Shown here piece by piece: positions 1 through 43,591 of a stretch of 43,591 nucleotides of DNA. Position numbers and translations under genes: made by a program. The stretch is from the IMG/VR virus record IMGVR_UViG_3300042891_000306, positions 1-43,591 of that record, one strand, 5' to 3'. Positions within the stretch are counted from its first letter, which is position 1. Every line of letters starts with the position of its first letter. Below the pieces are notes generated by a model. The model saw only the letters and a list, made by a program, of their open reading frames with translations. It was not told the DNA's origin and did not search any database. Origin of the DNA: a virus.

Positions 1-168
1 TCTAATCATTACCAAGTCATAATCATCAAATGGTGCACGGTTAACCTGTGTGCTTGATGTGTGTCTATGACATTTTTCTCGCTTTGCGCAATATCTTCCT
101 GCGCAATAGTAAGTTCTTGCTTCTGTACTACTTATATCTGCTACTGTTATTACCTTAGATTTCGTCAT
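1..168 (-). CDS. Hypothetical Cys/His-rich phage protein, 3' end outside window
   Basis: Only the first 56 codons are visible because the gene runs off the left edge. The ATG at 168 is set by a strong GGAGGA ribosome site five bases upstream. The visible product contains YCAGRYCAKREKCHRH (residues about 21-36), a Cys/His-dense stretch that could bind a metal, although no named family is recognised. It is the last visible gene downstream of the sugar cassette and has its own spacer with an inverted repeat (188-225), so it may be separately expressed. Function unknown. Confidence 0.7.
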   Translation of the reverse strand, partial: MTKSKVITVADISSTEARTYYCAGRYCAKREKCHRHTSSTQVNRAPFDDYDLVMIR

Positions 169-187
169 CTGAATCCTCCGAAGGTAT

Positions 188-225
188 AGTATATAGTTAA
201 AGTTTGATCTTGTTTACTATATACT
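188..225. repeat. Inverted repeat before the leftmost gene
   Basis: AGTATATAGT (188-197) and ACTATATACT (216-225) are perfect 10-base inverted arms around an 18-base loop, in the spacer between the gene ending at 249 and the gene starting at 168. The arms resemble -10 boxes (TATACT). It could be a weak terminator, an operator or a promoter region; no T-tract follows. Confidence 0.4.
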
Positions 226-248
226 TTACTTTCTTTAGTTTTAGATAA

Positions 249-1076
249 CTACTCTAATCCTATAATTCCGGGATATTGTCGTAGTAAGCTATTCCTATAA
301 TGGTTCCAAATACTATACAATTCATCACTATTATGTTCATTTATTAGTACTTTTAGACTTGATAATGCTCGTAATTCGCCCAAATATGGCTTATATTTTT
401 CTGGCACAGTTTCAGACGTATATTGGTAGCCGAGTGCAGAAATCTGCTCTAGATCAATAAATGTAGGAATTAATCGTTCAATCAAAAACGTAAAGTTTGG
501 TAATGTTTTATCATGTGCATAGTTGCTCAACCCTGCACCAAATACCTGATGTTTGAACACAGGATCCTTTTCTGCTTCTGTAAATAGTTGACGAGTAAAT
601 CGCATAAACTTATCCCAAAATGCTCTACTACCAACAATGTAATTTGCATACATAGTACAATTACGATCAAGTACCATATTTTTTACATCAACATCTTCAT
701 AACCAAGTTTAGTTAAAAAGCTATTACCAATCTCAGATATATTAGGATGATACAGATCACCCTGTTCCCAACTATTAGCAAACATTGCTTCGTTAATTAT
801 ACACGGGTTGACAAAATAAACATCTGCGCCAGGATTACTCGTAATAAAGTCAAGAAATTGTGTGCCGGTTAGGTTGGCTTTCTCTTTAAACTTCCAAGAC
901 ACAAATCCCCAGTAGTCTAATCCCTGTGCTAGAATGGTTTCGTATTCTCTATCCCATACGTCCCATTCACGTAACTCTGGACGAGGATTACTAGTATTAT
1001 CTAAAGGTTCAAATGCTGGATCGCAATGCTGTTTTAATTCCGGTTTAAAATAAATTTGAAAGATTTTTATATTCAT
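249..1076 (-). CDS. Glycosyltransferase-like protein of phage sugar cassette A
   Basis: A 275-residue soluble protein starting MNIKIFQIYFKPE. No catalytic motif is certain. Its general look (aromatic-rich N-terminus, DRNCTMYANYIVGSRAFWDK near the middle) and position suggest a glycan-modifying enzyme, perhaps a glycosyltransferase. The ATG follows the upstream methyltransferase stop by two bases (TAATTATG) with no clear ribosome site, which implies translational coupling. It is the last gene of the 5514-249 operon. Function is inferred from neighbours; a different role in surface-sugar decoration is equally possible. Confidence 0.45.
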   Translation of the reverse strand: MNIKIFQIYFKPELKQHCDPAFEPLDNTSNPRPELREWDVWDREYETILAQGLDYWGFVSWKFKEKANLTGTQFLDFITSNPGADVYFVNPCIINEAMFANSWEQGDLYHPNISEIGNSFLTKLGYEDVDVKNMVLDRNCTMYANYIVGSRAFWDKFMRFTRQLFTEAEKDPVFKHQVFGAGLSNYAHDKTLPNFTFLIERLIPTFIDLEQISALGYQYTSETVPEKYKPYLGELRALSSLKVLINEHNSDELYSIWNHYRNSLLRQYPGIIGLE

Positions 1077-1078
1077 AA

Positions 1079-2290
1079 TTATTCAATACTAATAGTTGGA
1101 AAATATCTAATAAACACATCACCTTCTTTGTCGCGTTTATTTTTAATATTTTTTTGTATCTCATTAAAGAAGTTCCATGCCAAAGGAACAAATGCTACTT
1201 TTAAATCTTCACATTCAGCTAGCATATCAATTGCTACTACAGGAATATGACTGCCCGGAGCAAACAGTCCTTGTTTCATTGGATTGTCGTCTATAATAAA
1301 ATCTAAATACAATTCACCAAAGTTAATTAATGTATTACCTTTGGCTGCCGCGCCGTAGCCAGCGATTACATACCCGTCTGCACGGTATTCCTTAATTTTT
1401 TCTTTAAGGTCAATTACCACCTGACGGCATTTGTCAGCGTAGGCAAGATAGGTGTTCATGTCCTGCAGGCCTGCTAGCCGTTCTTCTGTTAGTACCTGTT
1501 CCACGTTATGTGATGGTCCAGGTATTTTAGTAAACACAAACATATAACTATTGCCATGAATTGGTGTCTTGGTAATGTCAATTAAATTAAGCCCGGCACG
1601 GTCAGCAAGTGCTTTCATACTGCTGGCATTAAAGAAACTTAAATGCTCGTGATAGATAGTATCAAACTCATTGTTCTTAATCATGTCAGCTTGACTTGTT
1701 TGAATAAACAATACACTACCATCGTGCATGATTTCTTTACACTGCTTTAAGAACTCTAACGGATAGCTATTATGTGCAAATACATTCTGCGCATTAATAA
1801 TGTCTAGGTGTTTGCCTTTTAATACGTCAACGTGCTCTTGTGTAAAATAATCACATATAACTTCATGATTGGCAGAACTTAGCGGGTATAAGTTTGTAGC
1901 AGGATCAACTCCGTAAGTAGTTAACCCCATGGCCTTAAATGCATTAAGTTGTGATCCATCGTTACAGGCAATGTCTAATACTGATTTAGGTCGTTCAGTA
2001 AAGTAACCCAAGGAATAATCTGCAAACCATGTAAAATAATCACGTAAGGTCTGGCTTGTGCCACTTACATACAAATAGTTTTTAAATAATAGATCTGGAT
2101 CAACTGCATGACTCAGTTGTAGATGTGTGCAGTCTGTACAAATGTTTAATTGTAAGGGAAATACATATTCCGGAATAGCAGGGTCATCAATAAAACTATT
2201 AGCCAAAGGTTGCTCACCTAAATCTAATACCAATGTTAAATGTTCGCTACCGCAACACAAACACTCTGTGAGGTTTTTTACATTATCCAT
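1079..2290 (-). CDS. Sugar C-methyltransferase (zinc-binding, SAM-dependent)
   Basis: A 403-residue enzyme with the three-part layout of the TylC3/NovU type of nucleotide-sugar C-methyltransferases. An N-terminal zinc-binding domain has Cys10, Cys12/13 and the pair Cys51/Cys54. The central Rossmann SAM-binding motif is VLDIACNDGSQ (about 104-114), followed by YHEHLSFF (213-220), the conserved His-Glu-His region. The C-terminal domain contains GYGAAAKGNT (311-320). Family members add a methyl group at C3 of a dTDP-4-keto-6-deoxy sugar, which fits the RmlB-like dehydratase upstream. Its ATG overlaps the preceding stop by one base (TAATG). Family assignment is firm; exact substrate is inferred. 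Confidence 0.85.
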   Translation of the reverse strand: MDNVKNLTECLCCGSEHLTLVLDLGEQPLANSFIDDPAIPEYVFPLQLNICTDCTHLQLSHAVDPDLLFKNYLYVSGTSQTLRDYFTWFADYSLGYFTERPKSVLDIACNDGSQLNAFKAMGLTTYGVDPATNLYPLSSANHEVICDYFTQEHVDVLKGKHLDIINAQNVFAHNSYPLEFLKQCKEIMHDGSVLFIQTSQADMIKNNEFDTIYHEHLSFFNASSMKALADRAGLNLIDITKTPIHGNSYMFVFTKIPGPSHNVEQVLTEERLAGLQDMNTYLAYADKCRQVVIDLKEKIKEYRADGYVIAGYGAAAKGNTLINFGELYLDFIIDDNPMKQGLFAPGSHIPVVAIDMLAECEDLKVAFVPLAWNFFNEIQKNIKNKRDKEGDVFIRYFPTISIE

Positions 2291-3030
2291 TAGTCAATGA
2301 CCTTTACACCATTTGGGGCAATATTGCCAGTTATACCTAATAGATCTACTTCAACTAATTTATCTTTAGGAATAAATTTACTCATACTATGTTCTAAATC
2401 AATGTACTTTTGTCTGTTAAACGTGCCAAGCATATTTGATAAGATTGTTTGATATAGCTCAATAGTTGCGGCATACAAATCTGGACTAAACGAAAAGAAT
2501 CGAGTCTGCAATAAAGTAGTTACACCAGTGTCAGCTTCGGGTATCCATGCTTTAGCCGCTTGCTTGAATACATACTTTCCATCAGTTTGCGCATTGGCAA
2601 ATTTATTAAAATCAAAATCTTCCGTAATAAGATATCGACCGCTAATTTTAAAAAATCGATTTGAGTCATTGATTAGTGTGCGTAATTCTGGATCATTGGC
2701 AATATGCTTTAATACTTTAGTAGTGCCAATAGTCTCCATTGAATTTTTACCAATATCATAGTTAGCAATATTATTATGGAAATATTGAATATCTGCATCA
2801 TCGCTGTTGTCAAAGAAATAATCAACTTGATCAATTATCTCAGTTAATTCCGGCGATTCATCTGCTTGTATAGCAACTGTACTATTTTCCATCATTAAGA
2901 TAATAGGATTAGGAATATACTGCTTAATAGATTTAATTGTTTCCAGTGTTTGTTTTTTGCGTTGTTCTGCATCATATATACCGTAATTTGTATACAATGC
3001 TGAGACCATTAATACTATGTTATGTTTCAT
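2290..3030 (-). CDS. Putative glycosyltransferase-like protein (KxSGRY motif)
   Basis: A 246-residue protein beginning MKHNIVLMVSALYTNYG. The motif FKISGRYLI (about 128-136) recalls the K-x-SGRY motif of WavE-like and other phage or capsule-associated glycosyltransferase-like proteins. The N-terminus reads like the first beta strand of a GT-A fold, but no DxD metal motif can be placed confidently. It lies between the oxygenase and the C-methyltransferase in cassette A, 20 bases after the oxygenase gene. Role in transferring or handling a sugar is an inference. Confidence 0.5.
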   Translation of the reverse strand: MKHNIVLMVSALYTNYGIYDAEQRKKQTLETIKSIKQYIPNPIILMMENSTVAIQADESPELTEIIDQVDYFFDNSDDADIQYFHNNIANYDIGKNSMETIGTTKVLKHIANDPELRTLINDSNRFFKISGRYLITEDFDFNKFANAQTDGKYVFKQAAKAWIPEADTGVTTLLQTRFFSFSPDLYAATIELYQTILSNMLGTFNRQKYIDLEHSMSKFIPKDKLVEVDLLGITGNIAPNGVKVID

Positions 3031-3050
3031 ATCTAAGACCTTAGTTAAAA

Positions 3051-3839
3051 TTATTTTTTATAAAAAATATGAGCTGTGCTGGTATCACTACGTTGTTTAA
3101 TTAATTCCAATACCGCTGGATCGTTTTTTTGATCACCATAAGGAACAAACAATGCTTTACCACGAGGATTGGCATCAGCTTTAGGATCAGTTACATAATA
3201 AACTGCCATGCTCTGGCGCATTATTCCTTCTGGGCATGATAAATTTCCTGGTAAGCCGTGCCACGAGTTCTGCGTTGTATCAAATAACACAGCACGATTA
3301 AAACGATTTTCTACTCGTGTTACACATTCTTTAGCAGTGTTAGTTTCACTGTCGTGACTCCATAGTTCTAATCCACCACCCCACTCTGGTTGCCAGTTAG
3401 GAGTTATGTACACAATAAGATTATAATGACGTTCTAATTTTAATTTAGGATGAATGCTATAATCTAAATGTACATTCAGTTTACCATTTTTAGTATGTGA
3501 ATGCCATCCGCCACCATGCAGGCCAATGTCAGCTTGTAAACCAACATTACCAGTAATACGTTCTACAATGTTTTCAAATGCATAACCACATAACTGATGA
3601 AATGCCGCATACGTTTGTTGTGGAAATTTATCCCAATGGTTGCAGGCTTTTTTATCTTCCATGGCATTCTGATAATGTGCATTCCACACCGAACTATCGT
3701 ATGCTGGAAATTCTTTAACCAATTGATCGGCTACTTCGGGTACAAAAAAATCATCAATGACAACATAATTAAAGGGCTTTGCAGTTAAGAATTGATCTGT
3801 TAAAGCACCCCAATCTCTATCATTAATGATTTTAATCAC
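3051..3839 (-). CDS. 2-oxoglutarate/Fe(II)-dependent dioxygenase
   Basis: A 262-residue enzyme with the prolyl-4-hydroxylase-like double-stranded beta-helix signature. The iron ligands are visible as H124 and D126 (NVHLDYS) and H194 (NSWHGLP), and R208 (MRQSMAVYYV) is placed to bind 2-oxoglutarate. WGGGLELWSHD (153-163) matches the GG-L-L strand of the family. T4-like phages often carry several such oxygenases, with substrates mostly unknown. Here it sits inside a deoxysugar operon, overlapping the upstream methyltransferase by four bases (ATGA), so hydroxylation of a sugar or its lipid or protein carrier is plausible. Confidence 0.85.
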   Translation of the reverse strand: MIKIINDRDWGALTDQFLTAKPFNYVVIDDFFVPEVADQLVKEFPAYDSSVWNAHYQNAMEDKKACNHWDKFPQQTYAAFHQLCGYAFENIVERITGNVGLQADIGLHGGGWHSHTKNGKLNVHLDYSIHPKLKLERHYNLIVYITPNWQPEWGGGLELWSHDSETNTAKECVTRVENRFNRAVLFDTTQNSWHGLPGNLSCPEGIMRQSMAVYYVTDPKADANPRGKALFVPYGDQKNDPAVLELIKQRSDTSTAHIFYKK

Positions 3840-4492
3840 AGTGGTTTACTCCATAGGCGTTCTGGAATAAGTTTATTATTTTTATCTAATACAACCACAC
3901 TATCATAAAAATGCATAGCTACAACTTCTTTGTAGAAGTCGGCAAACATTAGATTATCAGGATGTCTATCAATACCTTGGAAGTATTCTACGTTAAGTGA
4001 ATCTGATATTTGTTTGGCATATTCAAGAAACGTATGTGGGTTTTTAAGTGAGCCACCATAGTTTGGCCAATAGTTAGTGTGCGTGTCTTCACACATGTAA
4101 GTACCACCAAGTTTAATATGCGGCCATACACGTTGCAGTGTAGAAATTTGATGCTGACAAATATGACTACCATCATCTAAAAATATATCAATTTCCGGAT
4201 GCGCAGCCAGTATCGAATCCCATAGTGCAGGATCACCTTGATCACCCAAGTATTGAATACATCCATCAGTTGTATATTTGGTAACATTCTCATCAATGTC
4301 AACGCCAATAATTGTAGCACCAGTACCAAAGTACTTCTTCCACATTTCAGCACTACCACCACGGTAGATACCAACTTCAATAACTACCGGGCTTTTGTTA
4401 ACATACTTGGCAAGATGTGTTTCGTAGATATCAAAATAATGACTCCACTTGTCAGATGTTAGGACCAGATTATTAAATATTTCCCTTAGCAT
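3836..4492 (-). CDS. Class I SAM-dependent methyltransferase (sugar O-methyltransferase type)
   Basis: About 218 residues from the chosen ATG at 4492, which has GAGAG nine bases upstream; an in-frame ATG at 4501 is the alternative. Motif I is VIEVGIYRGGS and the next strand ends GVDID. IDIFLDDGSH followed by an HQ pair matches the metal-dependent macrocin/mycinamicin (TylF/MycE) and cephalosporin-hydroxylase-like families that O-methylate sugars. The 5' end overlaps the dehydratase gene, so the two are translationally coupled. O-methylation of the deoxysugar made by the neighbours is likely but not shown. Confidence 0.75.
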   Translation of the reverse strand: MLREIFNNLVLTSDKWSHYFDIYETHLAKYVNKSPVVIEVGIYRGGSAEMWKKYFGTGATIIGVDIDENVTKYTTDGCIQYLGDQGDPALWDSILAAHPEIDIFLDDGSHICQHQISTLQRVWPHIKLGGTYMCEDTHTNYWPNYGGSLKNPHTFLEYAKQISDSLNVEYFQGIDRHPDNLMFADFYKEVVAMHFYDSVVVLDKNNKLIPERLWSKPL

Positions 4493-5514
4493 CGTAACCA
4501 TCTCTCATTGTCGAGTGTCCATTGTACTACTTCGCCAATACGCTCTGTTAGTGAAACCTTAGGTTCCCATCCTAGTTTACGCATGTAATCACCGCTTAGA
4601 GCATAACGCAAGTCATGTCCGGGGCGTGAGCTATGGAAGTCTACCATTTCATATTTGAGTTCTTTACCTTGCGCATCAGCAATAATCTGTGCTAGTTGTA
4701 GATTATTAATTTCCTGTTTGCCCACTAAGTTGAACTTAGGACATTTAGCTTCACCGTAGTCTGCTTCTAATTTAGATGAGTCCAAGCCCAACAAGAAGAA
4801 CATAGCATCAGCCACGTCTGCCGCATGAATGTAAAAACGACTACCCGGAATAGTACGTGTGCTGTCACTGTGAATAGTAATAGCATCACCATCGTTTACC
4901 TTACGGATACACATCGGAATAAACTTCTCTGGGTGCTGGCGTTGACCAAACACGTTCATAGTGTGTGTAATGTAAATAGGCATCTTGTAGGTATTTTCAA
5001 ACGCTACAGCTAATTCTTCACCACCAGCTTTGGTAGCTGAGTAAGGATTACTCGAATTATAACGATCACGTTCTGCATAGTTAACACCATTTGGTGCTGG
5101 ACCAAATACTTCATCTGTTGAGAAGTAAATGAAACGTTCTAAGTTAGGTAGTTTACGTGCAAACTCTAAGATGTGACCTGTACCAACTACGTTGTCCCAG
5201 ACAAATTCCATTGGAAACTCAATTGAACGATCAACGTGTGAACCTGCGGCTAAATGTAGCACATAGTTTACATCACCAATGTCACGAGCAACCATTGGAT
5301 TTAATTCAGCACGTAGATCATGGAATACAATCTTAACACGCTTACGTGTTTCTACGTCAAATTCTGCCATCATATCACTTAATCGGTTTAAGTTGCCCGA
5401 AAAGTCTAAGCGGTCTAGACTGACAATATTCCAATCTGTATTTTTAAGTAAGTTTTCGATAACGTGATGTGCGATGAATCCTGCACCACCTGTTACCAGC
5501 ACGGTTTTTGACAT
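4486..5514 (-). CDS. rfbB: dTDP-glucose 4,6-dehydratase-like SDR enzyme
   Basis: A 342-residue extended short-chain dehydrogenase. TGGAGFIAHH (8-17) is the NAD-binding turn, with A in place of the usual final G. HLAAGSHVDRS (87-97), STDEVFG (132-138) and YSATK (158-162) are hallmark RmlB/RfbB motifs: Asp and Glu of STDE act in dehydration, Tyr158 and Lys162 in oxidoreduction. It would convert an NDP-hexose to the 4-keto-6-deoxy sugar used by the methyltransferases that follow. It is the first gene of cassette A, with AAGGA before the ATG and a late-promoter motif (5555-5562) in its leader. No RmlA, C or D is visible here, so the precursor may come from the host. Confidence 0.85.
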   Translation of the reverse strand: MSKTVLVTGGAGFIAHHVIENLLKNTDWNIVSLDRLDFSGNLNRLSDMMAEFDVETRKRVKIVFHDLRAELNPMVARDIGDVNYVLHLAAGSHVDRSIEFPMEFVWDNVVGTGHILEFARKLPNLERFIYFSTDEVFGPAPNGVNYAERDRYNSSNPYSATKAGGEELAVAFENTYKMPIYITHTMNVFGQRQHPEKFIPMCIRKVNDGDAITIHSDSTRTIPGSRFYIHAADVADAMFFLLGLDSSKLEADYGEAKCPKFNLVGKQEINNLQLAQIIADAQGKELKYEMVDFHSSRPGHDLRYALSGDYMRKLGWEPKVSLTERIGEVVQWTLDNERWLRC

Positions 5515-5529
5515 TGATGTGTTCCTTGT

Positions 5530-5573
5530 TAATTGAATGTTACTATTATATCAGTATTTATTTTAGCCAATTA
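5530..5573 (-). promoter_or_regulatory. Late-promoter-like motif in a hairpin loop before rfbB
   Basis: On the minus strand AATAAATA (5555-5562) matches the T4 late -10 element and lies 40 bases before the rfbB ATG. It sits between TAATTG (568-573 side) and CAATTA (530-535 side), six-base inverted arms whose 3' arm touches the AAGGA ribosome site. A TATAAT (5545-5550) is also present without a good -35. Late expression of cassette A is inferred. Confidence 0.45.
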
Positions 5574-5584
5574 CGTGACTAAAA

Positions 5585-5740
5585 TTATGCTGGTTGTGAA
5601 ACTTTGCCTTCTACGTATTCACGAATGAACTTAACTGCTTTACGACTTGTATCAAATACAAACTCTTTAGCATCTTCTTCTGTATTTAAAATTACAATAA
5701 AACCGTTTGCTACTTTACGAATTTCAATCGATTCAAACAT
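5585..5740 (-). CDS. Small phage protein of unknown function, 51 residues
   Basis: The ATG at 5740 is preferred over an upstream in-frame ATG at 5812 because GGAG lies ten bases before it and a promoter occupies 5783-5812. The product starts MFESIEIRKVANGFIV and has two beta-rich halves and an amphipathic helix (RKAVKFIREYVEG), looking like a compact single-domain protein. It has its own sigma70-type promoter directly downstream of a terminator, so it is an independent early transcription unit. No family recognised. Confidence 0.7.
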   Translation of the reverse strand: MFESIEIRKVANGFIVILNTEEDAKEFVFDTSRKAVKFIREYVEGKVSQPA

Positions 5741-5782
5741 ATTATGTACTCCAGTTAATTTAAGATAAACTCTTATTTTACT

Positions 5783-5812
5783 AGTATAACACAGTTTAGA
5801 TGCGTTAGTCAA
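5783..5812 (-). promoter_or_regulatory. Sigma70-type promoter for the 51-residue gene
   Basis: Reading the minus strand, TTGACT (5807-5812), an 18-base spacer and TATACT (5783-5788). It lies between a terminator (5820-5855) and the ATG at 5740. Confidence 0.65.
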
Positions 5813-5814
5813 GA

Positions 5815-5855
5815 GAAAAGGCAGAAAATCTTGTTAAACTCAACAAGTTTCTGCC
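5815..5855 (-). terminator. Intrinsic terminator after the 66-residue gene
   Basis: The minus strand carries a hairpin with arms GGCAGAAACTTGTT and its complement (two-base bulge), loop about six bases, followed by CTTTTCTCT. It lies nine bases past the stop at 5864 and isolates the next promoter. Confidence 0.75.
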
Positions 5856-5863
5856 CAATTTAA

Positions 5864-6064
5864 TTAGCTAGGTTGACGTGCTTGACCACCGTTAGCCGGC
5901 GTTGATCGTAACTCGGAGAACTTTTTGTTCTTAGATTCTAAATATGATTGCTGTGCGCTGACCATTGCTTTCAAGTAGATCCTGCGTTCAGTTTTATCCA
6001 AGATTGTTGCTAATGTTAATTTAACCATCTTACCTAATTTAAAACCTGCGTTTGTTTTAGCCAT
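5864..6064 (-). CDS. Small basic phage protein, 66 residues
   Basis: Starts MAKTNAGFKLGKMVKLTLAT, Lys-rich and helical in the middle (TERRIYLKAMVSAQQSYLES) with a disordered tail. GGAGCAA before the ATG serves as ribosome site. It follows the 79-residue gene by 12 bases in the same early transcript and is closed by the terminator at 5815-5855. Basic character suggests nucleic-acid or acidic-partner binding, but no family is recognised. Confidence 0.7.
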   Translation of the reverse strand: MAKTNAGFKLGKMVKLTLATILDKTERRIYLKAMVSAQQSYLESKNKKFSELRSTPANGGQARQPS

Positions 6065-6076
6065 GTGTATTGCTCC

Positions 6077-6316
6077 TTATCGTGATTCAACTCTGAGATT
6101 TAGTACAAAATTTTCTACTAACAGTTTAATAATTGTTGATACTATAATTGCTTCACCGGATTCCGAATCAGCGTGTTGCTTATATAGTTCGTATGCTTGA
6201 CTGCCTACCATTTGATATATACTATCTTTGTTCAAAGGTAAGTTATCCCAATCTATAGCATCAGTCGTTTCTACTTCTTTTGCTAGTTCTATAATTTGTT
6301 CAAGTGTGTAGTTCAT
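6077..6316 (-). CDS. Hypothetical early phage protein, 79 residues
   Basis: Begins MNYTLEQIIELAKEVETTD. It is an all-helical acidic protein with a hydrophobic C-terminal helix (AIIVSTIIKLLVENFVLNL) that could pack in a dimer rather than cross a membrane. The promoter at 6323-6351 puts the transcript start almost at the ATG, leaving a very short leader. First gene of a two-gene early unit with the 66-residue gene. Function unknown. Confidence 0.7.
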   Translation of the reverse strand: MNYTLEQIIELAKEVETTDAIDWDNLPLNKDSIYQMVGSQAYELYKQHADSESGEAIIVSTIIKLLVENFVLNLRVESR

Positions 6317-6322
6317 ATAATT

Positions 6323-6351
6323 AGTATACTGCCTATAGAAAGTAAAGTCAA
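6323..6351 (-). promoter_or_regulatory. Sigma70-type promoter for the 79-residue gene
   Basis: Minus strand TTGACT (6346-6351), 17-base spacer, TATACT (6323-6328). The -35 box abuts the stop of the GatZ-like gene at 6355. Confidence 0.75.
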
Positions 6352-6354
6352 CAA

Positions 6355-7323
6355 TTATATATTTTCAATATATAAATTTAATATTTTATAAATTTCAGCA
6401 GTAAGCTCAGTAAGCCAATCACAATGCTGGCTAATTGCATTAACTAATATCTGATATTCTAAACCGGAAAAACAATAGTGCCCTGCTACAATAATTTTTT
6501 GATCATTATCTTGACTTATTGTCCATTTCTTCCAACGTTCGCTTGCTAGTACAACATTAGAAAAATCCTGCCATTCTTTATTAAGATTATATTTGCTGGC
6601 CAATTCTCTTAACAACTTGGTTTGTATTACACCAAGTTGTGGAGCAATATTAAGCGCATGCACTCCTGCGGATTTGCGCAATTGTATCTGCTCTGCTGTT
6701 AAATAATCAGCATTGTGTTCTTTAAGTCCAATATTATTCTCATTGGCTAATTGTACCAATCCGCAGACTGTGTCAAAATCAAATTGTCCAGCTTGATAAT
6801 CTTCAAAACATAAACTACCAGTTTGTGCTACAACAAATTTCATATTTGGAATATGTTTAGCAAATGCCATATCGTTCTTATATCTAAGTACTCTAGCAGC
6901 TACTCCAACATTTTCCTCAGTGCCGAATTCAAACATAATGTTAGGATTTAATCTAAGACAAAAATTAAATAATTCTTCTGCTACGCCATATGTATCTTCA
7001 ACTCGACTTGTATCGATATGAATAAGATCAAATCCCTGTTCAATATCGTAGGCAATAGTTTTTTTAGTAGCTTCGATAGCAGTGCTTAATGATAACGATT
7101 TTTCAGAATCAAGAAAATATGGACCGCAATGGTCGCGACAGATTAATAAATGATCGGTATTTTTAGTACTAAGTTGTGCAGCTAATTCGGGTGTGGTCAT
7201 AACGTAACCGCTGCTGGCATCGACTTGATTTCGACTTGCAATAATCATCAATGGTTGCTTATAGTCGCATAAAATATCTATTACTTCGCGACTCATTGGA
7301 CCAAACCCTAGTTTAAAATTCAT
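6355..7323 (-). CDS. GatZ/KbaZ-like tagatose-bisphosphate aldolase-family protein
   Basis: A 322-residue TIM-barrel-like protein. IIASRNQVDASSGYVMTTP (about 27-45) and LLICRDHCGPYF (58-69) correspond to the EATSNQVDQ-GGYTGMTP and GGDHLGPN segments of GatZ/KbaZ, the non-catalytic subunit of class II tagatose-1,6-bisphosphate aldolase. FELGTE-like FEFGTEENVG and the C-terminal HYCFSG also fit. In bacteria GatZ acts with GatY; no GatY is present, and distant GatZ-like proteins occur in sugar-biosynthesis clusters where they may catalyse on their own. It is last in the seven-gene cassette, overlapping the phosphatase gene by 11 bases. An aldol step building a phosphorylated sugar is an inference. 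Confidence 0.65.
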   Translation of the reverse strand: MNFKLGFGPMSREVIDILCDYKQPLMIIASRNQVDASSGYVMTTPELAAQLSTKNTDHLLICRDHCGPYFLDSEKSLSLSTAIEATKKTIAYDIEQGFDLIHIDTSRVEDTYGVAEELFNFCLRLNPNIMFEFGTEENVGVAARVLRYKNDMAFAKHIPNMKFVVAQTGSLCFEDYQAGQFDFDTVCGLVQLANENNIGLKEHNADYLTAEQIQLRKSAGVHALNIAPQLGVIQTKLLRELASKYNLNKEWQDFSNVVLASERWKKWTISQDNDQKIIVAGHYCFSGLEYQILVNAISQHCDWLTELTAEIYKILNLYIENI

Positions 7324-7780
7324 ACTTAAATCCCATATGATCTAATATATGTAGTGCCGCATCTAAATATGCACCTTCTCCACCGCGACTTGGAGTTACA
7401 AAATCCGCCACTCGTCTTGCTTCAATACGTCCTTGTGCAGGAGCGATGCCTAATGCGGCAGCTTTAATGATAGCAGCATCATATATCCCATCGCCCATGT
7501 ATGCTGTATTTTCAAAACCATAGTTTTTTACAAATTCAAATCGTTCAGATTCTGTTACTAATATTAACTCACATTTCATATGATCAACTATTCGACTGTG
7601 CATGATTTCCCATCCCACTTTGTCTGCACTGATAAACACAAGTTTAATATGTTTTCGCAATAACTTAACACCATCGTGATCATAATTACCAAATGCCTTA
7701 AATGGTTTGCCGCTAGGTTGCCAATAAATGACACCATCATTTAAACATCCATCTACATCTGATATAAATGTATTAATCAT
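7313..7780 (-). CDS. KdsC-like HAD phosphatase
   Basis: 155 residues from the ATG at 7780, chosen because AAAGGA lies nine bases upstream; a longer start would run into the upstream gene. The HAD motifs are visible: nucleophile and acid Asp in DVDGCLNDG (8-16), motif II ISADK, and motif IV GDGIYDA. SRGGEGAYLDA near the C-terminus matches KDO-8-phosphate phosphatases and the related C-terminal domains of acylneuraminate cytidylyltransferases. It lacks a cap domain, as KdsC does. It would remove phosphate from a sugar acid or aldolase product; the adjacent GatZ-like protein is the obvious partner. Confidence 0.75.
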   Translation of the reverse strand: MINTFISDVDGCLNDGVIYWQPSGKPFKAFGNYDHDGVKLLRKHIKLVFISADKVGWEIMHSRIVDHMKCELILVTESERFEFVKNYGFENTAYMGDGIYDAAIIKAAALGIAPAQGRIEARRVADFVTPSRGGEGAYLDAALHILDHMGFKYEF

Positions 7781-8501
7781 AAAATAATTCCTTTGCAACT
7801 GTTGCTATGCTGTCTGCGTTTGGCTGGACATCTGTATAAATTTCAAACTGATGTTTAAACTGTGCAAGATAAATTTCTGCGCCAGATATATAATTTGTAG
7901 ACATTTTAATTAATTTAGTTTTTCCGATAACACAATCAATTACTAAATCTGCGTTAACCTCATTGACCGGTGATTCATCTATGTTCATACCAATGCTAGT
8001 GGTATTAATTAAAATATCGCTTACGCTATGGCGATCGTCCCAATTATTAAGACGCCTACTATATTGCTTAATAGTAGCAGTATTAGCTATTTTAATTATG
8101 TTTTGAGCCATAGCACCGTCGCCCAACAATGTTATCGTTTTGCCAGTTAATCGATCCGTTAATGTATCACGTAGTCCACTAAGATCGGAATTATATGCGA
8201 CAAGGACGCCGTGTTCTACTTTAATTGTGTTAGCAATACCTACATCACATTGCCAATTATCAATATACGGAATTAATTGAGTTTTGTAGGGCATAGTAAC
8301 ACTAATACCAGCACAGGCATCTCTAGCAATAGTTATATCATTTGTTAAATCTATACATTCACATGCGACATATTCAGCATCAATATTATGATTTTTGAAT
8401 AAAGCATTATAAAAAGTTTCGCCGGTTCGACCTGGTCGAACAGCAAGACTTACAAATAATTTATTCTTAGTCTGTTGTTTAATTGCGTGTTGTATGTTCA
8501 T
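7773..8501 (-). CDS. Shikimate dehydrogenase-like (AroE family) oxidoreductase
   Basis: 242 residues from the ATG at 8501; the frame opens further upstream but inside the previous gene. GISVTMPYK matches the substrate loop of AroE with the catalytic Lys; IANTI followed by YNSDLSGL carries the conserved Asn and Asp. LLGDGAMAQ is the NADP-binding turn (usually GAGGA) and LINTTSIGM is the family signature. It would oxidise or reduce a shikimate-like hydroxyl/keto group. No other aromatic-pathway gene is nearby, so it more likely acts on a sugar or cyclitol made by this cassette. It overlaps both neighbours. Confidence 0.75.
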   Translation of the reverse strand: MNIQHAIKQQTKNKLFVSLAVRPGRTGETFYNALFKNHNIDAEYVACECIDLTNDITIARDACAGISVTMPYKTQLIPYIDNWQCDVGIANTIKVEHGVLVAYNSDLSGLRDTLTDRLTGKTITLLGDGAMAQNIIKIANTATIKQYSRRLNNWDDRHSVSDILINTTSIGMNIDESPVNEVNADLVIDCVIGKTKLIKMSTNYISGAEIYLAQFKHQFEIYTDVQPNADSIATVAKELFYD

Positions 8502-10029
8502 CGAAAATTCTTGCAAAGTGTATTTGAGCGAGAGCAATCAAATATTTGTCGAAAGGGGCAACATGTAGCGGGCTCATATTTAGATAGATGATCGGAACAA
8601 GTAATTGTACTTTGTGCCAATTATATCCTTGTTCTAAACACCATGCTTTTAATTTATCATGATACAGATCAGCCTGTTTTATACTACAATCATTTATCTG
8701 AACATAATCATTACATTCAGAATACTCTAATAGGTTAGCCTTAACTGCTTGATAATTTAATAAGATACCACCAAGCATTTTAGCAAGATCATAATAAAGA
8801 TCTCCATAGTTATCGCCGGCAAAATCTGTGCGCCAATCGATACATGTAAATTGGTCTGCGGTAGTGTTATAAATTAAATTCTCAAATTGAAAGTCACCGT
8901 GTATAAATCTCCAGTCTGACGTATTACACAATTCATCCCAATCAATCTTGTTAAGATATTGATCTATACTGCATACATTCTGACCATTGACTGTACAAGG
9001 TTCACTCCAATCACTGTATTTGGTTCTAAACTGATTTAATCGATCCTGTGTTTTTTTATAATAAAAATCATTACAGATGCGAGCACGATCGTCACTGGCC
9101 AAGTCTGATTTTTTCCATAGAATTGAATCTGCCCATATCAATAACTTATCCATTATTGCTGGGGTCAATGATTCGTATATAATATCACCATCAACATAAT
9201 CATAGACTAAAAATTGCCCGCTGGCAACCACTGCCTGCGGCATACAATCTAAATTTAATTGTGCTCGCTGTATTTTTTTATCAGTTAGTTTGTGATCTAC
9301 GCAAAATTTAATAATTTTGTCGTTGTCGTGATAGAATAATTCGTTAGGTTTAGGAAAACTCATTTCCTTTAGGCCACTACTAAGTTCTTTCCACTTATCG
9401 TACGTGCCAACATCCATCCACTTGCGAACTGTATGCGCTTGTAGTTCTAAATTATCCAACAATCCTTGGTATGCTTCGGTTGCATCTACTGCTGTAAGAT
9501 TATCTATGTAGGTACTGTCCTTGCAATACATAAGCCCAATGAAAGCATCAACCGCAGTTGTACTTGATTGTTTGTTCTTTATGTTAACGATACGATTGTC
9601 ATCACGTTGCACCCAACAATAATCTTGACTTATATTACTGTCTACAGGATGTACTGCTATCCAGTTATGATCTAACTTATCACGATAGTCAAAGTCAAAT
9701 AGGGTATCACAGGATAACCAAATAAATGCACCATTGATATGTTCAGCACATTTACGTATAGTAGTAGCAGGACCTGTATTAGCTTCATCATAACTATCAA
9801 TATCAACATAGGTTATGTTTTTGTCTTGATGAACTACTCCTACATAATCCTTAACTTGCTGTCCCATGTGGCCACAGGCTATAATAAATTTAGTATCTTG
9901 ATCAAATTTATCAATGATGTGACTAATTAATGGTTTATTGTCGTAGGGGATTAACCCTTTGTTTATCATGCGAGCAAAAGGTCCCATTCGTCGGCCATAT
10001 CCTGCGGCTAGAATTAGTACAGTTAACAT
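8479..10029 (-). CDS. Nucleotidyltransferase fused to an APH/choline-kinase-like domain
   Basis: A 516-residue two-domain enzyme. The N-terminal half has the NTP-transferase motif LILAAGYGRRMGPF (5-18) followed by a Lys/Pro segment (KGLIP), like hexose-1-phosphate or LicC-type nucleotidyltransferases. The C-terminal half is an aminoglycoside-phosphotransferase/choline-kinase fold with the catalytic loop HGDFQFEN (377-384) and metal-binding IDWR (397-400). Such a fusion could phosphorylate a small alcohol or sugar and then activate it as an NDP derivative. It directly abuts the SGNH gene stop (TAAATG). Domain calls are firm; substrate unknown. Confidence 0.8.
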   Translation of the reverse strand: MLTVLILAAGYGRRMGPFARMINKGLIPYDNKPLISHIIDKFDQDTKFIIACGHMGQQVKDYVGVVHQDKNITYVDIDSYDEANTGPATTIRKCAEHINGAFIWLSCDTLFDFDYRDKLDHNWIAVHPVDSNISQDYCWVQRDDNRIVNIKNKQSSTTAVDAFIGLMYCKDSTYIDNLTAVDATEAYQGLLDNLELQAHTVRKWMDVGTYDKWKELSSGLKEMSFPKPNELFYHDNDKIIKFCVDHKLTDKKIQRAQLNLDCMPQAVVASGQFLVYDYVDGDIIYESLTPAIMDKLLIWADSILWKKSDLASDDRARICNDFYYKKTQDRLNQFRTKYSDWSEPCTVNGQNVCSIDQYLNKIDWDELCNTSDWRFIHGDFQFENLIYNTTADQFTCIDWRTDFAGDNYGDLYYDLAKMLGGILLNYQAVKANLLEYSECNDYVQINDCSIKQADLYHDKLKAWCLEQGYNWHKVQLLVPIIYLNMSPLHVAPFDKYLIALAQIHFARIFDEHTTRN

Positions 10030-10782
10030 TTAATTTTCATTTATTAATTTTTCAATTTGATTGAATATAATTTTATGCCCGTGTCTATTAGGGTGACGAT
10101 TGTCGGGCCAATAGTATTGTTTATTGTTAGACATATACTCAAATATATGTTGATGTTCCGACATTATGTCTATGTATTCCTGCGTTATATAAGACAATAC
10201 CGAATCGCTAACCAAGTTGTGTTTTTTATAATATTCAACAATATTAATAAACCAATCAAACTCTGGGAAATACCCGTAAACTTCAAAATTAGTCTGAGGA
10301 TCAATTAGTGCAGATACATTAGTAATAAAATTCCTAAGATTAGAAAATTTATTTATATTAGGAGTTAATACACTGAACCCGCCGATAACATGAACTATTT
10401 GATTTTTATTAATTGCAATATTATTAATTTTATTTTGCACATCAGCTATTAAATAATCAAATACAGCTTTGATACTATTAAATCTTTGTAGCAGTTCAAT
10501 GAACAGTTCTCCATCATTATTTTTACCGTTAACATCTCGCAGTGGGTCAGTTTGAAACCAAAATATATAATCTGCATGATCTGTAAACTTTTGATAATTC
10601 TGCATTGCTTGGGTGTTGGATCCACCTAGTATTCCTAAGTTAATAACAGTATGCCCCGAATCTAATAGATATTGTTCTGTCCCAGCATGAACAACGATGC
10701 TACCTGTATCGTCTTTGTTATCCATAAGTTCGCCTTGTGACCAACTATCACCAATTATTAAAATAGTCTTAGCCAGTGACAT
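10030..10782 (-). CDS. SGNH/GDSL-hydrolase-like protein
   Basis: About 250 residues from the ATG at 10782, which overlaps the cupin gene by 14 bases; an ATG at 10803 is possible and neither has a clear ribosome site. ILIIGDSWSQG gives the GDS block with the nucleophile Ser, GILGGSNTQ the Gly/Asn block, and DNRHPNRHGH the C-terminal D-x-x-H block. SGNH proteins act as esterases or acyl-transferases on glycans; in this cassette an O-acetyl or acyl ester on the sugar is a reasonable target. There is no signal peptide, so it would act in the host cytoplasm or in the virion. Confidence 0.65.
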   Translation of the reverse strand: MSLAKTILIIGDSWSQGELMDNKDDTGSIVVHAGTEQYLLDSGHTVINLGILGGSNTQAMQNYQKFTDHADYIFWFQTDPLRDVNGKNNDGELFIELLQRFNSIKAVFDYLIADVQNKINNIAINKNQIVHVIGGFSVLTPNINKFSNLRNFITNVSALIDPQTNFEVYGYFPEFDWFINIVEYYKKHNLVSDSVLSYITQEYIDIMSEHQHIFEYMSNNKQYYWPDNRHPNRHGHKIIFNQIEKLINEN

Positions 10783-11242
10783 GTTCTGTATCGATTTTGC
10801 CATGAGTACGATTAGCATCATCCCGGAGTCTGAATACATCATCAAGATGTCTAGTACTTGTTTCAATGAATCGAAGATCTGTTAGCGCAACCATGCAGTG
10901 TATAGTTCCAGGCTCAATGTGTAATACACTGCCCGGACCATATGTGGTAACTTGTAGATTATCTAATATTTCTTTAATTTGCTCAGTGCTTAATTTGCCT
11001 GCGATATACGCTGCGCAATCAAAAAACTCAGGGCCATACCAAAGTTCTCCTGTACCTTCTAAGATATACGCAGTTTCTGCTTTGAACTGGTGTACTTGTA
11101 TGCTAGTTCTAACCCCTCGATTAATGATTATTTCTTTAAGTGAATAATCATGTACTTCACTTCCGGGTTGAATCCAAGTTTCTTGTCCCCATGGTTTGCG
11201 TACCACGTGACTTTTTTCGATTTGATAGTTTTGAATGGTCAT
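10769..11242 (-). CDS. Cupin, mannose-6-phosphate isomerase type II-like
   Basis: A 157-residue single cupin. VVRKPWGQETW (13-23) is the typical entry strand of GMP/M6P-isomerase type II cupins, and metal ligands are suggested by VHQFKAETAYILEG and EPGTIHCMV. It may isomerise a phosphorylated sugar or serve as a regulatory cupin. The motif TATAAATA (11249-11256) lies only six bases before the ATG and no ribosome site is visible, so translation is either coupled to the upstream phosphoesterase (stop at 11252) or starts near a late RNA 5' end. Confidence 0.7.
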   Translation of the reverse strand: MTIQNYQIEKSHVVRKPWGQETWIQPGSEVHDYSLKEIIINRGVRTSIQVHQFKAETAYILEGTGELWYGPEFFDCAAYIAGKLSTEQIKEILDNLQVTTYGPGSVLHIEPGTIHCMVALTDLRFIETSTRHLDDVFRLRDDANRTHGKIDTEHVTG

Positions 11243-11251
11243 ATAAGATAT

Positions 11252-12127
11252 TTATAAGTCAACATACATTACCTCAAAGTTATCTGCACGACTCTCATGT
11301 CCGGTATAGCCACGTGGGTTACATACTACACGAGTTTCGCCTATAACATAGTCAAAGTCATCATGTGTATGCCCGTGTACCCATAGTTTAATCTGTGGGC
11401 GATAGGCTATGAAATCACCAAGTTCGGTATGGAACGCACCGTTCATAACCCGATCACCTAACCATTTAGGTGCACAGCTCTGCCAGCTAGGTGTGTGATG
11501 TGTGATTACCACATATTTTTTAGTGTCATCATTCATCAACACATGGTTAATATAGTCCATGGCCCGCTTGTGATCTACAACGCTGTCCTCTGGGCTAAAC
11601 TTAGCAGGTTCTTCTTTAACTTTGTGTCCGATAACTTTACGATCTACGTTATATATCCCGTCATCATACAATGGAACTGTACGTGATATCATTCTGTTAC
11701 TGTTCTTTACATTGCGAAAGTCATTCATCATGTCTTTAACAGCGTGTAGAGTAACAGGATCCTCATCGTTCATACTGGTCCACATAGTAGCACAGACAAA
11801 GGTAACATCCTCTAATTCAAGTGTTTCCTTGTCCATGACCTGTATGTTAGGAAACTTAGCTAGGTGACGTTTAAGTATGCCATAGCTATAAGCAAAGTCA
11901 CCGTTGTAGTGTTCGTGATTACCCAAGATGTAAATGACTTTAGCAAACTCGTTTGATACTTGTTCAAAGAAAGCAAAGTAACGTTCTGCTCGTTTGGTCT
12001 CGGTGATTTCAAAGTCACGAGCCATACAGATGTCGCCGGCTAAGATTAAGACATCGGCATTAGAGTTATTGGTCAACTCAATGCTGCCAAACTCCAAATG
12101 TATATCTGATGCTATTGCTAAACGCAC
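11252..12127 (-). CDS. Calcineurin-like metallophosphoesterase
   Basis: 291 residues with all metallophosphoesterase blocks in order: ASDIHLE (Asp8, His10), LAGDI (29-33), GNHEHY (69-74), VVITHHTPS and VHGHTHDDF. These ligands bind two metals. Substrates in the family range from nucleotides to sugar or protein phosphates. It heads the seven-gene cassette and has a perfect sigma70 promoter 25 bases upstream plus an AAGGAGAA ribosome site. It may take part in the sugar pathway or act on host nucleotides as T4-type early enzymes do. Confidence 0.85.
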   Translation of the reverse strand: MRLAIASDIHLEFGSIELTNNSNADVLILAGDICMARDFEITETKRAERYFAFFEQVSNEFAKVIYILGNHEHYNGDFAYSYGILKRHLAKFPNIQVMDKETLELEDVTFVCATMWTSMNDEDPVTLHAVKDMMNDFRNVKNSNRMISRTVPLYDDGIYNVDRKVIGHKVKEEPAKFSPEDSVVDHKRAMDYINHVLMNDDTKKYVVITHHTPSWQSCAPKWLGDRVMNGAFHTELGDFIAYRPQIKLWVHGHTHDDFDYVIGETRVVCNPRGYTGHESRADNFEVMYVDL

Positions 12128-12151
12128 GGCGTTCTCCTTATTTGATTGTGT

Positions 12152-12180
12152 ATTATACTATCAAACGATTATATTGTCAA
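12152..12180 (-). promoter_or_regulatory. Consensus sigma70 promoter for the metallophosphoesterase cassette
   Basis: Minus strand TTGACA (12175-12180), exactly 17 bases, TATAAT (12152-12157): a full consensus match. The -35 box directly follows the ahcY stop codon. Confidence 0.85.
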
Positions 12181-13467
12181 TCAATATCTATACGTATCAG
12201 GTTTGAATGGTCCAACAACTGGAACACCAATATAGTCTGCTTGTGTTTGATTTAATGTAGTTAGCTCTGCGCCGATTTGTGCTAGATGTAAGCTAGCAAC
12301 CTTTTCATCTAGGTGTTTAGGCAACAAGTACATCTTACCAATTTCATAGTTAGCATAGTTAGTATACATTTCTACCTGCGCAATTACTTGATTAGTAAAA
12401 CTGTTTGACATGACAAAACTTGGATGTCCTGTACCACAACCTAAGTTTACTAGTCGTCCTTTGGCTAGGATAATAATCTTACGACCATTAGGCATGGTTA
12501 CATGATCTACTTGTGGTTTAATTTCATCCCACTCATAGTTGACCAAACTGGCAATTTGTATTTCACTGTCAAAGTGACCAATGTTACACACAATAGCATT
12601 GTGCTTCATCTGCATCATATGATCATGTGTAATGATATCTACGTTGCCTGTAGCTGTTACAAAGATGTCTGCTTTGTCTGCGGCATAATCCATAGTAACT
12701 ACTTTGTAGCCTTCCATTGCGGCTTGTAAGGCGCAGATTGGATCAACTTCAGTTACCCACACCTGGGCACTCAAGGCACGCAGTGCTTGTGCTGAACCTT
12801 TACCTACATCACCATAGCCTGCTACCACAGCAACCTTACCAGCAATCATAACATCTGTAGCACGTTTAACAGCATCAACTAGACTTTCACGACAACCATA
12901 TAAGTTATCAAACTTGCTCTTAGTTACTGAATCGTTAACGTTGATAGCACGTAGTTTAAAACTGCCGTTGGCAATAGCTTCGTTAATTTTATGGATACCT
13001 GTGGTTGTTTCTTCTGTTACACCACGGATGTCTGCTAATAGTTCTGGATAGTTAACATGGATATACCAAGTTAGGTCATGCCCATCATCTAACAACATGT
13101 TAGGACGCCAACCATCTGGACCTTTAACTGTTTGTTCTAAGCACCACCAGTATTCATCTTCTGTTTCGCCTTTCCAAGCAAAAACAGGAATACCTTGATC
13201 AGCTAGTGCCGCAGCGGCATGGTCTTGTGTTGAAAAAATATTGCAACTTGCCCAACGTACTTCAGCGCCTAATGCTACAAGAGTTTGTACCAAGACCGCA
13301 GTTTGAATAGTCATGTGTAATGACCCTGTAATACGTGCGCCTTTAAGTGGCTGTTCAGCTTCTAATTCTTTACGAATTGCCATTAACCCTGGCATTTCTG
13401 TTTCTGCAATTGCAATTTCTTTATGACCCCATGCCGCTAGGCTAATGTCTGCTATTTTGTAGTCCAT
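12181..13467 (-). CDS. ahcY: S-adenosylhomocysteine hydrolase
   Basis: A complete 428-residue enzyme that splits S-adenosylhomocysteine into adenosine and homocysteine with bound [15 protein letters not shown] (48-59), [20 protein letters not shown] (175-194), AGYGDVGKG (216-224) for [16 protein letters not shown] and the C-terminal PDTYRY (usually PDHYRY) are diagnostic. It lacks the roughly 40-residue insertion of many bacterial homologues. As an auxiliary metabolic gene it could relieve SAH inhibition of phage methyltransferases, of which this window has three. ATAAGGA precedes the ATG. It ends the promoter-15015 transcript. Confidence 0.95.
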
Positions 13468-13486
13468 ACTATTCCTTATAATTAAA

Positions 13487-13957
13487 TTATGCTGCTAATA
13501 CGTGATGTAATCTGTCAGCCGCGTAACTAGCGGCCCAAGCATTTGGTTTAACCATTGGAATAACATTACATGTTCCGCGGATATAACCGATGGCCTGTTG
13601 AACTACACAGCTTGAACCGTGAGCTTCGTTTGGGTTGATGTCTAGGTGTACAGCAACATCTCGTCCTTCTAAGACTTCGTGTAGTTTTAAATACAGTTCT
13701 GAAATTTTGTACACTTCATTCATTAGGCGCATACTAGGACGATTACGTTTTTGATCGTAGTCTACTTCCGTTGAACTTTCACCAAAGATTTTACAACCAT
13801 GTTTTCCATCAATGTGTACAACTACTGCTAACGTGTATTCAGCATGCCACTGTCCGTTCTTACGGAAACGTGTACTATCGCCGCCAATATAAATTTTAGT
13901 TTCATCACTTTGTGCATTGATAAAATCACGTACTTCATCGAAATTCAGTTTTTTCAT
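13487..13957 (-). CDS. YkuK-like (DUF458) RNase H-fold protein
   Basis: A 156-residue protein with the DUF458/YkuK pattern: [14 protein letters not shown] (22-35) as first strand with Asp, [21 protein letters not shown] with a second Asp, and [15 protein letters not shown] at the end. The family is predicted to have an RNase H fold, but its activity is not established to my knowledge. It sits between a phosphatase and ahcY in an early-type operon. A nuclease role in host takeover or RNA turnover is a guess. Confidence 0.75.
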
Positions 13958-13982
13958 ATACTGCCCTTTATTGTATTTACTG

Positions 13983-14402
13983 CTAGACTAAATCCAGGTA
14001 ATACATTAGTTTATGTTTAACCATTAGATTTGGAATACGGTATTTCTCCGTATCTCTAAACCCAATCATATGGCCAACTTCTGCTACTGCACCACTACGT
14101 GCCACGCCCATATGGCAGTGTACCACTACATTCATACTTTGTTCCCATGCTTCTTTTAATGCTTCGGCAATACCTTTAGCATCAGCGTTGGTAATTGCCG
14201 CTTCATAGTAAAACTTTTCGCTGTCGCTTTCTTCTACATCTAAGAAGTAAAACTGACGTACAGTGCGGAAGTCATATTTAGGTGTTGGAAATTCTGTACC
14301 AGGATCTACAATCTGTATTAGCATACTGTTGAAACCTGGGTCGTAGTGATACCCTTTGCGTACATCATCAAGACTAATATTTTCAATCCATGGTTTCATC
14401 AT
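13983..14402 (-). CDS. Dual-specificity/tyrosine phosphatase-like protein
   Basis: 139 residues from the ATG at 14402, chosen because AAGGA is eight bases upstream; the longer frame overlaps the previous gene too far. The P-loop HCHMGVARSG matches the HCx5R phosphatase signature with nucleophilic Cys and Arg, and a general-acid Asp may lie in DVEESDSEK. T4-like phages carry related proteins, possibly acting on phosphoproteins or RNA 5' ends. It overlaps the preceding gene by 20 bases. Confidence 0.75.
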   Translation of the reverse strand: MMKPWIENISLDDVRKGYHYDPGFNSMLIQIVDPGTEFPTPKYDFRTVRQFYFLDVEESDSEKFYYEAAITNADAKGIAEALKEAWEQSMNVVVHCHMGVARSGAVAEVGHMIGFRDTEKYRIPNLMVKHKLMYYLDLV

Positions 14403-14769
14403 CGTATTCATCCTTATATAACTCTGGGTGTTTGGCTCGAACAGCGAGGTGCGTACCCATTGCACCACCACTGCTAAACTGTGCCCCTACTTTAAACTTA
14501 CGACCGTTAAGTGTAAATGGCTTTAATACACTATCACCATTCCACCAGCCGCGTTCAATCCTAATGTATCCAAGTTCACTCAACTGCTCACGCAACCGAG
14601 CAAACTCTGGGTGGTCTTCTGAACTCGTAGTACCACATTTACCCTTACCTTGTAAGATTAATATTAATTCTTCATCTGTTGGCTTACGACCGTTTTTAGT
14701 GTAAGTGTTCCATTCTTCATGTATAGTTACACTGGTTAGGTATTCCGGGTCTATGGTAAAGTCCATCAT
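14383..14769 (-). CDS. Hypothetical early phage protein, 128 residues
   Basis: Starts MMDFTIDPEYLTSVTIHEEW and overlaps the upstream gene by four bases (ATGA). The central FARLREQLSELGYIRIERGW looks like a helix followed by a strand, resembling a small winged-helix or adaptor domain, and NGDSVLKPFTLNGRKFKVG forms a beta segment. No known family is recognised. Co-transcription with the phosphatase suggests an early role. Confidence 0.65.
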   Translation of the reverse strand: MMDFTIDPEYLTSVTIHEEWNTYTKNGRKPTDEELILILQGKGKCGTTSSEDHPEFARLREQLSELGYIRIERGWWNGDSVLKPFTLNGRKFKVGAQFSSGGAMGTHLAVRAKHPELYKDEYDDETMD

Positions 14770-15008
14770 TCCTGTCCTCGCTTTCTTAGTTCTTCAATTA
14801 AGCCTCCGTAGGCCTTTGTGTCATTTTGTCCACAGCGTTCCAACATATTAACACAACTTATGATGTGTGCTGTATCCATGTCACTGATTAGTAATATTTT
14901 GCGTGTTTTAGTTAGCCATGTAGTACGATGAGTCCTACGATACTCTTTAAAGTCCGCATAACTAGGTGTACTTAATATATCCCAGGCTAATTGTTGTTCT
15001 TCATTCAT
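14766..15008 (-). CDS. Hypothetical early phage protein, 80 residues
   Basis: First gene after the promoter at 15015-15043, whose -10 box lies seven bases before the ATG at 15008, so the transcript would start at or just before the start codon. The product (MNEEQQLAWDILSTPSYADF...) is helical and mixed-charge with one Cys pair (SCVNMLERCG). No family recognised. Confidence 0.65.
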   Translation of the reverse strand: MNEEQQLAWDILSTPSYADFKEYRRTHRTTWLTKTRKILLISDMDTAHIISCVNMLERCGQNDTKAYGGLIEELRKRGQE

Positions 15009-15014
15009 GTATGT

Positions 15015-15043
15015 ATTATACTATCATTAGACCAAACTGTCAA
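15015..15043 (-). promoter_or_regulatory. Consensus sigma70 promoter for the phosphatase-ahcY operon
   Basis: Minus strand TTGACA (15038-15043), 17-base spacer, TATAAT (15015-15020). It directly follows the CCA end of tRNA-Arg. Confidence 0.85.
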
Positions 15044-15044
15044 C

Positions 15045-15119
15045 TGGAGCCCTGTGAGGGAATCGAACCCCCATCCTGAGTTTCGAAGACTCTAATTCTA
15101 TCCGTTGAACTAACAGGGC
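15045..15119 (-). tRNA. tRNA-Arg (UCG)
   Basis: Cloverleaf with acceptor GCCCTGT/ACAGGGC, anticodon loop CTTCGAA, T-loop TTCGATT and encoded CCA. Reads CGA. Last gene of the tRNA cluster. Confidence 0.9.
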
Positions 15120-15120
15120 A

Positions 15121-15197
15121 TGGTAGAGATGGTAGGATTTGAACCTACGGTAGCTTGCGTATGAAGCAAGTGCATTAGGCCACTATGCTACATCTCT
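15121..15197 (-). tRNA. tRNA-Met (CAU), elongator type
   Basis: Acceptor AGAGATG/CATCTCT fully paired, anticodon stem CTTGC/GCAAG with loop TTCATAC, encoded CCA. The paired first base rules out an initiator. It lacks the close match to tRNA-Ile2 seen at 20847, so Met is preferred. Confidence 0.85.
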
Positions 15198-15202
15198 ATA
15201 AT

Positions 15203-15279
15203 TGGAGCAACGGGTCGGATTTGAACCGACGTACAAAGGATTTGCAGTCCTTGCCATTAGGCCACTCTGGTACCGTTGC
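15203..15279 (-). tRNA. tRNA-Cys (GCA)
   Basis: Acceptor GCAACGG/CCGTTGC, anticodon stem AAGGA/TCCTT with loop CTGCAAA, encoded CCA. Confidence 0.9.
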
Positions 15280-15288
15280 ATTGTTGTT

Positions 15289-15362
15289 TGGCTCCGGTGG
15301 AGGGAATCGAACCCCCACTAACGGTTTTGGAGACCGCCGCACTGCCATTATACTACACCGGA
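15289..15362 (-). tRNA. tRNA-Trp (CCA), copy 1
   Basis: Acceptor TCCGGTG/CACCGGA, loop CTCCAAA, discriminator G, encoded CCA. All 74 bases are identical to the copy at 19212-19285. Confidence 0.9.
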
Positions 15363-15364
15363 AT

Positions 15365-15439
15365 TGGCAGGGGTATCAAGACTCGAACTTGAAACGACAC
15401 AGTCAAAGTGTGTTGTGTTGCCAATTACACCATACCCCA
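15365..15439 (-). tRNA. tRNA-Gln (UUG)
   Basis: Starts TGGGGTA with a weak 1-72 pair, as usual for tRNA-Gln. Anticodon stem ACACA/TGTGT, loop CTTTGAC, encoded CCA. Its 5' flank AGTAAGATCAAT resembles that of tRNA-Asn. Confidence 0.88.
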
Positions 15440-15571
15440 ATTGATCTTACTATAGAATAAGTTAGGAGTTATCCTCCCGGAAGACCGAAGCCTTGAGCGT
15501 CCTCAAGTTTTAGCTGTAAATCCAGCTTACCATGTTGCGCATTATTAAGAGGCGTGGCCGGTTCTGTTGTT
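15440..15571 (-). other. Structured spacer between tRNA-Ser(GCU) and tRNA-Gln
   Basis: A 132-base gap without a convincing gene. The minus strand has a perfect hairpin CTTGAG-GACG-CTCAAG and a GGAG/CTCC hairpin. One frame reads LKLEDAQGFGLPGG then a stop, but has no in-frame ATG. It could be an RNA-processing spacer or a decayed gene. Confidence 0.35.
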
Positions 15572-15663
15572 TGGCCGAGGGTATCCGATTCGAACGGATG
15601 GTACACATTTCTGGTACGACAGTTTAGCAAACTGCTGGTTTCGGCCAACTCACCCAACCCTCG
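15572..15663 (-). tRNA. tRNA-Ser (GCU)
   Basis: Class II tRNA with long variable arm, acceptor CGAGGGT/ACCCTCG, anticodon stem GCAGT/ACTGT with loop TTGCTAA, discriminator G and encoded CCA. Driven by the promoter inside the upstream endonuclease gene. Confidence 0.9.
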
Positions 15664-15665
15664 AT

Positions 15666-16289
15666 TTAAAACTTTCTACCCTTATTATAACCTCTAATTA
15701 GGTAGTTGTCAAGCTCTTCTTTGCGTATTTTAAGATTTTCTACGCCATTTGTAATCCACATTGTGCCAAACTGCGAGTTCCTTTCTCCTACACCAGTACC
15801 TTTCTTAATAGTACTCAATAAATTTTTAGTATCTATAGAATGTGTTTTACCAACGAATGTTCCGGGTCGTCCTGTTAATATAGTTGACATATATTGCTTA
15901 GTAGCTTCGGAATGTTTTTTTCCTTTAAATCCACCACCTAGGGCAGCAGCTGCCTTTCCGGCCTTACTACATTGGTTAGCTTTATTGTTAATACCTGTGT
16001 TATTAATATAATCAAACCCACCAAAGCCGCCACGCTTAAGATTATACGTATTACCTTCTGTTAAGAAATCATCATTTACTAGTTCAGCTTCTTTAGCATA
16101 CATATCTTTAGCATTATCAAACACAAACATTATTTCTTTGGTAAAATTATCTAATCCGTATTTTAAATATGCACGATTTAAGTATTTTCCAGAACCCATA
16201 TAATCGTCATTAACATTTTTAGTTTTATGACTGCCTATATAAATTTTACCATCTATATTATTTGTAATTTTGTAAATTAAATAAAACAT
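15666..16289 (-). CDS. GIY-YIG homing endonuclease with NUMOD3-type repeats
   Basis: 207 residues. The GIY-YIG core reads YLIYKITN (3-10) and KIYIGSHKT (15-23), with the usual YGLDNF and a catalytic-region Glu in MYAKEAELVN. The linker carries two NUMOD3-like DNA-binding repeats (KGKKHSEATKQYMS and GKTHSIDTKNLLS) and an NSQFGTMWITNG block common in such enzymes. It stands free inside the tRNA cluster, not in a visible intron, and would promote its own spread by cutting phages lacking it. Its RBS region is folded in a hairpin overlapping a late promoter. Confidence 0.9.
   Translation of the reverse strand: MFYLIYKITNNIDGKIYIGSHKTKNVNDDYMGSGKYLNRAYLKYGLDNFTKEIMFVFDNAKDMYAKEAELVNDDFLTEGNTYNLKRGGFGGFDYINNTGINNKANQCSKAGKAAAALGGGFKGKKHSEATKQYMSTILTGRPGTFVGKTHSIDTKNLLSTIKKGTGVGERNSQFGTMWITNGVENLKIRKEELDNYLIRGYNKGRKF
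15684..15712 (-). promoter_or_regulatory. Consensus sigma70 promoter inside the endonuclease 3' end
   Basis: Minus strand TTGACA (15707-15712), 17 bases, TATAAT (15684-15689), entirely within the last codons of the GIY-YIG gene, 21 bases before tRNA-Ser(GCU). It would drive the downstream tRNAs. Confidence 0.75.
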
Positions 16290-16327
16290 AAGTGCCTCTA
16301 TATCTGTTGTTCTTATGTTTATTTATC
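16279..16327 (-). promoter_or_regulatory. Late promoter overlapping a start-codon-masking hairpin
   Basis: Minus strand GATAAATA (16320-16327) resembles the T4 late element. The following AAATAAACATAAG (16312-16324) pairs with CTTATGTTTTATTT (16279-16292; one-base bulge), which contains the endonuclease ATG; the ribosome site AGAGG lies in the loop. RNA starting at the late promoter would lack most of the 5' arm. Confidence 0.65.
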
Positions 16328-16329
16328 AT

Positions 16330-16352
16330 AGTTCGAGACTTACACTCGAACT
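16330..16352 (-). other. Stem-loop after tRNA-Ser(UGA)
   Basis: GTTCGAG and CTCGAAC arms around a seven-base loop, a few bases past the 3' end of tRNA-Ser(UGA). No T-tract follows, so tRNA 3' processing or pausing is more likely than termination. Confidence 0.45.
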
Positions 16353-16358
16353 CAAGGG

Positions 16359-16443
16359 CGGAAGCTAATCGCATCGAACGATTTACCATTCCTGGTAACT
16401 ACAGTTTTCAAGACTGTGTGAGGAGCCGACCTCAGTAACTTCC
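16359..16443 (-). tRNA. tRNA-Ser (UGA)
   Basis: Class II tRNA: acceptor GGAAGTT/AGCTTCC, anticodon stem ACAGT/ACTGT with loop CTTGAAA, variable-arm stem TTACC/GGTAA, T-arm AATCG/CGATT, discriminator G. The next bases are CCC, so it alone in the cluster does not encode CCA. Confidence 0.85.
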
Positions 16444-16448
16444 GAGTT

Positions 16449-16498
16449 GACAAGTCACCGCATTAGTCTTCAGCTTGCGCTGTTATCTTATCCTTGTC
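16449..16498 (-). other. Stem-loop 5' of tRNA-Ser(UGA)
   Basis: Outer arms GACAAG/CTTGTC close a region that holds CAGC-GCAA-GCTG, a GNRA tetraloop hairpin. The element ends five bases before the tRNA. It contains the motif GATAACAG shared with the spacers at 18145 and 19020. Confidence 0.45.
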
Positions 16499-16579
16499 TG
16501 ACAGCTTTTTAATACTAGGGTTTTGTTAAAATACTACGGGTCGCTGTTTGCCCCTAAACCCATACCGGTTAAAGATACT

Positions 16580-16655
16580 TGGTAGCCCATCCTGGTTTCG
16601 ATCCAGGTACCTACACCTTATCAAGATGCCGCTCTCCCAATTGAGCTAATGGGCT
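16580..16655 (-). tRNA. tRNA-Ile (GAU)
   Basis: Acceptor AGCCCAT/ATGGGCT, anticodon stem GCATC/GGTGT with loop TTGATAA, encoded CCA. Confidence 0.9.
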
Positions 16656-16662
16656 ATAAAAA

Positions 16663-16738
16663 TGGCTCCGGTCGTTGGAATCGAACCAACCTTCATGGAT
16701 TAACAGTCCACCGCCTACACCGTGTTTGCTTGACCGGA
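16663..16738 (-). tRNA. tRNA-Asn (GUU)
   Basis: Acceptor TCCGGTC/GACCGGA, anticodon stem GTGGA/TCCAT with loop CTGTTAA, T-loop TTCGATT, discriminator G, encoded CCA. The D-arm is unusual, with only two clear pairs. Confidence 0.85.
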
Positions 16739-16786
16739 ATTGATCTTTACTACTAAATTGTACAATAGCAGATTGAAGTAACTGCT

Positions 16787-17569
16787 CTATTTTGGGCCGC
16801 CGTGACCTCGCTCAGTGACACTAGGTGGACGAAGTGGCCATATCCCATGTTCTTCAAGGGTATATTGGCTACCCGGATTATTCATTAACTGATTATCTAA
16901 AAGTCGACGAGTATAAACATAGCTTAGTAATAACCAATGGTTATTGGTATTAATACTCCAATGTGCCTGATTATATTCCATTTGTATTCGGCCAAACCAA
17001 TATCTATTACCTAGTACATCATTGGTCAGACTATTACTGCGATAATAAAAATCTGTTAAGTGAGGTAATCTTATATTACCATAAAATATGTGAGATATTT
17101 TATATTCAAAATCTTCACAATGTTGCATGCACTCTTCTTGCTGCTGTTTTTGTTCAAATATAATATCTAGATCCGGACGTATTTCAATTACTTGATCATA
17201 AACAAATTTATTATCTAGTTCATACCTACGTTTAGATATATTAGCTACTTTGGCTAGATATGCTTGATAATAAAATGTTACCATTCGATTACTAAATTTA
17301 TCTAAATCCATAATTTTACAATCAATAAGATTACGCCCGTAAAATTTATCAACAATTTCCTGTTCAGTAACAGGCCGTTTACTATCTATGTGTATAGTTT
17401 TTCCTTCTATCGGAATCCAAATATCCTGAGTACTGTTCCATGTTGCAAAATAATAGTCTACCGTTTCACCCCACATCTCAGCATATTTAAATATATTTTC
17501 ATAAGTATGTGACCACGTTCTTAAATCGCCACATATTAATATAGCCAGACGTTTTTCTTTATATGACAT
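16787..17569 (-). CDS. Putative glycosyltransferase-like protein within the tRNA cluster
   Basis: A 260-residue protein. LAILICGDLRTW (8-19) and VYDQVIEIRPDLDI (about 123-136) are typical of polysaccharide-related glycosyltransferase-like proteins of phages and large DNA viruses, in which RPD followed by D may contribute to metal or sugar binding. It follows the 142-residue gene with an 11-base overlap and precedes tRNA-Asn, an isolated sugar-type pair between tRNAs. Function inferred from pattern only. Confidence 0.5.
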   Translation of the reverse strand: MSYKEKRLAILICGDLRTWSHTYENIFKYAEMWGETVDYYFATWNSTQDIWIPIEGKTIHIDSKRPVTEQEIVDKFYGRNLIDCKIMDLDKFSNRMVTFYYQAYLAKVANISKRRYELDNKFVYDQVIEIRPDLDIIFEQKQQQEECMQHCEDFEYKISHIFYGNIRLPHLTDFYYRSNSLTNDVLGNRYWFGRIQMEYNQAHWSINTNNHWLLLSYVYTRRLLDNQLMNNPGSQYTLEEHGIWPLRPPSVTERGHGGPK

Positions 17570-17987
17570 GAAAATTTATACCCAATCTATTGGCTAGAAA
17601 AAATAATTTATTCTTAGGAGTTAAATCAGCCTTACTGTAAATATCTTCCATAGTTACTTTGTATTGACTACCCAACATAGAAAATATTTCGGGACTACAC
17701 GCAAACGATGACGATTGGTCGTCTTTAAATACTATTAATTTTTGATCTACTAATAATAAACGATCATCTGTTAATTGTTCAATTTGAAATGACCGCATAG
17801 ATGAAATTTCCACAACCAAATCAATCTGTTGATCATTAAGAAATATTGCTTCGTCTATTTGTATAGCGATATCTGCCCGTTTTAATTCAGCGTTAGATTG
17901 ACTACTAGTAAACACAATATCTGTGTTTAGTCTACGTTTAAGTTCTGGAACAAATTCATCATTGATTGATGCTATGGCAATTTTCAT
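17559..17987 (-). CDS. Hypothetical protein paired with the glycosyltransferase-like gene
   Basis: 142 residues starting MKIAIASINDEFVPELKRRL. Alternating beta and alpha pattern suggests a Rossmann-like or receiver-like fold, without catalytic motifs. AATAAATA (17993-18000) lies five bases before the ATG and no ribosome site is visible. Overlap with the downstream gene indicates co-translation. Confidence 0.6.
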   Translation of the reverse strand: MKIAIASINDEFVPELKRRLNTDIVFTSSQSNAELKRADIAIQIDEAIFLNDQQIDLVVEISSMRSFQIEQLTDDRLLLVDQKLIVFKDDQSSSFACSPEIFSMLGSQYKVTMEDIYSKADLTPKNKLFFLANRLGINFHVI

Positions 17988-18009
17988 GTTAATATTTATT
18001 ATATGTATA

Positions 18010-18085
18010 TGGTGGAGGTGACAAGGATCGAACTTGCGACATCATGCTTGCAAAGCATGCGCTCTCCCAACTGAGCTACACCCCC
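18010..18085 (-). tRNA. tRNA-Ala (UGC)
   Basis: Acceptor GGGGGTG/CACCTCC, anticodon stem CATGC/GCATG with loop TTTGCAA, encoded CCA. Confidence 0.92.
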
Positions 18086-18301
18086 GTGTAAGTGTTCTGC
18101 TACTAGCACCACCTAGCCCAGAACTGAGTAGTTACCCTGTCCAGCTGTTATCTTTTGGATATAACAACAAATAACCCACGATACTTTCAAGGCTCCCGGC
18201 AATGGGACTTGTGGCATGGTCTAGACCATCGTGTGTGCCCTGGCGTTATGGTATTGCCAATTACCCACTTTCGATAAAGCGCAAAGTGTAAAGCTAGTGT
18301 T
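18086..18301 (-). other. 216-base structured spacer between tRNA-Gly and tRNA-Ala
   Basis: No convincing gene. It holds GTTCTG/CAGAAC (18094-18124) with an inner CTAG/CTAG stem ending eight bases before tRNA-Ala, the GATAACAG motif, a perfect palindrome ATGGTCTAGACCAT (18216-18229), and CACTTT/AAAGTG arms (18270-18292). It may be a small structured RNA or tRNA-processing spacer. Confidence 0.4.
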
Positions 18302-18375
18302 TGGAGCGGGATATCAGAATCGAACTGATGACAGAAGTTTGGAAAACTCCAGTTTTGCCATTAAACTAATCCCGC
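18302..18375 (-). tRNA. tRNA-Gly (UCC)
   Basis: Acceptor GCGGGAT/ATCCCGC, anticodon stem GGAGT/ACTTC with loop TTTCCAA, encoded CCA. Confidence 0.92.
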
Positions 18376-18379
18376 ATGT

Positions 18380-18464
18380 TGGTGCGAATGGTCGGACTTG
18401 AACCGACATGCCCTGCGGCGAGGGATTTTAAGTCCCTTGTGTATACCAATTTCACCACACTCGC
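18380..18464 (-). tRNA. tRNA-Leu (UAA)
   Basis: Class II tRNA, acceptor GCGAGTG/CATTCGC, anticodon stem AGGGA/TCCCT with loop CTTAAAA, long variable arm, discriminator A and encoded CCA. Confidence 0.92.
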
Positions 18465-18471
18465 ATATTAC

Positions 18472-18556
18472 TGGTGCCTTAGGAGAGACTCGAACTCTCA
18501 CGCTGTTAAGCACCGGCTTCTAAGACCGGGGTGTCTACCAATTCCACCACCAAGGC
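18472..18556 (-). tRNA. tRNA-Leu (UAG)
   Basis: Class II tRNA, acceptor GCCTTGG/CTAAGGC, anticodon stem CCGGT/GCCGG with loop CTTAGAA, encoded CCA. Confidence 0.92.
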
Positions 18557-18563
18557 ATACTAC

Positions 18564-18638
18564 TGGTACAGCTACGGGGAATCGAACCCCGCTTGCCGGG
18601 ATGAAAACCCGATGTCCTAACCGATAGACGATAGCTGC
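18564..18638 (-). tRNA. tRNA-Glu (UUC)
   Basis: Acceptor GCAGCTA/TAGCTGT with G-U at the end, anticodon loop TTTTCAT on stem TCGGG/CCCGG, encoded CCA. Confidence 0.9.
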
Positions 18639-18643
18639 ATTAT

Positions 18644-18728
18644 TGGTGCCGGCTGAGTGAATCGAACACTCTCTATCTTACGAAGCCTGATTACAAGTCA
18701 GGTGCAATCCCACTCTGCGCAAGCCGGC
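18644..18728 (-). tRNA. tRNA with UGU anticodon (Thr by decoding) and long variable arm
   Basis: Acceptor GCCGGCT/AGCCGGC, anticodon stem CCTGA/TCAGG with loop CTTGTAA, giving UGU and predicted decoding of ACA. Between the anticodon and T-stems (GAGTG/CACTC) lie about 14 bases, CTTCGTAAGATAGA, with a CTT/AAG mini-stem, and the D-stem has three pairs. Such a class II shape is normal for Leu, Ser and Tyr, not Thr. Encoded CCA. Confidence 0.8.
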
Positions 18729-18739
18729 GGTTAAAACTT

Positions 18740-18901
18740 TTACTTACGTGCTTCTAATATTCTAATACGACTACGGATCTTTGCTTGATCCTTTTTCTTA
18801 CTAGTCTTTTCTAACATGGTATTTAATTGTGTTAGGTTCAATGGACCTAAACGTGGTTTACCTGTGCGTGTCTGCATTGGATTTGCTTTTTTCACTGCCA
18901 T
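18740..18901 (-). CDS. Small very basic protein inside the tRNA cluster, 53 residues
   Basis: Starts MAVKKANPMQTRTGKPRLGP and ends in a Lys/Arg-rich helix (KKKDQAKIRSRIRILEARK). AGGAGAAG precedes the ATG with good spacing, which strongly supports translation. It sits between tRNA-fMet and the UGU tRNA in the same direction. The charge suggests RNA, DNA or acidic-protein binding. No named family is recognised. Confidence 0.8.
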   Translation of the reverse strand: MAVKKANPMQTRTGKPRLGPLNLTQLNTMLEKTSKKKDQAKIRSRIRILEARK

Positions 18902-18917
18902 GTTACTTCTCCTGTAT

Positions 18918-18992
18918 TGGTTGCGGAGGACGGATTCGAACCGCCGATCTACAGGTTATGAGCCTGCCGGGTTGCCACTTCCCCACCCCGCG
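18918..18992 (-). tRNA. Initiator tRNA-fMet (CAU)
   Basis: Begins CGCGGGG and ends CTCCGCA before ACCA, giving the C1xA72 mismatch that marks bacterial initiator tRNAs. Anticodon loop CTCATAA. The anticodon stem GCAGG/CCTGT keeps only two of the three usual G-C pairs. Confidence 0.88.
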
Positions 18993-18999
18993 ATAAAAG

Positions 19000-19037
19000 T
19001 TCTGCGGCCAAATACAGGCCTGTTATCATGTGCAGAA
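19000..19037 (-). other. Stem-loop 5' of tRNA-fMet
   Basis: TTCTGC/GCAGAA outer arms with an inner GGCC/GGCC stem, ending seven bases before the tRNA. Similar in placement to the elements before tRNA-Ser(UGA), tRNA-Ala, tRNA-Asp and tRNA-Pro. Confidence 0.45.
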
Positions 19038-19075
19038 TCATGACTGATTTCAACGGTGGAGTTGCACCACAGGCA

Positions 19076-19144
19076 TCAGCTACCCTTGGACGGTTTGCCG
19101 TACTCTCCTAACCTCGAATACATATTGTTACGGCTTTCTTCCAT
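19076..19144 (-). CDS. Possible 22-residue peptide gene
   Basis: ATG at 19144, just downstream of the promoter at 19169-19197, encodes MEESRNNMYSRLGEYGKPSK plus two residues. The ribosome site is weak (TAAG). It is the only frame in the 218-base gap between tRNA-Trp copy 2 and tRNA-fMet that looks peptide-like. It shares YSRL with the 20-residue peptide at 19674. Low confidence. Confidence 0.3.
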   Translation of the reverse strand: MEESRNNMYSRLGEYGKPSKGS

Positions 19145-19168
19145 TTACTTATTTGTTACTATCTATAT

Positions 19169-19197
19169 AGTGTAGCATTTTTGATATTTGCTGTCAA
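19169..19197 (-). promoter_or_regulatory. Sigma70-type promoter within the tRNA cluster
   Basis: Minus strand TTGACA (19192-19197), 17 bases, TACACT (19169-19174). It would restart transcription toward tRNA-fMet and the following tRNAs. Confidence 0.7.
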
Positions 19198-19211
19198 CCA
19201 CTATTTGAAAC

Positions 19212-19285
19212 TGGCTCCGGTGGAGGGAATCGAACCCCCACTAACGGTTTTGGAGACCGCCGCACTGCCATTATACTACACCGGA
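19212..19285 (-). tRNA. tRNA-Trp (CCA), copy 2
   Basis: Identical over 74 bases to the copy at 15289-15362. Encoded CCA. Flanks differ, so the repeat unit is the tRNA itself. Confidence 0.9.
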
Positions 19286-19291
19286 ATAACT

Positions 19292-19366
19292 TGGCGACTC
19301 GACGGAGAATCGAACTCCGATGATGGGATAGACAATCCCACGTAATAACCATTATACGATCGAGCC
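19292..19366 (-). tRNA. tRNA-Asp (GUC)
   Basis: Acceptor GGCTCGA/TCGAGTC, anticodon stem TGGGA/TCCCA with loop TTGTCTA, discriminator G, encoded CCA. Confidence 0.9.
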
Positions 19367-19372
19367 AAAGAA

Positions 19373-19411
19373 CTTCCGAGCCGACTGCAAGCAGTATTCT
19401 ACGGACGGAAG
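19373..19411 (-). other. Stem-loop 5' of tRNA-Asp
   Basis: CTTCCG/CGGAAG outer arms and an inner palindromic ACTGC-AA-GCAGT hairpin, ending six bases before the tRNA 5' end. Confidence 0.45.
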
Positions 19412-19424
19412 CCATATTAAAAGT

Positions 19425-19499
19425 TGGGTTGACTAACCGGGTTCGAACCGGTGATGAAGGAATCACAATCCTTAGTGTTGCCGCTACACTATAGTCAAC
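19425..19499 (-). tRNA. tRNA-His (GUG)
   Basis: Has the extra G-1 opposite discriminator C73 that identifies tRNA-His. Acceptor TTGACTA/TAGTCAA, anticodon loop TTGTGAT, encoded CCA. Confidence 0.92.
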
Positions 19500-19501
19500 A
19501 T

Positions 19502-19577
19502 TGGTAGGACGGGTGGGCTACGATCCCACCACCTCGACGTTAAAAGCATCTTGCTCTTCCAAATGAGCTACCGTCCC
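19502..19577 (-). tRNA. tRNA-Lys (UUU)
   Basis: Acceptor GGGACGG/CCGTCCT, anticodon loop CTTTTAA, encoded CCA. Confidence 0.9.
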
Positions 19578-19582
19578 AAACT

Positions 19583-19666
19583 TGGTGGGTGATCTAGGAG
19601 TCGAACCTAGTTTCCGGAGGACACAGATTTACAGTCTGCTGCAGTCGCCAATGCTGCTCATCACCC
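19583..19666 (-). tRNA. tRNA-Tyr (GUA)
   Basis: Class II tRNA, acceptor GGGTGAT/ATCACCC, anticodon stem CAGA/TCTG with loop CTGTAAA, long variable arm and encoded CCA. It shows that the class II UGU tRNA at 18644 is not the only Tyr candidate. Confidence 0.92.
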
Positions 19667-19673
19667 ATATTCT

Positions 19674-19736
19674 TTATTTTAATCTACTGTAAACAGGAAA
19701 GCCAAAGCCCCCTTGTTCAACATCATGTTCGTTCAT
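19674..19736 (-). CDS. Likely 20-residue peptide gene between tRNAs
   Basis: The frame MNEHDVEQGGFGFPVYSRLK is preceded by AAAGGAGG seven bases before the ATG, one of the best ribosome sites in the window. It lies between tRNA-Pro and tRNA-Tyr in the same direction. Function unknown; it could be a true micropeptide or a translated leader affecting tRNA processing. Confidence 0.5.
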   Translation of the reverse strand: MNEHDVEQGGFGFPVYSRLK

Positions 19737-19798
19737 GATTAATCCTCCTTTAGCATTTTATCCGCCTGCAATTAAGTATAAATCAGCGGTTATAACAT

Positions 19799-19876
19799 TG
19801 GTCTCTCGTGTAGGATTCGAACCTACGTTCTTCTTGCTCCCAAAGCAAGTGCCATACCAGACTAGGCGAACGAGAG
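19799..19876 (-). tRNA. tRNA-Pro (UGG)
   Basis: Acceptor CTCTCGT/ACGAGAG, anticodon stem CTTGC/GCAAG with loop TTTGGGA, encoded CCA. Confidence 0.9.
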
Positions 19877-19880
19877 TTAA

Positions 19881-19982
19881 ACGCACTCTTACGAATGCGT
19901 ATAATAAAGCACACTAATTGCTCTCTTAAGACATAATCCACATTGCGTGGGACCTAGTTGCCGATTAATGCGCTTTATTATA
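19881..19982 (-). ncRNA. Possible structured RNA upstream of tRNA-Pro
   Basis: A perfect 11-base inverted repeat TATAATAAAGC (19900-19910) / GCTTTATTATA (19972-19982) encloses an imperfect stem and a CCAC/GTGG hairpin; a second hairpin ACGCA/TGCGT (19881-19900) ends four bases before tRNA-Pro. A 60-codon frame across it has no ribosome site and is judged spurious. A small RNA or processing element is an inference. Confidence 0.4.
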
Positions 19983-20086
19983 ACAAGTATTTTCTGTTCA
20001 CAAAAGAACATGCCATCCACTTGTCCGCCCATTTGCCCATTTAACGTGTGGACTGCGATCTCGTTTCGCATAACACGTACTGCTTA

Positions 20087-20215
20087 CTACTTAGAAAGTT
20101 TTTTTAAAAGATTAGCATTTTCTGTTAATAGTTTTGTTACTCTTTCTAATTTTTGTTCTAATACCACTATCCTTTGTTCTGGAGTCGGCTTTTGAACAAT
20201 TTGTTTTTTATCCAT
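20087..20215 (-). CDS. Small coiled-coil protein, 42 residues
   Basis: Starts MDKKQIVQKPTPEQRIVVLE and continues as a heptad-like helix (LERVTKLLTENANLLKKL), so probably an oligomeric coiled coil. AAGGAG precedes the ATG by eight bases. It follows the terminator-like hairpin at 20234-20251 and precedes the structured region before tRNA-Pro. Function unknown. Confidence 0.75.
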   Translation of the reverse strand: MDKKQIVQKPTPEQRIVVLEQKLERVTKLLTENANLLKKLSK

Positions 20216-20229
20216 CTTCGGCTCCTTAA

Positions 20230-20251
20230 AAGCAAAAACCCCAGGGTTTTT
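20230..20251 (-). terminator. Terminator-like hairpin after the 43-residue gene
   Basis: Minus strand AAAAACC-CTGG-GGTTTTT followed by GCTTTT. An overlapping AACCC/GGGTT pairing just upstream could compete, so read-through to the 42-residue gene may be partial. Confidence 0.6.
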
Positions 20252-20297
20252 AATCCTAGGGTTCTTAATTAAAATTCACTTATATTATATATAAACG

Positions 20298-20429
20298 TTA
20301 ACTAAGATCCCCATAGATACTATTCGGTGTGCGATCATTGCCTAATGTCTCAATCGCTGACCAATAAGACATCGTGGCAAGTGCTGACACTTGTTTCGAT
20401 ATTGTAAATTGATGTCTTTGGTTAAACAT
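20298..20429 (-). CDS. Small hypothetical early protein, 43 residues
   Basis: Begins MFNQRHQFTISKQVSALATM and ends SAIETLGNDRTPNSIYGDLS. An AAAGGA lies 13 bases before the ATG, longer than ideal. A near-consensus promoter (20473-20501) is 40 bases upstream and a terminator follows, making a compact one-gene early unit. No family recognised. Confidence 0.65.
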   Translation of the reverse strand: MFNQRHQFTISKQVSALATMSYWSAIETLGNDRTPNSIYGDLS

Positions 20430-20472
20430 TTTGCTTTCGCATTCCTTTAATTAATTTGTTACTATAACAACT

Positions 20473-20501
20473 AGTATACAGTCTATTTGTTAGCCTGTCA
20501 A
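20473..20501 (-). promoter_or_regulatory. Sigma70-type promoter for the 43-residue gene
   Basis: Minus strand TTGACA (20496-20501), 17 bases, TATACT (20473-20478). A GATAAATA (20516-20523) lies just upstream. Confidence 0.75.
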
Positions 20502-20544
20502 CCTCTTTGTTAATTTATTTATCTTTTATTTTTACGATACTAGT

Positions 20545-20742
20545 TTAATCGTCAATTACGTCAATACCAGCAGCACCAAGTTCAGTTACTGCTTCAACTG
20601 CGGCTTTTTTCTTTGGTGCACCCCAGAAGTTAGTTGTTGCTGTTTCACTTTGTACACCACGAGCTATTTGTTGTATCTGACCACCGTTGGCTAAAAATTC
20701 TGCCATTACTTGTTCATAATCGTATTCATTTATATCTGACAT
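20545..20742 (-). CDS. Small hypothetical protein between tRNAs, 65 residues
   Basis: Starts MSDINEYDYEQVMAEFLANG, acidic N-terminus then a Lys patch (GAPKKKAAVEAV). AAGGATA precedes the ATG. It lies directly downstream of tRNA-Arg(UCU) in the rpoZ-like transcript. Function unknown. Confidence 0.7.
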   Translation of the reverse strand: MSDINEYDYEQVMAEFLANGGQIQQIARGVQSETATTNFWGAPKKKAAVEAVTELGAAGIDVIDD

Positions 20743-20765
20743 CTTATATCCTTATATTATATTAC

Positions 20766-20840
20766 TGGTCCGGCGTGAGGGAATCGAACCCCCAACTAGG
20801 GAGTAGAAATCCCCTGTTATATCCATTTAACTAACACCGG
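20766..20840 (-). tRNA. tRNA-Arg (UCU)
   Basis: Acceptor CCGGTGT/ACGCCGG, anticodon stem GGGGA/TCCCT with loop TTTCTAC, encoded CCA. Reads AGA. Confidence 0.9.
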
Positions 20841-20846
20841 AGTGTT

Positions 20847-20923
20847 TGGTGGGCCTTACTGGACTTGAACCAGTGACATTCCGATTATGAGTCGGACGCT
20901 CTAACCAACTGAGCTAAAGGCCC
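20847..20923 (-). tRNA. tRNA-Ile2 (CAU, lysidine type) likely
   Basis: Acceptor GGGCCTT/AAGGCCC, anticodon loop CTCATAA, encoded CCA. The body (TTAGCTCAGTTGGTTAGAGC and GGTTCAAGTCCAG) closely resembles the minor tRNA-Ile that reads AUA after lysidine modification, rather than elongator Met. Confidence 0.8.
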
Positions 20924-20930
20924 AGATAAA

Positions 20931-21200
20931 TTATTGTCTTATTTGCTTGCCAACTTTAGTTAAATATTCTACACCACAGGTGCCTGCTTCAACATCTAGT
21001 AGTGCCTGCACAGTAGGAAGATTTTCATACTTGGGTTGCGCTGTAGTTGATCCTGCGTTACGTGCAGCAATAACACGTGTCTTTGCAATTTCGTGTCCAC
21101 GTACACCTGCGGCTAAGATTAACTGAAATCGATTGCCATCAAATACGGCATCACAATTATCAATATTGTATTTTTCAACTGACGCTATCTTTTTTGACAT
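20931..21200 (-). CDS. RNA polymerase omega-subunit-like protein
   Basis: An 89-residue protein whose core NRFQLILAAGVRGHEIAK (about 23-40) mirrors the NRF-LVLVAAKRARQL helix of bacterial RpoZ, and LPTVQALLDVEAGT (about 62-75) mirrors its K-TVxALxEIxxG segment. RpoZ binds the RNA polymerase beta-prime subunit. A phage copy could replace or compete with the host subunit, or tether late transcription factors. It has its own consensus promoter (21232-21260) and heads the transcript entering the tRNA cluster. The similarity is by eye and needs a structure-aware search. Confidence 0.6.
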   Translation of the reverse strand: MSKKIASVEKYNIDNCDAVFDGNRFQLILAAGVRGHEIAKTRVIAARNAGSTTAQPKYENLPTVQALLDVEAGTCGVEYLTKVGKQIRQ

Positions 21201-21231
21201 AGTATGTACCTAAGTTATTATTTAAAATACT

Positions 21232-21260
21232 ATTATAACATAGGATTACTTAGATGTCAA
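21232..21260 (-). promoter_or_regulatory. Consensus sigma70 promoter for the omega-like gene
   Basis: Minus strand TTGACA (21255-21260), 17 bases, TATAAT (21232-21237). The -35 overlaps the stop region of the upstream gene. Confidence 0.85.
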
Positions 21261-22453
21261 CGTTTTTCTCTTGGTGTGTTAGATATTTCTCGTTGAGCTC
21301 GCGGTGTAGTTTCTGCACCTGGTGGCCTAAGTCCCAATGTTGGTGTTCCGTCCACTTGTTTACGTATCGCATCAGCAGTTGCTTTAGCAGTTGTTGCGGT
21401 TGTGCTTGCAGCACTAGACGATGCTCGGCCTTTAGATAGTGTAAGTTTCATTGCATTACTTTGTGTATCATTCCAACTAGGAAACGATACGGATACTAAA
21501 TTTGCACTTCTAGCCATATCTTCGGGTGTGCCGATGAACAAGAATTTAGTTACTTCCGAATCCATAACAATAATACCATCGAATTCTTTTTCTTGTTTGT
21601 ATACAGTAAACGATGCTTTAAGCATTTCTTCTTTTAATTTAAGTCCATTGATATTACCAGAACCATCAACTACTGCATCTGTAATTGTTTCTACTTGGTA
21701 GCTAGGATAATGCATTTTTAACATTGCTGTTAATGCAGTTTTAACTTTATCAGGACTATCAAAAAATGCAGAAAATGTTTTCATATCCTGTTTAGGATTA
21801 AATGCAATCGGATCTAATTGAGAAACATCCGTTTCAGGCATTAGTTCCTGTAATACTGGAACAAATTCTCGTTGAAATCTGCCAGCAATACTCATACTAC
21901 CCGCAGGACCCAAACGACCATTTTGACCTGCTTTAAGTTCAATCTTAGTACCACTAACATCTAAATCACCAGGTGCACCACGACGATTAATCTCGGGGCT
22001 CATAATATCTAATAGATATTCACCTTTACCCACATCACCCAATTCGCCAATCTTACCAGCTATATTTTTAAATACATCTATTTTAATTGCATCAAATATT
22101 TCTCTATAGTTAGGATCGACTATTTGATTAAAAGCATGTACTTGACCCGAAGTTAGTAGTAACTTCTCATTTAAAATACCATCTTTAGATAATTTATCTA
22201 AGAATGTACGTACATCATCTTCTGGAATTTGTGCGTCAGCTAACGCATTTAACAATACGTCGCCAACTATACCTTTATATTGTTTTAATGTAGTAAAACT
22301 AACCACGTCTTTTTTAATTGTATATCGATTAGCAAATTTTAAGACATCAGTTAAATCTCCTTCGTCTGGAATTTTATCTAATTTGTCGTCAATTTTTGCT
22401 CGAACATCAGCAATGTCTTCGGTTAGTTTAATAAGGTCAATAAATTTGCGCAT
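21257..22453 (-). CDS. Putative capsid-targeted protein with PD-(D/E)XK nuclease-like motif
   Basis: 398 residues. The N-terminus MRKFIDLIKLTE followed by D resembles T4 capsid-targeting peptides that end in L/I-x-E and are cut by the prohead protease. Further on, PGDLDVSGTKIELKAG has the D...ExK spacing of PD-(D/E)XK nucleases, preceded by GKGEYLL that could supply the first Glu. The C-terminus is low-complexity (Ser/Ala/Thr). A packaged, injected nuclease-like protein is an inference. CATAAATA lies four bases before the ATG and no ribosome site is seen. Confidence 0.55.
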   Translation of the reverse strand: MRKFIDLIKLTEDIADVRAKIDDKLDKIPDEGDLTDVLKFANRYTIKKDVVSFTTLKQYKGIVGDVLLNALADAQIPEDDVRTFLDKLSKDGILNEKLLLTSGQVHAFNQIVDPNYREIFDAIKIDVFKNIAGKIGELGDVGKGEYLLDIMSPEINRRGAPGDLDVSGTKIELKAGQNGRLGPAGSMSIAGRFQREFVPVLQELMPETDVSQLDPIAFNPKQDMKTFSAFFDSPDKVKTALTAMLKMHYPSYQVETITDAVVDGSGNINGLKLKEEMLKASFTVYKQEKEFDGIIVMDSEVTKFLFIGTPEDMARSANLVSVSFPSWNDTQSNAMKLTLSKGRASSSAASTTATTAKATADAIRKQVDGTPTLGLRPPGAETTPRAQREISNTPREKR

Positions 22454-22460
22454 AGTGTAT

Positions 22461-23225
22461 TTATGCTTGACGTTCTATGTCGTCCTCAACGCAGATGTCA
22501 CCGTACTGTATTTCAATTATACGACAGGGCTTAGTATATGGGTTAGACAGTTGATGCCATTGTTCTTCCGGTACACGATGAGTTGAATGTTTATTTAGAT
22601 GTGGTGTTTGAATAGTAGTTGGATAAACACGACTATATTCGCCTACAGTTGCTTGGCCGTCAGCAATAAACCATAATTCAGATCTATTATAATGTTTCTG
22701 CATACTTAGGTGCTTGCCGGGATCGATGGTCAATTCTTTCACTTTTAAGCCCAAAACGTCATGTAAAACGCGATAATAACCCCATTCTCGTTCGGTTTTA
22801 GGCGCTTTCCATTCATCTAATATCCAACTGCTACTATTACGCTTTTCCATGCCGCCTACACCAAAGACAAATTCTACATCCTTGCATGTCATTTCCGGAA
22901 TATTGTCCTGGGTTCTATCGCCACCATTAGCAAATACTATATGGCTGTTTGGATACATTAGTTTAACATTATTAATTGCTTCAATAGCCGTGCCGTCGTT
23001 GTCGTTAAACAATATACAGTGGTCAACCATCTTTAAATTTTCAATAATAGCAATACGCTCAGTACTAGGCATAAACGCCCGGCCTTTCTTACGAGCTACC
23101 CAAGCATCGCTGTTTACTCCAACAACAAGTATATTGCCTAATTGTTTAGCAGCTTTGAAGTATGCTATATGACCACTATGCAGCGGATCAAATCCGCCTG
23201 TTACTAATACAACACGATTAATCAT
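22461..23225 (-). CDS. HldE/RfaE-type cytidylyltransferase fused to a cupin
   Basis: About 254 residues from the ATG at 23225, which overlaps the methyltransferase gene by eight bases; a longer start at 23255 is less likely. The N-terminal domain has the class I nucleotidyltransferase HxGH motif in GGFDPLHSGHIAYF and SDAWV, typical of RfaE/TagD enzymes that make ADP- or CDP-activated sugars. The C-terminal part is a mannose-6-phosphate-isomerase type cupin (KELTIDPGKHLSMQKHY, EIQYGDICVEDDIER). The fusion suggests coupled isomerisation and activation of one sugar. Confidence 0.8.
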   Translation of the reverse strand: MINRVVLVTGGFDPLHSGHIAYFKAAKQLGNILVVGVNSDAWVARKKGRAFMPSTERIAIIENLKMVDHCILFNDNDGTAIEAINNVKLMYPNSHIVFANGGDRTQDNIPEMTCKDVEFVFGVGGMEKRNSSSWILDEWKAPKTEREWGYYRVLHDVLGLKVKELTIDPGKHLSMQKHYNRSELWFIADGQATVGEYSRVYPTTIQTPHLNKHSTHRVPEEQWHQLSNPYTKPCRIIEIQYGDICVEDDIERQA

Positions 23226-24114
23226 ATTTTTTCTTAGGTGGACGCATGATGCCAATTGGTTTAGCTATCTTAGTTTCTTTTTTAACTAGTTTCGCTTGCT
23301 TGACAGTTTGTTTATCTGACGGAGTAGAAATATTAATAACACCATCAACTGTATGCGTTGCATCTGCCGGAATTTCAGTCCATTGGCTTACATAATCAAT
23401 AAAATAGTTTTCTTTGTCTAACCACGGATATAATATATCTTCCTGGCGCAAGTAACCGTATGAGTTAATAGAATCAACTACTGTAGAATTCAACAATCCT
23501 TTATCAACTAAGTCAAGCCATGTTGTTTTTGTGGCGTCCATTGGTGCAATATCTGATTTGTATACCGCAATATGTATCCATGGATCGTTGAATTCTTTAA
23601 GTAGATATGCATCTTTGCAGTCGAATCCGTTTACTGCCAGCATATAAATTAAACTAGTCGGAGTAAAGTTATAAAAACAACCGCTATGTGTACGGCTATA
23701 ATATTTGTTATCAGCAACTCCGCTATGTTGTGGTACACATAATATCAGCATGGCATCAACATTCATTTGTTCATTCCACACTTTTAATGTTTCAATTGGA
23801 TTTGTGCTATATTGTAAACTATCGTGTGCCCACATCAAATCAGCTTGAACCGATATACTTCGAGTATTAAAGTCTTTTTGAAGTTTGTGTACGTTAATAA
23901 GATCAGGTACTTTTGAGAGCTTTACTTCATCACGATCAACAGCAAAGCAATTGTAGTTATACGGCACCGGAGGATCATCTCGTGATTCTAATGTTGCCCA
24001 CCAAGTAATATCTTCGCCAGTACCGCAACCCATATCTACAATTGTATGTAGACTGTCAAGAAAGCTATCGTACTCCCTAAGTTGATTTAGTACCTTAAGT
24101 GCGTGTCTTGCCAT
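23218..24114 (-). CDS. SAM-dependent methyltransferase
   Basis: 298 residues. VDMGCGTGEDITWWA (about 27-41) is motif I and YNCFAVDRDE the second strand, with LMWAHDSLQY as the motif IV region. The C-terminus is basic (KPIGIMRPPKKKYD), perhaps for nucleic-acid binding. It overlaps the gene on each side, linking the UvsY region to the cytidylyltransferase. Substrate unknown: sugar, lipid or macromolecule. Confidence 0.7.
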   Translation of the reverse strand: MARHALKVLNQLREYDSFLDSLHTIVDMGCGTGEDITWWATLESRDDPPVPYNYNCFAVDRDEVKLSKVPDLINVHKLQKDFNTRSISVQADLMWAHDSLQYSTNPIETLKVWNEQMNVDAMLILCVPQHSGVADNKYYSRTHSGCFYNFTPTSLIYMLAVNGFDCKDAYLLKEFNDPWIHIAVYKSDIAPMDATKTTWLDLVDKGLLNSTVVDSINSYGYLRQEDILYPWLDKENYFIDYVSQWTEIPADATHTVDGVINISTPSDKQTVKQAKLVKKETKIAKPIGIMRPPKKKYD

Positions 24115-24373
24115 TTTTCAATATCCTAAAAATAAAATCTTTACTGAAGTTGGTATATGCTTCAATAAATTTTGCAGTATACTTCGCTTCGTCTGCGGCA
24201 TTGTTACTCAATCTTGCATAGCGTAATTCTTGCGAATAGGTCATTAGCTCGCCCTTACGACGCATATAATCTAATATGTCAATATCATCGTTGGGACCAA
24301 TATGAGAAGAAACGTATTTAATCTCTTCCCATTGTGCTAACAGTTCGTCTACGTTATTGATTAACTGTTGCAT
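24095..24373 (-). CDS. Small helical protein downstream of uvsY, 92 residues
   Basis: From the ATG at 24373 (GGAATGGAAG just before) the product starts MQQLINNVDELLAQWEEIKY and is helical throughout, ending with basic residues. It overlaps uvsY by 20 bases and the methyltransferase gene by 20. Placement suggests an accessory to recombination or replication, but no family is recognised. A longer start at 24412 is possible. Confidence 0.6.
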   Translation of the reverse strand: MQQLINNVDELLAQWEEIKYVSSHIGPNDDIDILDYMRRKGELMTYSQELRYARLSNNAADEAKYTAKFIEAYTNFSKDFIFRILKNGKTRT

Positions 24374-24812
24374 CTTCCATTCCTGCTGTGCGCAGTCTAA
24401 CAATATGCCCAATCATATACGATTTTGCTTCAAGCCCTTTCATAATACCTAACCATTTGTTACGCAATAAGGCAACTTCGTTAATGATTGTTTCCATATC
24501 AATAACTTCGCTTTCGCCATCGACATACTTTTCAGCATCGCGACTAGTCAGCGCACGTGCATAGGCTTCAAGATACTTTTTGTAATGATCCTGTCGGATC
24601 TTGCGAAGTTTAATATTGAGAAAGTTAAGCACCGCTTCAATCTCTTGTAGTTGATTGAAGCGTTGCTCAGTAACGCCAGGCAATGTGGCTAGCCCTTTTT
24701 CAATATTGCCGTTTACCTTAACTTCACGTTTAGCTACATCTAGTTCAGTAGTGTAGTAATCAATAAAGTCAGGTAAATTAGCAATATCTTGTACTACTTT
24801 GTTATACCACAT
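24354..24812 (-). CDS. uvsY: UvsY-like recombination mediator
   Basis: 152 residues. The order of helices, the central RDHYKKYLEAYARAL-like basic segment and the C-terminal KWLGIMKGLEAKSYMIGHIV correspond to the Y-W-GI-L and IKSRGFAIKHI region of T4 UvsY, which loads UvsX on gp32-coated single strands. T4 UvsY has 137 residues. Position two genes from uvsX supports the call. Primary similarity is low, so the name rests partly on context. Confidence 0.7.
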   Translation of the reverse strand: MWYNKVVQDIANLPDFIDYYTTELDVAKREVKVNGNIEKGLATLPGVTEQRFNQLQEIEAVLNFLNIKLRKIRQDHYKKYLEAYARALTSRDAEKYVDGESEVIDMETIINEVALLRNKWLGIMKGLEAKSYMIGHIVRLRTAGMEDATVNQ

Positions 24813-24814
24813 AC

Positions 24815-25045
24815 TTACTCGTCATCGTAATCGTTGTCGGGTTCAGCTTCTTCGCCTAGGTATTCCTCAACTGCACGTCGAAGGTAAGCATCAGTACCAC
24901 CAAACTTCTTCAAATCTGCTTCTGTAATGCTGTGATCTGCTACAACATTAACTACATGATCTGCTACTGCTTGGCGATCCTTTTGCGAAATGTATTCTTT
25001 AGTAGTAAGCCACATTTCACTTAAAATTTCTACATCAATACTCAT
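24815..25045 (-). CDS. Conserved small acidic protein between uvsX and uvsY
   Basis: 76 residues starting MSIDVEILSEMWLTTKEYIS with an acidic tail (EEAEPDNDYDDE). Its ATG overlaps the uvsX stop by one base (TAATG). Likely an accessory of the recombination module. The acidic tail could mimic DNA or contact gp32/UvsX, which is speculation. No family recognised. Confidence 0.65.
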   Translation of the reverse strand: MSIDVEILSEMWLTTKEYISQKDRQAVADHVVNVVADHSITEADLKKFGGTDAYLRRAVEEYLGEEAEPDNDYDDE

Positions 25046-26145
25046 TATTCAGTTCCTTGTTCAAGTACTTCGTTTTCAGATACATCATCGTCTGTAACTT
25101 TAGTAACTTCTGTACTTAGCAGATGCGCATTAGTTGAAATTTCTTTCATAACTTTATCTAAACATTCATCTTCGTTGCGTTCCCAAGCCTTACGGAACTT
25201 CTTAATAACAACACCGTCTGCTAAAGTATAGACTAAACTGTTGCCTTCTTTCTTAAGCATGTTTTTAGCTTCTAACATATCTACCATACCCGAGTAAGGA
25301 CTCATACCAGTTTCGTATGGAATTTCTACTTGTACTGACTCAAACGGTTTAGCATAACGTGTTTTCATAATCTTACAAGCGGCACGGATACCATTTACAG
25401 TTGTAGTCTTATTACCATCAGCGTCTGTTTTAAGTTTAAGTTTACGCATGGCTACAACAATACTCGAAGCGTAGATAAAGCCCTGACCACCTGAAATCTT
25501 GTCATCTGGATCAAACATATCTTGGCTTGCGTATGTATGATTAGTTGCCACTAGACCTAAGTTTAATGTACCAAACATGTTTACACAGTTACGTACAAGT
25601 GCTGTAAGTGCTTTAGGTTTACGACCCATATCACCTTTCATTTCACCTGCTTCAAACTGGTTAACGTCTGTTGGAGTTAACATCATACCTAACGAATCTA
25701 ATACAAACAATACTTTAGGACGGTCTTCTTCTGGTAGTGTACGATACTCTTTAACAAAGTCACTGATAACTTTAGCTACATCATCAATCATAGCCATGTT
25801 AAGTTTAAGAAGTTTGCTTTCGTCTGTATCTACGCCTAGTGCGTGTAACCATGCTTCATCAAGTGCGTTTTCTGTATCAATTAAGATTACATAGATGCCT
25901 TGCTCTTGTGCATGACGTACAATGTTGCCTGAACAGATAAATGATTTACCTGCGCCTGATTCACCAGCAAACACAGTTACCTTACCCATTGGAATACCTT
26001 TGTTAAAGTCTCCGCTTAGTAGGTAGTTTAATGTGTAGTTGCCTGTTGAGATCCAATCTGTTGGATCGTTAAAGCCAATACCTAAGCCGTCAATTGACTT
26101 AGTGATTGACTTTCTAAATTTACTAATATCGAATGGTTTCGCCAT
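25045..26145 (-). CDS. uvsX: UvsX RecA-like recombinase
   Basis: 366 residues with Walker A GESGAGKS (61-68), the following IDTENALDEAW, Walker B KVLFVLDSL (144-152) and ATNHTYASQDMFDPDDKISGG as L2 region. It forms helical filaments on single-stranded DNA for strand exchange and recombination-dependent replication. The preceding AAAGGATAAATC gives the ribosome site. It lies downstream of gp32 behind a G/C hairpin, so its level may be lower than that of gp32. Confidence 0.93.
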   Translation of the reverse strand: MAKPFDISKFRKSITKSIDGLGIGFNDPTDWISTGNYTLNYLLSGDFNKGIPMGKVTVFAGESGAGKSFICSGNIVRHAQEQGIYVILIDTENALDEAWLHALGVDTDESKLLKLNMAMIDDVAKVISDFVKEYRTLPEEDRPKVLFVLDSLGMMLTPTDVNQFEAGEMKGDMGRKPKALTALVRNCVNMFGTLNLGLVATNHTYASQDMFDPDDKISGGQGFIYASSIVVAMRKLKLKTDADGNKTTTVNGIRAACKIMKTRYAKPFESVQVEIPYETGMSPYSGMVDMLEAKNMLKKEGNSLVYTLADGVVIKKFRKAWERNEDECLDKVMKEISTNAHLLSTEVTKVTDDDVSENEVLEQGTE

Positions 26146-26165
26146 GATTTATCCTTTAATCGAAT

Positions 26166-26184
26166 TGGGGGCATTGCGCCCCCA
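26166..26184 (-). terminator. Attenuator-like hairpin between gp32 and uvsX
   Basis: TGGGGGC-five-base loop-GCCCCCA, a very stable stem, followed on the minus strand by AATTCGATT, a poor T-tract. Partial termination or mRNA 3'-end protection is likely. Confidence 0.6.
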
Positions 26185-26198
26185 TTATACATTAACTA

Positions 26199-27254
26199 CT
26201 AAGCTGTCTTTTGACGATTGCGAATCATCGCTAGGATATCTTCAGCACGTTGCCCGCCAGCTGCCGGAGTAGCTATTGGTGCTGTTGGAGCACTAACTGC
26301 CACTTCATCTGCTTCAAACGGAGCATCTGCTATAGGAGCTGCTGTAGTCATTTGACCAAAGTTTTGCGTTGCAGGTGCGCTGTCAACGTGTTCAGAAACA
26401 ACTGCACGATCAGCTGGTTGAGCAGCTACATCATTAGTTGTTGCAGGAGCATTTGATGTGTATGAACCGCGTGGTTTAAAGTACGCACCCCATTTTTCTT
26501 CATCATATGGTTGTCCATCAACACTTGCTTCAAACATCTCTTTCATGATTTTAAGCTCTGCTTCGTTTGGACGTTTAGGCAAAAAGTCAGCAAGGTTATA
26601 TAAACCAAACTTCTCAATTGCTTCTGCTTCATCTTGTGTTAAAGCACTTTCTTTACGTGACCATTTTGAAGTACTGTAGTCAGCATAACCACCTTTACTT
26701 GTTTTAGTAGCAGTAAAGTCCAAACCACCTGCGTAGTCTGTTGGCAAGTTTTCTAACTCTGGGTCCATCAATGCTGATTTAACTAAGTTGAAAATTTGTG
26801 GGCTAATGATAAAGCGACGAATTGGATTTTCTGGAGTCTTATCATCTTTCAAAGGATTTTCACGTACAAACCCTTGGAATAAGTATGATTTCTTTTTCCA
26901 GTATTTACGACCCATGTCTTCTAAACTTGGATCTTTAAACCATGTACGTACTTCTGCTAAGATTGGACATGACTCGCCCCACATCTCAACGCATGGTACT
27001 TGTACTGTTGTTTTTTTACTGTCTGTTTGGCCTTTAATGCCAGCGAACTCTAAGTTGATCATATTACGTTCAACCCAGAAGAATGTGTTTTTTGGATCTG
27101 CATCTGGTAAGAAACGGATACGTGCTGTTGCACCTTCGTCAATATTCCAGTGTGCGTAGATTGCGTTGTCGCCGCCGCCTTGTGATGATTTACCTGAACT
27201 ACGTGTGTCTTGCGCTTGTAACTTTGCTCTGATTTCTGCTAATGATGTTGCCAT
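26199..27254 (-). CDS. 32: Single-stranded DNA-binding protein gp32
   Basis: 351 residues. The basic N-terminal part (MATSLAEIRAKL, with DTRSSGKSS) fits the self-association domain. The core has WNIDEGATARIRFLPD, CVEMWGESCPIL (possible zinc ligands), KKKSYLFQGFVREN and FIISPQIF, all typical of gp32. The C-terminus is Ala/Pro-rich and less acidic than in T4. It coats single-stranded DNA and organises UvsX, UvsY and the replisome. AGGAG precedes the ATG. Its leader has an early and a late promoter plus a hairpin. Confidence 0.92.
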   Translation of the reverse strand: MATSLAEIRAKLQAQDTRSSGKSSQGGGDNAIYAHWNIDEGATARIRFLPDADPKNTFFWVERNMINLEFAGIKGQTDSKKTTVQVPCVEMWGESCPILAEVRTWFKDPSLEDMGRKYWKKKSYLFQGFVRENPLKDDKTPENPIRRFIISPQIFNLVKSALMDPELENLPTDYAGGLDFTATKTSKGGYADYSTSKWSRKESALTQDEAEAIEKFGLYNLADFLPKRPNEAELKIMKEMFEASVDGQPYDEEKWGAYFKPRGSYTSNAPATTNDVAAQPADRAVVSEHVDSAPATQNFGQMTTAAPIADAPFEADEVAVSAPTAPIATPAAGGQRAEDILAMIRNRQKTA

Positions 27255-27291
27255 GATGTATTTCTCCTGTTGTTTTAAGTTGGTCTTAATA

Positions 27292-27312
27292 TAAGTAACT
27301 TCCCGCTACTTA
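27292..27312 (-). promoter_or_regulatory. Hairpin in the gp32 leader
   Basis: Minus strand TAAGTA/TACTTA arms, extendable by G-U and C-G, around a purine-rich loop GGGAA. T4 gp32 represses its own mRNA by binding a leader pseudoknot; loop bases AAGT could pair with ACTT about 14 bases downstream. Autoregulation is an inference. Confidence 0.35.
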
Positions 27313-27318
27313 CAATAG

Positions 27319-27326
27319 TATTTATC
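27319..27326 (-). promoter_or_regulatory. Late-promoter-like motif for gp32
   Basis: Minus strand GATAAATA, 65 bases before the gp32 ATG and just downstream of the sigma70-type promoter. The same motif precedes sheath and tube-initiator genes. Confidence 0.5.
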
Positions 27327-27338
27327 ACCTATGCATTA

Positions 27339-27367
27339 ATAATACGTTATATTGATTGCATAGTCAA
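27339..27367 (-). promoter_or_regulatory. Sigma70-type promoter for gp32
   Basis: Minus strand TTGACT (27362-27367), 17 bases, TATTAT (27339-27344), immediately after the terminator at 27369-27390. Confidence 0.65.
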
Positions 27368-27368
27368 C

Positions 27369-27390
27369 AAAAAAGGCACTCGAAAGTGCC
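27369..27390 (-). terminator. Strong intrinsic terminator
   Basis: Minus strand GGCACT-TTCG-AGTGCC followed by TTTTTTG, a textbook hairpin with stable tetraloop. It ends the head-gene transcript after the 27411 gene. Confidence 0.92.
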
Positions 27391-27410
27391 CTTTTGGTAA
27401 AACTAATTTA

Positions 27411-29396
27411 TTATTGTAATCCTGCTATTTTACGCATTTGTGCAAGTTCTTCGTTAAATTGTTTGTTATATAATGATACATCGTCTTCTGGTTCATCTTT
27501 AGCTATTGCTTTGATACCTTGAGGAATAGTTTTAAGTTTGTCTTTGAAGCTTAATGGTTTTGCGCCCATACGTTTCAGTTTTTCATCTTTGTTAACGTGA
27601 TCTTCGTAACCTTCTGCTAATGCCGCTTTCATTTCTTCTTTAGATTTGTTATACTTTGCCTGAAATTCTTCATCTGATAGTTCTGTAAGATCCATGTCGA
27701 CTTCTTTCATACGACCTTCGTTCATTTCTGGATATTCTACACCCACTTCGTTATATACTTGACGGACCATAGCACTAATATCACTCGAGCCTAATTCTTC
27801 CATTGGTGCGTGGAAACTTGCTACATCACGTGCAGCATTCATAACACCATCTGGACCTGCTTTCATTAATAATTCTCGGTGTTGCCCAATGTTGCTTGTA
27901 ATTCTACGAATAATTGCTGTTTGGATTGATTCAACTTGGTCTTCATCATACTCGCCTTCACTCATTCCACGATTAAACTGATCTGGGTTGTCACGATCTT
28001 GATCAAACTCCATGTCGTCACTGTTTTCTTGATCAGGTTCGTCAAGGTCACGGTCAAAATCCATTTCATCATCGCCTTCAGCTACAGATGATTCGTATTG
28101 ATCAGCTGGCTCTACGTCGCCGATTTCGTTCATAACTTTACCGTAGATTTCTGGCATATTTTCTTGTACCCAATCCATAACTACATCACGTGCATCAGCT
28201 TCTGGATCTTGTTCTGCTAAATCACCTAGACGATCAAACAATACATCGTCGCCGATTAAGTTGTATAATGCGCTGGTAGCGTTAGTAGCATCTACACCAA
28301 CAATAAGTGGTTCCATTAGTAAATCAATTAGTTCAGAAACTTGTTCTTCACCTTCTGGTGTGGCCCATGTACCTTCAGCTACATTAGTAGCCCATGATTC
28401 AAATTGTTGTGCGAATTTATTAGATTTTTTCATATTATATGCCTTTTGTACAATTGGTAGTGCTGTATCAGTTGCGTCATTGTAAGTTTTTCTAACGAAA
28501 CGCTCACGCATACTTTCAACGTCAAAGTTATCCATTAGAGTTTGTTCATCCATCTGGAAACTTTCTTTGCAAGCAGCGTAACCCTTACGTCCGCTCATTC
28601 TTTTTAGAGTGTCATTCAATAAACCATGATATTCAAATGCCGCTTCAACCATAGCTTGTGTTTCAGCGTCTTCAAATGTTCTACGTACCATTTGTGATTT
28701 AAACGGACGTAGTTTACTACATTCTTCTGCTACTTTAGTAATGTGTTGACCAAAATCATCATTAACATTACCGCCTTCCGATACGTGGCGTGCCATAGCA
28801 CGTGCATATCTTAAATTGTTATATGGTAGTTTAAAACGCTCACCATCTGTTGTTTCAACAAACAATGCTTTAATTTTACGACTACGTGCACCACGTTGCT
28901 CTGGGTCTACTCTATCACTGTGACGTACAATAATCTTTACGTTACCGTCTTGCTCGTAACTGCTACGACTTGTGCCGTGCATTCTGCTTTCGCCAATAAC
29001 TTCGTCTTTGCTGTATGTGCTGTCTGATTTACTTACTTGTTGTAGGTCACGGTGTTTTAGTGTACTACGTGTAATATCACGTGGCTCAAAGCTCAATAGA
29101 TTACGTTTAGCAAACTCACGTAGCTCTCTTAAGAAGCCATACCATTTTGCTTTTTCTTCTTCATCTAAGTCACTGCTGATGTTTTTACTAAAGTATATTT
29201 TAAGTGAAGTTTCATCAATAACACTAATTGTTATATTGCCGTGACTAGTACCATCAACTGTATAGTCAAAGTTGAAAAAACGTGCGTCTTCTGGGCTTTG
29301 TGTAGCTTTAGCATTTTCATCACCTAAGCTAACATCCTCAAAACGATCACGGATCTTTTCAAATAATGCTTCGGATATTTTATTAATTTCTCTCAT
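27411..29396 (-). CDS. Large acidic virion/prohead-associated protein, capsid-targeting N-terminus
   Basis: 661 residues from the ATG at 29396; a TTG five codons earlier overlaps the terminase end and is less likely. The N-terminus MREINKISE followed by A fits the I-x-E prohead-protease site. The middle has a beta-rich domain and the second half is very acidic (DEMDFDRDLDEPDQ, repeated as DDMEFDQDRDNPDQ). It ends ELAQMRKIAGLQ, a motif echoed in other head-region proteins. AATAAATA lies four bases before the ATG. A role as internal head or scaffold component is inferred. Confidence 0.6.
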   Translation of the reverse strand: MREINKISEALFEKIRDRFEDVSLGDENAKATQSPEDARFFNFDYTVDGTSHGNITISVIDETSLKIYFSKNISSDLDEEEKAKWYGFLRELREFAKRNLLSFEPRDITRSTLKHRDLQQVSKSDSTYSKDEVIGESRMHGTSRSSYEQDGNVKIIVRHSDRVDPEQRGARSRKIKALFVETTDGERFKLPYNNLRYARAMARHVSEGGNVNDDFGQHITKVAEECSKLRPFKSQMVRRTFEDAETQAMVEAAFEYHGLLNDTLKRMSGRKGYAACKESFQMDEQTLMDNFDVESMRERFVRKTYNDATDTALPIVQKAYNMKKSNKFAQQFESWATNVAEGTWATPEGEEQVSELIDLLMEPLIVGVDATNATSALYNLIGDDVLFDRLGDLAEQDPEADARDVVMDWVQENMPEIYGKVMNEIGDVEPADQYESSVAEGDDEMDFDRDLDEPDQENSDDMEFDQDRDNPDQFNRGMSEGEYDEDQVESIQTAIIRRITSNIGQHRELLMKAGPDGVMNAARDVASFHAPMEELGSSDISAMVRQVYNEVGVEYPEMNEGRMKEVDMDLTELSDEEFQAKYNKSKEEMKAALAEGYEDHVNKDEKLKRMGAKPLSFKDKLKTIPQGIKAIAKDEPEDDVSLYNKQFNEELAQMRKIAGLQ

Positions 29397-29411
29397 ATTG
29401 TATTTATTCAA

Positions 29412-30974
29412 TTAGAAAATTATGAATGGCATAGGCTCGATGAAATCATCCAGTGTATCACGCATTGCATTATCAAGTGTTGCATCATACGTTTGTAATA
29501 GCATTGCCATACGAACTATTAACACCAAACTCATTACCAAGTCATCTGTTTCACCGGGCTTGGCAGCAAAACTAGAACCATTTGCAACAAATGTTTTTAA
29601 TTCAGATATTAAGTTCTTACTAGCAATAGTCATACGCTTAGTTTCTATTAGATTTTTTAACTTAGAACAAGCTGATATTTTGCTTTTATTTGTAGTATTA
29701 AATCCTTTGCGATAGCGACGGCCGGACCCCATACTCTTAGGTTCATTTAAAAATGTTCCTTTGATATTTTCTTCGCCCATTTCTGCTACTGTTATTAGTG
29801 CCGCTTCGCCTATTGTATTATTTTCCATACTATAGTAAATGTTGTTGACTGGTACTGTTTCTGCCAGATATCGTGTAATCTCACGTAGTATACCAATCTG
29901 TTGTTGTATCGGTGTGCGATTGTGTTGCCATTCGCCGACTTGTATAAAGCTAGGCAATTCAAATATTTGTATTGCAGCTGGATCACCACCGGTACCTAAA
30001 CTTGGGTCTAATGCAACCATATATGTATTTGCTGGAGTTGGTTTTTTATACCAACGGATTTGACCTTGTCGTTCAATTGGGTCAATGCCGTCCATTTCAA
30101 TTAAATGACTTGGATTAATTAATGTTTCGTCCCAGATAATAAACTCACAGTCCATTTCTCTGCGGAATCGTTCATCGCCTAATTGACTACGTTGTTCTTC
30201 AGCCCATTTATCATCTCTGTCAGGGTGCTCACGCCAATAACTACGGAATGATTTAAACCCATTAACTCCTAATTCAGTGGCATTGCCAAATTCATCAATG
30301 CATTTGTTGGCTCCTTTCCATAAAGTAGCAAATTGGTCTTCGTCTGAATTGGGAGTTGATGTGATAATACATTTACCGCCTGTTGCTAGTGTTGGACTAA
30401 TTGAAGTCCAAAATTCTCGACCTATAGTTGCGCGAACGAACGCAAACTCATCGCAGTATAATAATGATATAGAAAGACCACGACCTGTATTTTCAGTAGT
30501 TGTACTCGACATAATACGGCTACCGTTTTCAAAGTCTATACTACCTTTGTTGTAGCTGGTTGCACCTGCACGTATAAAGTCTGGGCATAGTTCATATGCA
30601 TAACGTATACGTGACATAATTTCTTGTGAACCAGTAAATTTGTGTGCGGCAATTAGGATAGTACTATCAGGTACAAACATAGCGTACCATAACAAATAAC
30701 CAGCGGCACTTGTTGACTTGCCTGTTTGTCTAGGCATCAATGATATACTATAACGATAATTGTGATATGTGTGGATTAAACGTTTTTGATAGTCAAACGG
30801 TTCATACAGCATACGTCCTTTAGTAGGATGTTGTATATAAAAATAGTTTGACATAAAATACTCAGGCCCTGAAATAGGGTCAGCACAACGAGCAAACTCT
30901 AAGATTTGCGCTTCAGTAAAGGTTTCTGTTTGGTGCGCACGTTTTACAAGTACGCCTTCAAGTGATTTGGCCAT
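29412..30974 (-). CDS. 17: Terminase large subunit gp17
   Basis: 520 residues. The N-terminal ATPase has Walker A PRQTGKST (81-88), Walker B LLYCDEFAF (171-179) and coupling motif TSTPN (205-209). The C-terminal RNase H-fold nuclease has ALDPS (321-325), SMENN (382-386) and TDDLVMSL near 485. It powers DNA packaging into the prohead and cuts the concatemer. T4 gp17 has 610 residues, so this is a compact version. It follows the 102-residue gene by 13 bases. Confidence 0.95.
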   Translation of the reverse strand: MAKSLEGVLVKRAHQTETFTEAQILEFARCADPISGPEYFMSNYFYIQHPTKGRMLYEPFDYQKRLIHTYHNYRYSISLMPRQTGKSTSAAGYLLWYAMFVPDSTILIAAHKFTGSQEIMSRIRYAYELCPDFIRAGATSYNKGSIDFENGSRIMSSTTTENTGRGLSISLLYCDEFAFVRATIGREFWTSISPTLATGGKCIITSTPNSDEDQFATLWKGANKCIDEFGNATELGVNGFKSFRSYWREHPDRDDKWAEEQRSQLGDERFRREMDCEFIIWDETLINPSHLIEMDGIDPIERQGQIRWYKKPTPANTYMVALDPSLGTGGDPAAIQIFELPSFIQVGEWQHNRTPIQQQIGILREITRYLAETVPVNNIYYSMENNTIGEAALITVAEMGEENIKGTFLNEPKSMGSGRRYRKGFNTTNKSKISACSKLKNLIETKRMTIASKNLISELKTFVANGSSFAAKPGETDDLVMSLVLIVRMAMLLQTYDATLDNAMRDTLDDFIEPMPFIIF

Positions 30975-30987
30975 ACAAATACTTATG

Positions 30988-31296
30988 TTAGAAAGGAGAT
31001 TCGCCTGTTAGATAAGGCTTAGAAAACCATAAACGAAACCACTCAGGTGTTCCGGGCTTTACATTGTGTTGTTGTTGATAATTAATTTTTTCGGCAGCAG
31101 TAATACTACAGTTACTACCTTCGTCGCTAGTTTGACTGGCTGTGTATTCTTGTAATTTAGCTAGGCCGCCTAAACCAGATCCATTTAATCCAGCAAGTGC
31201 TTTCATTTCATGAATTGGATCGGCAGAATCAAGTACTGCATCAGGAATGTTATCCTGAGAATAGTCTTGTGTACGAATGGAATATTGTTTAAACAC
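30988..31296 (-). CDS. Hypothetical protein upstream of terminase, GTG start
   Basis: 102 residues; the start codon is GTG at 31296, inside the end of the preceding gene. The product has IHEMKALAGLNGSG, one of the recurring AGL motifs, and a conserved-looking C-terminus KPGTPEWFRLWFSKPYLTGE. It could be a packaging or head accessory. No family name can be given. Confidence 0.6.
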   Translation of the reverse strand: MFKQYSIRTQDYSQDNIPDAVLDSADPIHEMKALAGLNGSGLGGLAKLQEYTASQTSDEGSNCSITAAEKINYQQQHNVKPGTPEWFRLWFSKPYLTGESPF

Positions 31297-31642
31297 CGTA
31301 TTTGTTTTTCTTTGGCGCGGCTACAGGACTGACTTTGTTTACTTTGCTGGACTCGACACTGTCTTTGCCGCCGTGTGTTTTACGTTTAAGTCCGAACTTC
31401 TTAGCTGCATGAGCAATAATTTCATCATCAGCATCACTGTAGCCTACAGTTACAAAATCACTGCCTGTGCCCGCACGTTGATCAGCATCTACATCAGGAG
31501 CACCTGCTAGCTCAATACCAAAGCGATATGCTAGGTATGGGTTAGCGTTGTTATCTAAATGAGGGAAAGACTGAAGATTAGGAAGAGCATTTTTAGAACC
31601 CTTCCTAACATCACCTTCAGTTACAATCTCGTTAATTTTCAT
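31289..31642 (-). CDS. Putative capsid-targeted small protein, 117 residues
   Basis: N-terminus MKINEIVTE followed by G fits a short capsid-targeting peptide with V-T-E cleavage site. The rest is polar with a Lys-rich C-terminus (KKNKYGV), like T4 internal proteins. Its ATG overlaps the previous stop. Role inferred from N-terminal pattern and its place among head genes. Confidence 0.55.
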   Translation of the reverse strand: MKINEIVTEGDVRKGSKNALPNLQSFPHLDNNANPYLAYRFGIELAGAPDVDADQRAGTGSDFVTVGYSDADDEIIAHAAKKFGLKRKTHGGKDSVESSKVNKVSPVAAPKKNKYGV

Positions 31643-31980
31643 TAGTATTTGCCTGTTAGTGTGGCTATTTGTTTGCGTAGTTGGTCAAGCTCATCTGTAA
31701 GTGCGTCAAGTTTATCACTATTTGCATCAATTGCTAATTCTTCACTATCATTTTCAATTTCTAATTGATCAATGTCTGCTTCTTCTGCATCATTTTCTGC
31801 GCTAAGTGTTTTAATGTCAGCCATGCTATGGTTGTTTGCTTTACGCACCAATGTAGCCAATGCACTAAAATCATCAGTTGCATCAGGATATTTTGCTTTT
31901 GCTACCTTCAGCATGTTTTGTGTTTCTGGATCCATTGTGGATTCAGTAAGTTGCTCAATATATTCGCGCAATGTTTTCAT
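31642..31980 (-). CDS. Putative capsid-targeted acidic coiled-coil protein, 112 residues
   Basis: N-terminus MKTLREYIEQLTE followed by S closely recalls T4 MKTYQEFIAE, the internal-protein targeting peptide. The remainder is a long acidic helix (SAENDAEEADIDQLEIENDS, then LDALTDELDQLRKQ), suggesting a scaffold-like or core coiled coil. Prohead core or internal protein is the best guess. Confidence 0.6.
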   Translation of the reverse strand: MKTLREYIEQLTESTMDPETQNMLKVAKAKYPDATDDFSALATLVRKANNHSMADIKTLSAENDAEEADIDQLEIENDSEELAIDANSDKLDALTDELDQLRKQIATLTGKY

Positions 31981-31981
31981 T

Positions 31982-32287
31982 TTAATATTCGTCGTCTTCT
32001 TCTAGTCTACCACGTAGATCAGTTACAGAACCTGTTTGACTATTACTACGCAAAAATGCTTCAAGCCACGGGCGAGTGTATGCACCAACAACATTACCTA
32101 CTTCTTTAGTAGATTCAAGTTGATTCGCAATTCTAACCGCTTCCGATAATGCTTCCTCGAGTTGATCTATTAGATCAGCCGCGTGGCTAGTGCCTTCATC
32201 ATCCCAAAGTGCTTCTTGGACTGGCTGTTCTAATGAACTACCGTTTTCAACAATCATCGCATATTTTTTTAATAAGTCTGAACTCAT
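31982..32287 (-). CDS. Hypothetical head-region protein, 101 residues
   Basis: Starts MSSDLLKKYAMIVE then N, possibly another I-x-E processing site. Acidic, helical, with an EEDDEY tail. Overlaps the upstream gene by four bases. Function unknown; grouped with the putative capsid-targeted proteins by position and N-terminus. Confidence 0.55.
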   Translation of the reverse strand: MSSDLLKKYAMIVENGSSLEQPVQEALWDDEGTSHAADLIDQLEEALSEAVRIANQLESTKEVGNVVGAYTRPWLEAFLRSNSQTGSVTDLRGRLEEDDEY

Positions 32288-34137
32288 TTTGTTAGACCTT
32301 TTAACAAGCTAGTATATTTGCTCCAGCTAGTATCTTTAGCTTCTGCAACTGCCATCGGATTGTCACCCGGCTGTGCAATTTTGTAAGCACGTTTAGTAGC
32401 ATGTAAATCATTGCCGCTTGGAATAGCTGCATCAATGCCAGCAGTTTGTTCACGTGGGCTGTTTACATATTCTGGATCACGTTCTTCGTCAACTGCATCA
32501 ATCATACCTTGTGCAATAGCTGACTCTGCATCTTGTGGTAATTCAACTGCTTGTATTACTGGTTGTGCTGTAACTTGTTCCATACCAGCTAGTTTACGGA
32601 ATAGATTAAGTGCATCTTCTTGACCGTTAGCAGTAATATTAACGTTAATATCTTCTTTAACTGTGTAACGTTTACCAGCAACTTCAAACTCTTTAGCACC
32701 GCTTGCTTTTGCGGCTGCCAATGCGCCCGAAAATTCATTGCCTTCGCCTATTTCTTTTTCTAACACATAGTTTTTCTCAGGTGGAGGAGCTGGAAAATCA
32801 TCATCATCTTCTTCTAAGAAATCACCAGAATCTTGTAAACTATCGTGTGCAGCTTGGTTAACTAAATCACCATGTGCTTGTTCCAACTGAACTAATTCTT
32901 CGTCACTTAACGGAGTACCATCCATAAATTCAGCATAGGTAATATAAGCATCAGCAAAGTCTGGGCTATCCCAACTGTTAACGCCTTCTACTTCAATTGA
33001 TCCAACATTAATTTCTTTGCCGTTTACATCAACACCTTGCGCTTCATCAATCATATCAATTGATCTTTCTAATCCCATAGCTTGCTCACGTGTAGGTGCT
33101 GACAATCCTGCTAGTTGTGCAATTTCATCTAATTCCGATACACCACCTAAGTGACTGTTCATTGGTGCACCGCATTCTGCTAGTTCCTTACAGCAATGAG
33201 CGTATGATGTAGCAACATCGCTTAAGAAGTCCTGATCCATTGCTAGAATGTTTCTAGCACGATTAACATCAAGCCCTTGTGCTACCATTTCTTTACGAAC
33301 AGCCATTTTAAAATCACCAGTTGATGTGTCTAGTGTAGAATCCTTTTCAGCCAATGCTTTACCTACTTTTTCATAGAAGTAATCTGTTTCTTCCATTACA
33401 CGGCTTTCTTTAATTTTAGCAAGTTTGGCTTTTTTCATTTCTGCTTTATTATTAGCAATCTTGTCACCAAATTTGATGCTTTCTTCTAATTCAGACTCTG
33501 GCTCATCTTGATATTTTGCTCGGTGGATGCGTACATTAGGCTCGGCATCTTTACCACTAAACCAATCATCTTTTGCTGCTTTACGATCTTCAATATCTTG
33601 TAAACGACGGCGTTTTTCTGCGGCAGCTTGTTTAGCTGTTGCTGGTTTAACCGCTGTATCTGTATCCGGGTCAGCAAATTGATAACTATCTAAGTCAGTT
33701 AAATCGTCCATTCCTTCTTTAATTTTTAATTTGCTAGTTAGGTCATTTGCGTCGCCACCGAACATATCGTTAAACGCACCTTTGGCATTGTTTTTATCTT
33801 TAACTGCTTTCTTAGGTGGTTGATTAAAAGATGAGGAGTGACGTACACCGTATTCATCGTAGTCGTCGCTACTAAAAGGTTCAGCTTTTTTTTCCTTAAC
33901 AGCTTGCTTCATTGGCTCTTTCTTGTTGCCATCTTTGTCAACATCTAAAAAATCTGGTTTAGCTTCAGCTTCTTTAAAAGTTTGATATTTTGCTTCTAAA
34001 GCCTTAACTGCTTCGGTAATACTACCACGTGCATCCACGCTTTCGTAGACTGTAGTAGCTTCTGTATCTGGCGTTAATGCAGCATTATCAGTGATGCCCT
34101 TTAATTTGCCTAAGATGTTGTAGATGTTGTTGCTCAT
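32284..34137 (-). CDS. Large acidic head-region protein with EF-hand-like loop
   Basis: 617 residues from the ATG at 34137, set by AAAGGA ten bases upstream; the longer frame would start inside the previous gene. KPDFLDVDKDGNKKEPM carries an EF-hand-like D-x-D-x-D-G loop that may bind calcium. Two AGL motifs (LDEIAQLAGLSAP and LNLFRKLAGMEQV) recur in neighbours. Pro/acid stretches (LEEDDDDFPAPPPEK) suggest flexible linkers. No enzyme motif is visible; a multi-domain virion, core or scaffold protein is likely. Confidence 0.55.
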   Translation of the reverse strand: MSNNIYNILGKLKGITDNAALTPDTEATTVYESVDARGSITEAVKALEAKYQTFKEAEAKPDFLDVDKDGNKKEPMKQAVKEKKAEPFSSDDYDEYGVRHSSSFNQPPKKAVKDKNNAKGAFNDMFGGDANDLTSKLKIKEGMDDLTDLDSYQFADPDTDTAVKPATAKQAAAEKRRRLQDIEDRKAAKDDWFSGKDAEPNVRIHRAKYQDEPESELEESIKFGDKIANNKAEMKKAKLAKIKESRVMEETDYFYEKVGKALAEKDSTLDTSTGDFKMAVRKEMVAQGLDVNRARNILAMDQDFLSDVATSYAHCCKELAECGAPMNSHLGGVSELDEIAQLAGLSAPTREQAMGLERSIDMIDEAQGVDVNGKEINVGSIEVEGVNSWDSPDFADAYITYAEFMDGTPLSDEELVQLEQAHGDLVNQAAHDSLQDSGDFLEEDDDDFPAPPPEKNYVLEKEIGEGNEFSGALAAAKASGAKEFEVAGKRYTVKEDINVNITANGQEDALNLFRKLAGMEQVTAQPVIQAVELPQDAESAIAQGMIDAVDEERDPEYVNSPREQTAGIDAAIPSGNDLHATKRAYKIAQPGDNPMAVAEAKDTSWSKYTSLLKGLTK

Positions 34138-34141
34138 TTTA

Positions 34142-34747
34142 TTATTTTCCTTTAACTGGGCTTGGTATTTTATTTTGTACTGAGCCCACTGGGCTTTGTG
34201 TTCCTTGTGGTAAATCATTTGTTGTTTTACCGTCTGCTGGTTCATTACCGGCAATTTCAAACTTAACTTTATTTAATTCTTTAAGAAAACTACCTTGGCT
34301 GTATGCTTTACTAGCTTCTTCGCCGCAGGCACATTCATCGTGTGAGTATTCTTTATCCAATACTGCTTCACCTTTTTTAAATTCACGCACATCATTGCCT
34401 TCTAAATCCCAACGACGTTGTTCTTCTGGGTGATTTGGACTTACTACAACAATGTTTGCTTGAGAAATGCCAGCACGCTCACTAATAATAGCACGTAACT
34501 GTGCTTCATTTACTGGATATGTAAGCACAACGTCCATTAGATAAATTTGACAATTTGCCATACTTGGAAAATCGATGTCGCTAGATTTAATTGGTAAGCG
34601 TTTAGCTTTACTAAGACTTTCTAATCCATAAGCATCAAGTGCTGCTTCTAATGCCGCCAATTTTTCTGCTGGATCAATGTTAGCAATCTTAATGCGAAAC
34701 TCATAAGTCTTGTGACTTTCAGTTAAATGTTGTAGAAAATTCTTCAT
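34142..34747 (-). CDS. Putative capsid-targeted protein, 201 residues
   Basis: N-terminus MKNFLQHLTE followed by S fits the targeting/cleavage pattern. The following domain (YEFRIKIANIDPAEKLAALE ... IYLMDVVLTYPVNEAQLRAI) has a ferredoxin-like beta-alpha-beta layout. The C-terminus is Pro/Lys-rich and disordered. AAGGAT precedes the ATG and AATAAATA (34769-34776) is 21 bases upstream. Function unknown. Confidence 0.6.
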   Translation of the reverse strand: MKNFLQHLTESHKTYEFRIKIANIDPAEKLAALEAALDAYGLESLSKAKRLPIKSSDIDFPSMANCQIYLMDVVLTYPVNEAQLRAIISERAGISQANIVVVSPNHPEEQRRWDLEGNDVREFKKGEAVLDKEYSHDECACGEEASKAYSQGSFLKELNKVKFEIAGNEPADGKTTNDLPQGTQSPVGSVQNKIPSPVKGK

Positions 34748-34768
34748 AGTTTTATATATCCTTACAGT

Positions 34769-34776
34769 TATTTATT
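34769..34776 (-). promoter_or_regulatory. Late-promoter-like motif AATAAATA
   Basis: Minus strand AATAAATA 21 bases before the ATG of the 201-residue gene, in the only spacer (34748-34789) of this head-gene block. Confidence 0.5.
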
Positions 34777-34789
34777 CAAAATTGCTGTT

Positions 34790-35296
34790 TTAATCTGGCT
34801 TGCTTTTGCCTAATATCTGTGCTAACAGTGCGTTTCTATCAAGTACTACACCACCGCTACCATCTACAGCATCAAGCAATTTATCGCCGTCTGTCTTGCT
34901 GGCATCTTTGGCCGCTTGCTGATCTAAACGCATTTTTTTAAGTTGTAGGTCAATTGTACGTATCTTTCTATCAATTTTAGCCTGTTTAGCTGTAATGGCA
35001 TGACCTAGTAATGTACCTGCTGTAGCCAATATGTGTCCGCTAAAACGTGCTTCTACATTCATACCCAAATCCATTAGGTCTTGAAACTTATCTTTGGCTA
35101 GATCACTTAATTCATCTAGTTCTTTATCAGTTACATCTAAATCGTTAACGTGTGGTAGTGCTGCATCAATCTTATCAATAGTAAGATCCATTTCTTCAAT
35201 AAGAGCTCTATTTTCTTCGATTGTGGTGTTTGCGTCTTCTACTGTAGATTCTTCAGTAGGAGCAAGATTAAATAATTCTTGTAGTTTTTGTGTCAT
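34790..35296 (-). CDS. 16: Terminase small subunit gp16-like
   Basis: 168 residues, all helical: an acidic N-terminal part, then RFSGHILATAGTLLGHAITA and KIDRKIRTIDLQLKKMRLDQ, matching the central paired-helix region of T4 gp16 (164 residues), which forms rings that regulate packaging. The length and the position next to gp4 and before gp17 agree. TATAAATA (35304-35311) lies seven bases before the ATG, with no ribosome site. Similarity is weak by sequence. Confidence 0.6.
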   Translation of the reverse strand: MTQKLQELFNLAPTEESTVEDANTTIEENRALIEEMDLTIDKIDAALPHVNDLDVTDKELDELSDLAKDKFQDLMDLGMNVEARFSGHILATAGTLLGHAITAKQAKIDRKIRTIDLQLKKMRLDQQAAKDASKTDGDKLLDAVDGSGGVVLDRNALLAQILGKSKPD

Positions 35297-35303
35297 AGTA
35301 AAC

Positions 35304-35311
35304 TATTTATA
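35304..35311 (-). promoter_or_regulatory. Exact T4 late-type motif TATAAATA next to a start codon
   Basis: Within the palindromic stretch AAACTAT-AA-ATAGTTT, seven bases from the gp16-like ATG at 35296. A late transcript starting about six bases downstream would be nearly leaderless. Confidence 0.5.
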
Positions 35312-35313
35312 GT

Positions 35314-35745
35314 TTAACGTTTGGTGTTTTTAAAAATATCAAATTCTGATACTACTCTAAACCGCATACCGTGTGATTTTGCCCATTGATCTGCCATAGC
35401 CCATTTAGCTAGGTTAATTGCCACTGACAGTTTATCACGATAACTTTTAGCCGCTTCCATAGTTGTTTCTTTGCTGGGTTTAATTTCAATAAGTTCTGTA
35501 TGACGTTGTTGGTTTGCATCTAAGTAGACTACAAGGAAATCTGGAATATACACAGTGTTCTTACCAGTTACAGGATTACGATAAGGAATAGTAATTGCTT
35601 CACTTGCCCAGTTAATTATAGATGGGTTGTTATCGCAAAATGACATAAACGTGAATTCCCAACTGGATCTGTATGTTGGTATACGTTTACCAATATACTT
35701 CTCAGTATTTTTAATCTGGTATTTGCCGTTTGCGTATTTTGCCAT
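35314..35745 (-). CDS. 4: Head completion protein gp4
   Basis: 143 residues. YRSSWEFTFMSFCDNNPSII (25-44) and WASEAITIPY followed by YIPDFLVVY and ELIEIKPSKE align with T4 gp4, including the PD-(D/E)XK-like D and E-x-K. The family caps filled heads before tail joining and shows a nuclease-like fold. The ATG overlaps the previous gene stop by one base. Confidence 0.88.
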   Translation of the reverse strand: MAKYANGKYQIKNTEKYIGKRIPTYRSSWEFTFMSFCDNNPSIINWASEAITIPYRNPVTGKNTVYIPDFLVVYLDANQQRHTELIEIKPSKETTMEAAKSYRDKLSVAINLAKWAMADQWAKSHGMRFRVVSEFDIFKNTKR

Positions 35746-36110
35746 TATGCAAGGATAGATCGTGCTATATATTTGTTTAGTTGCGGGCTATTGCTAAGTC
35801 CTAACAGACTTGTGTTTACTCTATTTAAATTAAGAAACATTGTCAAGTATGCATTAAGTTCATTTTTATTTAATTTACGAAATTCGTCAAGTATTGTTAT
35901 TGGATCTATACCCTGAGTTTGCGCTGTATATATTACTGATGCAGCTAATGCTGTGCCGCTTTCTTTATTACCTGTTACAGTTTGAAAATATCCAACAATT
36001 GCATCATCAACATTTTGACCAATTGTATAATTAGGTTTAAAAAAATTATTAAAATAGGTTGTTGTACTATTTGTATTAATATTAAGTGGTAAATTTCCGG
36101 TTACTGACAT
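35745..36110 (-). CDS. Conserved virion-assembly-region protein, 121 residues
   Basis: Begins MSVTGNLPLNINTNSTTTYF; NNFFKPNYTIGQNVDDAIVG is followed by helices (ITILDEFRKLNKNELNAYLT). Placed between the tube initiator and gp4 in T4-like late order, so a baseplate, tail or head-completion part is likely. No T4 counterpart is recognised. Confidence 0.6.
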   Translation of the reverse strand: MSVTGNLPLNINTNSTTTYFNNFFKPNYTIGQNVDDAIVGYFQTVTGNKESGTALAASVIYTAQTQGIDPITILDEFRKLNKNELNAYLTMFLNLNRVNTSLLGLSNSPQLNKYIARSILA

Positions 36111-36119
36111 ATTATTTCC

Positions 36120-37166
36120 TTAGTTCATATTTCCAGAAGATTTTTTAACACCAACTAATCCTGGAATAGATGTTGCTGCTTTAGATATACCTGCTTGTAC
36201 ACTAGATATAGTTGGTACAAATATTGTACTCTGTGTATTTTGTCCGCGTAATATATTTGTTGCAGTTTGTTTAAGTTCAGCAGTTGCTGCAGATTTAATA
36301 TCTGTATTTTTAATATTTCTACCTGTGCGCAATGCACCTAATGCAGCGGCACCAAAGTTACCTGCGGCTAAGTTAGTTAATACATCACCTGCACCTTGAA
36401 CTATGCCGCCCTGTCCAAATACACTATTAGTGCCGCCACCTAAACTTGTTAGTGGACTAGCTGTTTTATCATAATGTAGTTGTGCAAATCCTTGTACTTT
36501 ACCGCTAGCAACTGGACCTGATTCATAATGTATTGCTTCGTATGCCACTGTCATACTATGTTCCATCGGGCTGTAATCACCAGCTGTATGCTGTCCGTGA
36601 GCAAAACTTTGTATCGTTGGATTTATTAAAATATAACTGCTAAACGATTTTTGATGTAGGCTATAAATTCGAATAGCTGTAATATAATTAGGAGCCCCAG
36701 TACCATTAGCTAGTGGACTAAATCCCCAGTTTTGCGAAGTACGTTTTTTATATTTAGATTCTTGTTTATATACTTGTTCTTGTTGTTCCCAGTCTCTGTA
36801 ATAATACTGATAGTAGCTTTGCCAAAAATCACGTACTACGTTAGAACTATCATCATGGAATGTAAGGCTAACTGGATCATAATTAATTCTTTCTTGATGA
36901 ATAATTTTTCTGTTATAGGCATTTAACACTTTATTTTGTACAGTGAATTTAGGCAATGTAACTGTTTTTGCCATCATGCCTATTTCGGTATTATCGCCAG
37001 GTTTTATATTTGGGTTAATATCAATGAACACATGGAACATTGTTCCAATTTTAGGACTAAGTCTGTATAAGCCGTCAACAAAAGTCTTAGAGGCATGCTG
37101 CCAGTCTTTTATATTGTCGCCTGTGCCTAATTGTGTTAATAATTGGTTAAAGAATCCAGATGCCAT
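36120..37166 (-). CDS. Baseplate tail-tube initiator-like protein (gp54/gp48 type)
   Basis: 348 residues. MMAKTVTLPKFTVQNKVLNA (about 64-83), RINYDPVSLTFHDDSSNVV and a later SMTVAYEAIHYE strand reproduce the tail-tube fold seen in T4 gp54, gp48 and gp19 (KMPENRLSYETDWNYN and DPLVISFRMD in gp54). Such proteins sit at the baseplate and start tube growth. The C-terminal Gly/Ala/Ser-rich stretch may be flexible. It has its own late motif after a terminator. Confidence 0.7.
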   Translation of the reverse strand: MASGFFNQLLTQLGTGDNIKDWQHASKTFVDGLYRLSPKIGTMFHVFIDINPNIKPGDNTEIGMMAKTVTLPKFTVQNKVLNAYNRKIIHQERINYDPVSLTFHDDSSNVVRDFWQSYYQYYYRDWEQQEQVYKQESKYKKRTSQNWGFSPLANGTGAPNYITAIRIYSLHQKSFSSYILINPTIQSFAHGQHTAGDYSPMEHSMTVAYEAIHYESGPVASGKVQGFAQLHYDKTASPLTSLGGGTNSVFGQGGIVQGAGDVLTNLAAGNFGAAALGALRTGRNIKNTDIKSAATAELKQTATNILRGQNTQSTIFVPTISSVQAGISKAATSIPGLVGVKKSSGNMN

Positions 37167-37185
37167 TTTTGCTATCCATTTATAT

Positions 37186-37193
37186 TATTTATC
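37186..37193 (-). promoter_or_regulatory. Late-promoter-like motif GATAAATA
   Basis: Minus strand GATAAATA between a terminator (37196-37226) and the tube-initiator ATG at 37166; leader about 14 bases. Confidence 0.6.
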
Positions 37194-37195
37194 GC

Positions 37196-37226
37196 CAAAA
37201 AAAAGCCCGGTAATAACCAGGCTTTT
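37196..37226 (-). terminator. Intrinsic terminator after tail tube gene
   Basis: Minus strand AAAAGCCTGG-TTATTA-CCGGGCTTTTTTTT, stem with one G-U pair and eight Ts. It lies 22 bases past the gp19 stop. Confidence 0.92.
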
Positions 37227-37247
37227 AAGTTGTTTCATTTACGGGTA

Positions 37248-37865
37248 TTAACCAGTAATTGTGCTACCTAATGTTCTTGCTACAACACTACCAACACCTG
37301 TACCAACCGGAGTTTGGATAGCATTATCGTAACGGATTGTTAATGCAATTGTCATTGGATCATTTGTACCGTAGTTAGAATCGCCATAGTCTGCACTTGA
37401 CAAGTAGCAACCATACATTTCCCATGATTCAAGAATTGTTGGCTCGCTTGCACCGTTGCCGCCGTCTAAGGCTTCCCAACGTGTAACAAATTTATAGTCA
37501 ATACCACTAGAAGCACTAGCTTGTTCCATAAAGTCGAATTGTTTTTGTAGTTGTTCACCAACACGTTTGCTAACTTCACCAGACGCATCATCACGTAGTG
37601 TGCAAGTAACTGCGGTCCACGTTGGTTTGCCTGCTAGATAGACTTTACTGTTGTACACTGGAATTAAAATTTCTTCAAATTCTAATGACGGACGTTTAAA
37701 ATCCATAACTTGTTTAGTTAACTCAGTACTTGGTTGACTAACACCAAAGTTTTCAAATGTTACGCGAAAGCGGAACTTTAATTTAGGCATTAACAAACCT
37801 TGTGCGCTGGCGCTTTGGTTTGTACTTAGCGGTACGGTAAACTTGCTTAATGATGATGTTGCCAT
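37248..37865 (-). CDS. 19: Tail tube protein gp19
   Basis: 205 residues. LMPKLKFRFRVTFENFG (25-41) is the signature start of the tube fold; KRPSLEFEEILIPVYNSKVY and MTIALTIRYDNAIQ follow. Rings of this protein stack inside the sheath. Length is slightly above the T4 protein (163). AAAGGA precedes the ATG and GCTAAATA (37884-37891) lies upstream. Confidence 0.88.
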   Translation of the reverse strand: MATSSLSKFTVPLSTNQSASAQGLLMPKLKFRFRVTFENFGVSQPSTELTKQVMDFKRPSLEFEEILIPVYNSKVYLAGKPTWTAVTCTLRDDASGEVSKRVGEQLQKQFDFMEQASASSGIDYKFVTRWEALDGGNGASEPTILESWEMYGCYLSSADYGDSNYGTNDPMTIALTIRYDNAIQTPVGTGVGSVVARTLGSTITG

Positions 37866-37883
37866 CTTAGTATTCCTTTTATA

Positions 37884-37891
37884 TATTTAGC
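37884..37891 (-). promoter_or_regulatory. Late-promoter-like motif GCTAAATA for gp19
   Basis: Minus strand GCTAAATA, 18 bases before the gp19 ATG; the same variant precedes gp13. Confidence 0.45.
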
Positions 37892-37909
37892 TATTTCTTT
37901 GTCTATAAC

Positions 37910-37929
37910 TGGGAGAGTTACCTCTCCCA
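37910..37929 (-). terminator. Hairpin between sheath and tube genes
   Basis: Perfect 8-base arms TGGGAGAG/CTCTCCCA around a four-base loop, 16 bases past the sheath stop. The minus strand lacks a T-tract, so it may stabilise mRNA ends or attenuate rather than terminate fully. Confidence 0.6.
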
Positions 37930-37945
37930 TTATATACATACTTAA

Positions 37946-40900
37946 TTAAACCCCTGCTGCAATGCCACCTGTATTTTTCAAGCGTACTGGAATGTAGATG
38001 AATTCAATTGCTTTAACAGGCTCAATTGCAATATCAATATACAATTCATTACGGTCAATACGATCTGGTGTGTTGTTTGTTGTATCGCAGACTACCAAGT
38101 AGTCATAGATACCACGTTTAGCAACTACATCATTAAGTACTGATTCAAATGCTTGTTTAACTTGGTTACGTGTAATTGTATCGTTTGGTTCAAATATGAA
38201 CGGACGAGCAACTTCATCTAATACTTTACGTAAGTAACATACTAAACGAGCAACGTTAATACGATCCATTGCACTTGCTGATGCTGCGCGAGTTTTTTGA
38301 CCGTAGTTTACTAAACCAACGCCTGGTAATACTGTAATTGGGTTAACTCGTTGTGTGTACAATACATCACGTAGACCAGCAGTAACACCAATGCTACGGA
38401 ATGAATTACCGTCTGTTACATCAACATAACCAATTGAGCTAACATTGTCAATTAATCCACGACGCACACCAGCTGGTGCAAACCATGGGTAGCTAACATT
38501 GTCGCTACGAAGAATTGTACGTAACATCATATGGCTTGGAGGAACAACAACACTTTCGCCACCTAAATCTGTACCTAAACCGCTTGGATAGAACACACCT
38601 AAATATTCACTTGAGCTTACTAAACCATTTGCACCGTTATCAAATGCAAGGTTTTGATTGCTTGCCCATGCTTCAATTTGTGTCGAAGCTGAATTTAATG
38701 TAAGCGGACTATCACCAATAATAAATGCAGTTTGTTTACGATCGTTATTTAAAGTAATCATATTGCTAATTAGTTCTGGATAACCAGGAGCGCAAATTAA
38801 GTTATATTGTACTTGTTCTTCACGTAATGCAACGCTTGATTCAATTGCAGATTTCATAGCTTCAACAATAACATTGCGAACTGCTTTGTGTCCAAAGTAA
38901 GGAACTAAGTTTTCATCAACACCGCTGTTATTTACCCAAGTGCCAACTTCTGTTGGTGGGCTTGTATCATTAGCAAAATATGTACTTTCAAAACGTTTAA
39001 CACCGTAACCACTACGACGTGTATTAAACAATAATGTACCACGTGAGTATAATTGGTAATCTGGTGCATCAGAATCTAAATAATTACTTGACGCTAGGTC
39101 TGTAATGCTAGGAATAGCATCAACAATTGGATTTGTACTATCATTATAGCTCCAACGTGCATCAGCAAATAATATACCATCAGCACTAACTTGATCAGTA
39201 TTATCTAATAGATCCCATGTAGAACCATTGTAACGATAAATTACAGGATAATTTTCTAAATCACCTGTATCAATCCACAATTCACCTGCTACAACTGCTG
39301 TTGAACCATCACTTTGTGTAGTTGGTTGTGATGCACTTAAAATTGGACCTGCTGGATCTGTAGCTGTTAAATCATATCCACGTGCATCATTAGCTACAGT
39401 TTTGTAACCTTTCCAGTTAGTACCATCATGAATCATAATATCAACTTCAACTGCTGTATTATAATACCATAGTGTACCATCAGCTGGATTGCTGTATGGT
39501 TCTGTAGATGAGTATGTATATGTCAACGGAGTAAACGGACTAGCCAAGTATACACTACCAGCAGTCAATGTTTGCATGTTGCTGTCATTAGTTAATCCTG
39601 CGTCTGCTAACGGAGTACCTGATGTTTGTGTAAATTTAATAGTACCACCAGCAAGATGACTAATGCTAATTGCACCAGCTGTTGTAACTGACGCAACAAT
39701 GTTTGGTAAACTTGCAGCTAAAATATCACCAACTAAACTTGCTGCAGTCGTGCCACTTAAATTAATAGTTGCAGATTGTGTAACAGTTGTCCCTGGTACA
39801 CTAACTTCCATAATAAATGCATCATTAGCATCAAATAAGATTGGGCTTACCGGAGTTGTACCTGTTATGTTTACTAACCCTGATACGTTTTTAACATATG
39901 GTTTAAATGTGCCAGTTGTTGCACCTAATGTATCATATTTAACATACACAGTACCAGTAGCAATTTGTCCGCCGCCGCCAACTAAATCTAAACCATTAAT
40001 TGCTGCCGTATCGCTAGAAAATAGCGGTGCCGCCAATAGGTTCCATGTACCTAATAATGCACTGTATGTTTTAATACCCCAGTTTGCTCCGTTACCAGTG
40101 GCAGATGTTTTAAGCCAAATACTACCGTATGGACGTGGAGTTTGATCGCTTGTTCTCCATGCTGGAGTATTACGATATGTATCAAATGTTAATGTTGGAC
40201 CATTGAATGTCACAACGTTTGCATCAGTACTAGAAAGTAGACCAAGTGCCACTGCTGTATCAGTACCGCCAATTTCAGTACCTTTCTTGATAGTTAATGT
40301 ACCAGTTGGCAATGATAAGTTACCACTTGATGCAGCTAAACTATTAATACGTAATTCAAGTTGACCAGCAACGTTTACTGTCGCAGTAACGTTTTTACCA
40401 CTCATTGCAGTATTAATATCTGCTGCGGCGCTGGTTACTGTAGTACCAGTTAATGTAACGTTAACACCGTTAAGTACCATTTTACGACCGTTTACTAGTG
40501 TTGGTGATGCTACACTACCAGTAACTGTAGGCACTGCTTCCTGCCAAGCGTCGCTGCCAATTAATGCCCATGTATTGTCCCAACGTTTGTAATAAATTGG
40601 ATTTGATGTGCTGGTTGCATTAACAGCATACGTGCCAATAGCACCAACTGATGACAACGGAACACCGGCAGATAATTGTGCAGTGTCGGTGATTACTGTT
40701 GGTGTTTGTAATACGAAACCAGCATTGTCTTGATCCCATTCGTAAATACCCCAATTAGTGCCACCTGTGCTTACATCTAACCAGTATGTACCATCCGAAG
40801 CAGTACCTGTTGGGCGAATACTTGTACCAGTTAACTCAGATAAGTTAACATCAGCACGTTGAATATATATTTGATTAGACACACCTAATGCACTGTAGGC

Positions 40901-41188
40901 TGCAAGTAAGCCATACTCGTTTAATTCATGTGCATGAATAGGATTATCACTTGCGTCAACTTGGAAATTAATACTACCAAAGCCAGTAACTAATTCACGT
41001 TGACTTGTGACTTTAATTAGTTTACCAGCATTTGCTTTAGTTGTATAAGTTGCAATCGTGCCTTGTGGATTTAGTTTGTCTTGGTCTGTAGCCAATAATA
41101 CATAAGCAACTGTACCAGTTGCGGTTGGTTGGTATTGGCTTTCGTCTATAACGGTAACCGATACGCCTGGGGAAATTAATGATGCCAT
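37946..41188 (-). CDS. 18: Tail sheath protein gp18, enlarged by repeat modules
   Basis: 1080 residues from the ATG at 41188 (AAGGATA upstream); an upstream alternative start is inside the leader. The N-terminus MASLISPGVSVTVIDESQ and the C-terminal half (KTRAASASAMDRINVARLVC, then FEPNDTITRN and IPVRLKNTG) are classic sheath. T4 gp18 has 659 residues; the extra part, about 133-655, holds at least five modules of the type G-T-x-W-L/Y-x-T...W-x-I/L (TYWLDVSTGGTNWGIYEWDQ, GSIWLKTSATGNGANWGI, TLWYYNT, ELWIDTGD). These probably form surface domains on the contractile sheath. Confidence 0.93.
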   Translation of the reverse strand: MASLISPGVSVTVIDESQYQPTATGTVAYVLLATDQDKLNPQGTIATYTTKANAGKLIKVTSQRELVTGFGSINFQVDASDNPIHAHELNEYGLLAAYSALGVSNQIYIQRADVNLSELTGTSIRPTGTASDGTYWLDVSTGGTNWGIYEWDQDNAGFVLQTPTVITDTAQLSAGVPLSSVGAIGTYAVNATSTSNPIYYKRWDNTWALIGSDAWQEAVPTVTGSVASPTLVNGRKMVLNGVNVTLTGTTVTSAAADINTAMSGKNVTATVNVAGQLELRINSLAASSGNLSLPTGTLTIKKGTEIGGTDTAVALGLLSSTDANVVTFNGPTLTFDTYRNTPAWRTSDQTPRPYGSIWLKTSATGNGANWGIKTYSALLGTWNLLAAPLFSSDTAAINGLDLVGGGGQIATGTVYVKYDTLGATTGTFKPYVKNVSGLVNITGTTPVSPILFDANDAFIMEVSVPGTTVTQSATINLSGTTAASLVGDILAASLPNIVASVTTAGAISISHLAGGTIKFTQTSGTPLADAGLTNDSNMQTLTAGSVYLASPFTPLTYTYSSTEPYSNPADGTLWYYNTAVEVDIMIHDGTNWKGYKTVANDARGYDLTATDPAGPILSASQPTTQSDGSTAVVAGELWIDTGDLENYPVIYRYNGSTWDLLDNTDQVSADGILFADARWSYNDSTNPIVDAIPSITDLASSNYLDSDAPDYQLYSRGTLLFNTRRSGYGVKRFESTYFANDTSPPTEVGTWVNNSGVDENLVPYFGHKAVRNVIVEAMKSAIESSVALREEQVQYNLICAPGYPELISNMITLNNDRKQTAFIIGDSPLTLNSASTQIEAWASNQNLAFDNGANGLVSSSEYLGVFYPSGLGTDLGGESVVVPPSHMMLRTILRSDNVSYPWFAPAGVRRGLIDNVSSIGYVDVTDGNSFRSIGVTAGLRDVLYTQRVNPITVLPGVGLVNYGQKTRAASASAMDRINVARLVCYLRKVLDEVARPFIFEPNDTITRNQVKQAFESVLNDVVAKRGIYDYLVVCDTTNNTPDRIDRNELYIDIAIEPVKAIEFIYIPVRLKNTGGIAAGV

Positions 41189-41206
41189 TTTTAGTATCCT
41201 TATATT

Positions 41207-41236
41207 ATAATACTTTAAAATATTTATCAGTATTAT
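41207..41236 (-). promoter_or_regulatory. Late-promoter-like motif inside an inverted repeat before gp18
   Basis: Arms ATAATACT (41207-41214) and AGTATTAT (41229-41236) enclose GATAAATA (41221-41228). The sheath ATG is 32 bases from the motif, with AAGGAT as ribosome site. Confidence 0.55.
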
Positions 41237-41261
41237 CAAAATACAGTCTATTAAGGAGCCT

Positions 41262-41639
41262 TTGGCAAAGGTTTGCTATAAATACTGTATGGAGTTCCGC
41301 CCTTTATGCAAAAGTTGTACTAGAAACCCCGCTGCAATTAACTATAAGCGCGATGGTGTAACACATTTCCGAACAAGGTGCAGCGGCTGTATCAGAAAGA
41401 ATAGAAAATTAGCGCCACAGAAACCAACGTGGATGCTTGTTGGTTATAAGAAAAAGCCACATTGTGAAAAATGTGGCTTTAAGGCAAAGTATAAAGAACA
41501 ACTTAGCGTTTACTATGTTGACGGTAACTTAAAAAATAATGCACTGTTTAATTTAAGAACTATCTGTGCAAACTGTCAAATTACTATCGTTAAAGAAGGA
41601 CTAGGCTGGACTCAAGGCGATCTGACTCCGGATTTCTGA
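41262..41639 (+). CDS. Cys-rich HNH-like zinc protein, TTG start
   Basis: 125 residues and the only plus-strand gene. The start is TTG, with AAGGAG three bases upstream; the next ATG would drop the first Cys. Four CxxC-type pairs (CKSC, CSGC, CEKCGF, CANC) and YYVDGNLKNNALFNLRTIC, which matches the D-G-N...N-L HNH core, suggest a zinc-stabilised HNH endonuclease or a related nucleic-acid-binding protein. Its 3' end overlaps the convergent dNMP kinase gene by 39 bases. Confidence 0.75.
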   Translation: MAKVCYKYCMEFRPLCKSCTRNPAAINYKRDGVTHFRTRCSGCIRKNRKLAPQKPTWMLVGYKKKPHCEKCGFKAKYKEQLSVYYVDGNLKNNALFNLRTICANCQITIVKEGLGWTQGDLTPDF

Positions 41640-42266
41640 TATAATTAATTCTTCAGTACTAGCATATAATTCATCTATGCTACCATCGTTAGTCACAGTA
41701 ACATCAAACTTAGTACCGATCCAAGCATACTCACTTGGGTGAATGCCTAAATTGTCTAGTTCGCTTTTACCTAGTGCCCATCCAATCTTCTTCATTCCGG
41801 CATTTACGGTCTTGGCTGCATTGTACCACTCAGGCTCTGCACCACGTTTAACACGCACTGTTTTACCACCCAAGTTCTTAATCATTTTAATTTCGTTTGG
41901 AAAACGGCAATCTGAGATTACAATGTCTTCATTTGTTTTACGGAGTTTGTTTTCGAGACTTGCTATCCATATATCAGTATGGAAACCCTGACGACATACT
42001 TCTGTGCCCCAGTTTTGTAATACCCAACGTGGAGTTAAGTTTGGCATCTTTAAGCGTTTGGCCCACCAAGGATCTACTCGTTCGCGCCAAGCTCTACCTT
42101 CTGCACTGCGCCCTTCAAGTAGTTCACGATCCCAACCAAATACTGTTGCGACTGCATCTTTAAGCGTGCCAGCAAAGCTCTCTCGTTTAAAGCCGTGCTC
42201 TGCTACTAGGTAATCTGCGATTGTGTCTTTGCCTGAACCGATGAAGCCTGTTACTGATATAATCAT
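41601..42266 (-). CDS. 1: Deoxynucleoside monophosphate kinase gp1
   Basis: 221 residues. P-loop GFIGSGKDT (7-15), DRELLEGRSAEGRAWRERVD, LQNWGTEVCRQGF and VISDCRFPNE are characteristic of T4 gp1, which phosphorylates dGMP, dTMP and hydroxymethyl-dCMP for phage DNA synthesis. An early-type promoter lies upstream, unlike the flanking late genes. AAAGGAATAGT gives the ribosome site. Confidence 0.93.
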   Translation of the reverse strand: MIISVTGFIGSGKDTIADYLVAEHGFKRESFAGTLKDAVATVFGWDRELLEGRSAEGRAWRERVDPWWAKRLKMPNLTPRWVLQNWGTEVCRQGFHTDIWIASLENKLRKTNEDIVISDCRFPNEIKMIKNLGGKTVRVKRGAEPEWYNAAKTVNAGMKKIGWALGKSELDNLGIHPSEYAWIGTKFDVTVTNDGSIDELYASTEELIISEIRSQIALSPA

Positions 42267-42290
42267 ACTATTCCTTTCTATATATAGTAT

Positions 42291-42319
42291 ATTATACTTT
42301 TATTACAGACAGGTGTCAA
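42291..42319 (-). promoter_or_regulatory. Consensus sigma70 promoter for gp1
   Basis: Minus strand TTGACA (42314-42319), 17 bases, TATAAT (42291-42296), immediately after the gp13 stop. Confidence 0.85.
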
Positions 42320-42327
42320 TTATTGAT

Positions 42328-43212
42328 TTAACCAGTAATCCAAGTTAATGGCATACCGCCATCAGCATAGCTTGAAATTTCAGCATCTAGTTTATCCAAC
42401 AATGCCTGTCCTTCTGCTTTGAGTGCGGCACCATTTAAACTACCGCCGCCTTGTGGACCTGCAATAGTAGCAAATTTTTCACGTGCTTGACCTATACTCA
42501 TCATTACTAGTGCATAAGCATAGTCTTGTATCCACGGAAATACCTGTGGGTCATTTAACAACATAGCATCTGGTTTAACGTTGTATACCCATAGTGCAAC
42601 ACTTTCTACCTCAGTAGAATTTGCTCCTTGCCAAGGTTGTTTACGTAAGACTGTTAATTTTTTAGTTGCTTTGTTAAACGTAAAGTTCATGTAACCGCCA
42701 AACATAGTCATTGCTAGCTCTTGATATTGCGTGAACAATTCGTAGTTAGCTAGTCCGCCAACACGACCTGCTACTAACATATAAGTGTTTAAGTAACCAC
42801 TTGCAAATGGTTCAAACTGACTGGCTGTTGTGCCTGTTACACTACCGATACCACGACGGAATATTTGTCTAACGTCCATAATTTCACGTGGTAAGATGTA
42901 TTCTTGTGTTTCTGGTTGCAGATCTAAAAACGCATAACTTTCTTCTACTGCGTTTGAACTGCGTTGACGATAACGCACAAAGGCCTGTTTAATGCCCATG
43001 TCGTAGTGTTCTTTGTCTGCTTCAACATCAACTATCTGATCACCTAAACGTAAACGAATGTAATCAATGATATCGTTGCGTTGTTGATTTTCTGGTATTA
43101 ACAGAGTTGCATCAAAAGCAATATGACCAGCACCTGTACCAGTAACTGGATTGTATAAACTGTCTGTGGTTAGACTAAGATTTGCGGTTAAATTACCTGT
43201 TGCTGTTGCCAT
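42328..43212 (-). CDS. 13: Neck protein gp13
   Basis: 294 residues. IIDYIRLRLGDQIVDVEADK with YDMGIKQAFVRYRQR matches the T4 gp13 N-terminal VILRRLGAP-VE and IQRALELYGEY region, and WIQDYAYALVMMSIGQAREKF plus GAALKAEGQALLDKL matches its C-terminal helices. With gp14 it forms the neck that closes the filled head. An AGGA ribosome site lies in the 3' arm of a hairpin. Confidence 0.85.
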   Translation of the reverse strand: MATATGNLTANLSLTTDSLYNPVTGTGAGHIAFDATLLIPENQQRNDIIDYIRLRLGDQIVDVEADKEHYDMGIKQAFVRYRQRSSNAVEESYAFLDLQPETQEYILPREIMDVRQIFRRGIGSVTGTTASQFEPFASGYLNTYMLVAGRVGGLANYELFTQYQELAMTMFGGYMNFTFNKATKKLTVLRKQPWQGANSTEVESVALWVYNVKPDAMLLNDPQVFPWIQDYAYALVMMSIGQAREKFATIAGPQGGGSLNGAALKAEGQALLDKLDAEISSYADGGMPLTWITG

Positions 43213-43219
43213 GTGAAAT

Positions 43220-43253
43220 CGTCCTGTTTTGTATATTTAGCACTTACAGGACG
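43220..43253 (-). promoter_or_regulatory. Ribosome-site-masking hairpin with a late promoter in its loop
   Basis: Perfect arms CGTCCTGT (5' arm, 43246-43253) and ACAGGACG (3' arm, 43220-43227) on the minus strand. The 3' arm contains the AGGA ribosome site of gp13. GCTAAATA (43234-43241), a late-type motif, is in the 18-base loop, so late RNA would start past the 5' arm. Confidence 0.65.
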
Positions 43254-43265
43254 ACTTTGTTCAGA

Positions 43266-43591
43266 TTATTGTACTTTGAGTAAGATAGTATCGAGGTTGA
43301 TACGTCCATTTAGTTTAATATCAGTTGCTTTGATATTGTCTAAGAACTTACGTAATTCAATCTTACCTGCGGCTAAGAATTCTTTTAGCTGCACCTCTGG
43401 CTTACGTAAAGTTTTTTGTACGCTTGTAGACTCGTTAAAACCTGTTATAGCAGTACCTTTAACGCCAAGTGCACCACCCATATCTTCTGCTATGTATTTG
43501 CCTAGTTTACGTGTCTTAATATTGTAGACCCAAAGCTCGGTGGCGCCTATGATGTCAACTGGGTTGATTGATACTAGTTTATTAGTAGTAT
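43266..43591 (-). CDS. Late-gene-region protein, 5' end outside window
   Basis: The frame is open from the right edge to the stop at 43266, giving the last 108 residues. IGATELWVYNIKTRKLGKYI, then GVKGTAITGFNESTSVQKTL and FLDNIKATDIKLNGRIN are visible. The compact beta-plus-helix pattern and position before gp13 suggest a virion or neck-associated protein, but it cannot be identified as gp14. Confidence 0.65.
   Translation of the reverse strand, partial: TTNKLVSINPVDIIGATELWVYNIKTRKLGKYIAEDMGGALGVKGTAITGFNESTSVQKTLRKPEVQLKEFLAAGKIELRKFLDNIKATDIKLNGRINLDTILLKVQ

Follow-up and report, generated by a model that had tools for sequence, protein, structure and literature searches.

The SegB-like homing endonuclease gene in the tRNA cluster of this phage DNA is very probably controlled by a late-expression switch that works as in T4 segB and I-TevI. 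In the proposed mechanism, early RNA would run through the tRNA genes into the endonuclease gene, and this read-through RNA would fold with its AUG paired, so that translation would be kept low. Late in infection, a gp55-type sigma factor would start RNA at about position 16314, within the 5′ arm of the hairpin, and the resulting late RNA would be unable to form the hairpin, leaving the AGAGG-AUG start region open. The likely benefit would be that the nuclease is made only at a time when phage genomes are plentiful for recombinational homing. A preliminary description had proposed this combination of late promoter and hairpin, and its logic is supported by the conservation of the arrangement, by compensated pairs and gp55-like sigma genes in relatives, and by non-endonuclease controls. 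Its statement that the read-through RNA would be silent was too strong.

The endonuclease gene, its hairpin and its promoters

The window, i.e. the whole stretch of 43,591 nucleotides analysed, contains a free-standing GIY-YIG homing endonuclease gene of the SegB type at 15666..16289 (minus strand, 207 aa, with NUMOD3), assigned from phrog_314, Pfam, and identity to T4 SegB. The product matched phrog_314 (homing endonuclease) with E = 1e-46 and was 40% identical to T4 SegB, with conserved residues in common. The Pfam model SegE_GIY-YIG matched with 26.3 bits (cut-off 25), NUMOD3 was also above its cut-off, and the generic GIY-YIG model scored 18.0 bits, under its cut-off of 22.6; the GIY-YIG catalytic domain that defines Seg-type (SegB-like) enzymes was thereby recognized. 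Site-specific cleavage and homing by the enzyme are putative. The gene is flanked by two complete tRNA genes on the minus strand identified with ARAGORN, tRNA-Ser(tga) upstream (16356..16444) and tRNA-Ser(gct) downstream (15572..15663). No Rfam match to an intron was obtained anywhere in the window, where tRNAs were the sole known Rfam elements, with none at the hairpin. In total, 24 tRNA genes are clustered at 15045-20923, including two tRNA-Trp (cca), several tRNA-Met (cat), and two tRNA-Arg. Two genes within the cluster (16787-17569 and 17559-17987) had no Pfam or PHROG match, and a AATAAATA box is located 5 nt ahead of the ATG of the latter.

All elements of the switch (box, hairpin, start codon, and ribosome site) lie on the minus strand. 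The 5′ arm of the hairpin, UAAAUAAACAUAAG, occupies 16325-16312 and forms standard pairs in seven relatives. The 3′ arm, CUUAUGUUUUAUUUA, at 16292-16278, holds the AUG (16289-16287) and codons 2-4, and the Shine-Dalgarno sequence AGAGG (16299-16295) lies in the loop, 5 nt before the AUG. The placement of the start codon and ribosome site was thus as described previously, but the repeat itself, given earlier as 13 bases, comprises 14 pairs with one bulged U and a 19-nt loop (MFE -7.8 kcal/mol). None of 200 dinucleotide shuffles folded as well (z = -3.2). In a more conservative test where the box was held fixed and the flanks were shuffled, the focal hairpin alone was moderately unusual (p = 0.02-0.04); the switch is convincing because of family-level evidence rather than because of this A-T rich and modest stem (-7.8 kcal/mol). 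At the focal locus, opening the start region was predicted to cost 8.2 kcal/mol in the long RNA vs. 3.4 kcal/mol in the late RNA at 37 °C, a temperature whose folding energies may not apply to the host. At 10-25 °C both RNAs were predicted to be tighter, with a long-late difference still near 5 kcal/mol. Given the predicted opening costs at 37 °C, strong repression is plausible but not absolute. In the long RNA the hairpin would hide the start codon or ribosome site, as judged from the predicted fold and its conservation, and it would probably do so until late in infection. A second stem-loop, AGTTCGAG/CTCGAACT, was computed at 16330..16352 on the minus strand, after the upstream tRNA, and carries a conserved T[CT]GAAC box. 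This box, often found in the second stem-loop, was not seen before the other late boxes of the window.

A T4-type late promoter box, GATAAATA, was identified at 16327-16320 from its sequence, placement, and conservation in relatives. Six of its eight bases fall inside the 5′ arm, which agrees with the overlap described previously. Late TATA boxes lie about one helical turn upstream of the transcription start, and in T4 it is chiefly the first base of the late box that varies (PMC2988020); in T4-like cyanophages the reported late motif is NATAAATA (PMC2984593). By analogy with T4, the late start is predicted about 6 nt past the box, at 16313..16314 on the minus strand, and the late RNA of the endonuclease would then begin near 16314 and lack most of the 5′ arm. 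The position of the box is thus such that a late start of this kind would remove the arm. Throughout the window ATAAATA occurs at 14 sites, 13 of them on the coding (minus) strand, and 11 of these 13 are followed by a gene start within 75 nt (binomial p = 2e-11), including those of the tail sheath and tube genes. Since the total count was lower than expected by chance, the distribution reflects placement of the sites and not scatter, and NATAAATA boxes at positions consistent with late genes mark putative T4-type late promoters in the window. Among isolates, the terminases nearest to that of the window belong to PA5oct-type Pseudomonas phages (54%). PA5oct encodes a gp55-like late sigma factor, as do metagenomic contigs whose terminases are 83%, 72%, and 70% identical to that of the window, itself a 43.6-kb fragment.

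Early RNA likely reads across the endonuclease gene, because candidate sigma-70 promoters lie upstream and only weak terminator-like sites were found between these and the gene. One such promoter, a perfect consensus (12/12), is located upstream of the tRNA cluster at 21260-21232, and a second candidate source of read-through RNA (11/12) lies inside the cluster at 20501-20473. Both are on the minus strand, as are the tRNAs, the neighbouring genes, and the endonuclease. Within the endonuclease gene itself, at its 3′ end (15684..15712, minus strand), another perfect sigma-70 promoter (TTGACA-17-TATAAT, 12/12) points toward the downstream tRNAs. It is also present in L002, L006, L007, and L008. 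Promoters embedded in endonuclease genes of T4 have been described as favouring retention.

In two contigs of a related phage, L007 and L008, only the 3′ half of the endonuclease gene is left. This relic (L007 3001-3306, L008 555-860) corresponds to window positions 15666-15974 and is 100% identical in DNA over 309 nt, with flanks of about 90% identity downstream and 78% upstream. It lacks the start, hairpin, and late promoter and retains the perfect sigma-70 promoter toward the downstream tRNAs. Gene identity above that of its surroundings fits a recent transfer, which bears on the putative homing only indirectly. When the same endonuclease was sought in larger contigs with close terminases it was missing from most, as expected of a mobile gene.

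Conservation of the proposed switch and rival explanations

A total of 80 loci encoding relatives of the enzyme were collected, of which 54 start regions, including T4 segB and the window, were distinct at 90% identity. The scanned SegB-like loci sit in tRNA clusters. ATAAATA was present at most 70 nt upstream on the coding strand in 42 of the 54 distinct loci and on the opposite strand in one; the remaining 12 have no exact box. Shuffled sequences gave a mean of 1.5 and a maximum of 7 among 54 loci, and random 70-mers from the same loci contained the motif in 2.6%. Pairing was analysed in the 34 loci with a normal leader by cutting the RNA at base 6 past the box and folding the removed segment against the retained start region, with a control in which the box was held fixed and the flanks were shuffled. 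The removed segment paired with the start region above 95% of shuffles (p = 0.05 or better) in 27 of the 34 loci, and the signal was missing in seven, with the counts representing related sequences rather than independent events. Opening the start region cost on average 12.0 kcal/mol in the long RNA, 3.3 kcal/mol in the late RNA, and 5.6 kcal/mol with shuffled flanks. For 15 ordinary late genes of T4 and the window, used as controls, the corresponding values were 4.1, 2.8, and 4.1 kcal/mol, with excess pairing at p = 0.05 in two of the 15. Among known cases, I-TevII showed the pairing effect and gene 49 nearly did (p = 0.07). Six late-box genes of the window were tested, and the effect was restricted to the focal endonuclease. 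In T4 segE (L084 37458-38075) the late-box region and the start region also paired in excess (p = 0.01); segE is not named among the hairpin-regulated endonucleases in the relevant section of PMC2988022.

Within the focal subfamily (n = 7), all 102 of 102 countable cells were standard pairs, vs. 33-51% when slid. Most pairs are invariant because the arms are bound by the promoter, the AUG, and the protein, and a single compensated pair (A-U to U-A) was present. Compensatory changes had been suggested as a check on the repeat; in these seven sequences covariation was not significant (74/500 shuffles), whereas in another subfamily, whose stem sequence is unrelated, 8 of 21 pairs had changed on both sides, a level reached by 0/500 shuffles. 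Other loci have further unrelated stems at the same position, some of them long and perfect, with folds to about -25 kcal/mol. The kept position and logic despite diverged sequence are the strongest argument for a selected RNA hairpin, and the comparative evidence supports a late-translation switch.

These data bear on three other explanations. In one, the hairpin has no regulatory role and arose by chance from two constrained A-T-rich elements, the MFYLIYKIT codons and the late box. The A-T rich stem, the arms partly constrained by promoter or protein, and the weak covariation in the focal subfamily speak for it; however, the pairing is lost in shuffles even with the box and start region fixed, it is absent from other late-box genes of the same window, and other subfamilies have long stems with compensated changes. 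We consider this explanation very unlikely, and at the family level chance pairing of the box with coding sequence was rejected by the box-fixed shuffles and the non-endonuclease controls. Somewhat less remote, though still very unlikely, is that the inverted repeat acts at the DNA level, as a late-promoter operator to which the endonuclease binds as in I-TevI autorepression, with RNA pairing as a by-product. Operators overlap the promoters of I-TevI and probably also of I-TevII and I-TevIII (PMC2988022), and in 22 of 42 loci a T[CT]GAAC box directly precedes the late box, vs. 0.6% in shuffles. Yet the hairpin sequence is wholly different between subfamilies with its position relative to the AUG kept, the arms are 19 nt apart, and the pairing takes in the start codon and is largely missing at ordinary late promoters. 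Alongside the RNA switch there may well be another control that acts on the DNA.

It appears extremely improbable that the stem-loop chiefly serves RNA processing or termination where the tRNA and endonuclease genes adjoin (cleavage by an RNase, tRNA 3′-end trimming, or attenuation). The second stem-loop after the upstream tRNA would fit such a role, and T4 segB RNA is reportedly processed by RNase E (PMC2988022), but the terminator scan detected no intrinsic terminator at the hairpin on the minus strand, and across loci the stem takes in the start region and would be deprived of its 5′ arm by transcription from the predicted late start. The T[CT]GAAC box might serve as an autorepressor operator or belong to a processing stem.

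Late boxes close to the start codon

The distance from NATAAATA to the ATG was bimodal in the window and in two relatives, at either 4-7 nt or at least 16 nt with nothing between. Short gaps accounted for 6/12, 8/44, and 9/22 sites, respectively, so that more than one quarter of gene-associated late boxes in the lineage of the window lie 4-7 nt before an ATG. Scrambled motifs yielded 0-2 short gaps, and in T4 there were none below 12 nt. On the basis of box-ATG spacing, the short-gap late genes of the window start at 35296, 29396, 22453, 17987, and 11242 (minus strand); others occur in L178-L192. The spacing suggests that these genes would give leaderless late mRNAs if transcription starts about 6 nt past the box as in T4. 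A literature search on T4-type late promoters found no report of leaderless late mRNAs.

Among the endonuclease loci, 8 of 54 belong to the short class, with a box-ATG gap of 1-5 nt. Six of the eight still show pairing of the removed segment with the beginning of the coding sequence (p<0.08); four loci were below 0.05 on both measures, and L034 was at 0.003. Judged from spacing alone, a T4-like start would place the 5′ end of the short-class endonuclease RNAs at the AUG, and the same switch logic may apply to them without a leader.

Relation to known hairpin-controlled genes

The I-TevI arrangement has also been described for I-TevII, I-TevIII, T4 segB, and Aeh1 mobE in a 2010 review (PMC2988022), with the hairpin shown for mobE and implicated for segB (PMC3014915). 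The preliminary description had implied a contrast with T4 in that the window enzyme is free-standing inside a tRNA cluster, which proved mistaken: T4 SegB is itself free-standing, and its gene, flanked on its own strand by tRNA-Arg and tRNA-Ile, carries this kind of hairpin and late promoter too. As in the window, the enzyme is a homologue (40%), the gene is co-oriented with the surrounding tRNA genes, the box CATAAATA lies inside the 5′ arm, and the AUG lies in the 3′ arm. T4 segB differs in its stronger stem (-19.4 kcal/mol), its sequence, its tRNA neighbours, and its phage lineage. I-TevI, I-TevII, and I-TevIII share a late promoter placed so that late RNA is without the hairpin that hides the start region in long RNAs, but are encoded in group I introns. 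I-TevI represses its own promoter, whereas autorepression is only a candidate for the window enzyme. Aeromonas phage Aeh1 mobE likewise encodes a free-standing endonuclease and has a hairpin shown to hide the ribosome site (as cited in reviews), but is of the HNH family and inserted in a ribonucleotide reductase gene. In T4 genes e, soc, and 49 a hairpin also hides the start region in early RNA, and the late RNA of gene e is without the 5′ part of the hairpin; these genes do not encode homing endonucleases.

The window switch is thus the same control as that of T4 segB, on a homologous gene in a similar place, and is not new in kind. What is new is its wide, sequence-diverged conservation beyond the T-even phages and its presence in a large phage of a lineage distant from T4. 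We tentatively propose, as an extension that is perhaps somewhat doubtful as a whole, that the switch is a portable, conserved module of SegB-like endonucleases in many large phages with T4-type late transcription. Its stems would have been rebuilt repeatedly, and in one leaderless class removal of the 5′ arm and the end at the start codon would be a single event, with T[CT]GAAC perhaps adding autorepression. A control known from a handful of T4 and Aeh1 genes is likely the normal timing of SegB-like endonucleases in a large, mostly uncultured set of phages. With the switch kept and its sequence not, these phages supply numerous natural variants on which the joint selection of promoter position and RNA folding can be tested.

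Follow-up and report, generated by a model that had tools for sequence, protein, structure and literature searches.

Several late genes of T4 and related phages are preceded by a hairpin that sequesters the ribosome site. This mechanism has been described for e, soc, 49, I-TevI, mobE and segB (PMC3014915, PMC2988022), and the T4 genes that use it are late genes on long polycistronic RNAs that also carry early and middle genes (PMC2988022). In T4 gene e, the late promoter motif (TATAAATA) is in the loop, the Shine-Dalgarno (SD) sequence belongs to the 3ʹ arm, and RNA made late does not include the 5ʹ arm. Our analysis suggests that gp13 of an uncultured virus is arranged in the same way. The two loci are not identical: gp13 encodes a virion neck protein whereas e encodes a lysis enzyme, gp13 has a single site with the motif GCTAAATA whereas e has two sites, and the stem sequences are unrelated. 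T4 soc, gene 49, I-TevI and segB, and Aeh1 mobE, resemble gp13 in being late genes whose ribosome site is sequestered on polycistronic early/middle RNA, but they are other genes, several of them mobile endonucleases, and their descriptions come from T-even and related phages and do not concern gp13. The mechanism is known from T4, and its occurrence at gp13 would be new. The literature searched, mostly without subscription papers, contains no account of a hairpin at gp13 in these phages, uncultured or cultured.

The window, meaning the whole stretch of DNA analysed, is a 43.6-kb virus record whose close relatives are IMG/VR contigs. The annotated phages that match it best by protein are jumbo phages, e.g. 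Atu_ph07, PA5oct, RaK2, CBB and 121Q, all with less than 60% identity. The first-pass annotation had called the gene downstream of the hairpin gp13; its product (294 aa; 42328..43212, minus strand) is indeed gp13-like, matching phrog_211 (head-tail adaptor Ad2) with an E value of 5.6e-29.

On the minus strand, the order ahead of gp13 is AAGTCGTCCTGT-AAGTGCTAAATATACAAA-ACAGGACGATTT-CAC-ATG, with the ATG at 43212. The 5ʹ arm AAGTCGTCCTGT (43246..43257) pairs with the 3ʹ arm ACAGGACGATTT (43216..43227) over 12 bp, including one G-U (43257–43246 with 43227–43216), and the 18-nt loop between them (43228..43245) holds the late motif. The gp13 SD, AGGA (43222..43225), is inside the 3ʹ arm, 9 nt ahead of the ATG. 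In a 56-nt fold, the hairpin has a predicted energy of −16.2 kcal/mol (z −4.3), and none of 200 shuffles is equally stable. The first-pass annotation had described perfect 8-base arms that include the ribosome site, with a late-type motif in the loop. These arms are exact (CGTCCTGT at 43253–43246 and ACAGGACG at 43227–43220), the ribosome site and the motif are where it placed them, and the pairing extends beyond the 8 bases; the hairpin is thus confirmed and is stronger than was claimed. A search of 42800–43591 against Rfam 15 at E≤1 matched no family. In a pattern search for the stem sequence, no contig had more than one copy, and the stem is therefore not a dispersed repeat.

The motif GCTAAATA (43234..43241, minus strand) corresponds to the T4-type late promoter core, −13 to −6 in T4 numbering (PMC2988020). 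Among variants of the T4 late consensus, it is of the a/gC type, which has been reported for Aeh1 (PMC2988020). CTAAATA is not enriched in the window (11 copies, 13.6 expected), and the case for a late promoter therefore rests on position and conservation rather than on motif count. The predicted start (+1) is 43228, 6 nt past the motif. This prediction follows T4 numbering and is supported by the spacing of the motif from start codons in this phage group, which is bimodal: 40 sites are 4–7 nt from an ATG (22 of them at 5 nt), none is at 8–16 nt, and others follow at 17–24 nt. A spacing of 5 nt puts the A of the ATG at +1. With the start at its predicted position, the whole 5ʹ arm is upstream of GCTAAATA, as in T4 locks of the e/soc type, and would be present in read-through RNA only. 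The open reading frames with the motif 4–7 nt before the ATG nearly all lack an SD. They include those at window positions 41289 (+) and 35296, 29396, 22453, 17987 and 11242 (−), and others in the related contigs G001, G002, G005 and G009. This pattern suggests that leaderless late mRNAs form a large class in these phages. The 4–7 nt peak is absent in CBB and 121Q.

We computed the cost of opening the RNA from SD to AUG for two transcripts, one beginning 60 nt ahead of the motif and the other 6 nt past it. At gp13, the predicted cost is 12.3–13.2 kcal/mol on the read-through RNA and 1.1 kcal/mol on the late-start RNA. The SD is paired in the predicted fold of the read-through transcript, another feature of the e/soc-type lock. 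When the 60 nt ahead of the motif are shuffled, the observed cost is reached in only 2 of 1000 trials. The identical calculation for T4 e, used as a control, gives 15.2 and 1.9 kcal/mol (nearer promoter), against 12.3 and 1.1 kcal/mol for gp13; T4 soc gives 8.8 and 5.9 kcal/mol. The gp13 leader of T4 itself, which follows the late gene wac, lacks the late motif, has an opening cost of 1.6 and shows no such lock. We ranked 80 late-type sites, drawn from the window and from four contigs related to it; gp13 leaders take five of the first seven places, with that of the window sixth. The other two are at a GIY-YIG homing endonuclease and, in G002, at a palindromic pair of divergent late promoters.

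Is the pairing conserved? From 80 IMG/VR loci we obtained 41 distinct gp13 leaders, including that of the window. The late motif [N][AC]TAAATA is enclosed by a stem in all 41 (arms of 7–20 bp, loops of 10–32 nt). The arms are anchored on the SD, and its GGA core is paired in every leader; in one (L034) the best stem does not extend to the SD, which lies just beyond it and is paired only through a 6-bp stem with another TCC. Pair types differ by clade (TCGTCCTGT/ACAGGACGA, TCATCCTGT/ACAGGATGA and TATCCCGTT/AACGGGATA). A plain MAFFT alignment put the 5ʹ arm 3 nt off between subgroups, and arms were re-anchored on TCC/GGA before counting. With this anchoring, which takes the best-pairing TCC and so leans towards pairing, 88.5% of cells are paired in the 24 distinct arm pairs, compared with 79.2% in shuffled controls. 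Two-sided compensatory changes occur at 7 of 12 pairs in the same set (3 of 500 shuffles reach 7), and there are 26 cells with two-sided change, compared with 8.2 in shuffled sets (matched by none of 500), although these shuffles overstate independence because the leaders are kin; the two-sided changes themselves occur in different lineages. Controls slid by 1–3 columns are lower on every covariation measure. On these alignments, the pairing is deeply conserved, with the compensatory change that would be expected of an e/soc-type lock.

The neighbourhood of gp13 is also relevant. Immediately upstream, on the same strand, is the C-terminal part of a gene matching phrog_11903 (43266..43589, minus strand), whose start is off the contig. 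The promoter of that gene is likewise beyond the end of the window; hence, we searched its relatives, over 700 bases per locus. Among the 55 relatives with enough flank, 46 have a same-strand upstream sigma70 promoter with at most two mismatches and 44 have one with at most one mismatch, whereas an antisense control over the 55 loci gave 5 and 0, respectively. In G002, the contig of leader L003, whose gp13 is 97% identical, the consensus TTGACA-17-TATAAT is just before the start of the upstream gene. On the other side of gp13, a promoter scan of the window found the same consensus (TTGACA-17-TATAAT; 42291..42319, minus strand) before a deoxynucleoside monophosphate (dNMP) kinase gene (41601..42266, minus strand; PF21448, E 2.1e-12; phrog_139), which is followed by gp18, the tail sheath gene. 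Together, the upstream promoters in relatives and the promoter before the dNMP kinase gene make gp13 a late gene that is flanked on its own strand by two early-type genes. Promoter sequence in relatives would thus place gp13 on an early/middle-gene transcript, presumably by read-through; as judged from sequence, this is the setting in which T4 uses such a device. Elsewhere in the window, 22 tRNA genes are clustered at 15048–20923 (minus strand). A small HNH-endonuclease-like open reading frame (41262–41639, plus strand; weak match, E 9.1e-06), opposite and between gp18 and the dNMP kinase gene, has TATAAATA 4 nt ahead of an internal ATG.

We propose that the gp13 hairpin, very probably, acts in cis as a translational lock and so ties gp13 synthesis to late transcription. 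Host sigma70 polymerase would start the early RNA at the upstream gene and read through into gp13. This RNA would carry both arms and form the 12-bp stem, burying the gp13 SD, and is expected to be translated poorly at gp13. After replication begins, a late polymerase, probably of the gp55 type, would recognize GCTAAATA in the loop and start RNA about 6 nt beyond it, at the edge of the 3ʹ arm. The late RNA would lack the 5ʹ arm, leaving the gp13 ribosome site open. With the hairpin closed on early read-through RNA and open on late RNA, gp13 protein would be made only late in infection. The evidence consists of the anatomy of the hairpin, the predicted energies, the compensatory conservation and the sigma70-consensus promoters upstream of gp13 in relatives. 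We infer that the mechanism is that of T4 e, with strong comparative support, and the e/soc-type timing device is a well-supported reading of these sequences.

Hairpins at gp13 extend to cultured jumbo phages. A strong gp13 hairpin with the SD in the 3ʹ arm is predicted in RaK2, K64-1, RCIP0023, CBB, GAP32, XbC2 and BF, and likewise in pEa47, 121Q, SD-2, Munch, fENko, Hallingskeid and XaC1. In these leaders the late motif is within the 5ʹ arm, whereas in the window it is in the loop, and some of them, in contrast to the window, have a U-run after the 3ʹ arm. The shift in opening cost at gp13 is the largest of all scanned sites in CBB (38) and in 121Q (37). Among jumbo phages at a greater distance, PA5oct, Atu_ph07, Phosso and Vibrio 2.275 showed no clear lock at gp13. 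In RaK2 (L131, 1456–1468) and 121Q (L133, 1450–1468), the start annotated for gp13 (ATGAGGTGC...) falls within the hairpin; in both, the SD GAGGTG and a better start are 12–18 nt beyond it.

Could the hairpin serve chiefly as an intrinsic terminator (attenuator) of the early unit upstream, one that encloses a late promoter and buries the SD only as a by-product? In XaC1, BF, GAP32 and 121Q, 6–8 U directly follow the 3ʹ arm, and CBB and 121Q share a homologous gene (CBB 231629 and 121Q 35041 (+)) that is preceded by a terminator-like hairpin whose loop contains a late motif, with a U-run and the SD GGAG in the 3ʹ arm. The tail after the stem in the window, by contrast, is AUUUCAC, which is not a U-run. 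A scan of 42000–43591 also found no terminator-like site, but it allows loops of 3–8 nt only, and the tail is therefore the better argument. Across the 41 leaders, 5 U follow the stem core in only a few (L044, L056 and L069), whereas the SD core is paired in all. We therefore reject a terminator for the window, and consider it improbable as the chief role of the hairpin. The U-runs of several cultured relatives mean that termination could contribute in those phages. A more tentative possibility, which we regard as rather unlikely, is that the gp13 leader across jumbo T4-related phages locks at two levels. The hairpin of the RaK2/CBB-type branch would both terminate early RNA at the U-run and hide the ribosome site, with the late promoter built in, and the branch of the window would have kept the translational half only. 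If true, the neck adaptor would be a conserved timing checkpoint of head-tail joining.

The inverted repeat could also act in DNA, as an operator whose two arms are bound by a dimeric protein that regulates the late promoter lying between them. The dyad does flank the promoter core, and I-TevI binds an operator that overlaps its own late promoter (PMC2988022). We consider an operator very improbable nonetheless, since the loop varies from 10 to 32 nt and the arms from 7 to 20 bp, recurrent G-U combinations in the arms are paired in RNA but break the dyad in DNA, and in RaK2/CBB-type phages the promoter core is itself within one arm. Still less credible is the view that the inverted repeat is neutral or came by chance to surround a late promoter and ribosome site. 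The few upstream shuffles that reach a similar blocking strength mean that one such site per large genome is possible, but the pairing is conserved in 41 of 41 leaders, with compensatory change, and another form of the hairpin is found at the same gene in cultured jumbo phages. Chance is already contradicted by these conservation data.

A translational lock at gp13 would bring to a core virion gene a regulatory device that is classic in T4 for genes of lysis, decoration and homing endonucleases. It would do so across a large group of jumbo phages, cultured as well as uncultured, and 41 distinct leaders provide the comparative evidence. The phages with a hairpin of the window type are a group of giant freshwater phages. 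The lock would also account for the position of a late gene between early-type neighbours on both sides, and it makes predictions that are testable in the E. coli phage 121Q, whose equivalent site scores highest in its genome.

The first-pass annotation had compared this site to T4 lysozyme and soc and regarded it as a second use of the same device in this genome. The conserved pairing, the placement of the motif and the upstream sigma70 promoters in relatives support the comparison; a second use is unsupported inside the window, where only gp13 qualifies. We scanned every [N][AC]TAAATA site in the window for stems and for the opening cost of the ribosome site, and no other late-motif site upstream of an open reading frame start has a comparable stem. 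The opening-cost change is 12.0 kcal/mol at gp13, 5.1 kcal/mol at site 16327 and 0.8 kcal/mol at gp18 (41228). The gp18 stem (41236; ATAATACT/AGTATTAT) was rejected as a second device because its SD is outside the stem and the cost changes so little.

Further candidate sites, including homing-endonuclease genes, are found in relatives. In G001, late-motif hairpins block the start region of three endonuclease-like genes (L106 and L107 at G001:C1:306474 and 323498; L096 at G001:C1:116822), as is known for T4 homing endonucleases. By eye these are of GIY-YIG and HNH type, and L106 and L107 match homing-endonuclease PHROGs. At G005:C1:61199 and 61649, late motifs are in hairpins over a start codon or SD of baseplate-like genes (gp25-like and gp6-like by eye). 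In G002 (G002:C1:93400–93452), a near-palindromic divergent late promoter pair has, on each strand, TATAAATA and a strong hairpin over the SD.
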